Source: Roseomonas nitratireducens
GTDB taxonomy: Bacteria > Pseudomonadota > Alphaproteobacteria > Acetobacterales > Acetobacteraceae
Reading direction: 5' to 3'
Assembly (NCBI RefSeq): GCF_017813355.1
Contig: NZ_JAGIYZ010000001.1
Span: 310,001 to 374,000, forward strand
DNA: 64,000 nt
Shown here: positions 1-64,000 of the stretch, piece by piece
Layout: each line of letters opens with the position of its first letter
Position numbering within the stretch: the first letter of the stretch is position 1
Notes under the pieces: model-generated
The model's input: only the letters and a program-made list of their open reading frames with translations
Database searches by the model: none
Told to the model about the DNA's origin: nothing
Position numbers and translations under genes: made by a program

Positions 1-783
1 CGCGGCGTGCTTCGGCGCGGCCGGGCCTTCCAGCGGCGCGCCCACCCACCAGGGGTCGCGGATGTCGCGCGCCGACATCGCCGCGAGGGACACGCGCAGG
101 TCGGCGATGGTGCGCGCGATCGGCCCGCTGACGGCCATCAGCTGCCCGCCCGCATGGCGTTCGGCGCCGGAGGCGTTCCAGGCCGGGATGCGCCCGAGTG
201 TCGGCCGCAGCCCATGCACGCCGCAGGCATAGGCCGGGTAGCGGATCGACCCGCCGATGTCGGTCCCATGCCCGATCGCGCCGATGCCGGCCGCCACCGC
301 CGCCGCCGCGCCGCCGGAGGACCCGCCCGGCGTGATCGACGGATCGCGCGGGTTCCTCGTATGCCCGTGCAGCGAGTTGCGCGTGAACCAGCGCAGCGAG
401 AAGGCCGGCGTGTTGGTCCGCCCGAGCAGGACGGCACCGGCCTTGCGCAGGTTCGCCACCACCGGGCTGTCCTGCTGCGCGACGAGGTCCTTCTGCAGCC
501 GCAGCCCGTTGGTCGTGGCGAAGCTCGCCTGGTCGGCATTGACCTTGATCGTCACCGGCACGCCGGCGAGCGGGCCAGGATCCTCCCCCCGCGCGATGGC
601 GGCGTCGATCGCCCCCGCCTGCGCCAGCACGTCGTCTGGGCGGTGGTCCACCACGGCGTTGATGCGCGGGTTCACGGCGTCGAGCCGCGCGAGCGCGTCC
701 CGCGCCGCCTCGGCGGCGGATACCTGCTTCGTGCGGATGCGGTGGGCGAGCTCGGTCGCCGGCAGGCGGAACAGCGCGGTCAC
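1..783 (-). CDS. Amidase signature family protein (C-terminus cut by window edge)
   Basis: Amidase-signature hydrolase that would cleave an amide to an acid and ammonia in the cytoplasm. The 261 codons present contain the family's catalytic features: a lysine in VTIKVN near residue 85, and the glycine/serine-rich TPGGSSGGAAAA segment that carries the cis-Ser and the nucleophilic Ser. The C-terminal part lies outside the window. Translation probably starts at GTG 783, which overlaps the stop of the upstream acyl-CoA dehydrogenase as GTGA, so the two are likely coupled. It is the last visible gene of a leftward acyl-CoA catabolic operon. The substrate is unknown; it could release an acid from an amide for activation by the CoA ligase upstream (inference). 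Confidence 0.85.
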   Translation of the reverse strand, partial: MTALFRLPATELAHRIRTKQVSAAEAARDALARLDAVNPRINAVVDHRPDDVLAQAGAIDAAIARGEDPGPLAGVPVTIKVNADQASFATTNGLRLQKDLVAQQDSPVVANLRKAGAVLLGRTNTPAFSLRWFTRNSLHGHTRNPRDPSITPGGSSGGAAAAVAAGIGAIGHGTDIGGSIRYPAYACGVHGLRPTLGRIPAWNASGAERHAGGQLMAVSGPIARTIADLRVSLAAMSARDIRDPWWVGAPLEGPAAPKHAA

Positions 784-1949
784 CCGGGCAGCCCCAGCAC
801 GTTCTTCGAGAGGATGTTCCGCTGGATCTCGTTCGACCCGCCATAGATCGTGGCCGGCCGCGCCTGGATGTACAGGCCCGTCGGGTTGAGGTTGCGGTTG
901 CCTTCCATCGGCTCCAGCAGCCCGGCATTCTCGCCGGCGATCTCCAGCATGGTGTCGGTGATGCGCTGGAACAGTTCCGTCTGGAACACCTTCAGCATCG
1001 ACACGTCCGGGCCGAGCGTCTCGCCCCGCCGCAGCTTGTCGACGAAGGCGCCATAGAGCGACTTCAGGTCCTCGAGATCCAGGCGCAGCCGGGCGTAGGT
1101 TTCCTGGAAGGCCGCTTCCTCCCACACCCCCATGCGTTCGGCGAGCTGGCGCAGCCGCGTGAAGGCATAGGCCGACAGGCGCGGGGAGCCGAGATAGATG
1201 CGCTCGAAGGACAGCAGCGCCTTGGCCATGTCCCAGCCGCGGTTCGGCGTGCCCACCAGGTTCTTCGCCGGCACGCGGACGTTGTCGAAGAAAACCTCGC
1301 AGAACTCGTCATGGTATTCGAGGTTGATGATGGGCTTCACCGTGATGCCCGGCGTGGTCATGTCGACCAGCAGGAACGAGATGCCTTCCTGCTTCTTCGC
1401 CGCCTTGTCGGTGCGCACCAGCAGGAAGCACCAGTTCGCGTCCATCGCCAGCGTGGTCCAGATCTTCTGGCCGTTGACGACGTAGGTGTCTCCGTCCAGC
1501 ACCGCTTCCGTGCGCAGCGCGGCGAGGTCCGACCCCGCATTGGGTTCCGAATAGCCCTGGCACCAGATGTGCTCGCCCGACAGGATCTTCGGCAGGAATT
1601 CCTGCTGCTGTTCTTCCGTCCCGTGGTTGATCAGCAGCGGGCCGACCATGACGATGCCGTGGTCGTTGGTGCGCGCGCAGCCGTGGCGCTCCACCTCCTC
1701 GGTGAAGATGATCTGCTTGGCGGGGCTCAGGCCGAGCCCGCCGAAGCGGCGCGGCCAGCCGGGGCAGAGCCAGCCCTTCTCGGCCAGCTTGAAGTACCAG
1801 GGCTTGTTCTCCTCCCAATGCAGGCGCTTGGGCGGGTTGCGCAGCTCGGGCGGGTAGTTCGCCTCGATCCATTGGCGGACATGGGCGCGGAAGGCCTCGT
1901 CCTCCATCAGGTTCAGGTCGTCGGTCTCGCGCGGTTCGATGGCGAACAT
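780..1949 (-). CDS. Acyl-CoA dehydrogenase (FadE type, 389 aa)
   Basis: FAD-dependent acyl-CoA dehydrogenase introducing the alpha,beta double bond in the first oxidation step of beta-oxidation. Family features seen: the central-domain motif with QGYSEPNAGSDLAAL, a beta-domain segment reading GQKIWTTLA, and a C-terminal helical domain with IYGGSNEIQRNILSKNVLG, the usual flavin and subunit-contact end. The length is typical. It sits 3 bases after the enoyl-CoA hydratase and overlaps the amidase start. A second, more divergent dehydrogenase is two genes upstream. Paired dehydrogenases of this kind often form heteromers that act on bulky side chains, as known for steroid-type FadE pairs; that this pair does so is inference. 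Confidence 0.92.
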   Translation of the reverse strand: MFAIEPRETDDLNLMEDEAFRAHVRQWIEANYPPELRNPPKRLHWEENKPWYFKLAEKGWLCPGWPRRFGGLGLSPAKQIIFTEEVERHGCARTNDHGIVMVGPLLINHGTEEQQQEFLPKILSGEHIWCQGYSEPNAGSDLAALRTEAVLDGDTYVVNGQKIWTTLAMDANWCFLLVRTDKAAKKQEGISFLLVDMTTPGITVKPIINLEYHDEFCEVFFDNVRVPAKNLVGTPNRGWDMAKALLSFERIYLGSPRLSAYAFTRLRQLAERMGVWEEAAFQETYARLRLDLEDLKSLYGAFVDKLRRGETLGPDVSMLKVFQTELFQRITDTMLEIAGENAGLLEPMEGNRNLNPTGLYIQARPATIYGGSNEIQRNILSKNVLGLPG

Positions 1950-1952
1950 CTC

Positions 1953-2720
1953 TCAGCCTCCGAAGTTCGGCTTGCGCTTCTCGAGGAACGCGGCGCGCCC
2001 CTCCTGGAAGTCGGGTGTCGTGAACAGCAGGCCCTGGAAGGTCTGCTCGTCGGCCAGCGCCTCGTCCAGGCCCTCGGCCAGGATCTTCTTGGTCAGCGCG
2101 ATCGGGCCCGCGGCCTCGGCGGCGAGGAAGCGCGCCTTCTCCAGCGCCATCTCCAGCGCCTTGCCCGGCGGGGCGACGAAATCCACCAGGCCGATGCGCT
2201 CGCCTTCGGCGGCACCCGTGACCTCGTGGTAGAACAGGATGCGCCGCGCGCGGCCCACGCCCACCCGCCGCGGCAGGAAGAAGGGCAGGCCCATGTCGGA
2301 CATCAGGCCGATCTTGTGGAAGCCCGCGACGAAGCGCGCATCTTCCGCCGCCACGATGGTGTCGCAGGCGCAGGCCACCGCCATGCCCGCGCCCGCCGCC
2401 CAGCCTTCCACCGCGGCGACCAGCGGCTTGGATCCCTTGGCCATCAGGCGCACGAGGCGATGCGTCCGCCGCATCCTCTCGCGCCCATCCAGCGCGCTGC
2501 CGACATTCATGTTGGAGATGTCGCCGCCGGCGCAGAAGGTGCCGCCCGCGCCGGTGACGACGATGGCGCGCACCGACGGCTCCTCATGCGCGCGCTCGAT
2601 CGCTTCCTCCAGCGCCTGGCGCACGCCGGGGCCGATGGCGTTCTTGCGGGACGGGTAGTCGATGGTGAGGATCAGGACGCTGCCGTCCATCTCCTCCCGC
2701 ACGCGCGCTGCTTCGCTCAT
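1953..2720 (-). CDS. Enoyl-CoA hydratase/isomerase (crotonase family)
   Basis: Crotonase-fold enzyme of 255 aa that would hydrate or isomerise an enoyl-CoA. The oxyanion-hole segments are visible as VVTGAGGTFCAGGDIS near residue 60 and AAVEGWAAGAGMAVA near residue 105. The C-terminal end KRKPNFGG resembles the common family ending KR.P.F.G. An open frame continues well upstream of the chosen start, but ATG 2720 gives the normal family length and overlaps the stop of the preceding dehydrogenase as ATGA. It lies between two acyl-CoA dehydrogenases in the same operon, and the operon also has a MaoC hydratase, so the two hydratases probably act on different intermediates (inference). Confidence 0.92.
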   Translation of the reverse strand: MSEAARVREEMDGSVLILTIDYPSRKNAIGPGVRQALEEAIERAHEEPSVRAIVVTGAGGTFCAGGDISNMNVGSALDGRERMRRTHRLVRLMAKGSKPLVAAVEGWAAGAGMAVACACDTIVAAEDARFVAGFHKIGLMSDMGLPFFLPRRVGVGRARRILFYHEVTGAAEGERIGLVDFVAPPGKALEMALEKARFLAAEAAGPIALTKKILAEGLDEALADEQTFQGLLFTTPDFQEGRAAFLEKRKPNFGG

Positions 2721-3784
2721 TCCACGTCCTCCGGGGCCAGGGCCATGAATCGGCGCCGGTGCAGCGCGGCCGAGCCGAACTGGTTCATGATGACCATGCC
2801 GCGGCGCAGGAACAGGCCGACATCGTATTCGTCGGTGTAGCCGATGCCGCCATGCAGCTGGATGCATTGGCGCAGCACCAGCATCCCCGATTCCGCCGCG
2901 CGGTGCTTGGCCTTGGACACCGCGGCGTGCCGCGCCGCGCCCGTGGCCCCGTCGTCGAGCGCCGCGGCCCCCGCCTCCACCGCCGCGCGCGTCAGCGCGA
3001 TGTGGATCTTCAGGTCCGCCGCGCGATGCTGCAGCGACTGGAAGGTGCCGATGATCCGCCCGAATTGCTGGCGCGTCTTGAGGTAGTCCACCGTCATCGC
3101 GAAGGCGCGTTCCATCAGGCCGAGCATCAGGCCTGATGTCACCAGCGCGGCTTCGTCGAGCGCGATCGCCAGCATGTCGCCGACATCCTCGGCGACCAGC
3201 GACGCGCGGCCGAGATCGGGCCGCAGCGTGCCGATATTGCCGCCATCCATCGCCTTCTCGAGCGTCAGGTCCGCGCCCTTGGCCTCCTGCAGGTGCAGGC
3301 CGAGCCCGGCGCCCTGGTGGATCGGCAGCAGGAAGGCGTCCGCACCGGCGGCCATGGGCAGGAACAGCCGTGCGCCGTCCGGCGTGCCGGGCACGGCCAG
3401 CGTGTCCGCGCGTTCCTGCCAGGCGGTCAGCACGACGCGCTTGCCGGACAGCACGCCTTCCAGCGCTGGGTGACCCACCGCGGCGAGCAGGCGCGCGGAG
3501 AGCATCATCGGCACCAGCGGTTCGGGCACCAGCCCGGCGCCGAGTTCCTCCGCCAGCGCCACCGCCTCGCTCATGCCCAGGCCCGCGCCGCCGGCCTCCT
3601 CGGGCACGGCCAGGCCGATCCAGCCCAGTTCGCCCATCTGGGCGAGCATGCCGCGGTCGAAGCCGGGGGAGGCGAAGCGGAGCGCGCGCACGCGCTTGGT
3701 GTCCCCGCCGCGCGGGGCGACGGCGCCCGCGCTGTCGCGGATCATGCGGATGGATTCGGTGCGGTCGTCTGTCGCTGCGCTCAT
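2717..3784 (-). CDS. Acyl-CoA dehydrogenase, divergent second subunit (355 aa)
   Basis: Second acyl-CoA dehydrogenase family protein of the operon, shorter and less conserved than the one at 780-1949. Recognisable parts are an N-terminal helical region with GLAVPEEAGGAGLGMSE, a C-terminal helical domain with KTRQQFGRIIGTFQSLQHR, and LRQCIQLHGGIGYTDEYDV near the end. The middle domain lacks the strong flavin-binding motif of the partner gene. Such short paralogues often act as one subunit of a heteromeric dehydrogenase, so a complex with the 780-1949 product is plausible but unproven. Its stop overlaps the hydratase start by 4 bases. A 145-base gap with two strong hairpins separates it from the CoA-transferase upstream. 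Confidence 0.88.
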   Translation of the reverse strand: MSAATDDRTESIRMIRDSAGAVAPRGGDTKRVRALRFASPGFDRGMLAQMGELGWIGLAVPEEAGGAGLGMSEAVALAEELGAGLVPEPLVPMMLSARLLAAVGHPALEGVLSGKRVVLTAWQERADTLAVPGTPDGARLFLPMAAGADAFLLPIHQGAGLGLHLQEAKGADLTLEKAMDGGNIGTLRPDLGRASLVAEDVGDMLAIALDEAALVTSGLMLGLMERAFAMTVDYLKTRQQFGRIIGTFQSLQHRAADLKIHIALTRAAVEAGAAALDDGATGAARHAAVSKAKHRAAESGMLVLRQCIQLHGGIGYTDEYDVGLFLRRGMVIMNQFGSAALHRRRFMALAPEDVE

Positions 3785-3792
3785 GGTTTCCT

Positions 3793-3914
3793 CGGGGGAG
3801 GGGAACCTCCCCCGAACCCCCTCCCTTTTTTCTGTCTGGGCGTCCCGCCTGCGGCGGTCCGCGAAAAAGTACCCAAAGAAGGAGGGGGGCTCGGGGGGAG
3901 TTCACTCCCCCCGA
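3793..3914. repeat. Inverted pair of GC-rich hairpins (REP/BIME-like)
   Basis: Two near-identical palindromes lie in the gap between the CoA-transferase beta gene and the dehydrogenase. The first has 9-base arms at 3793-3801 and 3806-3814; the second has 10-base arms at 3891-3900 and 3905-3914. Read in a common orientation their loops are TTCC and TTCA. Both are preceded by an A-rich, G-rich lead and the two copies face each other, like the paired units of a BIME. A third copy lies at 63172-63195. They could weaken transcription or protect message ends within the operon (inference). Confidence 0.75.
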
Positions 3915-3929
3915 CCTTCCCCTTTTTCT

Positions 3930-4571
3930 TCACTGCGTGTGCAGCGTCGCCCCGCTCGCCGCCTGCGCCTGTTCCAGCGACACCCCCGGCGCGAGGTCGA
4001 GCACCACGAACCCCTTCTCCGGCACCACGTCGAAGACGCCGAGGTTGGTGTAGACGCGCTTGACCGCGCGCGGCGTCGTCAGCGGGTAGCCGCACTTCGC
4101 GACGAGCTTCGGCCGCCCGTCCTTCGTCGTGTGTTCCATCACGACCCAGAGCCGCTTCGCTCCGGCGCCGAGGTCCATCGCGCCGCCGACCGCGGGCGCG
4201 GTGTCGTTCTCGCTCGTCGCCCAGTTGGCGATGTCGCCGTTCTCGGCGACCTCGAAGGCGCCGAGGACGCACAGGTCGATATGCCCGCCGCGGATCATCG
4301 CGAAGCTGTCGGCATGGTGGCAGTAGGACCCGCCGGGGCGCAGCGTGACCGCCTGCTTGCCGGCGTTCACCAGCCACGGGTCCACCTTGTCCGGCGCGGG
4401 CGCGGGGCCCATGCCGAGGATGCCGTTCTCGGAATGCAGGATGACTTCCCGCTCGAGCGGGACGTAGTCGGCGATCATGGTCGGGATGCCGATGCCGAGG
4501 TTGACGTACCAGCCCTCGGGGATGTCCTGCGCGGCGCGGGCGGCCATGCCCTTGCGGTCGAAGCCTTGCAT
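3930..4571 (-). CDS. 3-oxoacid CoA-transferase family, beta subunit
   Basis: Beta subunit (213 aa) of a family I CoA-transferase, which moves CoA between an acyl-CoA donor such as succinyl-CoA and a free acid. The N-terminal GWYVNLGIGIPTM is characteristic, and the catalytic glutamate is visible in HSENGILGMGP near residue 45, matching the ScoB/PcaJ/AtoA group. ATG 4571 is preceded by AGAGGAG at good distance, which fixes the start although the frame is open further upstream. The alpha subunit gene is 88 bases upstream with a strong stem-loop in between. In this operon it could recycle CoA onto a dicarboxylic or keto acid intermediate; the actual acid cannot be told from sequence. Confidence 0.9.
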   Translation of the reverse strand: MQGFDRKGMAARAAQDIPEGWYVNLGIGIPTMIADYVPLEREVILHSENGILGMGPAPAPDKVDPWLVNAGKQAVTLRPGGSYCHHADSFAMIRGGHIDLCVLGAFEVAENGDIANWATSENDTAPAVGGAMDLGAGAKRLWVVMEHTTKDGRPKLVAKCGYPLTTPRAVKRVYTNLGVFDVVPEKGFVVLDLAPGVSLEQAQAASGATLHTQ

Positions 4572-4592
4572 CTGTGGTGCTCCTCTGGTGAG

Positions 4593-4657
4593 GGCATCCG
4601 ATTCACGCCTCAGGGTGCCCGGGCCTACGGCCCTGCGCCCTTCGACGATCGGATGCC
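4593..4657. repeat. Stem-loop between CoA-transferase subunit genes
   Basis: A perfect 10-base inverted repeat (GGCATCCGAT at 4593-4602, its complement at 4648-4657) encloses a smaller GGGCC/GGCCC hairpin. It fills most of the 88-base gap between the alpha and beta CoA-transferase genes. There is no T tract, so it is unlikely to be a simple terminator. It may tune subunit expression or belong to a dispersed repeat; only one copy was noticed in this window. Confidence 0.6.
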
Positions 4658-4659
4658 GG

Positions 4660-5340
4660 CTATGCCCATTGCGGCCCGCGGTCCACCCGGACCACGCGGC
4701 TGACGAAGATGCCCGGCGTGTGCACGTTCTCCGGCACGATGTCACCGAGGTTCCGGATGTGCATCACCTGCGCGATGGTCAGGTCGGCGGCCATCGCGAT
4801 CACCGGGTTGAAGTTCCGCCCGGAGGCCCGGTAGGTCAGGTTGCCCCAGCGGTCGCCTTCCCACGCCTCGACCAGCGCGACGTCGCCCTTCAGCGCGTGC
4901 TCCATCACATAGGTCTTGCCGTTGAACTCGCGATGCTCCTTGCCGGCAGCGAGCAACGTGCCGACCGAGGTCGCGGTGAAGAAGGCCGGCACGCCGGCGC
5001 CGGCGGCGCGCATGCGTTCCGCCATCGTGCCCTGCGGCACGATCTCCAGCTCGATCTTGCCCGCGCGGTACAACTCCTCGAACACCACCGAGCCCTGGCT
5101 GCGGGGGAAGGAGCAGATGATCTTCCGCACCCGGCCGAGTTCCATGAGCTTGGCGAGGCCCTGCCGCCCGGTGCCGGCGTTGTTCGCGACGCAGGTGAGG
5201 TCCTTCGCCCCCTGCTCGATCAGCGCCTCGATCAGCTGGTCCGGCTGGCCGACGGCACCGAAGCCGCCGATCAGCACCGTGGATCCGTCCTTGATGCCGG
5301 CCATCGCGTCGGCCAGCGACTGCACGATCTTGTCGATCAC
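4660..5340 (-). CDS. 3-oxoacid CoA-transferase family, alpha subunit
   Basis: Alpha subunit (226 aa) of the CoA-transferase whose beta subunit follows. It begins with the typical helix and TVLIGGFGAVGQPDQLIEAL, the glycine-rich CoA-binding loop, and later has EIVPQGTMAERMRAAGAGVPAF, a strongly conserved stretch of the ScoA/PcaI group. The start is GTG 5340, preceded by AGGAAAC; the open frame upstream overlaps the MaoC gene and lacks family similarity. It lies 13 bases after the MaoC stop. Together with the beta subunit it should form a cytoplasmic heterotetramer. It could be an acetoacetate, 3-oxoadipate or related transferase; this is not decided by sequence. Confidence 0.9.
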   Translation of the reverse strand: MIDKIVQSLADAMAGIKDGSTVLIGGFGAVGQPDQLIEALIEQGAKDLTCVANNAGTGRQGLAKLMELGRVRKIICSFPRSQGSVVFEELYRAGKIELEIVPQGTMAERMRAAGAGVPAFFTATSVGTLLAAGKEHREFNGKTYVMEHALKGDVALVEAWEGDRWGNLTYRASGRNFNPVIAMAADLTIAQVMHIRNLGDIVPENVHTPGIFVSRVVRVDRGPQWA

Positions 5341-5353
5341 GTTTCCTGCTTCC

Positions 5354-6211
5354 CTACGGGTGCCTGAAGAGCCCGTTGCTGACGACGACCTTGTCGCGTT
5401 CCACCACGCGGGCCCGGAAGGCCGCGCCCCCGTCCTCGTGCCAGATTTCGGTGCGGATCGTCTCCCCCGGAAAGACCGGGGAGGAGAAGCGCAGATCCAT
5501 CCGCCCGAAGCGTGCCGGATCATAGCCGCAGAGCGACTTCATCAGCGCGTGGCACACCACGCCGAAGGTGCACAGCCCGTGCAGGATCGGGCGGGGGAAG
5601 CCCGCCTTGGCCGCGACAGCGGGGTCGATGTGCAGCGGGTTGTGGTCGCCGTTCAGCCGGTAGACGATCGCCTGCTCCGGCCGCGTCGGCAGGTCGAGCG
5701 TGACGTCCGGGGCGCGATCGGGTTCCGGATGCGGCTTCTTCACGGGCCCGGACGGGCCGCCGAAGCCGCCATCCCCGCGCGCGAAGGTGGTGCCTTCAAG
5801 CGTGGCGAGCTTTTCCCCCGTGCGCGCATCCACCACCACGCGTTCGTTGTACAGCAGCGCGCCCTTGCCCGGCCCGCGGTCCACGATGGCGCTGATGCGC
5901 GACTTCCCGATGATCTCGCCTTCCGCCGGCAGCGGCTTGTGCAGGATGATCGACTGTTCCCCGTGCAGCACCTGCGTCCAGTCCACGCCGGTGTCCGGAT
6001 TGCGCAGCCAGAAGCCGGGATAGCCGAGCACTACGGCCATGGACGGCATGGCCTTCAGCCGCGGCTCGTAGACGAAGTCGAGCTGGCTTTCGTCCATCGG
6101 GTCCTGCCCGAGGCCGATGGAGAAATTGTACAGCGCCGTGTCCTGCCAGCGGATCGCCTGGCGGATCTCCGGGATCGGGTAGTTCAGCAGGTGTTCGTAG
6201 ACGATCGGCAT
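5354..6211 (-). CDS. MaoC-type 2-enoyl-CoA hydratase (double hot-dog, hydratase 2)
   Basis: A 285-aa (R)-specific enoyl-CoA hydratase of the peroxisomal hydratase-2 type. The N-terminal hot-dog half begins with YNFSIGLGQDPMDESQLDFVYE, and the C-terminal MaoC half carries the catalytic motif YRLNGDHNPLHIDP near residue 195, with the Asp and His of the hydratase-2 signature. The length matches fused two-hot-dog enzymes used on bulky or branched acyl-CoAs, such as the bile-acid-type hydratases. Its start overlaps the stop of the CoA ligase gene as ATGA. It gives the operon a second hydration activity besides the crotonase at 1953-2720. Confidence 0.93.
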   Translation of the reverse strand: MPIVYEHLLNYPIPEIRQAIRWQDTALYNFSIGLGQDPMDESQLDFVYEPRLKAMPSMAVVLGYPGFWLRNPDTGVDWTQVLHGEQSIILHKPLPAEGEIIGKSRISAIVDRGPGKGALLYNERVVVDARTGEKLATLEGTTFARGDGGFGGPSGPVKKPHPEPDRAPDVTLDLPTRPEQAIVYRLNGDHNPLHIDPAVAAKAGFPRPILHGLCTFGVVCHALMKSLCGYDPARFGRMDLRFSSPVFPGETIRTEIWHEDGGAAFRARVVERDKVVVSNGLFRHP

Positions 6212-8346
6212 CAGCGCTTGTCCTCGACCTCGATCACCGCGTCGGCGGCGAAGGCGCCCTGGCCTTCGGGCAGCACGAGCAGCGGGTTCACGTCGACCGA
6301 CAGCAGCCGCTCATCCGCACCGGCGGCGAAGCGCGACAGCGCGGCGAGCGCGCCGGCCAGCGCCTTCACATCTGCCTTCGGCCGCCCGCGCGCGCCATCG
6401 AGCAGCGGGAAGCCCTTCAGCGAGTGGACCATGCGCTCGGCCTCCGCCTCGTCGAAGGGGCAGCGGCGGAAGGCGACGTCCTTCAATATCTCGATGAAGA
6501 CGCCGCCGAGGCCGACCATGGCCACGGGCCCGAAGACCGGGTCCCGTGCGACGCCGAGCGCCATTTCCACCGCGCCCTTGATCTGCCGGGCGATCAGCAC
6601 GCCCTCGATCCGCGCGCCCGGCGCGCGTTCGGCCGCGCGGGCCAGCAGCGTCGCATGCGCCGCGCGCACCGCCGCCGCATCGGCCAGGTCGAGGATGACG
6701 CCCCCGATCTCGCTCTTGTGCAGGATGTCCGGCGACAGGATTTTCGCCACCACCGGATAGCCGAAGGAATCCGCCGCGGCGACCGCTTCGTCGGCGGATG
6801 CGCAGGCACGTTCCGGCACGGCGGGCACGCCCGCGGCGGCGAGGATGCGCTTGCCCTCGGCTTCCGTCGGCGTCGTCGCGGGCAGCGTCACCTCGCCCAC
6901 CACGATCTCCTCCGCCGGCGGCGCGGCGAAGGCGGCGCCGTAGCGGCCCATGGCCTCGATCGCCGCGACGGCGCGCGTCGGGTCCTCGAACACCAGGTAG
7001 CCGTCCTCCTCATAGCCCTTCACCTTGTCGGGCGGGGCGATGGCGGACAGCACCCAGAGCCGGTCGGCGAACTTCTCCCGCGCGGCCTTCAGGTAGGGGC
7101 GCAGCTTCGGCGCCATGGTGGTCGACCCGCCGGTCTGGGTCAGGAACACCAGCATCGAGCCGTAGCCGCCCTCCTGCGCCGTCGTCTCGAGGAATTGCGG
7201 GAACAGTTCCGTCTGGTTCACCGCCTGCGCGGTGCAATCCACCGGGTTGCGCGGCGCGCAGAAGGAGATCAGCGACTTCAGATGCGCCTGCGCGTCCTCG
7301 GGCAAAGGCGGCATCGCCACGCCCGCCGCTTCCGCCGCGTCGGAAATCAGCACGCCCGCGCCGCCGCTGACGGTGATGACGCCCATCGTGTTGCCCACGG
7401 GGTAGATGCGCTTCGTCGCCGCATAGGCGATGTCGAGCATCTGCTCCGTCGTCGTCGCGCGCACCACGCCGAACTCGTCCAGCACAGCCTGGGTGATGGT
7501 GTCGTCCCCGGCGATGGAGGCGGTGTGCGACTTCGCCGCATGGCCGCCGAGCTCGCTGCGCCCCACCTTCATCAGCACGACCGGCTTGCGGTTGCGCCGC
7601 GCGAGGTCGAGCGCCGCGGTGAAGCGCGCGCTTTCGCGGATGCCTTCGGCGTAGGCGCAGATCACCTCGACTTCCGGCGCCTGCGCCATCCAGCCGATCG
7701 CCTCGCCGAGCGAGACATCGGCCTCGTTGCCCGTGGTGATGCAGACCGGCGTGCCGATCCCCCGCATGCGGGAGACGGCGAAGACATGCGTGCCATAGGC
7801 GCCGGACTGGGAGGCGATGCCGACATTGCCGCGGATCGGCCAGCCCTGCTCGAAGCTCAGGGAGAAGATCGGGTAGAAGTTGATCGCCGCGTTGAACAGG
7901 CCGAGGCAGTTCGGACCCAGCAGCCGCATCCCGTGCCGGCGCGCGGCCGCGACCAGGCGGTCCTGCATCGCCGCGCCCGCCTCGTCCACCTCGGCGAAGC
8001 CGGCGGTGAAGACGATGGCCGCGCGGCACCCCTTCGCGCCGAGATCGTCCACCGCCTGCACCGCGCCTTCGCCGGGCACGGCGACGATGGCGACATCGGG
8101 CGCGGAGGGCAGCGCGGAGACGGAGGCGAAGGCCGGCAGCCCCTGCACCGTCGCGCGGTTCGGGTTGACCGGCAGGATGGCGCCGGCGAAGCCCTGGCGC
8201 TGCATGTAGGCGATCGGCCGGCCGCCGATGCGCGTCGCATCGTCCGACGCGCCGATGATGGCGACCGAGCGCGGCCGTACCATGGCGTCGAGCGCCGCGA
8301 ACCCCGCGGCGGGCAGTTGGCGCGAGTGGCCGCCTTCGGCGGGCAT
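6211..8346 (-). CDS. NDP-forming acyl-CoA synthetase (acetate--CoA ligase family)
   Basis: A 711-aa acyl-CoA synthetase of the ADP/NDP-forming superfamily, joining an acid to CoA through a phosphohistidine intermediate. The CoA-binding domain begins near residue 20 (SVAIIGASDD), a succinyl-CoA-synthetase-like domain contains GPNCLGL and SQSGAYGTH, the likely active histidine lies in AKSHTASIAGDD, and the C-terminal third is an ATP-grasp domain starting near residue 480 (EAEGKRILAAAGVPAVPE). It is the first gene of the leftward operon, so it probably activates the incoming substrate. The promoter should lie in 8347-8446, but no clear consensus was seen there. Substrate range is unknown. Confidence 0.92.
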   Translation of the reverse strand: MPAEGGHSRQLPAAGFAALDAMVRPRSVAIIGASDDATRIGGRPIAYMQRQGFAGAILPVNPNRATVQGLPAFASVSALPSAPDVAIVAVPGEGAVQAVDDLGAKGCRAAIVFTAGFAEVDEAGAAMQDRLVAAARRHGMRLLGPNCLGLFNAAINFYPIFSLSFEQGWPIRGNVGIASQSGAYGTHVFAVSRMRGIGTPVCITTGNEADVSLGEAIGWMAQAPEVEVICAYAEGIRESARFTAALDLARRNRKPVVLMKVGRSELGGHAAKSHTASIAGDDTITQAVLDEFGVVRATTTEQMLDIAYAATKRIYPVGNTMGVITVSGGAGVLISDAAEAAGVAMPPLPEDAQAHLKSLISFCAPRNPVDCTAQAVNQTELFPQFLETTAQEGGYGSMLVFLTQTGGSTTMAPKLRPYLKAAREKFADRLWVLSAIAPPDKVKGYEEDGYLVFEDPTRAVAAIEAMGRYGAAFAAPPAEEIVVGEVTLPATTPTEAEGKRILAAAGVPAVPERACASADEAVAAADSFGYPVVAKILSPDILHKSEIGGVILDLADAAAVRAAHATLLARAAERAPGARIEGVLIARQIKGAVEMALGVARDPVFGPVAMVGLGGVFIEILKDVAFRRCPFDEAEAERMVHSLKGFPLLDGARGRPKADVKALAGALAALSRFAAGADERLLSVDVNPLLVLPEGQGAFAADAVIEVEDKR

Positions 8347-8446
8347 GGGCGTTCCTCCGGCAATCGCGGCGCAGCGTGGCCTCCCCCCGCCGGGTGGGCA
8401 AGGGGGCGAGGTCCGCGCCCCACGCCATCCAGCCGCCGGAATGACG

Positions 8447-8476
8447 AAGGGCCGCAGCGTCGCCGCCGCGGCCCTT
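8447..8476 (-). terminator. Hairpin downstream of lytic transglycosylase
   Basis: A perfect 9-base stem (AAGGGCCGC and its complement) with a 12-base loop lies 25 bases after the transglycosylase stop. It probably ends that transcript before the acyl-CoA operon begins at 8346. The T run is short, so termination may be partial. Confidence 0.55.
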
Positions 8477-8501
8477 GCCGATCCGATCCGATCGCGGGGC
8501 G

Positions 8502-9848
8502 TCAGGCGCCCGGCGCGACCACCGTGCAGGCGCCGCGGGCGCGCAGGCGGGCGCAGGCCTGCTCGGCGCCGGACTGGCTCAGCCCTGTCACGCGGGCGCG
8601 GTACAGCGTGGTGCTGCCCTGGCGCACCGGGGTGACGGTGGTGCGGCTGCCCATGGTCGCGACCACGTCGCGCGCCTGCGTCGCCGTGGTGCGGGCCAGG
8701 TTCTCCGACGCGAAGGCGCCGACCTGCACCGCCCAGCCATTGCCGCCGGGCTGCGGCGCGGCGCCGCGGGCGGCAGCCGGCTGCACGGATTGCTGCTGGG
8801 CGGGCGGGGTCGGCAGGGGCGCGCGGGGCAGGGTGCTCGCCTGCGCCGTGCCGACGATGCCCAGCCGGCCGAGCGGGGAGGCGGCCGGCGCGCGGCGTTC
8901 CGGCGCGGCCAGCGCGCTCGCCACCACGGCGGGCGCGCGGGTGGTCGCGGCGTCCTCGGCGGCCTGCTGGGCGCGCTCGATCTCGGACTGCCGCGCGGCC
9001 TCGGCGAGCGCCATGCGCGCGCTCGGCGTCAGGGTCGGGTTCTCCATCCCCTGCATGTGCGCGGGCGTGCCGGAGGGCATGGGCGGCGCGGGCAGCGGCG
9101 GCGCGCCGAGGCTCGCGACCTGCACCGGCGGGGCGGCCGGCGGCGGCGGGGGGGCGGCGGCCATCTGGACGGGCGCCGGTGCGGATTCGCGCTGCTGGCG
9201 CAGCGCGAGCATCGTCCCGCTGTCCATCCGGCGCGGGCCGGCGGGGATGTAGTGGCCGATCTCGGCCGCTGCGTAGACCTCGGCCGGCGCGCGGCGGTTC
9301 GGCTGGGCGCCGGTGATGCGCGGGCCGATGCGCGCGACGTAGTTGCGCGTCTCGTTCGGCAGGCCGCGCCCGCCCCAGAGGTAGTCCTCGAGCCGCCGGG
9401 GGCCCGCATTGTAGGCGGCGAGGAAGGCGGGGTTGCCGTAGAGCTCGTACATTTCCCGCAGATAGGCCGCACCCGCCTGGATGCTGTCATAGGGGTGGTA
9501 CGGGTCGGGGCCGAGGTTGTAGCGCGCCTGCAGTTCCCGGTAGGTGCCGGGCATCACCTGCATCAGGCCCATCGCGCCGGCATGGGAGGTAGCGTTGGCG
9601 CGACCGCCGCTTTCCTGGCGCATCACCTCGCGGATCCAGAGTTCCGGGATGTCGAAGCGGCGCGACGCGTCGCGGATCCACGGCCCCCAGGGATCGCCCG
9701 GCGGGCCGGGCGGAGAGGTGCTGTCGGGCCTGTTGTAGAAGGGCCCGTTCGAGGCGCTGCGCGTCCCGCTCGTGCCGCAGGCGGCCAGCATCGCCAGCAT
9801 CGCCACCGCAAGCACGGCCTTCGCGCCGCCCCTGAAGCTTCCGGTCAT
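8502..9848 (-). CDS. Lytic transglycosylase lipoprotein with C-terminal SPOR domain
   Basis: Predicted peptidoglycan-cleaving lipoprotein of 448 aa. The start ATG 9848 has AGGGGGA just upstream and gives a signal peptide with the lipobox LAAC (Cys 24). The SLT domain spans about residues 60-190, with the catalytic glutamate in RQESGGRA (about residue 79) and the usual GLMQVMPGTY and YNAGP motifs. A long Pro/Ala-rich linker follows. The last 80 residues (WAVQVGAFAS onward) are a SPOR domain, which binds denuded septal glycan, so the enzyme likely works at division sites. The joining of SLT and SPOR resembles a variant of RlpA/MltE-type division enzymes (inference). It is monocistronic. Confidence 0.9.
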   Translation of the reverse strand: MTGSFRGGAKAVLAVAMLAMLAACGTSGTRSASNGPFYNRPDSTSPPGPPGDPWGPWIRDASRRFDIPELWIREVMRQESGGRANATSHAGAMGLMQVMPGTYRELQARYNLGPDPYHPYDSIQAGAAYLREMYELYGNPAFLAAYNAGPRRLEDYLWGGRGLPNETRNYVARIGPRITGAQPNRRAPAEVYAAAEIGHYIPAGPRRMDSGTMLALRQQRESAPAPVQMAAAPPPPPAAPPVQVASLGAPPLPAPPMPSGTPAHMQGMENPTLTPSARMALAEAARQSEIERAQQAAEDAATTRAPAVVASALAAPERRAPAASPLGRLGIVGTAQASTLPRAPLPTPPAQQQSVQPAAARGAAPQPGGNGWAVQVGAFASENLARTTATQARDVVATMGSRTTVTPVRQGSTTLYRARVTGLSQSGAEQACARLRARGACTVVAPGA

Positions 9849-10023
9849 TCCCCCTGGTCCCCATCCGGCACCGTGACGGTCCCGCCCTGTTGGGTGAAGC
9901 GGCCGGATCCCCCTCCGGCCCCTTCGGGCGAGCCCGTCTCCGGGCATGAAACACGGTCGTGTGAAGGCTTGCGTAGGCCAGCCGAAGAGCCCGGGTCAAG
10001 TTCTGCGGAGAGACCCATCATCT

Positions 10024-10069
10024 TGTGGGTCGACACGCGTCCCGAATCCCAGGATTCGATGAACCCACA
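10024..10069. other. Nested inverted repeat upstream of glycine-zipper lipoprotein
   Basis: The 296-base gap between the divergent transglycosylase and glycine-zipper genes should hold both promoters. The one clear structure in it is a nested inverted repeat: outer arms TGTGGGT (10024-10030) and ACCCACA (10063-10069) enclose an inner CGAATCC/GGATTCG pair. It could be a regulator site or an mRNA leader structure. No sigma-70 consensus was convincing. Confidence 0.4.
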
Positions 10070-10144
10070 CTATTGTGGCGCGGCCACGGCAGGCACATCA
10101 CTTGTGCGATGCCGCGCCCACGCCGCCGAAGGAGACAGGAACCC

Positions 10145-10690
10145 ATGCTCGACACCCGCCGCCTCGCGCCCCTCTGCGCCGTGCTCGCGCTCGGCGCCGG
10201 CCTTGCCGCCTGCGCGCCGGCCACGAACACGACGGTGGACCGCTATGCGCTCGGCTCCTCCGGATATGTCTCCTCCGGCACCATCGTGGGCATGCGCCCG
10301 GTCGCGGTCAGCGGGACGCGCAGCGGCATCGGCGCCGGCGCCGGCGCGGTGGGCGGCGGGCTGATCGGCTCGACCATCGGCGGCGACTGGCGGGCGCGGA
10401 CCGTGGGCGGCGTGGTCGGCGCGCTGGCCGGCGGCATCGCCGGCGCGGCGATCGAGGAAGGTGTCACCCGCGGCGACGCCATGGAATTCATCATCCGCGA
10501 CGACAGCGGCGCGACGCGGTCGGTCATCCAGACCAACGAGCTCGGCCTGACGGTGGGCGAGCGGGTGCTGATCACCCAGGGCGACCGGGTGCGCCTGTCC
10601 CGCGCCGGCGGGGCCGCGCCGGTCGGCTACGGCGGCGGCTATGGCGGCGGTTACGGCGGCGGGCCGATCGACGCCCGCGGCGGGAAGTAG
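10145..10690 (+). CDS. Glycine-zipper outer-membrane lipoprotein (SlyB-like)
   Basis: A 181-aa predicted lipoprotein. ATG 10145 has AAGGAGA 11 bases upstream and begins a signal peptide with the lipobox LAAC (Cys about 24). Residues about 60-110 contain a glycine-zipper membrane segment (GAGAGAVGGGLIGSTIGG, then GGVVGALAGGIAGAAI), as in SlyB/Pcp-type lipoproteins of the 17-kDa surface antigen family. A small beta domain follows (EFIIRDDSGATRSVIQ, then RVLITQGDRVRL), and the tail is repeated GGGYGGGY. It probably supports outer-membrane integrity. It is transcribed alone and converges with the acetyltransferase gene. Confidence 0.85.
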   Translation: MLDTRRLAPLCAVLALGAGLAACAPATNTTVDRYALGSSGYVSSGTIVGMRPVAVSGTRSGIGAGAGAVGGGLIGSTIGGDWRARTVGGVVGALAGGIAGAAIEEGVTRGDAMEFIIRDDSGATRSVIQTNELGLTVGERVLITQGDRVRLSRAGGAAPVGYGGGYGGGYGGGPIDARGGK

Positions 10691-10824
10691 CCCGCCCTTC
10701 CGACCGCGGCGCCGAGCGTCACATCGCCTTCCGTCGAAGGGGCCGGCGACACACGTCTCCAAGACCCGGGCGATGGCGGCCTAGATCTGTGCGTGCGGCC
10801 GGTCCTGCCGGGAGGCAAGGGCAA

Positions 10825-11412
10825 TCATTGGTCCGCAGCCTGCCGGGCCAGCCGGCCCGCCGAAAGGGTATACACATCTCCGGTGTGCGGGCAGACCTCG
10901 GTACCGTCACCGCGCAGTGGCAGGCTGAGGCGTTCGCCATATGCGCTCATCCAGCCGATCTGCCGGGCAGGCACACCGACCATCAGCGCAAAGTCTGGAA
11001 CATCCTTCTTTACGACAGCCCCGGCGCCAATGAAGGCAAAGGATCCCACGGTCACGCCACAAATGATGGTGCAATTCGCACCTAGCGTCGCACCGCGCCG
11101 GATCAGCGTGTCGCGGTATTCGGATTTGCGCGAGATCAGCGCGCGTGGGTTGTAGACGTTGGTGAACACCATCGAGGGGCCGCAAAACACCCCTTCTTCC
11201 AGTGTTACATTGTCGTAGATCGAGACGTTGTTCTGCACCTTGCAGAAGTCACCGATCACCACGCGGTTGCCGACAAACACGTTCTGACCCAGGGAGACGT
11301 CCTTGCCGATCCGTGCCCCGGAACAGACGTGAGCGAAGTGCCATACACGGGTTCCCTCGCCGATTTGCGCGCCCGCGTCGACAATGGCGCTGGGGTGGAT
11401 CGAGACACTCAT
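10825..11412 (-). CDS. wbpD: WbpD-like UDP-sugar N-acetyltransferase (hexapeptide repeat)
   Basis: A 195-aa left-handed beta-helix acyltransferase. Repeated hexapeptide turns are visible from residue 5 to 150 ([20 protein letters not shown], then [20 protein letters not shown]). The stretch FTNVYNPRA and the C-terminal pattern C-x-TG-x-Y match the WbpD/WlbB group, which acetylates UDP-3-amino-3-deoxy-GlcNAc-uronate on the way to diacetamido-uronic acid sugars. The pathway's dehydrogenase step could come from the gene at 22943-24220, but no WbpB oxidase or WbpE aminotransferase lies in this window. Composition is less GC-rich than in the flanks, and a transposase remnant is immediately upstream, which suggests acquisition or rearrangement. 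Confidence 0.82.
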
Positions 11413-11413
11413 T

Positions 11414-11855
11414 TCAGCGCACCAAAGACAAAGGCATGCCGTTCGCCTCTGATCGCCACGTGGTCATCCTCCAGGCCAGCGCCTTGTCCTTGCGGACCAG
11501 GTCGCGCTCCGGCGCCTTGATGCGCTGCCGATCTTCCTTCACCGCCTGGCCGAGACGCCAGGTGCTGGCACGGTCCCAGTCGTTGGGATTCTCGCTGGCG
11601 GCGATGGGTGGTGAGGTCCTTGTCGTGCACCGCGGCGGTCTCGAACATCGCGGCGAACCTGTCGCGCAAGCTCCCGTCGCCGGGGGGCGCCTTCGCATCG
11701 GGCGGCAACTGCCGCTGCGCGCGGGCCTGCCGACGCCACCTGCACGGCGTCGCCTCGGCGTTCCCCTCCACCGGCGCCGACTGCCGCAACGGCACCGCGT
11801 TCGGCACTTGCATCCGCTTCAACACCGCGGCGCGGCGTTCAAGTGAGTGGGCCAG
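11414..11855 (-). pseudogene. Decayed transposase (OrfA-type, helix-turn-helix)
   Basis: Remnant of a transposase split across frames. One frame gives the N-terminal helix-turn-helix part (AAVLKRMQVPN, then EATPCRWRRQARAQ), followed by DRFAAMFETAAVHDKDL. Another frame continues with NDWDRAST and KEDRQRIKAPERDLVRKDKALA, the pattern of the OrfA-type coiled region (usually ELERELRRKDKALAE). At least one frameshift lies near 11590, and the catalytic OrfB part is missing. No terminal inverted repeats were recognised. The fragment sits directly upstream of the wbpD-like gene and marks a past insertion at the edge of the polysaccharide locus. Confidence 0.7.
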
Positions 11856-11950
11856 GTCGCCCCTTCGTCACGCCCCGCCAAGAATCAGCGACCTTCTCGG
11901 GCCAACGGACAACGTCCCTGACGGCGGGGGGCACTCACTGCCATGTCCGC

Positions 11951-12757
11951 TCAGTCAGAAGGCTCGTTGAGCGACGGCGCCTTCTGGCCCACGTAAAGGA
12001 TGGACGAAGCGCCGCCGATCACGCTGTCGATGTTGTGGTTGATGTTGTGAATGTGGAGCGGGATGATTTCGCCCTCCGCGAGCGGCCGGTCGATGAAGCC
12101 GAGCATGTGGAGGTAGGGCTCGTAGAGCGCGTCGATGAAGTCGAGCTGGTGCAGGCATACCTTGCTGAAGCCACGCCTTGCGAACATCGCGTCCATCATA
12201 GCGGGGGTAATGGAGCGTACATGCTGCCAACGATGGAAGGTGACGTTCGCGACTGGGCAATACACCACGCCATCGTCGAGATCTTCGGAGTTCGGCGTCG
12301 TGATGATCAATCTGCCGCCGGGTTTCACCAGCCCGGCCAGCGTGTCGCACACGCCCTCGAACTCATCGTCCAGCACATGTTCGAGGACCTCAAAGCAGGT
12401 CACGGCATCGAAGGTCTCGCTGCCGCCGGGCTCGGGTGCGGGGAGGTAGCCTGCCTTGCCTGAAAGGAGGGCATCCGCCCTTGCCGCGCGGTCGGATGCC
12501 GGGTCGATGGCGGCGAAGGGATAGCCCTGGTCGATCAAGTGCTCGGCGATCTCGCCGCCGCCGGCGCCGAAGTCTAGATGGCGGCCGCCCTTCACCAAGT
12601 GGCGAGCGATCAACCAGTGGATCGAGCGGCGTGCCATGCGGCCGAAAACGCGCGTGTCGCCATGGCCAGCGCGGCTGAGCCCGTTCCAGAACCGGTTCAC
12701 GAGCTCGCGCGTCCAGACGAGTTTCGTGGGCTCCGGTTGTTCCGCAGAAATGGTCAT
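11951..12757 (-). CDS. Class I SAM-dependent methyltransferase
   Basis: A 268-aa methyltransferase with a clear SAM-binding Rossmann fold: motif I is HLDFGAGGGEIAEHL, followed by the acidic strand end AAIDPAS, motif IV ETFDAVTCFEVLEHVLDD, and post-IV VKPGGRLIITTPNSED. The C-terminal part is unlike UbiG or COQ5 and probably recognises a sugar or lipid-linked glycan. ATG 12757 is chosen because conserved sequence begins near it; the frame is open to 12865, and the ribosome site is poor, so the start is uncertain. It is divergent from the glycosyltransferase at 13027. It is one of three methyltransferases in the polysaccharide locus. Confidence 0.82.
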   Translation of the reverse strand: MTISAEQPEPTKLVWTRELVNRFWNGLSRAGHGDTRVFGRMARRSIHWLIARHLVKGGRHLDFGAGGGEIAEHLIDQGYPFAAIDPASDRAARADALLSGKAGYLPAPEPGGSETFDAVTCFEVLEHVLDDEFEGVCDTLAGLVKPGGRLIITTPNSEDLDDGVVYCPVANVTFHRWQHVRSITPAMMDAMFARRGFSKVCLHQLDFIDALYEPYLHMLGFIDRPLAEGEIIPLHIHNINHNIDSVIGGASSILYVGQKAPSLNEPSD

Positions 12758-13026
12758 CGCGATGTTCGCAGCTCCAACATAGTCGCCGACTGATCGGTAG
12801 GAGGTAGGTCCAGGGGGCAGGGTTTCTAGCGCAAAGATGTTAGCGGTTGCGAGCGCAGCTGCCATGGTTCAAAACAAAATCCCGTCCGAATCGACCGATG
12901 AGGACGCGTCAATCTTGTTCAGGCGCGAGGTACTGCCCGGCTTCGGGCCATCCTGTCGGCAACTTGTCGGCCAGCTGTGGTGCACCGAGAGCGTCCGGAG
13001 GCAGCCACCGCATATCGAGGCGAGGG

Positions 13027-14763
13027 ATGGTTTCGTACACAGATCTGCTCGAGCAAATTCTCGACGCCTTTCCGCCACGCTCAGTCGCCGTTTTCCTGCC
13101 ATTCGCGGTTGGCGAGCGCGAAGCCTCCGCCATCCTCGAGCAAGGCATCGCGACCAGCGTCACCATCAATCTGGAGAATGGCTGCCTGCCGACCTGGTCG
13201 AGGGACGGATTTCACGACGACATCTTCTCGCTGAAGCGATTGCCGGCGTCAGCGCTGTTCCTCGACCATCAACTGCGGCTGCCGGTGGCCTGGTACGCGC
13301 GGCTGGTGCGCCGTGGCGTGCGCCGCCTGCACATCATCGGGCCGGATGGACGCGCAAAGGGCGTGAATGCGATCGGCTACTTGCGGCGCAAGGCGGTGCG
13401 CCGGGCGGTGCGCACCTACCTGCGGGCACATGGCCGGGCCAGCGATCATCTCTATCAGCGCGTCTTCTCCGAGATCATCAAGCGATTGTCGTTCCTGGCG
13501 ATCGAACGCTCCGCCTTCATGCAGGACCGCGTCGTGCTGGCCATCGGCACGCTGGGGCCGGGCGGGGCGGAGCGCCAGGTCAAGTATACGGCGATCGGCC
13601 TCCAGCGCAGTGGAACCTTCGTCCCGACCGTATTGTGCCAGCAATCTCTCGATGCGCATGTCAGCAACTTCTTCGGCCCACAACTCACGGCCGCCGGAGT
13701 GGAGGTTCGCACGGCGCGGGGCGACCCGGCCTTGACGGATGATTGGCGGGTGCAGTCGCTGAAGCAGGACATGCGCGAGCGCTACGATTATCTCGGCGTG
13801 GAAATCCTGCTGGAACAGATCCTGGCGCTGGTATCCGAGCTTCGCCGCGTTCGGCCCGCTATCCTGCATAGCTGGCTGGATGCCACCAATTCGATCAGCG
13901 CCGTTGCGGCGCGCATCGTGGGCGTTCCGCATCTCCTGCTCGGCGGGCGCTCCATGGCGCCGGACAATTTCGCGCTGCTGACGCCGCATATGCGCGCCGC
14001 CTACCGGACCGCTTTGGCCGACCCCGATACCTCGCTGCTCAACAACTCCTCGGCCGGCGCCGACGACTATGCGCGGTGGCTCTCCGTGCCGCGGCAACGC
14101 ATCCAGGTGATCCCGAACGGCTTCGAGTTCCCCGATCCTCCGACGGAAGCGGACCTCGCGCGCGCGCGCTCTGCGGCCGGCATTCCGCACGGCGCCTTCG
14201 TCATCGGCGGGCTGCAGCGTTTCAGCGAGGAGAAGCGACCCGAGCTGTGGGTCGCGGCCGCCATGGACATCGTCAGGCGTGAGAAGCGGGCAGTCGCACT
14301 CTGCTACGGGGCTGGCCCGATGCATGCGGAGCTGAAGGCGATGGTCGAGAAGGCGGGCCTCGCCGATCGGATCTTCCTGCCGGGCCTGACCGGCGATGCC
14401 TGGGAGGCCTTGCGCTGCTTCGACGTCTTCCTGCTCACCTCCCGGCAGGAAGGCCTTCCCAACGTGCTTATCGAGGCGCAGGCGATGGGCGTCCCGGTCG
14501 TCGCCCCGCCGGTGGGCGGCGTGCCGGAAACGCTCGAGGATGGCGTAACCGGCATTCTGGTACCGAAGGCGGATGCAGCCTCGCTCGCGGCGGCCATCCT
14601 GTCGCTTGCCAGCGATCCGGCCCGGCACGCGGCGATGGCGCGGGCGGCGAGCCGGCATGTGCGGAACAGCTTCGGCATGGACGTCATGTTGCAAAGGACG
14701 CTTGCGGCCTATGCCCGTCAGCCGGTATGGCCCATGGCCGTCGAGAGGATACCCCATGACTGA
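13027..14763 (+). CDS. Glycosyltransferase family 4 with N-terminal extension
   Basis: A 578-aa protein. Residues about 170-570 are a GT-B fold glycosyltransferase: it starts with VVLAIGTLGPGGAERQVKY, the donor-binding half contains VIPNGFEFPD and GGLQRFSEEKRPELW, and the EX7E-like signature appears as SRQEGLPNVLIEAQAMG. The preceding ~170 residues are not part of the GT4 core. They start VAVFLPFAVGEREASAILEQG and resemble no domain I can name. ATG 13027 has GAGG upstream and starts where coherent sequence begins, although the frame is open to 12847. The next gene overlaps by 8 bases. The role is probably adding a hexose during surface polysaccharide assembly. Confidence 0.88.
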   Translation: MVSYTDLLEQILDAFPPRSVAVFLPFAVGEREASAILEQGIATSVTINLENGCLPTWSRDGFHDDIFSLKRLPASALFLDHQLRLPVAWYARLVRRGVRRLHIIGPDGRAKGVNAIGYLRRKAVRRAVRTYLRAHGRASDHLYQRVFSEIIKRLSFLAIERSAFMQDRVVLAIGTLGPGGAERQVKYTAIGLQRSGTFVPTVLCQQSLDAHVSNFFGPQLTAAGVEVRTARGDPALTDDWRVQSLKQDMRERYDYLGVEILLEQILALVSELRRVRPAILHSWLDATNSISAVAARIVGVPHLLLGGRSMAPDNFALLTPHMRAAYRTALADPDTSLLNNSSAGADDYARWLSVPRQRIQVIPNGFEFPDPPTEADLARARSAAGIPHGAFVIGGLQRFSEEKRPELWVAAAMDIVRREKRAVALCYGAGPMHAELKAMVEKAGLADRIFLPGLTGDAWEALRCFDVFLLTSRQEGLPNVLIEAQAMGVPVVAPPVGGVPETLEDGVTGILVPKADAASLAAAILSLASDPARHAAMARAASRHVRNSFGMDVMLQRTLAAYARQPVWPMAVERIPHD

Positions 14764-15637
14764 TGACGTGCCGCGCTTCGGCTTCGGCGACAACTGGAAC
14801 AAGTTCATTCGCCAGAAGCACAATGCCGAGCGGCTGAATGCGGCGTCCAAGCGACTGACCTCGTTCCTGAACCGCGAGGACATGAAGGGTCTCGACTTCC
14901 TCGATATCGGCTGCGGGTCCGGGCTGCATTCGATGGCGGCGCTGACGCTGGGCGCGGGGAAGGTCCACAGCTTCGACTACGATCCGAACTCCGTGAAGGC
15001 CACGCAGTTCCTGCGCGAAAAGGCCGGAAACCCTCCGAACTGGAAGGTGGAGCGGGGTGACGTGCTCGATCCCGCCTACATGGAGAGCCTGGGCAAGTGG
15101 AACTTCGTCTACTCCTGGGGCGTGCTCCACCATACCGGTGCGATGTGGGACGCCGTGCGCAACGCCCAGGCGCGCGTCGCCGATGGCGGGCTGTTCTACA
15201 TCGCGCTGTATTCGGCCGATGTGGATCTTCAGCCGAGCAAGGAATTCTGGCTCGAGATCAAGAAGGAATACAACCGCGTCACGCCGTTCACCCGCTGGCT
15301 GATGATGTGGTGGTATGTCTGGCGGTTCGGGATCAGCATGAACGTCCGCAACGTTCCCGCGCTGGTGAAGCAGATCTGGACCCACCGCACCAAGCGGGGC
15401 ATGAACTACTTCACCGATGTGCGCGACTGGATCGGCGGTTGGCCGATGGAATACGCCGGCGACCAGGAAACTGCGGATTTCCTTGAGGACCAGTACGGGT
15501 TTGAATTGATAAACGTGTCGGTCGGTCATGCCTGCTCGGAGTTCCTGTTCCGCAAGACAGGCGTCCTGGGCCGCAAGACTGACGTGAAGCAGCTTGTTGA
15601 GAAACTTAAGACCGAAAAAGCCTACACTGTAGTGTGA
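14756..15637 (+). CDS. Class I SAM-dependent methyltransferase (glycan modification)
   Basis: A 293-aa methyltransferase. Motif I is visible as LDFLDIGCGSGLHSMAALTLGA, the acidic motif II as VHSFDYDPNSVKA, and motif IV as WNFVYSWGVLHHTG. The large C-terminal half contains an aromatic-rich helix (RWLMMWWYVWRFG), which may approach the membrane or a lipid-linked substrate. The start ATG 14756 overlaps the glycosyltransferase stop by 8 bases and follows GAGAGGA, so the pair is translationally coupled. It converges with the leftward operon ending at 15669. The acceptor is unknown; methylation of a sugar or chain terminus is likely from context. Confidence 0.87.
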   Translation: MTDDVPRFGFGDNWNKFIRQKHNAERLNAASKRLTSFLNREDMKGLDFLDIGCGSGLHSMAALTLGAGKVHSFDYDPNSVKATQFLREKAGNPPNWKVERGDVLDPAYMESLGKWNFVYSWGVLHHTGAMWDAVRNAQARVADGGLFYIALYSADVDLQPSKEFWLEIKKEYNRVTPFTRWLMMWWYVWRFGISMNVRNVPALVKQIWTHRTKRGMNYFTDVRDWIGGWPMEYAGDQETADFLEDQYGFELINVSVGHACSEFLFRKTGVLGRKTDVKQLVEKLKTEKAYTVV

Positions 15638-15668
15638 AGCTGGCTCGGACGACTTCGGCCGCCTGCTT

Positions 15669-16868
15669 TCAAGCCTTCAGCATATCGCGATAAAGGCGAG
15701 CATGGCGGCCGACGCATTGCGCTAGCGTGTATTCGGTCTGCGCCCGCTGCCGCGCTGCCTCCCCGAGCGTAGCCCGCAGTCGCGGATCGGCGATCACCGT
15801 CCGCAAGGCCGCCGCCAGCTCGGCAGGCGCGCGCGGCGGCACCAGGCACCCGGCCGCGCCTTCCGCCAGCGCCTCCGACGTCCCGCCGACATCGGTGGCG
15901 ACGATCGGCAAGCCAGCCGCCATCATTTCGATGACGGCGTTGGACGAACCTTCCTCATGCGAGGCATGCACGCCGATATCGGCGGCGCGCATCAGGAAGG
16001 TGGCGTCATTGCGCTCGCCAAGGCAGCGCACGACGTCGGCTATGCCGAGATCGCGGGCGCGTTGCTCGATCTGGTTGCGCCTGTCGACCCCCTTCACCGC
16101 GGCGTCGCTGCCGATGAACAGCATGACTGTCCGGGGCGGCAGCTCGCCGCCCGCACGCAGCAGGGCGAGCGCGTCGAGCACGTCTTCATGGCCCTTGTAG
16201 ACATGCAGGTTCGCGACCTTCACCAGCACCAGGGCATCGTCGGCAAGGTCGAGCCGGGCACGGGCGGCAGCCCTGTCAGCGCCGGCAGGATGCATGCGCT
16301 CCGGCGACAATCCGTTCGGTATCATGACGATCTTGTCGCGCGGCACGCCGTCTTCCACCAGCATCTCGACCAGCTGACCGGAGTTGGTGGTCACGGCGAG
16401 CGACTGGCGAAAGGCCCAGCGCTCGAGAGAGGTGATGGTCGCGCCATAGTTCGCGCGATAGGTGAACAGCCCGCGCTGAGCCAACAGGAGCCGACGCCGC
16501 ATGGGCCACAACGCCAGCGCCGACAGAATGACCGCCTCCGACAAATAGGCATGCAGAAGCCCGCGCCGATGCCGTATGCCCCATGTCCAGAGCCCTGGCA
16601 GTAGGCCGAACAGGCGCATCAGGCGACGGATCGGGCGCGGCAGGCCGGCGGGTGGTTCGCGCAGGCGGTCCGGCAGCACCGGGATGCCCCGCGCCCGGAA
16701 GACCTCCCGCAAGGGGCCGTCGGCGCCGATCAGATAGATGGAAGGCGCGAAGCCATGCTGCTTCAGTGCCGGCAGGAGATCGAGAAGATGAGTCTCCGTG
16801 CCGCCCCGGTTCATCGATCCGATGATGATGCCCAGGGGGACCGGCGCGACAGGGTCCGGCCCGGTCAC
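15669..16868 (-). CDS. Glycosyltransferase family 4
   Basis: A 399-aa GT-B glycosyltransferase. The N-terminus reads LGIIIGSMNRGGTETHLLDLLPAL, the usual acceptor-domain start. The donor domain holds VMIPNGLSPERMHP, VKVANLHVYKGHEDVLDAL, and the EX7E region HASHEEGSSNAVIEMMAAGLP. GTG 16868 overlaps the stop of the methyltransferase upstream as GTGA and gives the normal length; the frame is open further upstream but inside the neighbour. It is the last gene of the Wzm/Wzt operon, so it probably builds the exported polysaccharide in the cytoplasm. The donor sugar is not predictable. Confidence 0.9.
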   Translation of the reverse strand: MTGPDPVAPVPLGIIIGSMNRGGTETHLLDLLPALKQHGFAPSIYLIGADGPLREVFRARGIPVLPDRLREPPAGLPRPIRRLMRLFGLLPGLWTWGIRHRRGLLHAYLSEAVILSALALWPMRRRLLLAQRGLFTYRANYGATITSLERWAFRQSLAVTTNSGQLVEMLVEDGVPRDKIVMIPNGLSPERMHPAGADRAAARARLDLADDALVLVKVANLHVYKGHEDVLDALALLRAGGELPPRTVMLFIGSDAAVKGVDRRNQIEQRARDLGIADVVRCLGERNDATFLMRAADIGVHASHEEGSSNAVIEMMAAGLPIVATDVGGTSEALAEGAAGCLVPPRAPAELAAALRTVIADPRLRATLGEAARQRAQTEYTLAQCVGRHARLYRDMLKA

Positions 16869-17683
16869 GCCCGATCCGGATGCCCGCGGAAGAAGATGGC
16901 CTGCCCCGTCGGCAACAGCGCGATCCGTTCCGGCTTGTCGGCCATGAAGTCGTCCGCCGCCTTCCGTGCGCCGGGGCAGCTCCGGAAGCCGTAGTCGTCC
17001 ATGATCACGAGCGCGCCTGGCGACAGCCGCGGATAGAAGAACGCCAGCGTGTCGTAGGTCGGCTGGTGCAGGTCGACGTCGATATGCAGGGCAGCGACCT
17101 GGCCCGGCGCCGAGGCGTCGAAGGTATCGGGGATCCAGCCCTCGTGGAAAACCGTGTTGTTGAAGGGCGCCAGATTGGCCTCGACCGTCTCGCGTGCGCA
17201 GCGCAGCCCATTCGCCGTCCAATAGTCGCCATCCAGCGGTCCAGGCTCGGATAGCCCCTGGAACGAGTCGTAGAGATGGACCTTGCGGCCTTCGTCGCGC
17301 GCCTGGCTGCACATCAACTCGGCTGTGGCGCCGGCGAAGACGCCACACTCGACAAAGTCACCCGGTGTTGCCGACACGGTCTTCAACAGTTCGCGCACGG
17401 CAAACTTGCGGTCTAGGGAGTGCCAGTTGCCCGGGTCCATATACCTTTTGTAGTAGTCAAGAAACGCCTCATCATCGAGGAAGATGCGACCGTACTCCGA
17501 GAACTTGAAGGTCGGATACGACGCCATGGCGAGCTGCTCAGCCATGATGTAGCGGCGCCACTCATCCGGTTCGGCCTGCGTGCGGGCGGAGATCAGCGCC
17601 AGCAGTTGCGCCCAGATGTGCGGGTCCTTGAGGCTTTCGGCAGTGATGGTGAGGTTGGCGCTCATGGTTGTGTCCACATTCAT
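16865..17683 (-). CDS. TylF/MycF-family O-methyltransferase
   Basis: A 272-aa SAM- and metal-dependent O-methyltransferase of the macrocin/mycinamicin type, a family that methylates deoxysugar hydroxyls. Characteristic stretches are GDFVECGVFAGATAELM (SAM site) with VHLYDSFQGLSEPG, and the metal-binding LHIDVDLHQPTYDTL followed by VIMDDYGF. ATG 17683 is the first start after the exporter gene; ATG 17665 is an alternative, and neither has a strong ribosome site. It lies between the Wzt ATPase and a glycosyltransferase. With two other methyltransferases in the locus, it may put a methyl cap on rhamnose or fucose residues (inference). Confidence 0.88.
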   Translation of the reverse strand: MNVDTTMSANLTITAESLKDPHIWAQLLALISARTQAEPDEWRRYIMAEQLAMASYPTFKFSEYGRIFLDDEAFLDYYKRYMDPGNWHSLDRKFAVRELLKTVSATPGDFVECGVFAGATAELMCSQARDEGRKVHLYDSFQGLSEPGPLDGDYWTANGLRCARETVEANLAPFNNTVFHEGWIPDTFDASAPGQVAALHIDVDLHQPTYDTLAFFYPRLSPGALVIMDDYGFRSCPGARKAADDFMADKPERIALLPTGQAIFFRGHPDRA

Positions 17684-17705
17684 GTGACATTGGCCGGCCG
17701 CTTGA

Positions 17706-19010
17706 TCACGGCTTCGATGCCGTCGCCGCACCGTTGATGCGCAATGTCGGGAAGACGTTCACGATACTCTCGGCCAGCACCTGCGGCGACCCGATGACCT
17801 CGATCATATGGATGCGGTCGACCTGATCGAGTTTCATGGCGTCCGGCCTGGCCAGTGCGATGCCGAGGAAAAAGTAGCCTGCGGAGAGCGTTACTGTCGC
17901 GTCGAAAGTCGCCTCCAGGCGCGTCCCGGCGCGCAAGTTCTTGATTTGCAACGTATCCGGAAACAGGACGTTCGTGACCAACACGACAGAACGCCCGGTT
18001 CGATCCTTGATGTAGAACCCCATGATCATCTCCTCGATGTCAGCGAGGACATCGATGAAGATGCGCAAAGCGAATTTGTCGCCCGAGCGAAGGACCGTGG
18101 TCAGCGCGCCGTTGCTCTCGACGCTGACCGCGGCCACGCGCGCCTGGCCGTCTCCGAACCGCGACGAGAAGTCGTGCGGCAGGGTGGCGAGCACCCGGTC
18201 GATATCCTGGCTGTCGCCCTGCGTCGCGACCTGGGCGGCCGGCGCGGGCCTTTCCGCGGCTTGTGCGCCGAACAGCAACTGGGAGTAGCGGAAGACAGCC
18301 TCTTCCGGGGCGCCGATGAAGTGGATGGCGCCCTTGTCGATGATCATCGTTTGGTCGCAGAACTCGGTCACGGTCGAGTAGTTGTGCGTGACGAAGACTA
18401 TGGTCGTGCCTTCGCGCTTGAACTCGCGGATCCGGTCGTAGCACTTGACGCCGAACTTGGCGTCCCCGACGGCCAGCCACTCGTCGATGATGAGCACCTC
18501 CGGCCGCATGGCGAAGGCGACCGCGAAGCTCAGTCGTGCCTGCATGCCGAGCGAATAGGTTCGGAACGGCCGGTCGATGAACTCGCCCAGTTCGCTGAAG
18601 GCGATGATCTCGTCGACCCGCTCGGTGATCTCGGCGCGGGACATGCCGAGACACAAGCCACCGAGGAAGATGTTCTCCCGCCCGGTCGCCTCGGCGCTGA
18701 AGCCGGTGCCAAGCTCCAGCACCTGCGAGATGCGCCCGCGGATCGTGATGGACCCGCCTGTCGGGTCGATCACGCCGGTCAGCAGCTTCAGGAGCGTGCT
18801 CTTGCCCGCGCCGTTGCGGCCGAGCACGCCGAGGATCTCGCCCTTGCCGACGTCGAAGCTGATGCCGTTGAGCGCATGGACATGATCGACGACCGGCTGG
18901 CGGCCGAACAACTCGCCCAGCACATCGCTCGACTTTCGGTAGATCTTGTAGGTCTTCTTCAGGTCCTGGACGCTGATCGCGGGCTCGCGCGCGACGGCCG
19001 GGACGCTCAC
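17706..19010 (-). CDS. wzt: Polysaccharide ABC exporter ATPase with C-terminal Wzt-like domain
   Basis: A 434-aa ATPase of an ABC-2 polysaccharide exporter. The nucleotide-binding domain covers about residues 10-260: Walker A GRNGAGKST, a signature region modified to YSLGMQARL as usual in Wzt/TagH proteins, Walker B EVLIIDEWLAVGD, and switch His in VFVTHNY. Residues about 290-430 form a beta-rich C-terminal domain (RVAAVSVESNGALTTVLRSGD onward) like the Wzt carbohydrate-binding domain that recognises the capped chain end. GTG 19010 overlaps the permease stop as GTGA. It works with the permease at 19007-19840 to carry the undecaprenol-linked glycan to the periplasm. Confidence 0.93.
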   Translation of the reverse strand: MSVPAVAREPAISVQDLKKTYKIYRKSSDVLGELFGRQPVVDHVHALNGISFDVGKGEILGVLGRNGAGKSTLLKLLTGVIDPTGGSITIRGRISQVLELGTGFSAEATGRENIFLGGLCLGMSRAEITERVDEIIAFSELGEFIDRPFRTYSLGMQARLSFAVAFAMRPEVLIIDEWLAVGDAKFGVKCYDRIREFKREGTTIVFVTHNYSTVTEFCDQTMIIDKGAIHFIGAPEEAVFRYSQLLFGAQAAERPAPAAQVATQGDSQDIDRVLATLPHDFSSRFGDGQARVAAVSVESNGALTTVLRSGDKFALRIFIDVLADIEEMIMGFYIKDRTGRSVVLVTNVLFPDTLQIKNLRAGTRLEATFDATVTLSAGYFFLGIALARPDAMKLDQVDRIHMIEVIGSPQVLAESIVNVFPTLRINGAATASKP

Positions 19011-19840
19011 AGCACATCTCCGAACCGGTTCTCGACGCGGCGGTAGACGGACAGCCCGACAAAGAGGAACAGGCCGGTCAGTGCCGCGAAGCCGACCCAG
19101 GCCGTCGGATTGGTGATACTGCCGAAGAAGGCGATGTCGCGATGCACCCAGATCGGATAGCTGAACGGGTTGAGGTAGAACACCCATTCCAGCCAGCCGA
19201 CGGTCGCGCCGGGAATGTACATGATCGGCGACAGAAACAGGCCGACCGAGAATACCATGACAATCATCTCGTTGAGATCACGAAGGAAGACCGCAAGGCT
19301 GGAGAGCAGAAGACACAAGCCAAGCACGTACAGACCGAACGCCATCCAGTAGACCGGCAGCAACAATGCGGTCCAGTGCGGCAGGCCGACAATTGCCAAG
19401 TGATAGACGAGGAAGACGAGCGTTGTAGTAACGATCAGCGGAGCCTCTGACAGGATCGTCTTGATCGGCAGCACCGCCGTCGGGAAGGCGACCTGGCGTA
19501 CCAGGCTCGGCTGCCCGGAAATGCTGACGACCGCACGCGAGAGCACCGCCTGGATGACCAGCCAGGGAATAAGACCGGACAGGAGCAGGGTCGTGTAGTC
19601 GCCCGGAAGATGGGCGATGTCCGACTGGCGCACGCGGAAGATGAAATTGAAGACGACGACGTAGACGCCCATCAGGAACAGCGGGCTGAACACCGCCCAG
19701 AAGGCGCCGAGCAGCCTGTCGGCATAGCGCTCGCGGATGTCGCGGCGTGCCATCTCCAGCACGAGATCGCGGTTCCTGACGAGGAAGCCGAATAGCGATG
19801 TCGACTGCAGATGAAGGGACGTCCGGGAGTGGCCGCTCAC
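19007..19840 (-). CDS. wzm: Polysaccharide ABC exporter permease (Wzm-like, ABC-2)
   Basis: A 277-aa ABC-2 transporter permease with about six hydrophobic segments. The N-terminal LVLEMARRDIRERYADRLLGAFWAV is the typical amphipathic entry of Wzm/TagG/KpsM proteins. Later segments include PLFLMGVYVVVFNFIF and FSVGLFLSPIMYIPGATVG, and the end reads VYRRVENRFGDVL. GTG 19840 is the start, overlapping the AsnB stop as GTGA; the open frame upstream of it lacks family character. It precedes the Wzt ATPase with a second 4-base overlap, so permease and ATPase are surely made together. Confidence 0.92.
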   Translation of the reverse strand: MSGHSRTSLHLQSTSLFGFLVRNRDLVLEMARRDIRERYADRLLGAFWAVFSPLFLMGVYVVVFNFIFRVRQSDIAHLPGDYTTLLLSGLIPWLVIQAVLSRAVVSISGQPSLVRQVAFPTAVLPIKTILSEAPLIVTTTLVFLVYHLAIVGLPHWTALLLPVYWMAFGLYVLGLCLLLSSLAVFLRDLNEMIVMVFSVGLFLSPIMYIPGATVGWLEWVFYLNPFSYPIWVHRDIAFFGSITNPTAWVGFAALTGLFLFVGLSVYRRVENRFGDVL

Positions 19841-21816
19841 GCCGCAGTCCTTCCCGGTACCGCAACGCGCTCTGTGTGACGTCCGCTGTCGCCGAGACGC
19901 GCGGCGGTTGGATGCGACAGGGCGGTCGGAGTATCGATCCACATCCTGAACCACATCTCGAGCATCAGCAGCGCCCAGATCCGGCTCGCCCAGTTCTCGC
20001 CGCCCATATGGCGGCCGAGCAGCGCGCGCACCTCGCCGATGTCGAAAAGGCCGCGGGCGCGCGCGGTCTCGCCGGTCAGCAGATCGTAGACGGCGTCCTT
20101 CAGTTCGGTGCGCAGCCAGCGATCGATGGGGACGCCAAAGCCCATCTTGGGCCGGTACAGGACGTCATGCGGCAGATAGGGCTCCATGGCCTGCTTCAGC
20201 AGCGACTTGGGCTCGTTGCCCTCGAAGCGCTGATCCTCCGGCACGGTGCAGGCCCAGGACAGCAGCTCATGGTCGAGGAATGGCGAGCGGCCCTCCAACC
20301 CGTGGGCCATGGTCGCGATGTCCATCTTCACCAGGAGATCGTCCGGCAAATAGGTATGCAGGTCGGCCCATTGTGCGCCCCAGGCGAAGGTCGGGGCGGC
20401 ATCGAAGAAGCGATCGAGCGCGTCGAGCGAGGAGCGGGCGAGGAAGTTGCGCATGTCGCCGGCATAAAGCTGGCCCTTCGCCGCATCCGAGAAATAGGCG
20501 ATGAAGGTTTCGTAGCGGCGCGACCGCGGCTCGAAGCGCCGCATCAGGGCCTGGCGGCCATGGCGGACCAGCTTGAAGCGGTCGAGCGCTCGCGGCGCCG
20601 CGCCGGCCAGCGCGGCCAGCGCCTTGCCGATCGGGCCCGGCAGGGCGGAATCGAGCCCGGCGAGCTGGCGGCAGGCGCGGTAGCGCGAATAGCCGAGGAA
20701 GGCCTCGTCGCCGCCGTCGCCGTTCAGCACGACGGTCACATGCTGGCGCGCGATCTTCGAGACGAGATAGCTCGGGACCGCCGAGGAATCGGCGTAGGGC
20801 TCGTTGTAGAGATAGACCAGGTCGTCGAGAATCTCGGCCGCGTTCGGGCGCACGACGAATTCCTCGTGCCTCGTGCCGTAGCGCTCGGCCACCATGCGCG
20901 CATAGGCGCGCTCGTCGTACTGGGCCTCGTCGAAGCCGATGGTGAAGGTCCGCACCGGCTGCTCGGACTGCATCGCCATGAAGGCGACGACGGCCGAGCT
21001 GTCGACGCCGCCGGACAGGAAGGCGCCAAGCGGCACGTCGGCGATCATGCGCAGGCGGGTCGCTTCGCGCAGATGTCCGTGCAGTTCCTCGATGAGCTGC
21101 TCGCGGGGGCGGCGAACCGCTTCGGCCGGCGTCGGCCAATCGAAGTAGCGCTGCGGCTCGCCCATGCGGCCGCGCCGGACCACGAGCATCGACGCCGGGG
21201 GCAGCTTCCGGACCCCGACGAAGGCCGATTGCGGCGAAGGCACATATTGGTATGTCAGGTAGTCGTGGATCGCCGAGAGGTCGGCCTCGCGCTTCATGCC
21301 CGGCCAGACCAGCAGCGACTTGATCTCGCTGCCGAAGACCAGCACGCCGTCGACGACCGCATAGGACAGCGGCTTCTTGCCGACCCGGTCGCGCGCCAGG
21401 ATGAACGTCTCCTCGCGCGCGTCATGCAGCGCGTACGCGAACATGCCGCGCAGCCTGTGCACCACATCGGCGCCCCACTGGCGATAGCCATGCAGGATCA
21501 CTTCGGTGTCGGAGCTGGTGCGGAAGACGTGGCCGAGGGCGCGCAACTCCTCGCGCACCTCCTGGAAATTGTAGATTTCGCCATTGAAGACAATGGCCAG
21601 CTGCCCGTCATCCGAGAGCATCGGCTGGTGGGCGTTGCTCGACAGGTCGATGATCGACAGCCGCGCATGGGCGAGCCCGACGCCCGGCCCGGTCCAGGTC
21701 TGGAGCGCGTCGGGGCCGCGATGGCTGATCGTGTTGATCTGGCGGCTCAGAAGCTCGTCGCTGTCGGCACGGATGCCGCGATCCGTGAGCGAGAAGTAGC
21801 CGGCGATGCCGCACAT
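19837..21816 (-). CDS. asnB: Asparagine synthase (glutamine-hydrolysing), AsnB family
   Basis: A 659-aa glutamine amidotransferase. The start is set by the catalytic Cys2 in MCGIAGYF; the frame runs a little further upstream but processing or initiation must expose this Cys. The glutaminase half shows SHRGPDA and FNGEIYNF, and the synthetase half has the PP-loop LSGGVDSSAVVAFM near residue 265, then NGDGGDEAFLGYSRY. Paralogues in polysaccharide loci often amidate uronic acids rather than make free asparagine. Here it lies directly between a UDP-uronate epimerase and the exporter, so glycan amidation is plausible (inference). Confidence 0.92.
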   Translation of the reverse strand: MCGIAGYFSLTDRGIRADSDELLSRQINTISHRGPDALQTWTGPGVGLAHARLSIIDLSSNAHQPMLSDDGQLAIVFNGEIYNFQEVREELRALGHVFRTSSDTEVILHGYRQWGADVVHRLRGMFAYALHDAREETFILARDRVGKKPLSYAVVDGVLVFGSEIKSLLVWPGMKREADLSAIHDYLTYQYVPSPQSAFVGVRKLPPASMLVVRRGRMGEPQRYFDWPTPAEAVRRPREQLIEELHGHLREATRLRMIADVPLGAFLSGGVDSSAVVAFMAMQSEQPVRTFTIGFDEAQYDERAYARMVAERYGTRHEEFVVRPNAAEILDDLVYLYNEPYADSSAVPSYLVSKIARQHVTVVLNGDGGDEAFLGYSRYRACRQLAGLDSALPGPIGKALAALAGAAPRALDRFKLVRHGRQALMRRFEPRSRRYETFIAYFSDAAKGQLYAGDMRNFLARSSLDALDRFFDAAPTFAWGAQWADLHTYLPDDLLVKMDIATMAHGLEGRSPFLDHELLSWACTVPEDQRFEGNEPKSLLKQAMEPYLPHDVLYRPKMGFGVPIDRWLRTELKDAVYDLLTGETARARGLFDIGEVRALLGRHMGGENWASRIWALLMLEMWFRMWIDTPTALSHPTAARLGDSGRHTERVAVPGRTAA

Positions 21817-21898
21817 GAGCCGATCGTCCCCAAGCCCCTGGTTCGCGCGGGGCGTAAGTGCCTCGCCCTGCTGCGTCACGTCAAGGTTGGAGGCCGGG

Positions 21899-22921
21899 TC
21901 ACACCCGGTAGTAGTCCCGGTACCAGTCGACGAAGGCCTGCACGCCCGTCTTCACCGGTGTCGTCGGCCGATAGCCTGTCGCCGCTTCCAGCCTGCTGAC
22001 GTCCGCACAGGTATCGGGCACGTCGCCGGGCTGCAAGGGCAGATATTCCTTGATGGCCTTGACGCCGAGCGCATCCTCGATCGCCTCGATATAGGCCAGC
22101 AGCGGCACCGGGGTGCTGTTGCCGATGTTGTAGACCCGGTAGGGCGCGTTCGAGGTCGCGATGTCCGCCTTGGCGGGGTTCCAGGACGGATCCGGCGCGG
22201 CGACCGCGTCGGACGCGCGGATCACGCCCTCGGCGATGTCCTCCACATAGGTGAAGTCGCGGGTATGGTTGCCGCCGTTGAACAGCTTGATCGGCTTGCC
22301 TTCGATCATGTTCTTGGTGAACAGGAACAGCGCCATGTCGGGCCGTCCCCAGGGTCCGTAGACCGTGAAGAAGCGCAGTCCCGTGGTCGGCAGGCCGAAC
22401 AGATGGCTGTAGGAATGCGCCATCAGCTCATTGGCGCGCTTGGTGGCCGCGTAGAACTGCAGCGGGTGGCCGACGCCGTCATTCTCGCTGAAGGGCAGGG
22501 CGGTCGAGGCGCCGTAGACGCTGGAGGTCGAGGCATATGTCAGATGCGGCACCTGCGCATGGCGACAGGCTTCCAGCATGTTGGTGAAGGCGACGATGTT
22601 GGCCTGCACATAGTCGTGGGGGTGAGTGATGCTGTGGCGCACCCCCGCCTGAGCGGCGAGGTGGATGACGCGGTCGAACTTGTGGGCAGCGAACAGGTCC
22701 GCCACCACCTTGCCGTCGGCGAGGTCGCCGCGCACGAAGTTCCAGCTGCCCTGCCTGGCGTCCTTGCCGATCAGCGCCAGCCGCGCCTCCTTGAGCAGCG
22801 GGTCGTAGTAGCTGTTCACCGAGTCGATGCCCGTGACGATGTCGCCGCGCGCCAGCAGCTTGCGGCAGACATGCGACGCGATGAATCCGGCCGCGCCTGT
22901 GACGAGCACCTTTTGCATCAA
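21899..22921 (-). CDS. UDP-glucuronate 4-epimerase family protein
   Basis: A 340-aa extended short-chain dehydrogenase/epimerase. NAD-binding glycines are in [14 protein letters not shown], the catalytic Ser/Tyr/Lys in STSSVYG and YAATKRANE, and the stretch [22 protein letters not shown] is characteristic of UDP-glucuronate 4-epimerases (LspL/CapI type). It would make UDP-galacturonate from UDP-glucuronate; UDP-GlcNAc-uronate is an alternative because the neighbouring dehydrogenase is of the WbpO/TviB kind, and TviB-TviC pairs are known. It lies 21 bases after that dehydrogenase and 82 bases before asnB. Confidence 0.9.
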
Positions 22922-22942
22922 TTTCTTCCCCGCACGACGCCG

Positions 22943-24220
<1,278 letters not shown>

Positions 24221-24249
24221 AAGCTCAAAGCCTCACGCTGAAGCCGGGC

Positions 24250-24279
24250 TTGTTAGACTCTTTCCGACACGGCTAGCAA
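24250..24279 (-). promoter_or_regulatory. Possible promoter of the leftward polysaccharide operon
   Basis: The 432-base gap at 24221-24652 separates the divergent dehydrogenase and gmd genes. On the minus strand it contains TTGCTA (24274-24279) and TAACAA (24250-24255) 18 bases apart, about 30 bases before the dehydrogenase start. Match to sigma-70 is moderate. The rest of the gap has no convincing gene, repeat or terminator; short open frames there resemble nothing known. Confidence 0.35.
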
Positions 24280-24652
24280 GGTCAGCGCTCGGAAGGCCAA
24301 GCCTCCTCAGAGCCTTGTTTGGACGGCCCCTTCGACGCCAGGTCGGTTTGCCGTTCGGCGCCGCGGTCGGGTGCGGTCATGTGCTCGGCCTGTCTATGCG
24401 GCCCCCGACCGTGCCGCGCCCGGTGCAGGCGGGGCGCTCGGCGAAGACCTGGCTCCTGGAGGTCCTGCCCCCCGCCGGCGATCCGCCTGATCAGTGCCGT
24501 AATGCAGGCATTGCGGCGCCTGGTCGGGTACCGCGGATGACGCCGCCGGCCGTGATTGGACGGTCCACCCGCCCGCGCTGTATCCCGCATGAGTCCCTGA
24601 GCGCCGTTCCGCCCGCGCATCGTCGCCCGGCGGCACCATCGGAAGGAAGCAG

Positions 24653-25726
24653 ATGTCGCGTCAACGCAAGGTCGCCCTCGTCACCGGGATCACCGGCCAG
24701 GACGGTTCCTACCTCGCCGAGTTGCTGCTCGCGAAGGGCTACGAGGTGCACGGCATCAAGCGCCGTTCCTCCTCCTTCAACACGGGCCGGGTCGACCACC
24801 TGTACCGCGACAGGCACGAGCCCGGCGGCGCCTCCTTCGCCCTGCACTACGGCGACCTGACGGATGCGACGAACCTGATCCGCATCCTCGCCCAGGTGCA
24901 GCCGACCGAGATCTACAACCTCGGCGCCCAGAGCCACGTTGCCGTGTCCTTCGAGACGCCTGAATACACCGCGAATTCCGACGCGCTCGGCACGCTCCGC
25001 ATGCTCGAGGCGATCCGCATCCTCGGCATGGAGAAGGCGACGCGCTTCTACCAGGCCTCGACCTCCGAACTCTACGGCAAGGCGCAGGCCGTGCCGCAGG
25101 ACGAGACGACGCCCTTCTACCCGCGCAGCCCCTACGCGGCGGCGAAGCTCTATGCCTACTGGATCGTGGTGAACTACCGGGAGGCCTACGGCATCCACGC
25201 CTCCAACGGCGTGCTGTTCAACCACGAAAGCCCCCGCCGCGGCGAAACCTTCGTCACGCGCAAGATCACGCGTGCCGTCGCCGCCATCAGCCTCGGCAAG
25301 CAGGAGTGCCTCTGGCTCGGGAACCTCGACGCGCGGCGCGACTGGGGCCATGCGAGGGATTTCGTCGAGGGCATGTGGCGCATCCTCCAGCAGGAGACTG
25401 CGGACGACTACGTCCTCGCCACGGGGGAGACCCACACGGTCCGCCACTTCTGCGACCTCGCCTTCGGGGAGGCCGGCATGGCGCTCGAATGGCGCGGGCA
25501 GGGGGTGGAGGAGGTCGGCATCGACAAGGCCACGGGCCGCGTCGTGGTGCGCGTCGATCCCATCTATTTCCGCCCGACCGAGGTCGAGCTGCTGATCGGC
25601 AACCCGGCCAAGGCGAAGCGCGTGCTCGGCTGGTCGCACACGGTGAAGCTGCCGGAGCTGGTCTCCGAGATGGTCGCCTCCGACCTCGCGCTGATGCGCG
25701 GGGAGTCCGGCCCCGATGATGGATGA
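24653..25726 (+). CDS. gmd: GDP-mannose 4,6-dehydratase
   Basis: A 357-aa extended SDR that turns GDP-mannose into GDP-4-keto-6-deoxymannose. Family marks: NADP-binding [21 protein letters not shown], the strongly conserved [18 protein letters not shown], catalytic Ser/Tyr/Lys around QASTSELYG and [10 protein letters not shown], and [21 protein letters not shown] 24653 has GGAAGGA upstream. The GDP-fucose synthase gene overlaps its end by 11 bases, so the pair makes GDP-L-fucose for the surface polysaccharide. The rightward group continues with dTDP-rhamnose genes. The GDP-mannose source is not in the window. Confidence 0.96.
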
Positions 25727-26693
25727 CGCCGCGCCCGCGACGCCGTCCGAGGTCTTCGCGCTCGCCGGCGCGCGGATCTATGTGGCGGGCCATCGCGGCA
25801 TGGTGGGCTCTGCCTGCGCGCGGCGCCTCGCGGCGCTCGGCGCCGAGGTGCTGACCTCCGACCGCGCCACGGTCGACCTCCGCCGCCAGGCGGAGGTGGA
25901 GGCCTTCATGGCGCGGACGAAGCCGGACGCCGTCGTGGTCGCCGCCGCCAAGGTGGGGGGGATCCTCGCCAACGACACGCTGCCGGCCGAGTTCCTCTAC
26001 GACAACCTGATGATCGAGGCGAACCTGGTCGAGGCGGCGCACCGCGCCGGCGTCAACCGGATGCTCTTCCTCGGGTCCTCCTGCATCTATCCGCGGGAAG
26101 CCGCGAACCCGATCGGCGAGGACGCGCTGCTGACCGGCCCGCTCGAGAGCACCAACGAGTGGTACGCCATCGCCAAGATCGCCGGCATCAAGCTGTGCCA
26201 GGCCTACCGCAAGCAGCACGGGCGCGACTACATCGCCGCCATGCCGTGCAACCTCTATGGCCCCGGCGACTATTTCCACCCCGAGCTCAGCCACGTCATC
26301 CCCGCCCTGCTGCAGCGCTTCCACGCCGCCGCGCGGGAAGGGGCCGAGGTCGTGACCTGCTGGGGCACCGGCCGCCCGCGGCGCGAGTTCATGCATGTGG
26401 ACGACGTGGCCGATGCCTGCGCCTTCCTGCTGCGCCACTATTCCGGCGAGGGGCACCTCAACATCGGCACGGGCAGCGACATCACCATCGCCGAGCTCGC
26501 CAACGGGATCGCCCGCGTCACCGGATTCGCCGGCCGGATCGACTGGGACACCTCCAGGCCCGACGGCACGATGCTGAAGCGCATGGACGTCGCCCGCATC
26601 AACGCCATGGGCTGGCGCGCGCGAATCGGCCTCCGCGAGGGGCTCGAAGGCACCTATCGCTGGTTCCTCGACCAGCGTGAGGTCCGGCACTGA
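25716..26693 (+). CDS. fcl: GDP-L-fucose synthase
   Basis: A 325-aa epimerase-reductase that converts GDP-4-keto-6-deoxymannose to GDP-L-fucose. It shows [18 protein letters not shown] (NADP site), LGSSCIYP, the catalytic [10 protein letters not shown] and the nucleotide-binding region [21 protein letters not shown], all typical of Fcl/WcaG. Start ATG 25716 overlaps gmd by 11 bases; two adjacent ATG codons are available. It is downstream of gmd in the same transcript. A small uncertain frame overlaps its last 17 bases. Confidence 0.95.
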
Positions 26694-26892
26694 CCGCGCC
26701 GCCTATCGGCGCTGGCATGCCTGGGCGGCGGGCTACCGGGCGGCGGTGCTGGCGCGGCGGGGTCAGGCGGGCGCGGCGCTCGGCGTCGCCGCGGCGGCCT
26801 TCGGGCGGGATGCACTGTGGCCCGCGCGCTTCCTCGCCCAGGCGGCGGGTCATTTGGCTGGCCGGGCGGGGCGGCGCGGCGCCGCTGTCTAG
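26677..26892 (+). CDS. Small hypothetical protein (71 aa)
   Basis: Uncertain small gene between fcl and rfbB. It starts at GTG 26677 inside the fcl end and encodes an Ala/Arg-rich helical sequence (YRRWHAWAAGYRAAVLARRG, then ALGVAAAAFGRDALWPARFLA). The pattern recalls the helical tails found at the ends of some glycosyltransferases, so it may be the last remnant of a lost gene. No domain is recognised. It keeps the operon contiguous: without it the fcl-rfbB gap would be 258 bases in an otherwise tightly packed cluster. Confidence 0.4.
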   Translation: MRSGTDRAAYRRWHAWAAGYRAAVLARRGQAGAALGVAAAAFGRDALWPARFLAQAAGHLAGRAGRRGAAV

Positions 26893-26951
26893 ATGCTGCC
26901 GCTTTGGTTCCGTATTGCTGGGCGCCTGACCAGCCTCGGACCCCTCCCGGC

Positions 26952-28013
26952 ATGACCCTTCTGATCACCGGCGGCTTCGGCTTCATCGGCTCGGCCGTGA
27001 TGCGCCGCCTGCTCTCGACCTCGGACGAGGTCGTCGTGAACCTCGACCGCATGACCTACGCGGCGAGCCCGGAGAGCCTCGGCGACTGGCTGCGCCATCC
27101 GCGCCATGTCCATGTGCAGGCCGACATCTGCGACCCGGGCGCGGTGCGGCAGGTCTTCGCCACGCACCGGCCGACCCGCGTGATGCACCTCGCGGCCGAA
27201 TCGCATGTCGACCGCTCGATCGACGGCCCGGCGGAATTCATCCGCACCAACGTGGTCGGCACGCAGGTCCTGCTGGAAGCCGCGCGGGAACACTGGGCGG
27301 CGCTCGACGCGGCGGGGAAGGGCGCGTTCCGCTTCCACCACGTCTCGACGGACGAGGTGTTCGGCTCGCTCGAAAGCCGCGACGACCCGCCCTTCGACGA
27401 ACATACGCGCTACGACCCGCGCAGCCCCTATTCGGCCTCCAAGGCGGCGTCCGATCATCTCGTGCGGGCCTGGCAGCACACCTACGGGATGCCGACCTTC
27501 GTCACCAACACGACGAACAACTACGGGCCCTGGCAGTTCCCGGAAAAGCTGATTCCACTCGTCGCGCTGAACGCGCTCGAGGGCCGGCCGCTGCCGGTCT
27601 ATGGCGATGGATCGAACATCCGCGACTGGATCCATGTCGAGGACCATGCGGAAGCGCTGGTGCTCGCCCTGTTCCGCGGCGTGCCGGGGGCGACCTATTG
27701 CCTCGGCCCGCGGCAGGAACGCACGAATCTCGAGGTGGTGCGCGCCATCTGCGCCACGCTCGACCGGCTCCGCCCCGACCCGGCCGGCCCGCGGGAGAGG
27801 CTGATAACCTTCGTGAAGGACCGGCCGGGGCATGATTTCCGCTACGCGATGGACCCCTCCGGCGCGGAGGCCGCCCTCGGCTGGCGCGCCCGCCGCGATT
27901 TCGAGACCGGATTGACGGAAACCATCGCCTGGTATCTGGATCACGAGGCCTGGTGGCGGCCGATCCGGGAGAAGCGCTATGCGGGCCAGCGGCTCGGGGG
28001 TGTGAAGGCGTGA
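26952..28013 (+). CDS. rfbB: dTDP-glucose 4,6-dehydratase
   Basis: A 353-aa SDR that makes dTDP-4-keto-6-deoxyglucose, the second step of dTDP-L-rhamnose synthesis. Seen: [31 protein letters not shown], the active-site STDEVFGSL with Asp and Glu, and [15 protein letters not shown], followed by [18 protein letters not shown] 26952 begins the conserved N-terminus; the upstream in-frame extension overlaps the small gene and is not family-like. No clear ribosome site is visible. Its stop overlaps the rfbA start as GTGA. It belongs to a compact rfbBACD set. Confidence 0.96.
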
Positions 28014-28891
28014 AGGGCATTCTGCTCGCCGGCGGGTCCGGCACGAGGCTGCATCCGATGACGCTCGCCGCGTCGAAGCAGCTGCTGCCGGTGTACGACA
28101 AGCCGATGGTCTACTACCCGCTGGGCACGCTGATGCTGGCGGGCATCCGGGACATCCTGCTGATCTCCACGCCCGCCGACCTGCCGGCCTTCCGCCGCCT
28201 GCTGGGCGACGGGTCGCAGTTCGGCGTCGCCATCTCCTACGCCGAGCAGCCGCGGCCCGAGGGCATCGCCCAGGCCTTCCAGATCGGCGCCGACTGGATC
28301 GGGGGGGAGGCCTGCGCGCTCGCGCTCGGCGACAACATCATCTACGGCGACGGCCTGCCCGTGCAGCTCCAGGCCGCCGCGCGCCGCGCCCTGGAAGGGG
28401 AGGCGACGATCTTCGGCTACCGCGTCGCCGACCCCGAACGCTACGGCGTCGCGGAATTCGACGCCGAGGGGCGGGTGCTCTCGATCGAGGAGAAGCCCGC
28501 GCAGCCGAAATCCGACTGGGCGGTGATCGGGCTGTACTTCTACGACAAGCGCGTCACGGCGCTGGCGCGCGACCTCGCCCCCTCCGGGCGCGGGGAACTC
28601 GAGATCACCGACCTCAACAAGGTCTATCTCGGCCTGGGGTCGCTGCGCGCCGAGCAGATGGGCCGCGGCTGCGCCTGGCTCGATGCCGGCACGCCGGGCT
28701 CGCTGCTGCAGGCCGCGCTCTTCGTGCAGACGGTGCAGGACCGCCAGGGGCTGCAGGTCGGTTGCCCGGAGGAGATCGCCTTCCGCATGGGCTTCATCGA
28801 CGCCGCCGCGCTGGCCGACCGTGCCGCGGCGCTCGGCAAGACCGCCTATGGCGCCTATCTGCGCGGGCTCGCGGAAGGCCGGCTGACGTGA
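28010..28891 (+). CDS. rfbA: Glucose-1-phosphate thymidylyltransferase
   Basis: A 293-aa nucleotidyltransferase that joins glucose-1-phosphate and dTTP to dTDP-glucose, entering the rhamnose pathway. The signature [30 protein letters not shown] is at the N-terminus (LAGGSGTRL binds the nucleotide), followed later by ALGDNIIYG and the conserved EIEEKP-like [15 protein letters not shown], and [12 protein letters not shown] near residue 225. The start is GTG 28010, overlapping rfbB. The end is 10 bases before rfbC. Confidence 0.96.
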
Positions 28892-28901
28892 TCCGCGGCG
28901 G

Positions 28902-29462
28902 ATGAAGGCGACGCCGCTCGAACTTCCGGGCCTGCTGCTGCTGGACCCCGTCCGGCACGGCGATGCGCGCGGCTTCTTCAGCGAGGTCTGGTCGCGCCGC
29001 GCGCTCGCCGCCATCGGGCTCGAGATCGACTTCGTGCAGGACAACCACGCGCATTCGGCCGAGGCGGGCGTGCTGCGCGGGCTGCATTTCCAGCGCCCGC
29101 CCTCCGCCCAGGGCAAGCTGATCCGCGTCGCGCGCGGCGCCATCCTCGACGTGGTGGTGGACCTGCGGCAGGGCTCGCCCGGCTACGGCAAGGCCGCGAC
29201 GGTCGAGCTTTCCGCCGCGAACTGGCGCCAGCTCTGGGTGCCGCGCGGCTTCGCGCATGGCTACCTGACGCTCGAGCCGGACACCGAGGTGCTCTACAAG
29301 ACCGACGCCTATTACGACCGCGCGGCCGATGCGGGCATCCTGTGGAACGACCCCGCGCTCGGCATCGACTGGCCGGTCGCCGCACCCATCCTGTCGGAGA
29401 AGGACCGCGCCGCGCCGCGGCTGGCGGACATCCCGCCGCCCTTCCCGCCGGGGTCCTGGTGA
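28902..29462 (+). CDS. rfbC: dTDP-4-dehydrorhamnose 3,5-epimerase
   Basis: A 186-aa cupin-fold epimerase. Diagnostic segments are HGDARGFFSEVW at the N-terminus, the catalytic His region GVLRGLHFQRPPSAQGKLIRV, WVPRGFAHGYLTL, and LYKTDAYYD with the catalytic Tyr, then ILWNDPALGIDWP. Length is normal. It converts dTDP-4-keto-6-deoxyglucose to the L-lyxo form for RfbD. The stop and the rfbD start overlap as TGATG, so translation is probably coupled. Confidence 0.96.
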   Translation: MKATPLELPGLLLLDPVRHGDARGFFSEVWSRRALAAIGLEIDFVQDNHAHSAEAGVLRGLHFQRPPSAQGKLIRVARGAILDVVVDLRQGSPGYGKAATVELSAANWRQLWVPRGFAHGYLTLEPDTEVLYKTDAYYDRAADAGILWNDPALGIDWPVAAPILSEKDRAAPRLADIPPPFPPGSW

Positions 29463-30349
29463 TGCGGCGCGTCCTCGTCACCGGGCGCGGGGGCCAATTG
29501 GCGACGGGGCTCGCCGATGCGCTGCCGGCCCTGGGGTTCGAGCCGATCCTGGTGGGCCAGCCGGAGTTCGAGTTCGACGCGCCGGACAGCGTCGCCGCCG
29601 CCTTCGCCGACGCGCGGCCTGACGCGGTGGTGAACTGCGCGGCCTGGACGGCGGTGGACGCGGCGGAGGAACAGGAAGCCTCGGCCTTCCGTGCCAACGC
29701 GCTGGGCCCGGCGATGGTGGCGCGGCTCTGCGAGCAGGCCGGCATCCCGCTGCTGCACGTCTCGACCGACTATGTCTTCGACGGGCGCAAGGGCGCGCCC
29801 TATGTCGAGACGGACGCGCCCAACCCGCTCGGCGCCTATGGGCGGACCAAGCTCGCCGGGGAATGGGCGGCGCTGGCCGGCAACCCGCGGACCATCGTGC
29901 TGCGCACCGCCTGGGTCTTCGCGCCGATGGGCGCGAACTTCGTGCGCACCATGCTGCGCGTCGGCGCCGAACGGCCCGAATTGCGCGTGGTGGCGGACCA
30001 GCGGGGCAGCCCGACCGCCGCGCCCGACCTGGCGGACGCCATCGCGGCCATGCTTGCCCGGCTGCGGGAGACAGGCTGGCGCGACGAGTATCGCGGCGTG
30101 ACGCACGCGACCGGCGCCGGCTTCACCACCTGGCACGCCTTCGCCGAGGCGATCTTCGCCGCCGCCGCGCCCTTCGGCGGGCCGGCGCCGCGCGTCCTGC
30201 CGATCGCGACGGCCGACTATCCCACCAAGGCGATGCGCCCTGCGGATGGCCGGCTGGACACGGGCCGGCTCGCCGCGGTCTTCGGCGTGACGCTGCCGCC
30301 CTGGCAGGAAGGACTCGCGCGGGTGATGCGCGCGCTGCACGGCGCATGA
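29462..30349 (+). CDS. rfbD: dTDP-4-dehydrorhamnose reductase
   Basis: A 295-aa NADPH-dependent SDR giving dTDP-L-rhamnose. It has VLVTGRGGQLATGL, NCAAWTAVDAAEEQ, the active site STDYVFDGRKGAPY with YGRTKLAGEW, and RTAWVFAPMGANFVRTML. ATG 29462 is preferred; GTG 29459 would add one residue. It completes the rfbBACD pathway here, so the surface glycan or lipopolysaccharide likely contains L-rhamnose. Its stop overlaps the next gene's start by 4 bases. Confidence 0.95.
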   Translation: MRRVLVTGRGGQLATGLADALPALGFEPILVGQPEFEFDAPDSVAAAFADARPDAVVNCAAWTAVDAAEEQEASAFRANALGPAMVARLCEQAGIPLLHVSTDYVFDGRKGAPYVETDAPNPLGAYGRTKLAGEWAALAGNPRTIVLRTAWVFAPMGANFVRTMLRVGAERPELRVVADQRGSPTAAPDLADAIAAMLARLRETGWRDEYRGVTHATGAGFTTWHAFAEAIFAAAAPFGGPAPRVLPIATADYPTKAMRPADGRLDTGRLAAVFGVTLPPWQEGLARVMRALHGA

Positions 30350-31110
30350 CGGGGCGGCGGGGCCTTCTCGGCGCCGGCCTGCTCGCGGCGCTGCTGCCGC
30401 GCGCGGGCGCCGCCGCGACGGACCCGGCCTGCCCCGCGGTCACGGCGCCGCCGATCGCCGCACCCCGCTTCGCCACGGCGATCCGTCAGGGGCGGACGCC
30501 GCGGATCGTCGCCTTCGGCTCCTCCTCCACCGCCGGCGCCGGGGCCTCGACGCCCTGGATGTCCTATCCCGCGCAACTCGAATCGCTGCTGCGCGCGGCG
30601 CTGCCGCGCCTCGGCGTCACCGTCCTGAACCGCGGCGTGGGCGGGGAGGATGCGGATGCGATGCTGATCCGGCTGGAGCGGGACGTGATCGCCGCCGCGC
30701 CCGACCTCGTGGTCTGGCAGGTCGGCGCGAACGCGGCGCTGCGCAGCATGGACAAGGCGGATTTCGACCGCTTCCTGCGGGCCGGGCTGGGGCGGATGCG
30801 CGCGGCCGGTATCGACGTGGTGCTGATGGACAACCAGCGCGCGCCGCGCATCGCCGCCCGGCCGGGGCACCGGGACTATGACGCGATGCTGGCCGGCGCG
30901 GCGGCCTCGGTGCCCGGCGTGACGCTGTTCTCGCGCGGGGCGCTGATGGATGGCTGGGCGGCGGCGGGGCTGCCCAACGCCGCCGCGCTGGTGGAGGACG
31001 GGCTGCACCACAACGACCACGGCTATCGCTGCCTGGCGCAGGCGCTGGCCGGGGCGCTGCTGGCGGGTGCGGGCGTGCAGGGCGCCGCGCAGGGCATGGC
31101 GCTGCGATAG
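30346..31110 (+). CDS. Exported SGNH/GDSL hydrolase
   Basis: A 254-aa SGNH-fold esterase or acyl hydrolase. After a signal peptide (MTGRRGLLGAGLLAALLPRA), block I reads VAFGSSSTAG with the nucleophilic Ser (GSS in place of the usual GDS), then a Gly block NRGVGGEDAD, an Asn block WQVGANAA and the C-terminal DGLHHNDHGY holding the catalytic Asp and His. It overlaps rfbD by 4 bases, so it belongs to the rhamnose operon. It may add or remove O-acyl groups on the glycan in the periplasm (inference); a simple periplasmic esterase is the alternative. Confidence 0.85.
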   Translation: MTGRRGLLGAGLLAALLPRAGAAATDPACPAVTAPPIAAPRFATAIRQGRTPRIVAFGSSSTAGAGASTPWMSYPAQLESLLRAALPRLGVTVLNRGVGGEDADAMLIRLERDVIAAAPDLVVWQVGANAALRSMDKADFDRFLRAGLGRMRAAGIDVVLMDNQRAPRIAARPGHRDYDAMLAGAAASVPGVTLFSRGALMDGWAAAGLPNAAALVEDGLHHNDHGYRCLAQALAGALLAGAGVQGAAQGMALR

Positions 31111-31115
31111 CGCGA

Positions 31116-31133
31116 CGGGCCTTTCGGGGCCCG
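31116..31133 (+). terminator. Hairpin after SGNH hydrolase gene
   Basis: A 6-base GC stem (CGGGCC, loop TTTCGG, GGCCCG) begins 5 bases after the SGNH hydrolase stop. It likely marks the end of the gmd-rfb transcript. There is no long T run. Confidence 0.5.
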
Positions 31134-31319
31134 CGACCTCCTGGTGTGCGGACATCGCCTCCTGCCGCGCGGCCGGATCGTGCCGCGGCGAGATGGGTCG
31201 GATGCCCCAATGACGACTGCCGGCGAGCCGTCCCGGCGGCCCTGATCTGGGCACCGACGACACGCGAAGTTTTGAATGCCGGAGGGTGTGGCCGGGGCGA
31301 GTCCCGACTCGCTGCGAGC

Positions 31320-31493
31320 CTATCTGGCCGTTTCGAAATAGCACAAATTCGTGATCGGTAACCTCTGAATTTCTCACAAACGTCTGATAGCGCTTGATTT
31401 CTTGATGGAATGCATTCCATTCATATCACGTGTTCGTGATAATCGCGGCGGATTCCGTTGATCTTCCGTAGCAAATCAGCGATGTAAATTTCT
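31320..31493. promoter_or_regulatory. AT-rich regulatory region with two palindromes
   Basis: The 423-base gap between the SGNH hydrolase and the leucyl aminopeptidase includes an unusually AT-rich part. It contains a perfect 14-base palindrome TGGAATGCATTCCA (31406-31419) and, 4 bases on, an inverted repeat with 7-base arms TATCACG and CGTGATA (31424-31441). TTCGTGAT occurs at 31348-31355 and again at 31433-31440. These look like operator sites; the aminopeptidase gene or the MarR gene beyond it is the likely target. Confidence 0.55.
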
Positions 31494-31533
31494 CGTGAGG
31501 CCGCGCCGGGTGGCCTCCCTGGGGAGCTTTGTC

Positions 31534-32919
31534 ATGCTCGAGGGCCTGTCGGCCAGAGCGATCGGGGCCCTGCCGCTCCACGCGGTCAGGCCCGATGGCG
31601 TGCCCGACTTCCTCGCCGCCCTGCCCCCCGCCACCGCCGCCTTCCTGCGTGGCGTCGGATTCGCCGGAAAGGCCGGCGAGATCGGCCTGCTCCCCGGCGC
31701 GGACGGACTCGCCGGGGCGGTGGTGGGCCTCGGCCCCGATGGCGGACCCTGGCCTTTCGGCGGCCTGCCCCGCGGCCTGCCCGCCGGCACGGCCTGGCGG
31801 CTTGCCCCCGGCCCGCAGGATCCCGCCGATGCGACGCTCGGCTGGGCGCTCGGTGCCTACCGGTCCCGCCGGCACAAGGCCGGCGCCGCGCCCGCTATCC
31901 TCGAAGTGCCGGAGGATGCCGGCGCCGCCGTGATGATGGCCGAGGCCATCTGCGCCGCGCGCGACCTGATCAACGCCCCGGCCGCCGATCTCGGCCCCGC
32001 CGAACTCGCGGACGCTGTCGCCGCGCTTGCCGCCCGCCATGGCGCCGGCTGCGAGATCGTCGCCGGCGAGTGCCTCGACCAGGGCTTCCCGGCCGTCGCC
32101 GCGGTCGGCGCCGGCAGCCCGCGCGCCCCGCGCGTCGCAGCCCTGCGCTGGACCGGCGATCCGAACGGGCCGCTGGTCGCGCTCTGCGGCAAGGGCGTGT
32201 GCTTCGACACCGGCGGGCTCGACCTCAAGCCGTCCTCCGGCATGCTGCGGATGAAGAAGGACATGGGCGGCGCCGCCGTCGTGCTCGCCGTGGCCGAGAT
32301 GGTCATGCGCAGCGCGCTGCCCTGCCGCCTGCTCGTGCTCGTCGGCGCGGTGGAGAACGCCGTCTCCGGCACCGCGATGCGTCCGCTCGACGTGCTGCGC
32401 ACCCGCAAAGGGCTGAAGGTCGAGGTCGGCAACACCGACGCCGAGGGGCGGCTCGTGCTCGCCGACCTGATCGCCTACGCGGCGGAACAGTCGCCGGCGA
32501 TGATCCTCGACTGCGCGACGCTGACGGGCGCGGCGCGCGTCGCCCTCGGGCCCGACCTGCCGGCGTTGTTCAGCAACGACGACGCGCTGGCCGAGCGGCT
32601 GCTCGCCTGCGGCCGCGCCGAGCGCGACCCTATGTGGCGGCTGCCGCTGCACGACGGCTACGACTCGTGGCTCGACACCCAGGGCGCCGATCTTTCCAAC
32701 GTGTCCGGCAAGCCGATGGCCGGCGCCGTCGTCGCCGCGCTGTTCCTGCGCCGCTTCGTCCCCGCCGGCACGCCCTGGGCGCATCTCGACCTCTATGCCT
32801 GGAACGACGCGACCCGTCCCGGCCGCCCCGAGGGCGGCGAGGCGCAATGCGCCCGCGCGCTGCACGCGCTGATCGCGGATGTCGCCGCCGACCCCGCCCA
32901 CCGGGCGATGGCCGCATGA
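31534..32919 (+). CDS. Leucyl aminopeptidase family (M17)
   Basis: A 461-aa two-metal cytosolic aminopeptidase. The catalytic domain carries GKGVCFDTGGLDLKPSSGML and KKDMGGAA (metal ligands and catalytic Lys) and the family signature NTDAEGRLVLADL. The N-terminal domain is short and variable. ATG 31534 has GGGAG 10 bases upstream and gives the best start; GTG 31495 would add 13 residues. The AT-rich region with palindromes lies just upstream. It releases N-terminal residues from peptides, which could include those brought in by the yej transporter nearby (inference). Confidence 0.93.
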   Translation: MLEGLSARAIGALPLHAVRPDGVPDFLAALPPATAAFLRGVGFAGKAGEIGLLPGADGLAGAVVGLGPDGGPWPFGGLPRGLPAGTAWRLAPGPQDPADATLGWALGAYRSRRHKAGAAPAILEVPEDAGAAVMMAEAICAARDLINAPAADLGPAELADAVAALAARHGAGCEIVAGECLDQGFPAVAAVGAGSPRAPRVAALRWTGDPNGPLVALCGKGVCFDTGGLDLKPSSGMLRMKKDMGGAAVVLAVAEMVMRSALPCRLLVLVGAVENAVSGTAMRPLDVLRTRKGLKVEVGNTDAEGRLVLADLIAYAAEQSPAMILDCATLTGAARVALGPDLPALFSNDDALAERLLACGRAERDPMWRLPLHDGYDSWLDTQGADLSNVSGKPMAGAVVAALFLRRFVPAGTPWAHLDLYAWNDATRPGRPEGGEAQCARALHALIADVAADPAHRAMAA

Positions 32920-32998
32920 CCGGCCCCGCCCCGCAATGCCCGCCACGGGCACAACCCGGGCGGTCGCGCCGCCCCTAGAAGCAACGAAGGACAAGCAC

Positions 32999-33406
32999 AT
33001 GACCAGCCAGGCCAACCCAGACCAGCAGATCGCCATCCTGCGCGAGACGATCGTGGCGCTCGTGCGCAGCGACGGACCCGACCTGTCCGCCCGCCAGCTC
33101 GCGGTGTTGCTGACGGTCTACCTCAGCGAGGGTCCGCACACCGTCCGCGGCCTGGCCGCCGACCTCAACGTCTCGAAGCCCGCGATCACGCGCGCGCTCG
33201 ACCGGCTGGGCGAGCTCGACCTGGCGCGCCGCAAGGTCGATCCGGCGGATCGCCGCAGCGTGCTCGTGCAGCGCACGCCCAAGGGCAGCACCTTCCTGCG
33301 CGACCTGCGCAGCGTGATGTCCGAGGCGGTGAAGGGCACGGCCGAGGCGCGCATCCTGCCCGCGCAGGGCAATGGCGAGCCGGCCCCCGCGCTGCGCGCG
33401 GTGTAG
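32999..33406 (+). CDS. MarR family transcriptional regulator
   Basis: A 135-aa winged-helix protein. The HTH is visible as TVRGLAADLNVSKPAITRALDRLGEL, followed by the wing RRKVDPADRRSVLVQRTPKG, which fits MarR proteins. The N-terminal dimerisation helix is short and the C-terminal helix ends in a Pro/Ala tail. ATG 32999 has AAGGA upstream. It follows the aminopeptidase by 79 bases on the same strand, so it could be cotranscribed and bind the palindromes at 31406-31441. The ligand is unknown. A strong terminator hairpin follows. Confidence 0.85.
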   Translation: MTSQANPDQQIAILRETIVALVRSDGPDLSARQLAVLLTVYLSEGPHTVRGLAADLNVSKPAITRALDRLGELDLARRKVDPADRRSVLVQRTPKGSTFLRDLRSVMSEAVKGTAEARILPAQGNGEPAPALRAV

Positions 33407-33422
33407 TCCCGGCTGCACCTTT

Positions 33423-33449
33423 CCCGGGCGCGGATCGGCCGCGCCCGGG
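33423..33449. terminator. Bidirectional terminator hairpin
   Basis: A perfect 10-base stem (CCCGGGCGCG at 33423-33432, CGCGCCCGGG at 33440-33449) with a 7-base loop sits between the convergent MarR and reductase genes. It can serve both strands. Confidence 0.7.
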
Positions 33450-33454
33450 CCTTC

Positions 33455-34387
33455 TCAGTAGCCTGCCGCGAAGTCGACGAGGTTGATCAGCGGCCGCCCC
33501 TCGCGCGCGCGGTGGATGTTCTCGACCACCTGCGGCGCGGCGGAGGATGGAATGGTGATGCTCGCCGCATGCGGCGTGAGGATCACCTTCGGATGCGCCC
33601 AGAACGGGCTGTCGGCGGGCAGGGGCTCGGGCTCGAACACGTCCAGCGCCGCGCCGGCCAGGTGACCGGCATCGAGCGCCGCCAGCACGTCCGCCGCCAC
33701 CATGTGCCCGCCGCGCGCCGCGTTCAGCAGGAAGCCGCCCGGCTTCATCGCGCCGATCAGCCGCGCATCGATCACGCCGCGCGTCTCGGGCGTCAGCGGC
33801 AGCAGGCAGACCAGCATGTCCGCCTTGGCCGCCATGGCCATCAGGCCGTCCGCGCCGTGGAAGCTCTCCACGCCCGGCACCTGCTTCGGCCGGCGCGACC
33901 AGCCCATCACCGGAAAGCCGAGCGCCACCAGCGCGCGCGCCGCGTCGCTGCCGAGTTCGCCGAGGCCGAGGATGCCGATGCGCCGGGCCGAGGTCTCGGG
34001 CGCCGGCAATTCGAACCACACGCGCCGTGCCTGCTGGTCGCGATATTCCGGGTCCTGCCGGTGGAAGCGCAGCACGTTCAGCAGCACCCATTCCGTCATG
34101 CCCTGCGTCAGGCGCGTATCGAGCAGCCGCGCGACCGGCACGCCGGGCGGCGGCCCGGGCGGGCGGAACAGGTGGTCCACGCCCGCGCCCATCGACACGA
34201 TGACGCGGAGGTTCGGGTAGCGGCGCAGCTCCATCATGTCGTGCGCCGTCCAGACCACCGCGGCCTCGATGTCCGCGGGTTCGCCCGCATCGGGAAAGAG
34301 GCGGATCTCCAGCGACGGGTCGACGGCCAGAAGCGCCGCCTTCCAGTCCTGCATGGTGTGCGCCTTGGTCGAAAGCAGGACGGCCAT
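33455..34387 (-). CDS. Glyoxylate/hydroxypyruvate reductase A-like (2-hydroxyacid dehydrogenase)
   Basis: A 310-aa D-isomer-specific 2-hydroxyacid dehydrogenase of the GhrA type. The NAD(P) site is GILGLGELGSDAARAL, the substrate Arg lies in LLNAARGGHMV, Glu in LDVFEPEPLP, and the catalytic His in VILTPHAASIT. The N-terminal catalytic-domain part lacks the classical two-strand start of PGDH, as in GhrA. It likely reduces glyoxylate or hydroxypyruvate in the cytoplasm. It lies directly after the small membrane protein gene, with a gap of one base. Confidence 0.9.
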   Translation of the reverse strand: MAVLLSTKAHTMQDWKAALLAVDPSLEIRLFPDAGEPADIEAAVVWTAHDMMELRRYPNLRVIVSMGAGVDHLFRPPGPPPGVPVARLLDTRLTQGMTEWVLLNVLRFHRQDPEYRDQQARRVWFELPAPETSARRIGILGLGELGSDAARALVALGFPVMGWSRRPKQVPGVESFHGADGLMAMAAKADMLVCLLPLTPETRGVIDARLIGAMKPGGFLLNAARGGHMVAADVLAALDAGHLAGAALDVFEPEPLPADSPFWAHPKVILTPHAASITIPSSAAPQVVENIHRAREGRPLINLVDFAAGY

Positions 34388-34388
34388 C

Positions 34389-34856
34389 TCAGGCGCTCCC
34401 CTTCAGGTCGTTGTCGATCGCGGTGACGAAGTCCCGCCATGGGTTGCGCGCCGTCGCCGCGCGCTCCGTCCCGTCCGGCATCTTCGCGTAGAGGCTGAGC
34501 ACGCCCTTCGCCCAGAGCGCGTCGAAATGCGCCGGTGATTGCAGGACATAGGCCGCGGTGCGGTCGAAGACGCCGTCCTTCACCTTCGGCATCACCTTGT
34601 AGAACCACCACCAGCAGCCGATCGCGAGCACGACGGTGCCGGCCCAGGCGCCGCCCTGCTCGGCGCCCATCGCGGCGAAGGGCGCCCCGCCCCAGCGCAG
34701 CGCGGCGAAGGAGGTCAGCAGGATCAGCCCCGCCGGCCAGACATTCTCCCAGCTGCGGTACACCGGCGAGCCCGGCGAGTTCATCTTACGGATATGCACG
34801 CCGAGCTTGACCTGCTCGGCATCCATCAGCCGCTTGAGCGTCTCGATCTCGGTCAC
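34389..34856 (-). CDS. Hypothetical membrane protein (155 aa)
   Basis: Not recognised. The protein has an N-terminal soluble helix (TEIETLKRLMDAEQVKLGVH), two hydrophobic segments (about residues 41-60, WPAGLILLTSFAALRWGG, and 70-88, WAGTVVLAIGCWWWFYKVM), and a soluble C-terminal half (FDRTAAYVLQSPAHFDALW). It is immediately followed by the GhrA-like gene on the same strand, suggesting cotranscription, but no functional link is known. Codon bias is normal for the region, which supports it as a real gene. Confidence 0.72.
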   Translation of the reverse strand: MTEIETLKRLMDAEQVKLGVHIRKMNSPGSPVYRSWENVWPAGLILLTSFAALRWGGAPFAAMGAEQGGAWAGTVVLAIGCWWWFYKVMPKVKDGVFDRTAAYVLQSPAHFDALWAKGVLSLYAKMPDGTERAATARNPWRDFVTAIDNDLKGSA

Positions 34857-34861
34857 GTTTA

Positions 34862-34992
34862 CTTGCCCTCAGACGGCGGGCGCCGGCCATCCGGCCGGCT
34901 TCCCTTCGCGCCGAGCGCTGGCGCGCCCAGCGCGGCGGGCGGTCTGGGCGCGGTCGCGCTTCGCGCTCGCGGATCGCGCGGCGCGCGATCCG
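34862..34992 (+). repeat. Dispersed structured repeat, copy A (131 bp)
   Basis: First of three related intergenic units. Hairpin 1 is GCCGGCC-ATCC-GGCCGGC (34882-34899). A middle hairpin GCGCTGG/CCAGCGC follows, then a 20-base block CGGTCTGGGCGCGGTCGCGC that is identical in copy B, and a final hairpin with 9-base arms at 34970-34978 and 34984-34992. Copies B (61905-62034, minus) and C (42902-42990, plus) share the first hairpin and the last one with compensating base changes. Here it lies 5' of the membrane-protein gene and 3' of nothing on its own strand, so its orientation opposes both neighbours. Confidence 0.75.
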
Positions 34993-35025
34993 AAGGGTGT
35001 GCGTCGCGTGCCGGGCGGGCGCGCA

Positions 35026-36633
35026 TCATGTGCGCAGCCCGGGGGCGGCCTCGGTGCGGAGGTCGAAGGCGGCGGCCATCAGGGCGCGCGTGTAGGCTTC
35101 CCGCGGCGCGGCGACAAGCCGGGCGGCCTCCCCTTCCTCCACCACGCGGCCGTCCTTCAGCACGACGATCCGGTGCGCCATGGCGCGGACCACGCGCAGG
35201 TCGTGCGAGATGAACAGGTAGGCCAGCCGGTGCTTGGCCTGCAGCGCGCGCAGCAATTCCACCACCTGCGCCTGCACGCTGACATCGAGCGCGGAGGTCG
35301 GCTCGTCCAGCACCAGGAAGCGCGGCTTGAGCACGAGTGCGCGTGCGATCGCGATGCGCTGGCGCTGCCCGCCGGAGAATTCATGCGGGTAGCGTTCCGC
35401 CATCGCGGGATCGAGGCCGACTTCCTCGAGCGCCGTCGCCACCGCCTTCTCCCGCGCTGCCGAGCCCAGGCCTGGCTCGTGCACGGCGAGCCCTTCGCCC
35501 ACGATCTCGGCGACGCTCATGCGCGGGGACAGCGCGCCATAGGGGTCCTGAAAGACGATTTGCATGCGCCGACGCAGCGGGCGCAGCGCGGCGCGCGGCA
35601 GGCCCTGGATGGGCGTGCCCTCGAAGCGGATCGCGCCCGCGCTCTCCTCCAGCCGCAGCATCGCCAGGCCGAGCGTCGTCTTGCCCGAGCCCGATTCGCC
35701 GACCAGCCCGACCGTCTCGCCCTCATGCACCGTGACGGATACGCCATCGACCGCGCGCACATGGCCGACCACGCGGCGCAGCAGGCCGCGGCGGATCGGG
35801 AAATGCACGCGCACCTCCTCCCCGCGCATCACCTCGGCCGCGCCGTCGGCGACCGGCGGCGGCGCGCCGCGCGGCTCGGTCGCGATCAGCATGCGGGTAT
35901 AGGGGTGCGCGGGCGCGGCGAAGATATCCGCGACGCGGCCCTGTTCCACCGCGTGCCCGTCCTTCATCACCACGATGCGGTCGGCGTGCTTCTTCACGAT
36001 GTTCAGGTCGTGGGTGATGAGCAGCAGCGCCATGCCGAGGTCGCGCTTCAGCGTCTCGAGCAGTTCCAGGATCTGCGCCTGGATGGTGACGTCCAGCGCG
36101 GTGGTGGGTTCGTCCGCGATCAGCAGCTTCGGGTCGTTGGCGAGCGCGGCGGCGATCATCACGCGCTGGCGCTGCCCGCCGGACAATTGGTGCGGATAGG
36201 CGGCGAGCCGTTCCTCGGCATTGGGAAAGCCGGCGCGGCGCAGCAGCTCGATGACGCGCGCGCGCAGCGCCGCGCCGGCCATCGGGCGGTGCAGCGTGAT
36301 CGCCTCGCCCACCTGGCGCTCGACCGTGTGCAGCGGGTTGAGCGAGGTCATGGGTTCCTGGAACACCATCCCCGCGACGCCGCCGCGCAGCCGCCGCAGC
36401 TCGGCTTCCGGTGCCGACAGGACCTCCGTCCCGTCGAGCAGGATGCGGCCCGCCGGATTGGCCCCCGCGCCGGGCAGCAGCCGCAGGCAGGACAGCGCGG
36501 TGACCGACTTGCCCGAGCCCGATTCGCCGACCAGCGCCACCGTCTCCCCGCGCTCGACGGCGAAGGAGACGCCCTCGACGACGCGCTTGGCGCCGAAGGC
36601 GACCGAGAGGTTCTCGACCGTGAGCAGCGTCAT
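35026..36633 (-). CDS. yejF: Peptide ABC transporter, fused dual ATPase (YejF-like)
   Basis: A 535-aa protein with two complete ABC ATPase domains in tandem, as in YejF. The first (about residues 1-260) has Walker A GESGSGKS, signature LSGGQRQRV and Walker [13 protein letters not shown]; the second (about 280-530) has [18 protein letters not shown] and [12 protein letters not shown]. Each is followed by an oligopeptide-transporter-type extension. It powers uptake through the YejBE permeases. It overlaps yejE by 4 bases and is the last gene of the yejABEF order read leftward. Confidence 0.94.
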
Positions 36634-37673
36634 GTCCCGCCCCCGGGCAGCTTGCGCGGGTCGAAGGCGTCGCGCACCGCCTCCCCCACGAAGGTCAGCA
36701 GCGTCAGCATGGTGGCGAGCACGAAGAAGCCGGTCAGCGCGAGCCAGGGCGCGTTCAGGTTGTCCTTACCCTGGTTCACGAGTTCCCCGAGCGAGGGCGA
36801 GCCCGGCGGCAGGCCGAAGCCCAGGAAGTCGAGCGAGACGAGCACCGTGACGGACCCCGCCAGGATGAAGGGCAGGAAGGTGAGGGTGGCGACCATCGCG
36901 TTGGGCAGGATGTGGCGCACCATGATGCTGGCGTGGGAGACGCCGAGCGCGCGGGCCGCGCGCACGTAGTCGAGGTTGCGCCCGCGCAGGAATTCCGCCC
37001 GCACCACGCCGGTCAGCCCCATCCAGGAGAACAGCAGCAGGAAGGTCAGCAGCACCCAGAAGGAAGGCTCGATGACGCTGGCGAGGATGATCAGCAGATA
37101 CAGTTGCGGCATGCCCGACCACAGCTCGATGAAGCGCTGGAAGTACAGGTCGATGGCGCCGCCGAAATAGCCCTGCACCGCGCCGGCGGCGATGCCGATG
37201 ACGGAGCTGACGATCGTCAGCGTGAAGCCGAACAGCACTGATATGCGGAAGCCGTAGATCACGCGCGCGACCACGTCGCGCCCCTTGTCGTCGGTGCCGA
37301 GCCAGTTGCGCGCCGAAGGCGGCGCGGGCAGCGGGTGGTCCAGCCCGCGCACGACGGAGTAATGCGCGAAGCGCACCGGCGGCCAGACGGCCCAGCCGCC
37401 CGCGGCCTCGAAATCCTGCAGGAAGTCGCGGTCCTGCCAGAAGCCGCCCCCGGTCGGCAGCCCGTCCGGCACGATGTCCGTCTCGGCGTAGTCCACCAGC
37501 ACGGGGAAGAACCATTGTCCGTTCGCGCGCGCGACCAGCGGGCGGTCATTGGCGATGAACTCCGCGAACAGGCAGAGCGTGAACAGGATGGCGAAGAGGA
37601 TGGCGGAGACGTAGCCGCGCCGGTTGGCGCGGAAATTCGCGAGCCTGCGGCGCGTGAGCGGCGAGAGCTTCAT
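36630..37673 (-). CDS. yejE: Peptide ABC transporter permease (YejE-like)
   Basis: A 347-aa binding-protein-dependent permease of the DppC/OppC fold. The N-terminus [27 protein letters not shown] is the usual first membrane helix with a basic stretch, and a large periplasmic loop before the second helix is characteristic of YejE. The EAA-type loop reads [33 protein letters not shown]. The length and the early loop with [22 protein letters not shown] support YejE over a generic OppC. It overlaps both neighbours by 4 bases. Confidence 0.94.
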
Positions 37674-38785
37674 CGCCGCGCCTCGAAGTCGATGCGGGGG
37701 TCCACCAGCGTGTAGGTGAAGTCGCTGATGATCTGCATCACGAGGCCGAGCAGCGTGAAGATGTACAGCGTGCCGAACATGATCGGGTAGTCGCGCCGCG
37801 TCGCCGCCTGGAAGCCGAGATAGCCGAGCCCGTCGAGCGAGAAGACGATCTCGATCAGCAGCGAGCCGGTGAACAGCATGCCGATGAAGGCCGCCGGGAA
37901 GCCCGCGATGATGATCAGCATCGCGTTGCGGAAGACGTGGCCGTACAGCACGCGATGTTCCGCCGCCCCCTTGGCGCGCGCGGTCACCACGTACTGCTTG
38001 CCGATCTCGTCCAGGAAGGAGTTCTTGGTCAGCATCGTCAGCCCGGCGAAGCCGCCGATGACGAGTGCGAGCGTCGGCAGCGCCATGTGCCAGGCGTAGT
38101 CGAGCGCGCGCTGCAGGAAGGGCAGGGACTCTGCGCCGGGCGAAGCCAGGCCGCGCAGCGGGAAGATCTGCAGGAAGGATCCGCCGGCGAACAGCACCAC
38201 CAGCAGGATGGCGAAGAGGAAGCCCGGGATGGCGTAGCCCACCAGCACGATGCCGGATGTCGCGACGTCGAAGCGCGACCCGTCGCGCACCGCCTTGCGG
38301 ATGCCGAGCGGGATCGAGATCAGGTAGATGATCAGCGTCGACCAGATGCCGAGCGAGACCGAGACCGGCATCTTTTCCAGGATCAGGTCGATCACCGGCC
38401 GGTCCTGGAAAAGCGAGCGCCCGAAATCGAAGGTGACGTAGCCCGTCAGCATCTCCCAGAAGCGGATATGGGCGGGCTTGTCGAAGCCGAAGGCGCGCTC
38501 GATCTCGGCGACGATGGCCGGGTCGAGGCCGCGCGCGCCGCGGTAGCTGCCGGCCGGCCCGCCGCCCGACTGCCCGCCCTGGTCGATGCCCGAGGGCATG
38601 CGCACGTCGCCCCCGCCTTCCCCCGTGATGCGCCCGAGCGTGGACTGACCCTCGCCGCGCAGCTCCGCCAGCATCTGCTCCACCGGCCCGCCGGGGGCGA
38701 ACTGCACGACGGCGAAGTTGATGATCAGGATGCCGAGCAGCGTCGGCACCACCAGCAGCAGCCGGCGGAGAAGGTAGGCTCCCAT
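37670..38785 (-). CDS. yejB: Peptide ABC transporter permease (YejB-like)
   Basis: A 371-aa DppB/OppB-type permease. It starts [24 protein letters not shown], has a hydrophilic insert near residues 40-100 (rich in Gly and with [16 protein letters not shown]) that YejB proteins carry, and the EAA loop [33 protein letters not shown] 38785 is preferred since the membrane start follows directly, although the frame is open further. It forms the channel with YejE. The solute-binding protein gene is 7 bases upstream. Confidence 0.93.
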
Positions 38786-38792
38786 GCGGCGC

Positions 38793-40652
38793 TTACGATC
38801 GCCGCGCCTGTTCCAGCGCGCGTTCGCGCGCCGGGTCGATCCACCAGGCCTGCGGGAAGCCGAGCCCGTAGCGCGGGTTGCGCTCCGGGCGGCCAAACTT
38901 GTCCCAGAAAGCCAGGCGGAAGGTGCGGCTGTGCCAGTGCGGCACGACGAAGTTGTGGTGCTGCAGCACGCGGTCCAGCGCGCGGGTGCGCGCGACCAGC
39001 TCCTCATAGTTCGGCGCGCCGATCACGAGTTCCACCAGCTCGTCGATCGCCGGGTCGGCGATGCCGGCGACGTTCTGGCTGCCGTTCTCCCGCGCCTTGG
39101 TCGATGTCCAGTAGTCGCGCTGCTCATTGCCCGGGGAGAAGCCCTGGCCCATGGAATCGACCGTCATGTCGTAGTCGAAGGCGTCGATGCGCACCTGGTA
39201 CTGGGCGGGATCGACGGTGCGCACGCGCGCGGTGATGCCGACGCGGTCGAGCCACTGCACATAGGGCAGGGCCACGCGCTCGAAGGTCGCGCCCTGCAGC
39301 AGGATCTCGAACTCGAAGCGCTGGCCGGCCGCGTTCACCAGGCGCCGGTCGCGCACGGACCAGCCCGCTTCGCGCAGCAGGGCGAGCGCGCGGCGCGCGC
39401 CCTCCCGGTTGTTGCCCGACCCGTCGGTCACCGGCAGGCGGTATTCCTCGGTGAAGACGCTTTCCGGCACGCGGCCGCGATAGCCTTCCAGGATCGCACG
39501 CTCCCGCCCTTCCGGCAGGCCGCGCGCGGCGAAGTCGGAATTCGAGAAGAAGGAGGATGTGCGCGCATAGGCCCCGTAGAACAGGTTCGCGTTCATCCAC
39601 TCGAAGTCGAACACCTCGATCAGCGCGCGGCGCACGCGCGCATCCTGGAACAGCGGGCGGCGCAGGTTGACGGCGAAGCACTGCATGCCCGTCGGGATCT
39701 CGTGCGGGATTTCCTCCCGCTTGACCAGATTGCGGCGCGCGGCGGGGAAGTCGTAGCCGGTCGCCCAGTCCCGCGCGACGTTCTCGGTGCGGAAGTCGAT
39801 CTGCCCGGCCTTGAAGGCCTCGAAGGCCACGGTCGTGTCGCGGAAATACTCGTAGCGGATGGTGTCGAAGTTGTTCAGCCCGCGCCGCACGCCGAGGTCG
39901 CGCGCCCAGTAGTCCTCCACGCGGCGATAGACGGTGCTGCGGTTGGGCTCGAAGCGCTCGAGCCGGTAGGGGCCCGAGCCGAGCGGCACATCCAGCGAGG
40001 GCCGCGCGAAGTCGCGCCCTTCCCACCAATGCTTCGGCAGCACCGGCAGGTCGCCCAGGATCTGCGCCAGCTCGCGGTTCTCCGCCGTGCGGAAGCGGAA
40101 GGTGACGCGGCGGGGGCTTTCGGCCACCACCTCGGTCACGTCGGCCCAATAGGCGCGGAAGAAGGGGCGGCCCTGGGTGCGCAGCGCGTTGAAGGTGAAG
40201 ACGACGTCCTCGGCCGTGACCGGCCGGCCATCATGCCAGCGCGCCGCCGCGCGCAGCTCGAAGGACACGCCGCGGCGGTCGGCGGGCAGTTCCACCGTCT
40301 CGGCGATGTGGCCGTATTCGGCCGTCGCCTCGTCCGGGTTGCCGGCCATCAGCGTGTCGTAGATCAGCCCGATCCCCGGGTCCGGCGTGCCGCGCAGGAT
40401 GTAGGGGTTGAAGCTGTCGAAGGAGCCGAGGCGCGCGAGCACCGCCTCCCCCCCCTTCGGCGCGTCCGGGTTGGCCCAGGGCCAGTGGCGGAAATCCGCC
40501 GGCAGGGCGGGCGGGGCCAGCAGCGAGAGGGCGTGGGTGCGCACCACCTCCCCCGGCCGGTCGCCGCCGGCGGGCACCACCGCGCGCGCGCGGCGGGGGA
40601 TGGCGGGAAGGGCGGCGAAGGCGCCGAGCGCCAGGAGGTCACGTCGCTGCAT
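38793..40652 (-). CDS. yejA: Peptide-binding periplasmic protein (YejA-like)
   Basis: A 619-aa family 5 solute-binding protein for the YejBEF transporter. The N-terminus [22 protein letters not shown] has a twin Arg and a hydrophobic stretch, so it is exported by Tat or Sec. The mature protein shows [29 protein letters not shown], a pattern of YejA-type proteins, then [17 protein letters not shown]. Start ATG 40652 is chosen as the signal peptide begins there. Known YejA homologues bind peptides including microcin-type ones; the ligand here is unproven. It is the first gene of the yej operon. Confidence 0.93.
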
Positions 40653-40699
40653 GTCTCGCAGGATGGGGGTTCGGCCCCCTCGCGGCAACGTCCGCGCCC

Positions 40700-41482
40700 T
40701 TACCGATCGGTGAGGAGGCGCACGGCCTCCGGCAGCAGAGCCGCGTCGCCGACCGCGAGCACCCGCCCGTCGGCGTCCGGGCGCAGCGCTTCCCCGCGCC
40801 AGCCGGTCACGCGGCCGCCCGCGCCTTCCACGACCGGGACCAGCGCCGCCCAGTCCCAGATCTTCATCGTGGCATCCACCACGATGTCGACCAGGCCGAT
40901 GGCGAGCAGCCCATAGGCGTAGCAGTCGCCGCCCCAGGTCACGCGCCGCGCCGCGCCGCGCAGGCGCTCGAAGCCCGGCCGGTCGGGCGGGAGGAACATG
41001 TCCGGGCTGGTGCAGGACAATTCGGCATCGCCCACCCGCCCGCAGGGCCGGCAGGCGGCCTGCCCGCCGAGCGGGGCGCGGAAGCGCGTCCTTTCGCCGG
41101 CGACGCCCAGCCAGCGTTCCCCGGTGACCGGCTGGTCGATGATGCCGAGCACGGGCACGCCCCGGTGCAGCAGGCCGATCAGGCTGCCGAACAGCGGCCG
41201 GCCGGTGACGAAGGCGCGGGTCCCGTCGATCGGGTCCAGTACCCAGACCCATTCGGCATCCGGGCGGTGCTCGCCATGTTCCTCCCCGATCACGCCATGG
41301 TCGGGGAAGCGGTCGGCCAGGAAGGCGCGGATCGCGGCCTCGGCATCCCGGTCCGCCTTGGTCACGGGGCTGGCGTCGCCCTTCGCCTCGACCAGCAGCG
41401 AGGAACGGAAAAGGGGGCGGATGACCGCCCCCGCCAGGTCGGCGGCCTGCTCGGCCGCCGCGATGACGTCCGCGCGGATCAG
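40700..41482 (-). CDS. hisN: Histidinol-phosphatase, inositol monophosphatase family (HisN)
   Basis: A phosphatase with the IMPase metal sites: GEEHGE (about residue 65), WVLDPIDGTRAFVTG (about 80-95) and WGGDCYAYGLLAIGLVDIVVDATMKIWDWAALVPVVEGAGG near residue 190-230, closely matching HisN. Conserved sequence continues upstream of GTG 41365 (RADVIAAAEQAADLAGAVIR), so that start would drop the first helix. The best start is CTG 41482, whose CTGA overlaps the cytochrome c stop; this gives 260 aa, the normal length. The true start is uncertain. It would dephosphorylate histidinol phosphate, though a related substrate is possible. Confidence 0.85.
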   Translation of the reverse strand: MIRADVIAAAEQAADLAGAVIRPLFRSSLLVEAKGDASPVTKADRDAEAAIRAFLADRFPDHGVIGEEHGEHRPDAEWVWVLDPIDGTRAFVTGRPLFGSLIGLLHRGVPVLGIIDQPVTGERWLGVAGERTRFRAPLGGQAACRPCGRVGDAELSCTSPDMFLPPDRPGFERLRGAARRVTWGGDCYAYGLLAIGLVDIVVDATMKIWDWAALVPVVEGAGGRVTGWRGEALRPDADGRVLAVGDAALLPEAVRLLTDR

Positions 41483-42018
41483 GGCGCGGGCGCGTTCGGC
41501 GAGATGGAACGCAGGTAGGCGATCAGGTCCGCCCGCTGCTGCAGGTTCGCCAGCCCCGAATAGGACATGCGGGTGCCCGGCATGGCGCGCGCGGGGGCGG
41601 CGATGAAGGCGTTCAGCTCCTCATACCCCCAGGGCTTGTCGGCCAGCGCGCGGTTGGCGGCGGAGTAGTTGAAGCCTTCCTTCGCCGCGTGCCGGGCGCC
41701 GACGACGCCCCAGAGGTTCGGGCCCACGCCATGCCGCCCGCCTTCGTTGAAGGAATGGCAGGACGCGCACTGGCGCTGGGCCAACTGCCGGCCATTGTCG
41801 ACATTGGCCGCGGCGATCAGCGGGGCGATCGGCTCCAGCGCGGCGGGCGCCGCGGGCGCGGCCGCCTGCTGCGCAGGCGCCTCGTCGCCGATCCGCATGG
41901 CCGTATGGTGCGGCATGGTCGGATGCACGATCAGGCGGCCGATGACCCCCGCGACGCCGAAGGTGATGCCGGCCGTCAGGATCGCCGCGGCCATCTTGTT
42001 GAATTCGAGGTTCGCCAT
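41479..42018 (-). CDS. Membrane-anchored cytochrome c family protein
   Basis: A 179-aa c-type cytochrome. An uncleaved N-terminal helix (about residues 9-30, MAAAILTAGITFGVAGVIG) anchors it. An Ala/Pro linker follows, and the heme site is CASCH (Cys 84, Cys 87, His 88). The distal Met is in MPGTRMSYSGL near residue 150. This plan matches CycM/cytochrome c552-type proteins that carry electrons between the bc1 complex and terminal oxidases in alphaproteobacteria. It is upstream of hisN, whose start overlaps its stop, and divergent from kdsB. Confidence 0.9.
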   Translation of the reverse strand: MANLEFNKMAAAILTAGITFGVAGVIGRLIVHPTMPHHTAMRIGDEAPAQQAAAPAAPAALEPIAPLIAAANVDNGRQLAQRQCASCHSFNEGGRHGVGPNLWGVVGARHAAKEGFNYSAANRALADKPWGYEELNAFIAAPARAMPGTRMSYSGLANLQQRADLIAYLRSISPNAPAP

Positions 42019-42151
42019 TCCGCTCCGGGCCCTTCGTGCCGCTCTTCCCCAAAGGTCCGGCGGCGCGTTTGCGCACCCTGCCGGCCTTGCCTAAAACGCG
42101 GCGGACCATAGTGCCCGCGCCCCCGCCCGACAAGCAGCCGGAGCCGCCTTC

Positions 42152-42895
42152 TTGCGCCCCATCCTCGTCATTCCCGCCCGCATGGCGGCCACCCGCCTGC
42201 CGGGCAAGCCGCTCGCCGACATCCATGGCCGGCCCATGATCGCCCATGTCATCGACCGGGCGCGGGAAGCCGGCATCGGCCCGGTCGCCGTCGCGGCCGG
42301 GGAACCGGAGATCGTGGACGCCGCCCGCGCCGCCGGCGCCGCTGCCGTGCTGGTGGCCGACGACGTCCCGTCCGGCACCGACCGCGTCCAGCGCGCCATC
42401 GCGGCGCTGGACCCCGAGGGCCGGCACGACGTGGTGGTGAACCTGCAGGGGGATTTCCCGACCATCGCGCCCGAGACGCTGCGCGCCGTGCTCGAGCCGC
42501 TGGCCGACCCGGCGGTGGACATCGGCACGCTGGTCTGCCCGATCGCGGATGAGGAGGAGGCGAACACGCCCTCCTTCGTCAAGGCCGCCTGCGCCTTCGA
42601 GGGCGCGGCCCGCGTCGCGCCCACGCTGTATTTCTCCCGCCTGCCGATCCCCTGGGGGGATGGGCCGCGCTGGCACCATATCGGCGTCTACGCCTATCGG
42701 CGCGCCGCGCTCGACCGCTTCGTCGCCCTGCCGGCGAGCCCGCTCGAGATGCGCGAGAAGCTTGAGCAGCTGCGCGCGCTGGAGGCGGGGATGCGCATCG
42801 CCGCGGCGCGCGTCGACCATGGTCCCTTCGGCGTGGACACGCCGCATGATCTCGAACGGGCGCGGAGTCTTCTGGCGTCGCGCGGTCACGCGTGA
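42152..42895 (+). CDS. kdsB: 3-deoxy-manno-octulosonate cytidylyltransferase
   Basis: A 247-aa nucleotidyltransferase activating KDO as CMP-KDO for lipid A core synthesis. The N-terminus RPILVIPARMAATRLPGKPLADIHGRPMI contains the nucleotide-binding motif, and NLQGDFPTIAPE, PWGDGPRWHHIGVYAYRR and EKLEQLRALE are the family's conserved stretches. The start is TTG 42152, preceded by GGAG, since the IPAR motif must be included; the next ATG would cut it. Copy C of the dispersed repeat begins 6 bases after the stop. The gene implies a Gram-negative LPS core. Confidence 0.94.
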   Translation: MRPILVIPARMAATRLPGKPLADIHGRPMIAHVIDRAREAGIGPVAVAAGEPEIVDAARAAGAAAVLVADDVPSGTDRVQRAIAALDPEGRHDVVVNLQGDFPTIAPETLRAVLEPLADPAVDIGTLVCPIADEEEANTPSFVKAACAFEGAARVAPTLYFSRLPIPWGDGPRWHHIGVYAYRRAALDRFVALPASPLEMREKLEQLRALEAGMRIAAARVDHGPFGVDTPHDLERARSLLASRGHA

Positions 42896-42901
42896 CCGCG
42901 C

Positions 42902-42990
42902 CCCTCGGACGGCGGGCGGCGGCCATCCGGCCGCCTTGCCTTCGCGCCCCGCACTGTCGCGCCCCCGGACCGAGGCGGCACCTCGGTTCG
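42902..42990 (+). repeat. Dispersed structured repeat, copy C (89 bp, internally deleted)
   Basis: This copy keeps hairpin 1 as GGCGGCC-ATCC-GGCCGCC (42918-42935) and ends with a 10-base stem CGGACCGAGG/CCTCGGTTCG (42966-42990). It lacks the roughly 42-base middle of copies A and B. Compared with copy A, both stems have changes on both sides that keep pairing. It lies between kdsB and pheA, in sense with both. Confidence 0.72.
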
Positions 42991-43015
42991 CCAAAATTTC
43001 TCGTTAGGTGAACGC

Positions 43016-43873
43016 ATGACCGCCAAGACCATCGCCTTCCAGGGCCTGCCGGGCGCCTATTCGGACCTCGCCTGCCGCGCCGCCTATCCCGGCTGGACCA
43101 CGCTGCCCTGCCCGTCCTTCGAGGCGGCGATGGCCGCGCTGCGCGAAGGGCGCTGCGAACTGGCCATGCTGCCTTGCGAGAACTCGCTGGCCGGCCGCGT
43201 GCCGGACATCCACCGGCTGCTGCCCGAATCAGGGCTGTTCGTGATCGGCGAGCATTTCCAGCGCGTCGAGCACTGCCTGCTGGCGCCGAAGGGGGCGAGC
43301 CTCGCGACGCTCAAGCGCGCGCACAGCCATCCCGTCGCCCTGGGCCAGGTGCTGCGGCTGCTGAAGGACCGGAACCTCGCCCCGGTGATCGAGGCCGACA
43401 CGGCCGGCGCGGCGCAGCTGATCGTCGAGCGCGGCGGCATCGAGGACGCGGCCATCGCGTCGGAACTGGCGGCCGATATCTACGGGCTCGAGATCCTGCT
43501 GCGCAACGTGGAGGACGAGGCGCACAACACGACGCGATTCTACGTCATGTCGCGCGCCGCGACCTATCCGCCGGTCGCGGCGCCGAACACGGTCACCACC
43601 TTCGTGTTCCGCGTCCGCTCGATCCCGGCCGCGCTGTACAAGGCGCTCGGCGGCTTCGCGACGAACGGCGTCAACATGACGAAGTTGGAGTCCTACATGG
43701 TGGGCGGGCGCTTCGCCGCCGCGCAGTTCCTGTGCGACGTGGACGGGCACCCGGACAGCCCGGCGCTGAAGCGCGCCTTCGAGGAGCTGGAATTCTTCTC
43801 GAAGGAATTCCGGATCCTCGGCGCCTATCCGGCGCATTCCTACAGGCTGGAGCAGGCGGCGGCCGGGGATTGA
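43016..43873 (+). CDS. pheA: Prephenate dehydratase
   Basis: A 285-aa monofunctional prephenate dehydratase of phenylalanine synthesis. Catalytic-domain motifs are IAFQGLPGAYSDLACRAAYP, LAMLPCENSLAGRV and NTTRFYVM with the essential Thr-Arg-Phe; the C-terminal ACT domain starts near residue 195 (TTFVFRVRSIPAALYKALGGF) and has GVNMTKLESYM for feedback binding of phenylalanine. No chorismate mutase domain is present. ATG 43016 has AGGTG upstream. Expression with kdsB is possible across the 120-base gap that holds repeat copy C. Confidence 0.95.
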   Translation: MTAKTIAFQGLPGAYSDLACRAAYPGWTTLPCPSFEAAMAALREGRCELAMLPCENSLAGRVPDIHRLLPESGLFVIGEHFQRVEHCLLAPKGASLATLKRAHSHPVALGQVLRLLKDRNLAPVIEADTAGAAQLIVERGGIEDAAIASELAADIYGLEILLRNVEDEAHNTTRFYVMSRAATYPPVAAPNTVTTFVFRVRSIPAALYKALGGFATNGVNMTKLESYMVGGRFAAAQFLCDVDGHPDSPALKRAFEELEFFSKEFRILGAYPAHSYRLEQAAAGD

Positions 43874-43907
43874 GGCCGCCGCGGCGGGCGGCGCGCCGCC
43901 GTCCCGG

Positions 43908-44219
43908 TCACCCCAGCACGCGGGCCCGGGCGCGATCGACCGTCATGCCGCCGCCCGTGATGACGTAGCCTCGTTCCACGAGGCGCCGCGCGTGCCAGCG
44001 ATTGTAGGCGAAGGCCCAGGCGATCCAGACGATGGGTACGGCGATGCCCGCTGTCACCGTGCCGACCACGACCATGAGGAGGACATAGGCACCGAAGCCC
44101 AGCCAGTCGCCACGCATGGCCGCGGGAAACGGACCGAACAGCAGGCTGGTCCAGGAGAAGCCGACAAATGCCCGGCGGTTCAATCCGCTCGGATGTGTCA
44201 TGGCGATTTCGGTTGCCAT
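43908..44219 (-). CDS. Small membrane protein (DUF2628/HrgC-like)
   Basis: A 103-aa protein with about two membrane segments. The region RRAFVGFSWTSLLFGPFPAAMRGDW resembles the start of HrgC/DUF2628 proteins, in which a Trp-rich first helix is followed by a polar FRGDW turn. A second segment reads LLMVVVGTVTAGIAVPIVWIAWAFAYN, and the tail RWHARRLVERGYV is basic. Function is unknown. It converges with pheA and has no obvious operon partner. Confidence 0.72.
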   Translation of the reverse strand: MATEIAMTHPSGLNRRAFVGFSWTSLLFGPFPAAMRGDWLGFGAYVLLMVVVGTVTAGIAVPIVWIAWAFAYNRWHARRLVERGYVITGGGMTVDRARARVLG

Positions 44220-44419
44220 CTGATCGTCACCGCTGCTGCGCGCGAAGCAGGATCACAGCATGCGCGACGCCTGTCCAACCCGTGGCCGACGCCCCCGATA
44301 GCCTTTAGCGGGCATCCTGGACGCGCTGCTTCCGGCCCCAAGGGGGATCGCCCGCGGCCAGTCATGCCGCGGCCACGACCAAGGCCCTCCGGTCATCCGG
44401 CACCCGGCATGAGGCCGGC

Positions 44420-44443
44420 GGGGGGCGCCCGACCGCGCCCCCC
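44420..44443 (-). terminator. Hairpin after peptide-binding protein gene
   Basis: A perfect 9-base GC stem (GGGGGGCGC and its complement, 6-base loop) lies 7 bases beyond the stop of the solute-binding protein gene read leftward. It likely ends that transcript. The upstream remainder of the gap at 44220-44419 shows no other clear feature. Confidence 0.6.
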
Positions 44444-44450
44444 GGGCATC

Positions 44451-46079
44451 TCACGACCCCATGCGGATGGGCGTCAGGTCCTGGAACCAGGACTGCGCCT
44501 GCACGAAGCCCTGCACGCGGCGGCTCATCGCGCGCGGGTTCATGTCATGCGCGACGAACAGGAACAGCCGGTCGTCCACCGCCTTCGCGTGCAGTTCCGC
44601 CAGCAGCGCGTCCTGCGCCGCCGGATCGAAGGTGGTGAAGAGCCGGTCCATGATGGCGTCGTAGGCGGGGTCGCTGAAGAAGCCCCAGTTGTTCGACGCC
44701 GGCGGCGCCATCTCGGTCTTGAGGAAGCGGACCAGCGCGGCGAAGGGGTCGTGCACCGAATAGGACACGTTCACCGCGCTGATGCCGCGCGGCGCGAGGG
44801 CGCGCGCGCCCTCCCGCCACAGGCCGAGCAGCGCGTTCCACTCCACCACCTCGAAGTCGATCTCGATGCCGACCTCCTTGAGGTTCTGCTGCACCGCCTC
44901 GTTCATCGGCAGCGGCTGCATCTGGCCCGAACCGGAGGGCGAGATCGCCACCTTCGTGCGCAGCGGGTTGCGCGCCGTGAAGCCGGCCTCGGCCAGCAGC
45001 CGGCGCGCCGCCGCGACGTCGGTGCGCACCGGGTCGGTCGGGCGGCCATGCCAGGGATGGCCGGGCGGCAGCAGCCCCGCGCCTTCCACCATCAGGCCGC
45101 CGAGCATGGTCTTCATGCCCGCCCGGTCCACCGCGAGGTTCGCCGCGCGGCGGACGCGGATGTCGCGCCAGGGCGAACCCTCGACCATGCTGAAATGCCA
45201 GGTCCAGGTGTGCGGATAGGTGTTCGTGACGATCTGGAAGCCCGCCTGGCGGAGCGAGGGCACGGCATCGGGCGGCGGCGCCTCGATGAACTCCACCTGG
45301 TTGGACCGCAGCGCGGCGACGCGGGTATTCGCCTCGGGCAGCGGGAGAAGCACCAGGCGTTCGTGCTTGGGAATGCGCGCCGCGTCCCAGTAGTCGGGGT
45401 TGCGCACCAGCACGGCGCGCTCGCGGATGCTGAAGGCCTCGAGCTTGTAGGGACCGGTGCCGACGGCGCGGTTGAGGAAGGTGTCCCAGTTGCGCCCCGC
45501 GGCTTCCCAGGCGCCGCGATGGGTGATGCCGATCCAGGTCAGGCCGAAGGGCACCAGGCTGTCGGGCGTGCGCGTCTCGACGATGAAGGTGCTGGGCCCT
45601 TCCGCGCGCCAGGACGCGATGGTCGGCATGCGGATGCGCGCCTGCGCCGCGGCGCGGTTGTCGAAATGCGGCGCATCGCCGCGGAAGGCGCGGTCGAAGG
45701 AAAAGACCACGTCCTCGGCCGTCATCACCTTGCCGTCGTGGAACTTCACGCCCTCGCGCAGGGTGATGATCCAGCGCTTCGGGTCGGCCGGGTCGGTGCG
45801 CCAGGCGGTGGCCAGGCCCGGGCGGATCACCGGCGGCCTCTCGAAGGAGGAGAGGTCCCACATGGCCAGCTGGTCGTAGATGGTGATGCCCATGAAGCGG
45901 TGGCCTTCCGCCCCCTGGTCGGGCACGCCGTTGGACAGCGGCACGGCGGCGGCCGTCATGCCGACACGCAAGGTGCCGCTGGCGGTTTGGGCCTGGGCGA
46001 TGTCCCAGGGCAGGGCCGCGGTCGCGACCGCCGCGCCGGTGCCGCCGAGCAGGGCCCGGCGTGAAAGGTGGTTCTGCAT
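44451..46079 (-). CDS. Family 5 peptide-type solute-binding protein
   Basis: A 542-aa periplasmic binding protein of the DppA/OppA type. A Tat-like signal peptide begins at ATG 46079 (SRRALLGGTGAAVATAALPW) with AQAQ before the cleavage. In the mature protein LREGVKFHDGKVMTAEDVVFSFDRAF is the family's signature, and GTGPYKLEAF and DIRVRRAANLAVDR follow as in peptide and opine receptors. No permease or ATPase gene is beside it in this window, so it may share a transporter or serve one elsewhere. The ligand cannot be told. Confidence 0.9.
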   Translation of the reverse strand: MQNHLSRRALLGGTGAAVATAALPWDIAQAQTASGTLRVGMTAAAVPLSNGVPDQGAEGHRFMGITIYDQLAMWDLSSFERPPVIRPGLATAWRTDPADPKRWIITLREGVKFHDGKVMTAEDVVFSFDRAFRGDAPHFDNRAAAQARIRMPTIASWRAEGPSTFIVETRTPDSLVPFGLTWIGITHRGAWEAAGRNWDTFLNRAVGTGPYKLEAFSIRERAVLVRNPDYWDAARIPKHERLVLLPLPEANTRVAALRSNQVEFIEAPPPDAVPSLRQAGFQIVTNTYPHTWTWHFSMVEGSPWRDIRVRRAANLAVDRAGMKTMLGGLMVEGAGLLPPGHPWHGRPTDPVRTDVAAARRLLAEAGFTARNPLRTKVAISPSGSGQMQPLPMNEAVQQNLKEVGIEIDFEVVEWNALLGLWREGARALAPRGISAVNVSYSVHDPFAALVRFLKTEMAPPASNNWGFFSDPAYDAIMDRLFTTFDPAAQDALLAELHAKAVDDRLFLFVAHDMNPRAMSRRVQGFVQAQSWFQDLTPIRMGS

Positions 46080-46224
46080 CGCAGTCTCCGCTGCTGGTGA
46101 AGCGCGGCGGGACGCTAGGTGGTTCTGCCGGGTCTGTGGGCACCCGGACCGAAATTGGTGCCGGAATGCGCTAAGAATCTGCGATCTGCACAAGAATTCC
46201 GCGTCGACGCTGCGCGGCCGACAT

Positions 46225-46253
46225 GAAAAAACCGCCCGGGATGCCCGGGCGGT
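46225..46253 (-). terminator. Rho-independent terminator after XRE regulator
   Basis: A perfect 10-base stem (ACCGCCCGGG and complement) with a 3-base loop is followed, on the minus strand, by six T residues. It lies 39 bases after the regulator stop and is the clearest intrinsic terminator in the window. Confidence 0.9.
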
Positions 46254-46291
46254 CGGTCGCTGCTGAAGCTGCGTCGGTCACGACGGTCGGG

Positions 46292-46741
46292 TCAGTCGTC
46301 CCTGTCGCGATTCGCCGCCTGGGACTGCGCGGCCAGCGCCCGGGCCATCTGGCTCAGCGCTTCCTGGTGCTTGTCGTTGTCGATCAGCGCGAAGTTGCGC
46401 GCGAGCTCGAGGAACATGCGCTGGCGGGGGGAGACGGGCTGCGCCTCCCCGGTCCCGTGCAGGCCTTCGAAGAAGAAGGCGACCGGCACGTCCAGCACCT
46501 GCGCGATCTCGAACAGCCGGCCGGCGGAGATCCGGTTCAGCCCGCGCTCGTACTTATGCGCCTGCTGGTAGGTCACGCCGATCATCTTGGCCAGCTGCTG
46601 CTGGGACAAGCCGAGCATCGTGCGGCGCTCGCGGATGCGGGCGCCGACATGGTGGTCGACCATGCTGGCACGTTGCAGCGAGCCCTCGTCATCCGAGGAG
46701 GGCCCGCTCGCGGCCAGGGAGGCAGCTTGCGTCGTTGTCAT
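46292..46741 (-). CDS. XRE family transcriptional regulator (149 aa)
   Basis: A Cro/C1-type HTH protein. The DNA-binding domain spans about residues 30-90 with GARIRERRTMLGLSQQQLAKMIGVTYQQAHKYERGLNRIS, followed by SAGRLFEIAQVLDVPVAFFFEG, a common continuation in alphaproteobacterial single-domain regulators. The C-terminal part (RQRMFLELARNFALIDNDK) is a helical extension, probably for dimerisation. It lies beside phaR but in a separate unit with its own terminator. Targets are unknown. Confidence 0.85.
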   Translation of the reverse strand: MTTTQAASLAASGPSSDDEGSLQRASMVDHHVGARIRERRTMLGLSQQQLAKMIGVTYQQAHKYERGLNRISAGRLFEIAQVLDVPVAFFFEGLHGTGEAQPVSPRQRMFLELARNFALIDNDKHQEALSQMARALAAQSQAANRDRDD

Positions 46742-46832
46742 GACAGCCTGTCTAACCTAACGCGATCCGGGTGTGCCAGCAAACGCGTTTATCTACCCAG
46801 GGGCGTATCACGCATCGGAGAGGTCAAGAAAG

Positions 46833-47453
46833 TCAAGCCTTTGGGCGCATCGCGCGCGCATTTGCCAGCTCGCGCCGCAGCGTTTCGATCTCCGCCCGCA
46901 GCGAATCAACTTCCGATGAGATGTTCGGCGCGCCGTCTTCCCGCCGGCCGAAGGGGGCGAAGAGGCTCATGGCACGTTCCATCATCGCCATGTTCTGCTT
47001 GCCCACTTCCTCCAGGTTCGTGAAGCCGCCCTGGAAGGGGATGAAGCCGCCCATGGTCTGTTCCATGGTGCGGCGCATCTGTTCCTGCTGCCGCGCGAAG
47101 GACGCCATGGCGAATTCGAGGTAGCGCGGCACCAGCCCCTGGAGGTTGTCGCCGTAATAGCCGATCAGCTGCCGCAGGAAGGCCGTGGGCAGCAGGTTCT
47201 GCCCGCCCTTGCTCTCCTCCTCGACGATGATCTGGGTCAGGACGGACCGCGTGATGTCGTCGCCGGTCTTGGCGTCGTAGACGATGAAGTCCCGGCCGAG
47301 GCGCACCATCTTCGCGAGGTCGTCGAGGGTGACGTAGGACGACGCCTCGGTGTTGTAGAGTCGCCGGTTCGCGTACTTCTTGATCACCACCGGCGGGGCC
47401 GCGGCCTCGCCACCCTGCGCGCCGCCCGCGGCCGTGCTGCCAGCCATCGACAT
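46833..47453 (-). CDS. phaR: Polyhydroxyalkanoate synthesis repressor
   Basis: A 206-aa PhaR protein. The conserved N-terminal domain reads PVVIKKYANRRLYNTEASSYVTLDDLAKMVRLGRDF and ARDITRSVLTQIIVEEE-like TRSVLTQIIVEEESKGGQNLL, the PHB/PHA accumulation regulator DNA-binding and granule-binding domain. A Met-rich middle and a C-terminal coiled coil follow (DSLRAEIETLRRELANA). Known PhaR represses phasin and synthase genes until granules titrate it. It is divergent from the PhaE/PhaC-like pair, so it probably controls them through the 130-base gap (inference). Confidence 0.93.
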   Translation of the reverse strand: MSMAGSTAAGGAQGGEAAAPPVVIKKYANRRLYNTEASSYVTLDDLAKMVRLGRDFIVYDAKTGDDITRSVLTQIIVEEESKGGQNLLPTAFLRQLIGYYGDNLQGLVPRYLEFAMASFARQQEQMRRTMEQTMGGFIPFQGGFTNLEEVGKQNMAMMERAMSLFAPFGRREDGAPNISSEVDSLRAEIETLRRELANARAMRPKA

Positions 47454-47583
47454 TCCGCCTTATCCCCAACCCTTATGAGGCGGCAGTCTAGCACCGGGAG
47501 TGCACCGCAGCGGAAGGTGCTATCCGCACGGTTTCCCCGGCCGCGCCGCTTGGCTATGGTCCGGCGCGCGAGGAACCACCCCG

Positions 47584-48006
47584 ATGGAAGGCCCTGAGGA
47601 TCTCGACCGCCTCGCGGAGGACTGGATCGCCCTGTGGCAGAGCGAGATCGCCGGCCTGGCGGCCGATCCGGAACTGGCCGAGCAATGGGCGGCCTGGGCT
47701 GCGCTCGGGGCGGCCTGGATGCGCGCAGCCAGCGCCATGGCGCCGCGCCCGCGCTGGCCGGCCGATGACGGGCCCGCTGCGCCGCCGCGGCCCGCGCCCC
47801 CTGCCGCTGCACCTGGGCCTGGCGGGGATGCGGGCCTTCGCGGCGATGCAGGGGCTGGGCAGCCCGCCGCCGACCGGAAGCCCACCCGGGATGCCATGGC
47901 CGACCGGCTTGCCGAACTGGAACGGCGGCTGGCCGATCTCGAAGGCGGGGCAGGCGGAACGGGCAAGGATCCTCGGCGACCTCGCCGCCGCCGGCCACCG
48001 GCCTGA
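47584..48006 (+). CDS. PhaE-like small protein overlapping the synthase gene
   Basis: A 140-aa protein. The N-terminal helix has DRLAEDWIALWQSEIAGLAADPELAEQW, the middle is Pro/Ala-rich, and the end is a predicted coiled coil (MADRLAELERRLADLEGG). This layout resembles the PhaE subunit of class III PHA synthases, which has a long coiled region, but the match is loose. The gene overlaps the downstream PhaC-like gene by 242 bases in another frame. Both frames carry plausible protein sequence, so the overlap may be genuine. A fusion annotation error or frameshift is the main alternative. Confidence 0.6.
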   Translation: MEGPEDLDRLAEDWIALWQSEIAGLAADPELAEQWAAWAALGAAWMRAASAMAPRPRWPADDGPAAPPRPAPPAAAPGPGGDAGLRGDAGAGQPAADRKPTRDAMADRLAELERRLADLEGGAGGTGKDPRRPRRRRPPA

Positions 48007-49147
48007 GGCGCTGGCCGGCGCCGTCCTGCGCCGCCTCGCCCGCGCCGACCGCGCGCTGATCGCCGGCATGGCCGCCTATCGCCGCCACCCCTGGCGGCGG
48101 GACGCGCCCGACCCGCCCGCGATCTGGGCCGAGGGCGGCACGCGCCTGCTCGACTATGGCGGGGAGGGGCCGGCGGTGCTCTTTGTCCCATCCCTGGTCA
48201 ATCGCGCCCATGTGCTGGACCTGACGCCGGAGGCCTCGCTGATGCGCTGGCTGCCGGGCCAGGGGGTCCGCACGCTGCTGCTCGACTGGGGCTGGCCGGG
48301 GGAGGCCGAACGCCACTTCACCCTGACCGACTACGTCGCCGGCCGCCTGGAACGGGCGCTGATGGCGGCTCCCGGGCCGGTCGTGTTGGCGGGCTACTGC
48401 ATGGGCGGACTGCTGGCGCTCGCCGCGGCGCTGCGCCGGCCGGACCGCGTCCGCGCGCTCGCGCTGCTGGCCACGCCCTGGGACTTCCATGCCGGGCCGG
48501 ACGGGCCGCGGCGCGCGCGCACCGCCGCCGCGCTGCTGCCGGGGCTCGAGACGCTGATGGAACCGACCGGCGCGCTGCCGGTCGATGGCATCCAGACGCT
48601 GTTCGCCATGCTCGACCCCTTCGGCGTGGCGCAGAAATTCCGCGCCTTCGCCCGCCTGCCGCAGGATGGCGCGCGCGCACGGCTGTTCGTGGCGCTGGAG
48701 GACTGGCTGAACGATGGCGTGCCGCTGCCCGCCCCGGTCGCGCGGCAATGCCTGGCCGGCTGGTACGGGCGGAACGAGCCCGGGCGGATCGCCTGGCGCA
48801 TCGCCGGGCAGGTGGTGGACCCCGCCGCCTGGGCCGGCCCGGCCTTCATCGGCGTGCCGGAGCGCGACCGGATCGTCCCCCCCGCCTCCGCCCGCGCGGT
48901 CGCGGACCGGCTGCCGGCGGCGACGCTGCACATCGCCCCGGGCGGGCATATCGGCATGGTCGCCGGGGCGGGGGCGGAAGCGGCGCTGTGGCGGCCGTTG
49001 CGGGACTGGCTGGCAACGCTCGGACAAAGCACTTCCGCCGAATGTCCTCCCGGCGCGCCGCCCCATGATGTTCAGCCGCCAAAGCCCGGTTCCTCGCGGC
49101 GGGATAGACGCACCAACGCAAGCGGAAATCGAGCAGGCGCTGGGTAG
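47765..49147 (+). CDS. PhaC-like alpha/beta hydrolase (PHA synthase family)
   Basis: A 460-aa alpha/beta-fold protein with PHA-synthase characters. The nucleophile elbow is GYCMGGLLALAAAL with Cys instead of Ser, the acid is in GVPERDRIVPP and the His in GGHIGMV, matching the Cys-His-Asp triad of PhaC. The lead HPWRRDAPDPPAIWAEGGTRLLDYGG and FVPSLVNRAHVLDL resemble class III PhaC and related short synthases. The start at ATG 47765 lies inside the preceding gene; the region to about residue 60 is of low complexity, so the exact start is unsure. The C-terminal 45 residues are not conserved-looking and may be read-through. Confidence 0.8.
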   Translation: MTGPLRRRGPRPLPLHLGLAGMRAFAAMQGLGSPPPTGSPPGMPWPTGLPNWNGGWPISKAGQAERARILGDLAAAGHRPEALAGAVLRRLARADRALIAGMAAYRRHPWRRDAPDPPAIWAEGGTRLLDYGGEGPAVLFVPSLVNRAHVLDLTPEASLMRWLPGQGVRTLLLDWGWPGEAERHFTLTDYVAGRLERALMAAPGPVVLAGYCMGGLLALAAALRRPDRVRALALLATPWDFHAGPDGPRRARTAAALLPGLETLMEPTGALPVDGIQTLFAMLDPFGVAQKFRAFARLPQDGARARLFVALEDWLNDGVPLPAPVARQCLAGWYGRNEPGRIAWRIAGQVVDPAAWAGPAFIGVPERDRIVPPASARAVADRLPAATLHIAPGGHIGMVAGAGAEAALWRPLRDWLATLGQSTSAECPPGAPPHDVQPPKPGSSRRDRRTNASGNRAGAG

Positions 49148-49294
49148 AACGGTATATGGACAGCGTCTTTACTCGCCACGTTCTGCAGATCTCAGCACAA
49201 AATTCGCAGATAGAAGCATCCTCCGTTGATCGCGCTCCAGTGAAGTGCTGTCATTCGAACTAGAGACTAGTCGTTGTCGATCGAGGCGATCCCG

Positions 49295-49738
49295 ATGCTG
49301 AGAAAGCGCCGCTACCTACTGGCCATGAGCGCCGTGGCGCTGCTCACATTGCCAGGCTGCGTCAGTCAGCAATCGGCCAGCCTGACGCCCGGGTTCAATC
49401 CGTCGAACGTTCGTCGCGTGCATGTGGTGCGTTTGCCTGCCGATGGGCGCGGAATCGAGCGTCTCATCGCCGACGAGTTCCGACGCCTGGGCCGTGTCGC
49501 AACCATCGGGAGCGAAACCGACGTGCCCCCCGACGCCGATGCCGTCGTCACCTACGCCGATCGATGGATGTGGGACATCACGATGTACATGATCTCGCTC
49601 GACGTCACGCTGCGGACACCAGGGACCTTGTTCCCGCTCGCAAGCGGTCGTTCCGTGCGCTCGTCGCTTGTCCGGCAGTCGCCAGAGGCGATGGTGCGCG
49701 AGGTGGTTGGCCGCCTCCTGAACCAGCCCGAGTCATGA
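49295..49738 (+). CDS. Hypothetical lipoprotein (147 aa)
   Basis: A predicted lipoprotein. The signal peptide LRKRRYLLAMSAVALLTLPGC ends in a lipobox (LPGC). The mature part has RVHVVRLPADGRGIERLIADEFRRLG and VVTYADRWMWDITMYMISLDVTLR, which is a beta-strand pattern seen in small envelope proteins; no family is recognised. ATG 49295 has GAGG upstream. It overlaps the next gene's start by 4 bases. The stretch just before it (49150-49290) is less GC-rich than its surroundings. Confidence 0.75.
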   Translation: MLRKRRYLLAMSAVALLTLPGCVSQQSASLTPGFNPSNVRRVHVVRLPADGRGIERLIADEFRRLGRVATIGSETDVPPDADAVVTYADRWMWDITMYMISLDVTLRTPGTLFPLASGRSVRSSLVRQSPEAMVREVVGRLLNQPES

Positions 49739-50280
49739 TCCGCGGCATGCGCTCCCTGGCCATCGCCGGCGCGGTCGCAATCCTGACCGCGTGCTCGGCG
49801 CCGCCTGCGCCGCCTGCCCTGCTCACGCCGCCGCGGGTCGAGGCCACAACGAGGCATCCGGGAACCGTCGAGGTCACGGCAACGGGCGGATGCGCACCGT
49901 GCAGCATCGCCCAGGCGGGTATCTCCGATGAATCCTTGGCGGAGGCGGTCGTCGCGGCGCTGCGCGAGTCCGGCACCTTCGCCGGGGCAGGGCGCGATTC
50001 CGGTTCGGACTACCGACTGGCCGTGCAGATCTTTCGTGTCGACATGCCCGTCGTTGGCCTCAGCATGAGGTCACAGGCCGAGCTCGGCTGGACCCTCACG
50101 GAACAGCGCACCGGCAGACAGGTTTGGCAGCGTTCGTTCCAAACCGCTCACGTCGCGACGTTCGGCGATTCGCCCATTGGCCAACTGCGCGCCGAACGGG
50201 CCTGGCAGGGCGCCGTTGCGGCAAATATCGCCGAGGCCGTCGCGGCGCTGAGCAGAGTTCCGCTGACACCTGTACGCTAG
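49735..50280 (+). CDS. Hypothetical lipoprotein (181 aa), paired with the preceding gene
   Basis: A second predicted lipoprotein. The signal peptide [15 protein letters not shown] has the lipobox TAC. The mature part begins with a Pro/Ala-rich stretch, then [13 protein letters not shown], and a beta-rich domain ([29 protein letters not shown] and [15 protein letters not shown]). This recalls small outer-membrane transport accessory lipoproteins, but none is identified. The start overlaps the previous stop as ATGA, so both are made together and may form one envelope component. Confidence 0.75.
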
Positions 50281-50374
50281 GCGCCCGCCCGGCGGGCGAG
50301 CTGCCGCTTGTCCTGCCCCCCGCCCAGGGCGCATGTTGCGCCGCAATGCACCCCCAAAGGGAGATAACCCGGTC

Positions 50375-51547
50375 ATGACCGAGATCGTCATCGCCGCGGC
50401 CGCCCGCACGCCGGTCGCGTCCTTCAACGGCGCCTTCGCCTCGCTCTCCGCCCATGCGCTCGGCACCGTCGCCATCAAGGCCGCACTCGAACGCGCCAAG
50501 GTCGAGGGTGCCGAGGTGGACGAGGTGATCCTCGGCCAGATCCTCGCCGCCGGCGCCGGCCAGAACCCGGCCCGCCAGGCCTCGGTCAACGCCGGCATCC
50601 CGGTCGAGCACACCGCCTTCGGCATCAACCAGCTCTGCGGCTCGGGCCTGCGGGCGGTCGCCCTCGCCGCCCAGCAGATCGCGACGGGCGACGCCCGCAT
50701 CGTCGTGGCCGGCGGGCAGGAAAGCATGACCCAGGCGCCGCACGCCCAGCAGCTGCGCGCCGGGCAGAAGATGGGCGACCTCGCGCTGGTCGACACCATG
50801 CTGCGCGACGGGCTGATGGATGCCTTCCATGGCTACCACATGGGCAACACCGCCGAGAACGTGGCGCAGAAGTTCCAGATCACGCGGGAACAGCAGGACG
50901 AGTTCGCCCTGAATTCCCAGCGCAAGGCGGGGGCCGCCATGGCCGCCGGCCGCTTCGCCGACGAGATCGCGCCCGTCACCGTCAAGGGCCGCAAGGGCGA
51001 CACGGTGGTCTCGGCCGACGAATACCCCAAGCCCGACACGACGATGGAGGTGCTGGCGAAGCTTCGCCCGGCCTTCGCCAAGGACGGCTCGGTCACGGCC
51101 GGCAACGCGTCGGGCATCAACGACGGCGCGGCGGCCGTGGTGGTGATGACGGCGGCCGAGGCGGCCAGGCGCGGCATCGCGCCGATGGCGCGCATCGTCT
51201 CCTGGGCCACCGCCGGCGTCGATCCGTCGATCATGGGCACGGGCCCGATCCCGGCCAGCCGCAAGGCGCTGGCCAAGGCCGGCTGGTCGATCGAAGACCT
51301 CGACCTGATCGAGGCGAACGAGGCCTTCGCCGCGCAGGCGCTGGCCGTGAACAAGGACCTCGGCTGGGATCCGGCCAAGGTGAACGTGAATGGCGGCGCG
51401 ATCGCGCTCGGCCATCCGATCGGCGCCTCGGGCGCGCGCGTGCTGACCACCCTGCTGTTCGAAATGCAGAAGCGCGGCGCGAAGAAGGGCCTCGTCACGC
51501 TGTGCATCGGCGGCGGCATGGGCGTGGCCATGTGCCTGGAGCGCTGA
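50375..51547 (+). CDS. phaA: Acetyl-CoA acetyltransferase (thiolase)
   Basis: A 390-aa biosynthetic-type thiolase, condensing two acetyl-CoA to acetoacetyl-CoA. The acylated Cys is in [16 protein letters not shown] (about residue 88), the His in [22 protein letters not shown] and the second Cys in [12 protein letters not shown]. The PhaA/AtoB pattern [15 protein letters not shown] is also present. With phaR and the PhaC-like synthase 1-3 kb away it likely supplies 3-ketoacyl-CoA for polyester, but fatty acid breakdown is also possible. Its stop codon TGA and the stop of the convergent DnaJ-like gene abut as TGATCA. Confidence 0.92.
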
Positions 51548-52240
51548 TCAGCCTTCCAGCAGCAGATCCCGCGCGGCGTTGAGCCGCGCGGCGAGCCAGG
51601 CGCTGCCGCCCGTGTCCGGATGGGCGGCGCGCATCAACCGGCGATGCGCGGCGCGGATCTCCTCCTCCGTCGCGCCCTCGGCGAGGCCGAGCACGGCAAG
51701 CGCCTCGCCCCGCGTCAGCGGGCCATCCGTTGGCGCGGCCGGGGCGGCCTCCCGCCACTCCGGATGCGCGCGGTCGAGCCAGGCTTCCAGCAGCGGCACG
51801 CTCTGCGCATCCTCCGCCCCGCAATCGGCCAGCAGCGCGAGAAGATCGGGCAGCGACAGGTCCGCGAGATCGGCGCCGGCGAAGCGCCCGCGCGTGACCG
51901 TCCCGGTCATCCGCCCGCTGTCATGGTGCAGCACCATCTCGAGCGTCGCCGTCGCGACCCGGCTTTCCTGCCCGGGCGTCGCCGCGCCGCCGCGCGAGAA
52001 GGTCCGCGCCGTGCGCCAGGACCGCCAGGCCTGCACGATCAGCGGCGCGAAGAAGGCGAGCGACCAGAGCGCCTGAAGCCCCCGCCCGCTGAACAGCAGC
52101 GCGGCGAGCAGCACGAGCCCCAGCCCGCCCGCGACCCAGGCGAGCGCCTTCTTCACGCTCGCCACCGGCGCATAGGCGAAGACGCGCAGCGCCGCCATCA
52201 CCGCCAGCAGCGCGAGCGCGCCGAGCGCGAGCCAGGTCAT
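51548..52240 (-). CDS. Membrane protein with C-terminal J domain
   Basis: A 230-aa protein with two N-terminal hydrophobic segments (about residues 2-22 and 34-52), then a soluble region, and a C-terminal DnaJ domain: RGEALAVLGLAEGATEEEIRAAHRRLMRAAHPDTGGSAWLAARLNAARDLLL, with the HPD motif intact. It should recruit DnaK to the membrane face in the cytoplasm. A middle segment EMVLHHDSGRMTGTVTRGRFAGADL suits the TIM14/DjlA-like membrane J proteins known in alphaproteobacteria. It starts inside the end of the VWA-domain gene (ATGA overlap), so they form a unit. Confidence 0.87.
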   Translation of the reverse strand: MTWLALGALALLAVMAALRVFAYAPVASVKKALAWVAGGLGLVLLAALLFSGRGLQALWSLAFFAPLIVQAWRSWRTARTFSRGGAATPGQESRVATATLEMVLHHDSGRMTGTVTRGRFAGADLADLSLPDLLALLADCGAEDAQSVPLLEAWLDRAHPEWREAAPAAPTDGPLTRGEALAVLGLAEGATEEEIRAAHRRLMRAAHPDTGGSAWLAARLNAARDLLLEG

Positions 52241-52941
52241 CGCCGCGGCCCCGGCAACTGCCCGGCGATGCGCGCCGCCATCGGCCCGGGCAGCGCGGCG
52301 AGCGCCCCGCGCCCTCCGGCGGCGAAGACCGCGACCGCGCGCAGCAGGTCGCGCAGCGCGCCGGGCGAGGCGGAATCGAACGGCGCCCAGGCGCCACCGG
52401 ACACCTTCGCCACCTGTCGGAAGGCGTTGGTCGCGACCGGGTTGTCGCCTTCCTGGAAGCAGAAGACCGGCGTGCCGAACAGGCCGAGTTCCCCGGCCGC
52501 GTGGCATAGCGCGTCCACATCCTCCTCCACCGCGTCGCCCACCAGCACCAGCGCGCCGACCTTCTCCTTGCGCGATTCCGCCAGGGCGTGGCGCAGCGCG
52601 CGCAGCAGCTGCGTCTGCCCGCCCAGGCAGGTCACGCCCGACATCCGCCGCGCAAGTTCCGCCCCGTCGGTCAGGAAGGGCGTGGCCGCGAATTCCATGA
52701 AGCCGCGCCAATAGGCGAGCGAGACGGCGAGCCCGCCGAGATCCCGCGTGGCGAGGAACATCTCCCCCGTCAGCGCGCAGGCGCGGTCCCATGCCGGCTG
52801 CCGCGACGCCGTGGCGTCGACCGCGAAGACGAGCCTGCCCGGCCGCCCGCGCGCGGGGCGCACGGCCGGCTGGCGCGCCACCTTGTCGAGGAAGGCGGCG
52901 ATCTCGGCACCCTTGCCGGCGGGGACGGGAGGCTTCGTCAT
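52237..52941 (-). CDS. VWA-domain protein paired with J-domain gene
   Basis: A 234-aa protein with a von Willebrand factor A-like core. RLVFAVDATASRQPAW looks like the start of the metal-ion-dependent adhesion site, and a parallel-sheet pattern follows (GALVLVGDAVEEDVDALCHAAGELG). The N-terminal half contains FAATPFLTDGAELARRMSGVTCLGGQTQL. The fold assignment is by pattern only. It has no signal peptide and is co-translated with the J-domain protein by a 4-base overlap. It may be the partner or substrate adaptor of that chaperone (inference). Confidence 0.75.
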   Translation of the reverse strand: MTKPPVPAGKGAEIAAFLDKVARQPAVRPARGRPGRLVFAVDATASRQPAWDRACALTGEMFLATRDLGGLAVSLAYWRGFMEFAATPFLTDGAELARRMSGVTCLGGQTQLLRALRHALAESRKEKVGALVLVGDAVEEDVDALCHAAGELGLFGTPVFCFQEGDNPVATNAFRQVAKVSGGAWAPFDSASPGALRDLLRAVAVFAAGGRGALAALPGPMAARIAGQLPGPRR

Positions 52942-53053
52942 GCACCCATCATGTGAAATGCCTCACACGCTGCGCCAAGGGGCTGATCACGGGTGCTGGC
53001 GCGGGCGTGCCGGGCGGGGTTTACTGCCGGCACGCAAAAGGAGGTCTCCCGGC

Positions 53054-54565
53054 ATGCTCGCAGCAGGCACGATCGGCGCCAGGGCGCTCGCGCTCGCCAC
53101 CGTTGCGGGGCTGGCGCTCGCCGCCGGTCCGGTGCTGGCGCAGAAGGGGCAGGCGCCCGGCGCCGCCGCCCCCGCCCTGCCCACCGCGAAGCCGCCGCCG
53201 CTCGGCGCGCCGATGCAGGCGCAGCCCGCGCCGCGCCCGGCGCCGCCCGCCGCCGCGCCGCCCGCGGTCGCGCCCTCCCCGCGCGCACCGGCGCCGCAGG
53301 CCGCGATCCCGGCCAATGAACCCGCCGCCATCACCCGCCTGCGCGGCGTGCTCGGCAGCGATGTGCGGCTGTCCTACGGCGCGTCCCAGGTGCTCGACGG
53401 CGCCGGGGAGCAGGTGCGCATGACCGCCGTGGTGATGGAACGCGGCGGCGAGCGCATGACGGCCGAGGAGGTGACGATCGCCGGCCTGCGCGAGGACGGC
53501 GTGGGGGAGGCGGTGATCCGCGGCCTCGTCGTCGCCGGCGGGCCGGATGTGCGCATCGCCGGGCTGCGCATCGCGGGGCTGACCGTGCCGCGCGGCGCGG
53601 GCGGGCCGCCCGACCCGGCGCAGGTGCGTCTCGACACGCTGCGCATCGAGGGCGTCGAGGCCACGGGATCGAGCCCGATGCGCCTGCGCGTCGCCTCGCT
53701 CGAGAACTGGATCGCCGGGCAGCCGGCGCGCTTCGCGATGGAAGGGCTCGAGGTGGGCGGGCTCGACGCCGGCTTCGCCGACACGCTTCGCCTCGCGCGC
53801 GTGGCGCTGACGGGGGTGGATTTCGGCGGCACGCTGGCCGCCGTCATGCGCAACGAGCCGCCGCCCTCGCTGGTCGGCACCGCGGCGCTGGAGATCGACC
53901 GGATCGAGATGCTCGGCGGCGGCCGCGCCGTGGGCGCGCTGGCCGAGGTCCGCCTCGCGGCCAACATCACGCGCACCGACGGCTCGGGTTCCGGCACCCT
54001 GGCCTTCCGCGGCATCCGGGTCGAGCCGCTGCCGATGATTGCCGACTGGCTGACGCGCTTCGGCTACCAGGCGGTGGAGGCCGACATCACGGCCGACACG
54101 CTCTACGACGCGCCGACCGGGCGGATCGAGATCCGCGACCTGTCCGTCGCGGGGCGGGACGCGGGCACGCTGTCCTTCGCCATGGTGATGGACGGCGTCA
54201 CGCAGCAGCGCGCGCAGGCCGCGGATTTCAGCCAGATGCGGCTGATCTCGATGGGGCTGCGCTATGCCGATGCCTCGCTCTTCGGCCGCTTCGTGTCCGT
54301 CCAGGCGCGCGAAGCCCGCACGCCCGAGCCGCAGCTGCGCGAGCAGTTCGCCGCCATGGCGGGCGGCGCGCTGAGCCAGCCGGGCGCGGCCGCGCTCGAC
54401 CCGATCCGCGACGCGATCCAGCGCTTCATCCGCGGCCAGGCGCAGACGGTCGAGATCCGCGCCAACCCGCCGCAGCCGATCGTGCTCGGCCAGGTGCAGG
54501 GCGGCCCGCCGGCGAGCCCGGTCGAGGCGCAGCGCATGTTCGGGATCACCGCCCAGGCGCGGTGA
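53054..54565 (+). CDS. Exported protein of unknown function (503 aa)
   Basis: Not recognised. A signal peptide (ARALALATVAGLALAAGPVLAQ) is followed by an Ala/Pro linker to about residue 90, then a large soluble region of repeated short beta-strands and turns (RLRGVLGSDVRLSYGASQVLDGAG, VTIAGLREDGVGEAVIRG, VRLDTLRIEGVEATG). The final part has DPIRDAIQRFIRGQAQTVEIRANPPQPI. The strand pattern suggests a periplasmic beta-helical or AsmA-like fold. ATG 53054 has AGGAGG upstream. It is followed by the potassium channel gene after 10 bases, so they are probably cotranscribed. Confidence 0.78.
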   Translation: MLAAGTIGARALALATVAGLALAAGPVLAQKGQAPGAAAPALPTAKPPPLGAPMQAQPAPRPAPPAAAPPAVAPSPRAPAPQAAIPANEPAAITRLRGVLGSDVRLSYGASQVLDGAGEQVRMTAVVMERGGERMTAEEVTIAGLREDGVGEAVIRGLVVAGGPDVRIAGLRIAGLTVPRGAGGPPDPAQVRLDTLRIEGVEATGSSPMRLRVASLENWIAGQPARFAMEGLEVGGLDAGFADTLRLARVALTGVDFGGTLAAVMRNEPPPSLVGTAALEIDRIEMLGGGRAVGALAEVRLAANITRTDGSGSGTLAFRGIRVEPLPMIADWLTRFGYQAVEADITADTLYDAPTGRIEIRDLSVAGRDAGTLSFAMVMDGVTQQRAQAADFSQMRLISMGLRYADASLFGRFVSVQAREARTPEPQLREQFAAMAGGALSQPGAAALDPIRDAIQRFIRGQAQTVEIRANPPQPIVLGQVQGGPPASPVEAQRMFGITAQAR

Positions 54566-54575
54566 TGCCCGTGCC

Positions 54576-55670
54576 ATGCTGACCGTCTTCCGGCAGCTGT
54601 GGCGCCGCCGCCGGTGGCGCCATGGGCAACCGGCGCTCCGCCGGCCGCTCGCCTGGCTGGCCAGCATGGTGCTGCTGTTCGTGGCGGCGATGGCGGTGCT
54701 GGAGGACATGCCGGCGGCGGACAGCCTCTGGCTCGCCGTCGTGACCCTCACCACGGTCGGCTACGGCGACGTCTTCGCGAAGACCGGCGCCGGGCGGATC
54801 GCGACCGTGCTGCTGCTGCTCGTCGGCGGCGTCTTCGTCGTCGCCAAGGTCGCATCGGACTGGTTCGAATGGCGGGAGGAGGTGCGCGCGCGCAAGCGCG
54901 GCGGCGCCTGGAGGTGGGGCATGGAAGGCCATGTGCTGGTGGTCGGCACGCCGGAAGGCGACGCCGTGCGCTTCTACCGCGGCCTGGTGCGCCAGCTGCG
55001 CGGCACGCCCGGCTACAGGGACGCGCCGGTACTGCTGCTGACGCGCGCCTTCGCCGCGCGCGCCGACGGGCTGCCGACCATCCTCTGCGCCGAGGACCTG
55101 GTGCATGTCGAAGGCGCGCCGACGGACGAAGATGCGCTGCGCATGGCCGACGCGCCGCGCGCCGCGGCCGTCATCGTGCTGGCGGAGCGGACGGAGGACG
55201 CGGTCTCCGACGCCGTCTCGGCCGATGTCGTCGCCCGCGTGCTGGCGATGGCCGAGGGCACGCGGCCCGTCGTCGTCGCCGAATGCGTGGACGACCGCAA
55301 CCGCGGCCGGCTGGTCGCCGCGGGCGCCGTGGCGGCCGTGCGGCCGCTGCGCGCCTATCCCGAGATGCTGGCCCGCGCGCTGGTCGCGCCGGGGGCGGAG
55401 CGGCTGCTCGAGGACCTCTTCTCATCCGAAGGCAACGAACTGTTCCGCGTGGACCTGCCGCGCCCCTGGCGCGGGCGGTGGTCGAAGGTCGCGACGCTGC
55501 TGGTCGAGCGCGGGCTCGGCACCGCCATCGCCTATCGCCCGCCGGGCGGGGAGGCGCGGCTCAATCCCCGGGGGACCGAGGAGATCGAGGCCGATGCGAT
55601 CTACGTCATCCTGCGCGAGGAGCAGGAGGCGGAGGTGAAGGCGCTGGCGGCGCTGCTGGCCGGGGCCTGA
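54576..55670 (+). CDS. Potassium channel with cytoplasmic RCK-like domain
   Basis: A 364-aa two-helix potassium channel. The first helix is about residues 27-45, the selectivity filter TVGYGD is at residues 60-65, and the second helix about 73-95. The cytoplasmic part starts with HVLVVGTPEGDAVRFYRGLVRQL, an RCK/TrkA-N Rossmann-type domain, and contains VVVAECVDDRNRGRLVAAGAVAAVRPLRAYPEML, ending in a TrkA-C-like lobe (IEADAIYVILREE). It should gate potassium flux in the inner membrane. Cotranscription with the exported protein upstream is likely from the 10-base gap. The gene converges with the GGDEF-EAL gene. Confidence 0.9.
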   Translation: MLTVFRQLWRRRRWRHGQPALRRPLAWLASMVLLFVAAMAVLEDMPAADSLWLAVVTLTTVGYGDVFAKTGAGRIATVLLLLVGGVFVVAKVASDWFEWREEVRARKRGGAWRWGMEGHVLVVGTPEGDAVRFYRGLVRQLRGTPGYRDAPVLLLTRAFAARADGLPTILCAEDLVHVEGAPTDEDALRMADAPRAAAVIVLAERTEDAVSDAVSADVVARVLAMAEGTRPVVVAECVDDRNRGRLVAAGAVAAVRPLRAYPEMLARALVAPGAERLLEDLFSSEGNELFRVDLPRPWRGRWSKVATLLVERGLGTAIAYRPPGGEARLNPRGTEEIEADAIYVILREEQEAEVKALAALLAGA

Positions 55671-55698
55671 GCACGCGATCCGTCCGCTTGAGCGGCGG

Positions 55699-57498
55699 TC
55701 AGGCCGCCTGGGCCGGTGCGGCGGCGGCGCGCGCGCGATGCCAGGCATCGACCTCCGCCGCCGGCATCGGGCGCGCGAACAGGAAGCCCTGGACCAGGTC
55801 GCAGCCGATGCCGTCGAGGAAGGCGTGCTGCGCCTCCGTCTCGATGCCTTCGGCCACGACCCGGTGGCCGAGCGCATGGGCCATGCGCACCGTCGCCTGC
55901 AGGATCGCCTCGGCCTTGGGGTTCGAGCCGATGCCCTCGAGCAGCGAGCGGTCCATCTTCAGCACGTCGGACGGCAGGCGCGCGAGCTGCGACAGGTTCG
56001 AGAAGCCGGTGCCGAAATCGTCGATGGACACGTGCACCCCGGCCGCGCGCAGCCGCTCGATGCGCGCGAGCGTCGGGGTCCGCGTCGACATCAGCATCGA
56101 TTCGGTGATCTCGAGCTCCAGCCAGTCGGCCGCCACGCCATGCGCGGCGAGCGTCTCGAGCACCTCCTGCACCAGGCCCGGCTGTTCCAGCTGCACGGGA
56201 GAGACGTTGACGGCCACGCGGCGGGGCGTGCCCGCATCCTGCCAGACGCGCATCTGCCGGATCGCCATGCGCAGGACGGCCGAGCCGAGCGCCGCCATCT
56301 GGCCGCTCTGCTCCGCGACGGGGATGAAGCGCGACGGCGCGATCGCGCCATCGGTCGGGTGGACCCAGCGCAGCAGCGCCTCGACGCCCCGCGGTTCCAG
56401 TGTGCGGCAGTCGAGCTTGGGCTGGAAGTGCAGGCTCAGCTCGTCGCGCGCGATCGCGTGGCGCAGCTCGGCCTCGATGCGCGCGCGGTCCACCGCGAGC
56501 GCCCGGAGGGAGGCGTCGAAGAAGCGTACCTGGTTCCGCCCCGCCTCCTTCGCCGCGTACATGGCGATGTCGGCGTAGCTCAGCAGCTGCTCCGGGTCCT
56601 CGGTATCGGCCGGCAGCCGCGCGACGCCGATCGAGGCGCCGACATGGACCTCGTTGCCGCGGATGCGGAAGGGCGCCTCGAGCGCCGCGATGATGCCGCG
56701 GGCCTGGGCCGCGAGGACATGCTCGCCATCCTGCCCGGGCAGCAGTACGACGAACTCGTCGCCGGCGAAGCGCGCGAAGACGGGCCGGTCGGGGCAGACC
56801 TCGCGCAACTCGCCGAAGGAGGTCGTGCAGTCGTCGATCTCCTCCCGCGACATCCCGAAGCCTTCGCCGATGATGCGGTCCGCGACGCGGCGCAGCAGCT
56901 CGTCGCCCGCCTCGTGGCCGTGCGTGTCGTTGATGCGCTTGAATCCGTCCAGGTCGATGAAGAGCAGCGCGCCCTTGCACCCGCCCGGCGGCTGGGCGGT
57001 CTTCACCAGGCCGAGCACGTGGCTGATCACGGCGCGGTTCGGCAGCCGCGTCACCGGGTCCGTGTAGGCCAGCACGTTCATGCGCAGGATGTTGCTGTTC
57101 AGCCGCTCGATCATCGCGCGGAAGCTGTCGGCGAGCCCGCCCACCTCGCAGGCGCAGTCGACATCGACAGGGCGGTTGAAGTCGCCCTGCACGATCGCGT
57201 CCGTGCTGCGCCGCAGGGCGAGGATCGCGCCGGTCAGCTTGCGCGCCGCGGCGAAGGTGACGAGCGCGGGCGCGCTGACGGTCAGGAGCAGGACGGCGCA
57301 GAATTCCGCGTCGGAGAGCGTCGCGCGCAGCGGCAGGACGATCTGGACCAGGGCCAGGACGCACAGCCCCGTGCAGACGGCGGCGAGCAGCGCGAAGCGG
57401 ATGGGGATGCTGTTGAGGCCCTGCCCCTTGGGCGCGGGGTCCCGCGTCGCGGCCCGCGGGGCGGGTTCAGCGCCGGCGGCACAGGTGGTTGCGGTCAC
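55699..57498 (-). CDS. GGDEF-EAL cyclic-di-GMP protein with HAMP-like region
   Basis: A 599-aa membrane signalling protein. Two membrane helices lie near residues 35-85, followed by a HAMP-like region (STDAIVQGDFNRPVDVDCACEVGG). The GGDEF domain (about 145-325) begins DPVTRLPNRAVISHV and has the active site as AGDEF, a variant that is still found in active cyclases; a ~20-residue insertion with two Cys precedes it (EEIDDCTTSFGELREVCPDR). The EAL domain (about 340-590) has GVEALLRW and DDFGTGFSNLSQLARLP, so it could break down cyclic-di-GMP. It is transcribed alone. Confidence 0.92.
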   Translation of the reverse strand: MTATTCAAGAEPAPRAATRDPAPKGQGLNSIPIRFALLAAVCTGLCVLALVQIVLPLRATLSDAEFCAVLLLTVSAPALVTFAAARKLTGAILALRRSTDAIVQGDFNRPVDVDCACEVGGLADSFRAMIERLNSNILRMNVLAYTDPVTRLPNRAVISHVLGLVKTAQPPGGCKGALLFIDLDGFKRINDTHGHEAGDELLRRVADRIIGEGFGMSREEIDDCTTSFGELREVCPDRPVFARFAGDEFVVLLPGQDGEHVLAAQARGIIAALEAPFRIRGNEVHVGASIGVARLPADTEDPEQLLSYADIAMYAAKEAGRNQVRFFDASLRALAVDRARIEAELRHAIARDELSLHFQPKLDCRTLEPRGVEALLRWVHPTDGAIAPSRFIPVAEQSGQMAALGSAVLRMAIRQMRVWQDAGTPRRVAVNVSPVQLEQPGLVQEVLETLAAHGVAADWLELEITESMLMSTRTPTLARIERLRAAGVHVSIDDFGTGFSNLSQLARLPSDVLKMDRSLLEGIGSNPKAEAILQATVRMAHALGHRVVAEGIETEAQHAFLDGIGCDLVQGFLFARPMPAAEVDAWHRARAAAAPAQAA

Positions 57499-57648
57499 GC
57501 GCGGGACTCCCCGGACCGGGGCGCGCGGCAGCCATGGCGCATCCTGCGCCGCTCGCCGTGCGGGACTTCATCCCCGTACACTGGGTCGGAAGGCGTTTAC
57601 GTCCGCTAAAGATGCGCAGACGCGAATGTCGTCTTGTGTCGTCGCGCC

Positions 57649-58110
57649 TCAGCCGTCCCGCGCGCGATCGAGCCGGCGGCGGATCTCCCGCAGTCCCGGG
57701 ATCAGGGCCTCCACCGAACCCGCCGGCAGGTCCGCGAGCAGCGGCGCGAGGGCGGCGGTCGCGTCGCGCACCGCCCTTTCGCGACGCGCCCGCCCGGCAC
57801 GGGTCAGGAAGACGCGCTTGACGCGCCCGTCCTCGGCATCGGGCGCGAGGCGGATCAATCCCCGTTCCTCGAGCCGCTGCATCGTATTGGTCACGGCGCC
57901 GCGCGCGAGCTGCAGCGCATTCGCGATCCGCGCGGGCGTCGTGCCGTCGCCGACGCGGACCAGGTGGTTGAGGAGGACGAAATGCGACAGGAGCAGCCCG
58001 TCTGCCTGCGCCGCGTCGAAGCGGTTGCGGGCGAGCTGCTCGATGATGCCGACCTCGTTCATCAGGGCGAAGAGCGGCGGGTCGTCCGGTGGGGGCTGGC
58101 TGGTGCTCAC
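57649..58110 (-). CDS. MarR family transcriptional regulator
   Basis: A 153-aa MarR protein. It has the dimerisation helix LLLSHFVLLNHLVRVGD, the HTH TPARIANALQLARGAVTNTMQRLEERGLI, the wing PDAEDGRVKRVFLTRAG and a C-terminal helix ending LREIRRRLDRARDG. GTG 58110 overlaps the stop of the oxidoreductase upstream as GTGA; the Shine-Dalgarno-like GGGAGG touches the start codon, so this start is less sure. It likely represses the pair by binding the palindromes at 59248-59284, and a small molecule would release it (inference). Confidence 0.87.
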   Translation of the reverse strand: MSTSQPPPDDPPLFALMNEVGIIEQLARNRFDAAQADGLLLSHFVLLNHLVRVGDGTTPARIANALQLARGAVTNTMQRLEERGLIRLAPDAEDGRVKRVFLTRAGRARRERAVRDATAALAPLLADLPAGSVEALIPGLREIRRRLDRARDG

Positions 58111-59234
58111 CCTCCCACAATACGCGATTCGGCCGGCCAGCGCGGCGTGGGGCGCGGATGTGGCGCGCCCGGCTGCGGATGGCCGAGCCTGCCCAGCATC
58201 TGCAGGCGGAGCGGCGCCGTGGTGCCGGTCAGCCTGTGCATCTCGGCGAAGTGCGGTGCCATGGCGGGATACTCCTGCAGCGCCTGGCTGACGGGTTGCA
58301 GCGCGAGGCCGAGCCCCGTGGCGGCGAGGTTCAACCGGAGCCAGGCGGCGCCCGCGGCGAAGGCCGCCGCCCGCGTGTCCGGCCCCACGGTCCAGACGAA
58401 GGCCGGCGTGGCGGCGAGCATGGGGCGGTAGCGGTCGAACATCGCGGTCCAGCCGGCCCCGCCCGGCGTCGCGAAGCCCTCGCGCGTGATGACGCCGCGC
58501 GCGACGAGATCGTCCAGGCCAGGGCCGCCGACCGGCACGCCGTCCGGCTGCGCGGCGATCGCGGCCGAGCCGAGGCGCATCAGGTTCACCGTCTCGAGGT
58601 GCGCCTCCGGCGTCTCGGCTTCCGTGACCCAGGCGCGCCAGGCGAGGTCGCGCAGCGCCGCCGTCTCGGCCTGCGAAGCGGTGGCCCGGAAGGACGGCCC
58701 GGTGGCGGCGGCGAGGTCGGTCAACGCGTCGGCCACGACCGGGCGCGCCATGTCGAAGGGTTCCTTGGCGCTGCGCCGGCGCGGGGCATGCGCGAAGAGC
58801 GGATCGCGGGCGGCGTGGCCCGGCAGGGGGAGGATCCGCGCGACCGGGCGCGCATCGAGGCGCGGGGCGGGCTCCCCTTCGGGAAAGGGTTCGATCGCGA
58901 CGAGGCGGCCTTCCTCGGCCGCGGCCATCCGGAAGAGTTCCGCGAAGGCGCCGAGGCCGATCGTGATCTGCCGGTCGAGCGGGTCGGTGGCCGGCAGCCG
59001 GCGGTCGAGGTCGCAGCGCAGCAGCGCGCCGCCATCGGCGGCAAGGTCGAGGATCCATGGCTGGCGGTTGTGCGGATTGGGCGCGAGCACGGCCCAGTGC
59101 GCGGCACGCACGCGCCAGTCGGGATGGCGCGATGCCGGCGCCGCATCCCACGGTGCCGCGGGGTTGGCGCGAAGGCTGCGCCCCGCGAGGAGGAGGCCGC
59201 CCGTGGCGGCGAGCAGGAGGCGACGGGAGGTCAT
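58107..59234 (-). CDS. Nitroreductase-like flavoprotein (Acg family), secreted signal
   Basis: A 375-aa protein resembling the Acg-type FMN-binding nitroreductases that have two half-domains. A twin-arginine-like leader (TSRRLLLAATGGLLLAGR) suggests transport by Tat, which suits a cofactor-containing protein. Recognisable parts are HWAVLAPNPHNRQPWILDL (nitroreductase start) and AAGAAWLRLNLAATGLGLALQPVSQALQEYP. Known Acg proteins lack normal nitroreductase activity and may store FMN. It is directly upstream of and coupled to a MarR regulator, suggesting a role in response to a toxic compound. Confidence 0.82.
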   Translation of the reverse strand: MTSRRLLLAATGGLLLAGRSLRANPAAPWDAAPASRHPDWRVRAAHWAVLAPNPHNRQPWILDLAADGGALLRCDLDRRLPATDPLDRQITIGLGAFAELFRMAAAEEGRLVAIEPFPEGEPAPRLDARPVARILPLPGHAARDPLFAHAPRRRSAKEPFDMARPVVADALTDLAAATGPSFRATASQAETAALRDLAWRAWVTEAETPEAHLETVNLMRLGSAAIAAQPDGVPVGGPGLDDLVARGVITREGFATPGGAGWTAMFDRYRPMLAATPAFVWTVGPDTRAAAFAAGAAWLRLNLAATGLGLALQPVSQALQEYPAMAPHFAEMHRLTGTTAPLRLQMLGRLGHPQPGAPHPRPTPRWPAESRIVGG

Positions 59235-59247
59235 GAGGAAGCCTTTC

Positions 59248-59284
59248 GTTCAACGTAGAACCAAAATCATTCAACGTTGAATGA
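59248..59284 (-). promoter_or_regulatory. Palindromic operator (likely MarR site) over promoter
   Basis: A perfect 18-base palindrome TCATTCAACGTTGAATGA (59267-59284) is followed 6 bases on, towards the gene, by a second imperfect palindrome GTTCAACGTAGAAC (59248-59261). Both contain the same core TTCAACGT. On the minus strand TTGCAT near 59285-59290 could be the -35 element, with GATTTT about 17 bases further, so the perfect palindrome would lie between the two boxes. This is typical for MarR autoregulation. Confidence 0.75.
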
Positions 59285-59504
59285 AATGCAAGGAAAATCG
59301 CGACGCGCGTCGCCCGTGCGCGCGACTCCAGGCCGCCATCGCACGGCACGCCAGGGCGGGGATCGGAGATCAACGGCGCGCTTGCCGTGCGGAATGCGCC
59401 GGGGGGCGCACGAGCCATGGCGGCCGCCGACGACCTGCGGATGGCCGGATCGGCACGCCGGCGTCCCGGCCGTGCCGGTTCCGCTGTCCTGCGATGCGGG
59501 AGAT

Positions 59505-59529
59505 CCGACCGGGCGTCCGGCCCGGTCGG
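59505..59529 (-). terminator. Terminator hairpin after maeB
   Basis: A perfect 10-base stem (CCGACCGGGC and its complement, 5-base loop) begins 7 bases after the maeB stop, read leftward. No long T run follows, but position and strength fit a terminator. Confidence 0.65.
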
Positions 59530-59536
59530 GCAGACC

Positions 59537-61810
<2,274 letters not shown>

Positions 61811-61904
61811 CAGGTCACCTCCGACGGTGAACCTAACGGAAGGCTTCGCGGGAGGCGACCGGGGGCCGGCGGCTTAGCGAGGGTAAGCGATGCCTCCCGG
61901 GACG

Positions 61905-62034
61905 CGGATCGAGGCCCAGTCTCGATCCGGGAGCGCAAGGCGCGACCGCGCCCAGACCGTCAGCGGCGCTCGGACCGCCAGCGCAGGGCGCGAAAGCCAA
62001 GCCCGCGGATGCGGGCGCCGGCGTCTGAGGCAAG
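61905..62034 (-). repeat. Dispersed structured repeat, copy B (130 bp)
   Basis: Minus-strand copy of the repeat family. Hairpin 1 is GCCCGC-ATCC-GCGGGC (62001-62016, read on the minus strand), and the final stem is CGGATCGAG/CTCGATCCG (61905-61913 with 61921-61929) on a 7-base loop. Against copy A both stems keep pairing through changes on both strands, while the ATCC loop is unchanged. It lies just downstream of tRNA-Leu, 95 bases before maeB, sense with both. Confidence 0.75.
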
Positions 62035-62039
62035 GAAAA

Positions 62040-62125
62040 TGGTGCGGTCGAGAAGATTCGAACTTCCACAGGGTTTCCCCTACCAGCACCTCAAGCTGGC
62101 GCGTCTACCATTCCGCCACGACCGC
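62040..62125 (-). tRNA. tRNA-Leu (anticodon GAG)
   Basis: An 86-base cloverleaf with encoded CCA. The acceptor stem is GCGGTCG paired with CGACCGC, the D arm has TGGCGGAATGGTAGACGC, the anticodon stem-loop is CCAGC-TTGAGGT-GCTGG with anticodon GAG, a long variable arm follows (GTAGGGGAAACCCTGT), and the T arm contains GTTCGAATC. The long variable arm and anticodon both indicate leucine. Confidence 0.96.
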
Positions 62126-62155
62126 AAACCGGGTAGAGGGCGCGGCGTATAGCCC

Positions 62156-62818
62156 ATGACCGCGCCGCCAGCAACAGACCCCGTCGAGTGGATCATCAGC
62201 GAAGGCCGTACCCCCTACGGGCCGGCGCTGGAGGCCATGGAAGCCCACGCCGCCGCCATCCGGGCGGGGACGGGGCGCGAACGCGTCTGGCTGGTGGAAC
62301 ACGACCCGACCTACACGGCCGGGACCTCGGCCAGGCCCGAGGACCTGCGCGACGCCCGCTTCCCCACCTTCGCGGCCGGGCGGGGCGGGCAATGGACCTA
62401 TCACGGGCCGGGACAACGCACCGGCTACGTGATGCTGGACCTGACGCGCCAGCACGGCAGCGTGGCGCCGCGGGACGTGCGCGCCTTCGTCCATGGGCTC
62501 GAGGAATGGCTGATCCGCACGCTGGACCGCTTCAACGTGCGGGCGGAACGGCGGGCGGGACGCGTCGGACTGTGGGTGCCGAACCGCGCGACCGGCACCG
62601 AGGACAAGATCGCCGCGATCGGCGTGCGCGTGACACGCTGGGTGTCCTGGCACGGCGTCGCGCTGAACGTGGACCCGGACCTGTCCCATTTCGGCGGCAT
62701 CGTGCCCTGCGGGATCAGCGAATTCGGCGTGACGAGCCTGCACGCGCAAGGCGTGCTCGCGACGATGGACGAAGCGGACGCGGCGCTGCGCGCGGCCTGG
62801 GCGGAAGTGTTCGGGTGA
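62156..62818 (+). CDS. lipB: Lipoyl(octanoyl) transferase
   Basis: A 220-aa LipB, moving octanoyl from ACP to lipoyl domains, which lets LipA then insert sulfur. Key parts are [45 protein letters not shown] with the catalytic Lys, and the catalytic Cys in [21 protein letters not shown] 62156 begins where the family does, 31 bases from the end of the divergent tRNA gene. The start codon has no strong ribosome site. Function is well supported by residues seen. Confidence 0.95.
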
Positions 62819-62853
62819 GGGGGCTCGCGGCCGGGCGGACGGGGCGATTGTAG

Positions 62854-62963
62854 GGTTTCGGACAAATTCCCGGTGGTGGGGCGAGGGGGCGCCGCCCCCT
62901 CGGACTCCCCCGCCAAAGGCCGAAAGGCCTTTGGAAACCATGCGTGTTGGTTTCGGACAAATT
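62854..62963 (+). repeat. Hairpin unit bounded by 15-base direct repeats
   Basis: In the 386-base gap between convergent lipB and the helicase, GGTTTCGGACAAATT occurs at 62854-62868 and again at 62949-62963. Between them are two hairpins: GAGGGGGC/GCCCCCTC (62883-62901) and CCAAAGGCC with a GAAA tetraloop (62913-62934). The rest of the gap (62964-63150) shows only an AT-rich run near 63020 and no gene. It may be part of a dispersed intergenic repeat or the lipB terminator. Confidence 0.6.
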
Positions 62964-63171
62964 GCCGGCGGGCAGGGCTGGGGCGGATGCACGGGTTCAA
63001 AGAGCACCAGGTCCGTCTAGGACAATATACCCATATAAGAACCGCCGAGTTGAAAAGTCCAGCGAAACCCGCCGGGGCAGCGCCGGTTCAAGCCTGTGGT
63101 CGCGATCCGACGCGGACCACGACCTCGCACCGCCCTGATGCCAGGGCGGACAGCCAGAAAAGGAAGGGGGC

Positions 63172-63195
63172 CCGGGGGAAGTTCCCTTCCCCCGG
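63172..63195 (+). repeat. TTCC-loop hairpin, third copy
   Basis: Palindrome with 10-base arms CCGGGGGAAG and CTTCCCCCGG around TTCC, preceded by the same GCCAGAAAAGGAAGGGGG-type lead as the copies at 3793-3914. It ends 9 bases before the helicase stop and probably acts as its terminator too. Confidence 0.7.
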
Positions 63196-63204
63196 CCTTC
63201 ACCC

Positions 63205-64000
63205 TTACTTCCCGCGCCGCAGGAACGCCGGCGCCGGCGACCCGTCGCGGAAATCCCCTTCGCGCCAGGACCTGTCCCGCCGCGGCTCGTCGGACGCCGC
63301 CGCCGGCCGCCGACGGGCTTCGTTGCCCCCCGGCTGTCCGCCGCGCTTGGGGTCCGCAGGCTTGCCGCCGTGGCCGTTCGGCCGGTGTTGCGGCTGGCGC
63401 TGCGGCCGGTGGTCGCCGCGCGGGGGCTTGGGCTGGCTGGCGCGTGCCGGGGCCGGGGCGTCGCCCGCCGCGGGGGCGGTCATGCCCGCGCGTGTTTCGG
63501 CCGGGATCTGCTGGCGGATCAGCTTCTCGATCGCGCGCAGCTTGTCGCGGTCCTCGTGGGAGCACAGGGCGATCGCTTCGCCCGACGCGCCCGCGCGGGC
63601 CGTGCGGCCGATGCGGTGGACGTAGGTTTCCGGCACTTCCGGCAGGTCGAACTGGATCACGTGCGTCACGCCGTCCACGTCGATGCCGCGGGCGGCGATG
63701 TCGGTGGCGACCAGCACGGGGGCGGAGCCGTCGCGGAAGGCGGCCAGCGCCCGTTCGCGCGCGTTCTGCGCCTTGTTGCCGTGGATGGCGTTGGCGCTGA
63801 TGCCGTCCTGGTCCAGCTGCTTCACGATGCGGTCGGCGCCGTGCTTGGTGCGGGAGAACACCAGGGTGCGGCCGATGCCTTCCGTGCGGAGGATCTCGGC
63901 GAGCACCTGGCGCTTGCCGGCGGCCGCCACGTGGATCACGCGCTGGGCGACCTTTTCCGCCGTGGTGGCGACCGGGGCGACGGACACGCGCGCCGGGTCC
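63205..64000 (-). CDS. DEAD-box RNA helicase, C-terminal part (RhlE type)
   Basis: C-terminal 264 codons of an ATP-dependent RNA helicase; the N-terminal DEAD half lies beyond the window. The helicase-C domain shows TLVFSRTKHGADRIVKQL (motif IV), VLVATDIAARGIDVDGVTHVIQFDLP (motif V) and YVHRIGRTARAG (motif VI). A basic, Pro/Arg/Gln-rich tail of about 85 residues follows (RPQRQPQHRPNGH and similar), typical of RhlE proteins and likely RNA-binding. It converges with lipB. The role is RNA remodelling in the cytoplasm. Confidence 0.9.
   Translation of the reverse strand, partial: DPARVSVAPVATTAEKVAQRVIHVAAAGKRQVLAEILRTEGIGRTLVFSRTKHGADRIVKQLDQDGISANAIHGNKAQNARERALAAFRDGSAPVLVATDIAARGIDVDGVTHVIQFDLPEVPETYVHRIGRTARAGASGEAIALCSHEDRDKLRAIEKLIRQQIPAETRAGMTAPAAGDAPAPARASQPKPPRGDHRPQRQPQHRPNGHGGKPADPKRGGQPGGNEARRRPAAASDEPRRDRSWREGDFRDGSPAPAFLRRGK

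Follow-up and report, generated by a model that had tools for sequence, protein, structure and literature searches.

This locus raises the question of what kind of element can change the sequence of its stems and yet keep them paired. In the window, i.e. the whole 64,000-nucleotide stretch of Roseomonas nitratireducens DNA that we analysed, three sequences (copies A, B and C) had been described as one intergenic repeat, and a structured RNA, a REP-type mobile element and a binding site had been put forward to explain it. The description of the copies themselves was borne out by sequence and alignment: A, B and C are homologous, with coordinates, sequences and pairings as first described, and the arms of hairpin 1 and of the last stem are complementary in all three, with one G-U pair in C. 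As set out below, we consider the repeat likely to be intergenic, MITE-like and non-autonomous, and to have branched off in tandem form from a class-wide alphaproteobacterial family. The copies, their parts and their neighbours are as follows.

34389..34856, minus strand: gene at the 5' end of copy A (Pfam: no match at 1e-5)
34857..34866, plus strand: T-rich 5' leader of copy A (sequence; leader composition of first and inner copies)
34862-34992, plus strand: copy A as a whole, homologous with B and C (sequence)
34867..34992, plus strand: unit core of copy A (nhmmer; covariance-model match of 95.1 bits)
34882..34899, plus strand: hairpin 1 of copy A (sequence; covaries in 155 copies)
34956..34966, plus strand: small hairpin GCGC-TTC-GCGC of copy A (sequence; alignment A2)
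34970..34992, plus strand: terminal hairpin of copy A, 10-bp stem, loop GGC (sequence; stem covaries in 155 copies)
35026..36633, minus strand: ABC transporter ATPase gene at the 3' end of copy A (PF00005)
42152..42895, plus strand: cytidylyltransferase gene, ending 7 nt upstream of copy C (PF02348)
42903..42990, plus strand: copy C, a unit with an internal deletion, originally placed at 42902-42990 (alignment A1; 43.3 bits, E=0.002)
42966..42990, plus strand: terminal hairpin of copy C, one G-U (sequence)
43016..43873, plus strand: prephenate dehydratase gene downstream of copy C (PF00800)
59537..61810, minus strand: malic enzyme / phosphate acetyltransferase gene past copy B (PF00390, PF03949, PF01515)
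61905-62034, minus strand: copy B as a whole, homologous with A and C (sequence)
61905..61929, minus strand: terminal hairpin of copy B (sequence)
61906..62030, minus strand: unit core of copy B (covariance-model match of 117 bits)
62001..62016, minus strand: hairpin 1 of copy B, GCCCGC ATCC GCGGGC (sequence)
62040..62125, minus strand: tRNA-Leu (GAG), preceding copy B (ARAGORN)

The core measures ~127 nt in full-length copies. Hairpin 1 of copy A has the arms GCCGGCC (34882-34888) and GGCCGGC (34893-34899) around the loop ATCC (34889-34892), and that of copy C has GGCGGCC and GGCCGCC, likewise around ATCC. The last stem pairs CGGATCGCGC with GCGCGATCCG in A, CGGATCGAG with CTCGATCCG in B and CGGACCGAGG with CCTCGGTTCG, including the one G-U, in C, from which ~40 nt of the middle are missing in alignment A1. 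The leader of copy A directly abuts the GTG start codon of the minus-strand gene that ends at 34856, and the core of copy B starts 9 nt past tRNA-Leu.

The original prediction of a three-copy repeat proved far too low, since the genome (4.98 Mb in 57 contigs) gave at least 102 covariance-model matches at E<=0.01, with 150 of 21,299 first-look candidates scored and with many of the matching sequences already in the model's own alignment. A BLAST search of the genome returned 83 matches at E<=10, the last five of those listed (E of 0.002 and above) being weak or on the inverted arm. From 36 fetched regions and the window we obtained 82 copies in 42 clusters, with nhmmer E-values from 1e-31 to 4e-7, and these values, together with the covariation above a tree-based null that is described below, show that the family exceeds chance. 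Nineteen clusters are single units, ten have two, 11 have three, one has four and one has six, so that 23 of the 42 hold between two and six units arranged head to tail; the six-unit cluster counts two pieces flanking a run of N. At L051 3312-3411 the longest array is broken by such an assembly run of N, and its unit count may not be its true length. Thirty of the 40 spacings between units are 9-16 nt long and T-rich, six are 30-33 nt and four are slight overlaps of the extended ends, and a T-rich leader of ~10 nt precedes first and inner copies alike. Mean identity was 0.90 inside arrays (40 pairs) compared with 0.77 between arrays (2,375 pairs).

Two sets of copies were used to characterize the unit. 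Alignment A2 holds 68 of the 82 copies, 14 truncated, N-bearing or near-duplicate ones being left out, and in it the short stem ahead of hairpin 1 divides the copies into two subtypes, GGC/GCC and GCC/GGC, while the small hairpin has 99.6% of its cells paired and one pair changed on both sides. The larger set combines 70 of the 82 own copies with 87 of 112 covariance-model matches, i.e. 157 sequences of which 155 are distinct, after we had removed the weakest matches, those that repeat one place and those of the window itself. Among these 155 copies the hairpin 1 region occurs in 71 distinct 19-nt versions, and the loop, which had been called fixed, is merely most often ATCC (99 copies), with GTCC in 23, ATGC in 11, ATTC and CTCC in nine each and four single variants. 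The near-invariant block of the unit is GGGCGCGGTCGCGC. In addition, a stub recurs in the 5' flanks of first copies (e.g. in L038 and L060) and in one inner gap of L052; it consists of the first ~16 nt of the unit, an AGTC-containing stretch and then a new leader, and its GAGTC is a GANTC (CcrM-type) site.

All distances to genes rest on calls made by a home-made codon-usage script trained on the fetched DNA, and by these calls the 42 clusters examined all lie between predicted genes. The unit is small (~127 nt), multi-copy and intergenic, as a MITE would be. In 26 of the 42 clusters no more than 13 nt separate its 5' end from a predicted coding region, compared with five clusters for its 3' end, and the 26 comprise 17 clusters behind a stop codon and nine that are reversed ahead of the start codon of an opposite-strand gene. 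Convergent genes flank 19 clusters and divergent genes three, whereas both genes are on the unit's strand in 11 and both on the other strand in nine; the 5'-side gene is thus on the same strand in 30 clusters and on the other strand in 12. Nine of these 12 are positioned 4-10 nt from the predicted start of the 5' gene, where most copies have a Shine-Dalgarno-like CTGAGG at the start of the unit. Given this observed position, the CTGAGG of a reversed unit could act as a Shine-Dalgarno sequence.

Copy number and occupied sites vary among congeners, and orthologous sites occur both filled and empty. At a gene pair which, from its sequence, we take to be hslV/hslU (Pfam finds AAA domains in the second gene), the carrier clade has one or two units in 13 of its 16 genomes, one of them degenerate, and the site is empty in G001, G003 and G004 and in 14 other loci compared, where the genes overlap as judged by eye. 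The fill, common to 13 genomes, is old and shows no sign of recent jumps there, which counts against a mobile element. A tree built from three gene fragments of 23 genomes, with low support at several nodes, places empty genomes among filled ones, and loss, recombinational replacement or repeated gain must therefore be assumed. At the site of copy A, the model found units in G000, G006, G010 and G019, a shortened unit was seen by eye in G017, and a doubtful remnant without a model match is present in G226 and perhaps G001, the other loci compared looking empty. A CBS gene carries units in this genome only, among the loci compared; the array starts one base past the stop codon, and the sequence beyond it resembles, by eye, the short spacer of non-carriers. 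The site of copy B holds one unit here and two in G017. In 14 non-carrier loci compared the tRNA stands ~40 nt from the gene, and the 420 nt examined in 14 other carriers held no tRNA.

The family is much wider across the Alphaproteobacteria than the window suggests. Within the genus, 14 of 22 other genomes matched (G002 with a single weak match) and eight did not; three of 16 genomes from other families had one weak match each, and in the order 23 of 200 genomes, from five of 51 genera, matched at E<=1e-4, the named carriers among the matches listed being Roseomonas, Neoroseomonas and Falsiroseomonas species and two MAGs. One copy is matched across its first 43 nt by Azospirillum plasmids, and another across ~45 nt by Niveispirillum and Nitratireductor. 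A model of this 45-nt module at the start of the unit (R2, built from 17 sequences of this genome and seven from Azospirillum, Niveispirillum and Nitratireductor plasmids) gave matches at E<=0.001 in 37 of 385 alphaproteobacterial genomes (the present one counted), which the table labels assign to 24 families and 30 of 277 genera; the match in G390 is not independent of R2, whose sequences include a Niveispirillum plasmid. Nine other genomes hold at least 14-16 module matches each, 16 candidates per genome having been scored. The exact type I pattern was too strict as a class-wide probe and found its own genome only (1 of 385). Phage records gave no match to one typical copy, and a literature search by title and abstract opening returned no recognizable description of the repeat or the module, which is no proof of absence.

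Tandem forms of the module also occur in G520 (period ~115 bp) and in G485 (100 bp, L404). In the latter (G485:C26, L404 735-1544), five module matches with the 100-bp period start 12 nt behind a tmRNA gene. On the Nitratireductor thuwali plasmid p1536_1 (L368 1201-1244) a module copy lies, by eye, between two apparent tRNA genes, ~11 nt from one of them. One congener (G015, L116) has no BLAST matches to the tandem form and yet has the short-loop form. Other Acetobacteraceae have both the class-type short-loop form and the window-type enlarged-loop form, and because they hold both, the Roseomonas-type units are tied to the class-wide elements.

Outside the Roseomonas type, the element has recognizable ends. 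The module makes up the core of a longer element in G443, G260, G033 and G520. Most of these elements measure 144-148 bp, and their ends resemble TACCRGCGAGCC...ATGA in inverted orientation. Matched inverted ends were found in 40 of 98 distinct class-wide copies, by an end cut-off that prefers ends starting with TA, and 58 copies are without them; 18 of the 40 have identical flanking triplets. TNA is present on both sides of 25 copies and its middle base is equal in 18 of these, where 6.1 were expected by permutation (p ~1e-4), with the qualification that copies within one genome share ancestry, although each is in its own site. Duplication of TNA is known for some insertion-sequence groups. 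Inspection by eye revealed neither terminal inverted repeats nor target duplications in Roseomonas-type copies, and no target-site duplication was identified for the window copies; what links these units to the TNA elements is the 45-nt module, the order of the hairpins and a common GCGCGGTCGCGC motif.

Pairing in A2 extends to 94.6% of cells, and both sides have changed in 148 cells compared with 55 in shuffles. For the 155 copies, which come from this and related genomes, we used a home-made null in which substitutions are re-laid on the tree. Hairpin 1 and the last stem covary above this null: seven column pairs had E below 0.05, three in hairpin 1, three in the last stem and one that is no base pair. 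This last one, columns 31-36, is read as a mark of the two subtypes. A pairing of CCTCAGAC with GTCTGGG was also discarded, being 90.8% paired with covariation not above shuffles. The paired changes noted from three copies are thus confirmed, but the claim that structure is selected is not secured by them, because G-U and A-C cells are nearly equal in number (12 vs 7 in hairpin 1 and 14 vs 9 in the last stem) and the changes are mostly double transversions. By parsimony, hairpin 1 has undergone ~51 double-transversion-type changes, three double transitions, 11 changes that gain or lose a G-U and 30 that gain or lose a mismatch, and the last stem 38, seven, 13 and 45 respectively, with unpaired intermediates in both. 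Two results oppose this doubt, namely the 80 G-U against 26 A-C cells of the short outer stem P1 and the excess of transversions (656) over transitions (539) in unpaired columns. The transversion-rich unpaired columns weaken the argument from double transversions, and the pairing data would fit arm-to-arm copying, DNA-level pairing and RNA-level selection alike.

A structured RNA family, i.e. a 3' or 5' UTR element, maybe with a terminator-like last stem, that is kept by RNA pairing and the useful copies of which multiply, would account for the covariation of hairpin 1 and the last stem, for the 30 clusters with a same-strand 5' gene and for the G-U excess of P1, which favours the plus strand. 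The T-rich linkers after inner units, with up to 70% T at a position, would also suit it, but past the last copies positions 2-10 have only ~26-40% T, and in 12 clusters the 5' gene is encoded on the opposite strand. The near equality of G-U and A-C cells in hairpin 1 and the last stem and the ratio of double-transversion-type to G-U changes in hairpin 1 count against it as well, although the latter is tempered by the transversion-rich unpaired columns, and the repeat has no Rfam match at gathering level. The single match at gathering score in the whole window is the tRNA, the 14 class-wide loci gave tRNA and tmRNA genes only, and a known RNA family was rejected since in the stretches searched no other Rfam family reached its gathering score, the lower matches there being far below threshold. 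A sub-threshold match to the Twister-sister ribozyme (L418 1003-1089, plus strand; 29.4 bits against a gathering score of 34) overlaps a module copy that follows a tRNA, on the strand opposite to the copy; none occurred in the other 13 loci, and we treated it as chance. Taken together we judge a structured RNA to be unlikely. A set of binding sites, kept because a DNA-binding protein needs them, is very unlikely: the mostly intergenic location and the near-invariant GGGCGCGGTCGCGC block would fit such sites, but the 71 versions of the hairpin 1 region and the differences in copy number and occupied sites among congeners would not.

Among the three original suggestions the mobile element was the best, although of MITE rather than REP type. 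REP or BIME elements mobilized by a RAYT (Y1) transposase are likewise intergenic palindromes of high copy number (~100 here), and the 19 clusters between convergent genes would be in keeping with them, but the repeat differs in its larger unit and direct repeats, the dimensions and alternating order of REP elements being unlike ~127-nt head-to-tail units. The REP-associated transposase that had been suggested as a check was sought with the PF01797 (Y1 transposase) profile, which had no match at E<=0.001 in this genome and none in the other 15 repeat-bearing genomes of the genus, so that no partner transposase was identified; five of 14 control genomes matched. A single genome among 35 of the genus (this one counted) did match, G225, the hslV/hslU-type site of which is empty and the genome-wide repeat content of which lay outside the search scope. 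With no Y1 transposase in any genome where the repeat was seen, and with relatives that have TNA duplications and inverted-repeat ends, REP/RAYT was set aside as very improbable. In class, size and GANTC, the named family that comes nearest is CIR, the CcrM-associated intergenic repeats of Caulobacter, Brucella and other alphaproteobacteria, ascribed to Chen and Shapiro 2003 (via PMC2229807 and PMC10969869), with which our repeat was compared by description only. That it is CIR or a branch of it is a possibility we hold tentatively. CIR are described as intergenic, ~110 bp long and two-armed, with GANTC in a terminal loop (PMC2229807), so class, intergenic location, approximate size (~100 bp) and hairpin arms agree. 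Of 42 first copies, 13 have a GANTC in the 40 nt that precede them (~1.5 expected from its density), compared with five of 40 inner copies. In the class-wide set, 25 of 100 cores have one in the adjoining 45 nt on the 5' side (7.4 expected), and the 3' arm contains one in 16 of 100 copies (10.7 expected), but GANTC lies inside just one of 82 Roseomonas-type units (~9 expected) and in none of 100 class-wide cores. In addition, the relatives described here have inverted-repeat ends and TNA duplications, whereas for CIR the table lists no TIR and marks duplication with a question mark (PMC2229807). The class-wide family is possibly related to CIR. The enterobacterial ERIC/IRU/RU-1 elements (127 bp, a 7-bp TIR, duplication, TA at the termini and an orientation-dependent effect) are alike in length and in being structured, intergenic and likely non-autonomous, but they belong to other bacteria, and head-to-tail arrays go unmentioned in the available part of that source (PMC2229807). 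Pneumococcal BOX is similarly a modular repeat of variable tandem number, but as described it repeats the inner box B between boxA and boxC (PMC3049150), whereas here whole units are repeated.

The MITE-like tandem offshoot that we favour would have arisen as follows. The unit, a ~10 nt T-rich leader and a ~127 nt core with several hairpins, shares its first 45 nt and general layout with elements across the Alphaproteobacteria, which in some other families are ~145 bp long, with imperfect inverted-repeat ends (TACC...GGTA) and an apparent 3-bp (TNA) duplication on insertion. Because of these ends and duplications, a transposase acting in trans, although none was found, probably moved the element. 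In the Roseomonas/Neoroseomonas branch, where no inverted-repeat ends were seen, the middle loop is enlarged and copies persist at gene edges, with the 5' end mostly against a coding region, whose stop codon it follows or, in reversed units, whose start codon it adjoins. The layout and the higher identity within arrays show local multiplication into head-to-tail arrays, perhaps by slippage or unequal recombination aided by the hairpins. The stems may be kept paired by arm-to-arm copying in replication or by selection against broken hairpins, two routes that the data do not separate, and a cellular effect, if any, would be local, on the ends and translation of neighbouring mRNAs.

In kind, the repeat is ordinary, a MITE-like intergenic repeat; what is unusual is that it sits at gene edges, forms head-to-tail arrays and has stems that are strongly paired yet variable. 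A more far-reaching reading is that a class-wide hairpin MITE-like family docks at stop and start codons, splits overlapping coupled genes and gives the downstream gene a new ribosome-binding site, forms arrays independently in at least three lineages (periods of about 100, 115 and 139 bp) and relies on arm-to-arm template switching to keep its stems paired, which would produce covariation without RNA-level selection. We regard this as doubtful, the more so because unpaired columns are transversion-rich too. Covariation is widely read as a sign of functional RNA, and ~100 copies in one genome would let an origin in DNA copying be tested; the natural filled and empty sites at conserved gene pairs would likewise make an effect on coupled translation measurable. 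The family may also join scattered alphaproteobacterial repeats, perhaps including CIR, as one family with identifiable ends and a target preference.
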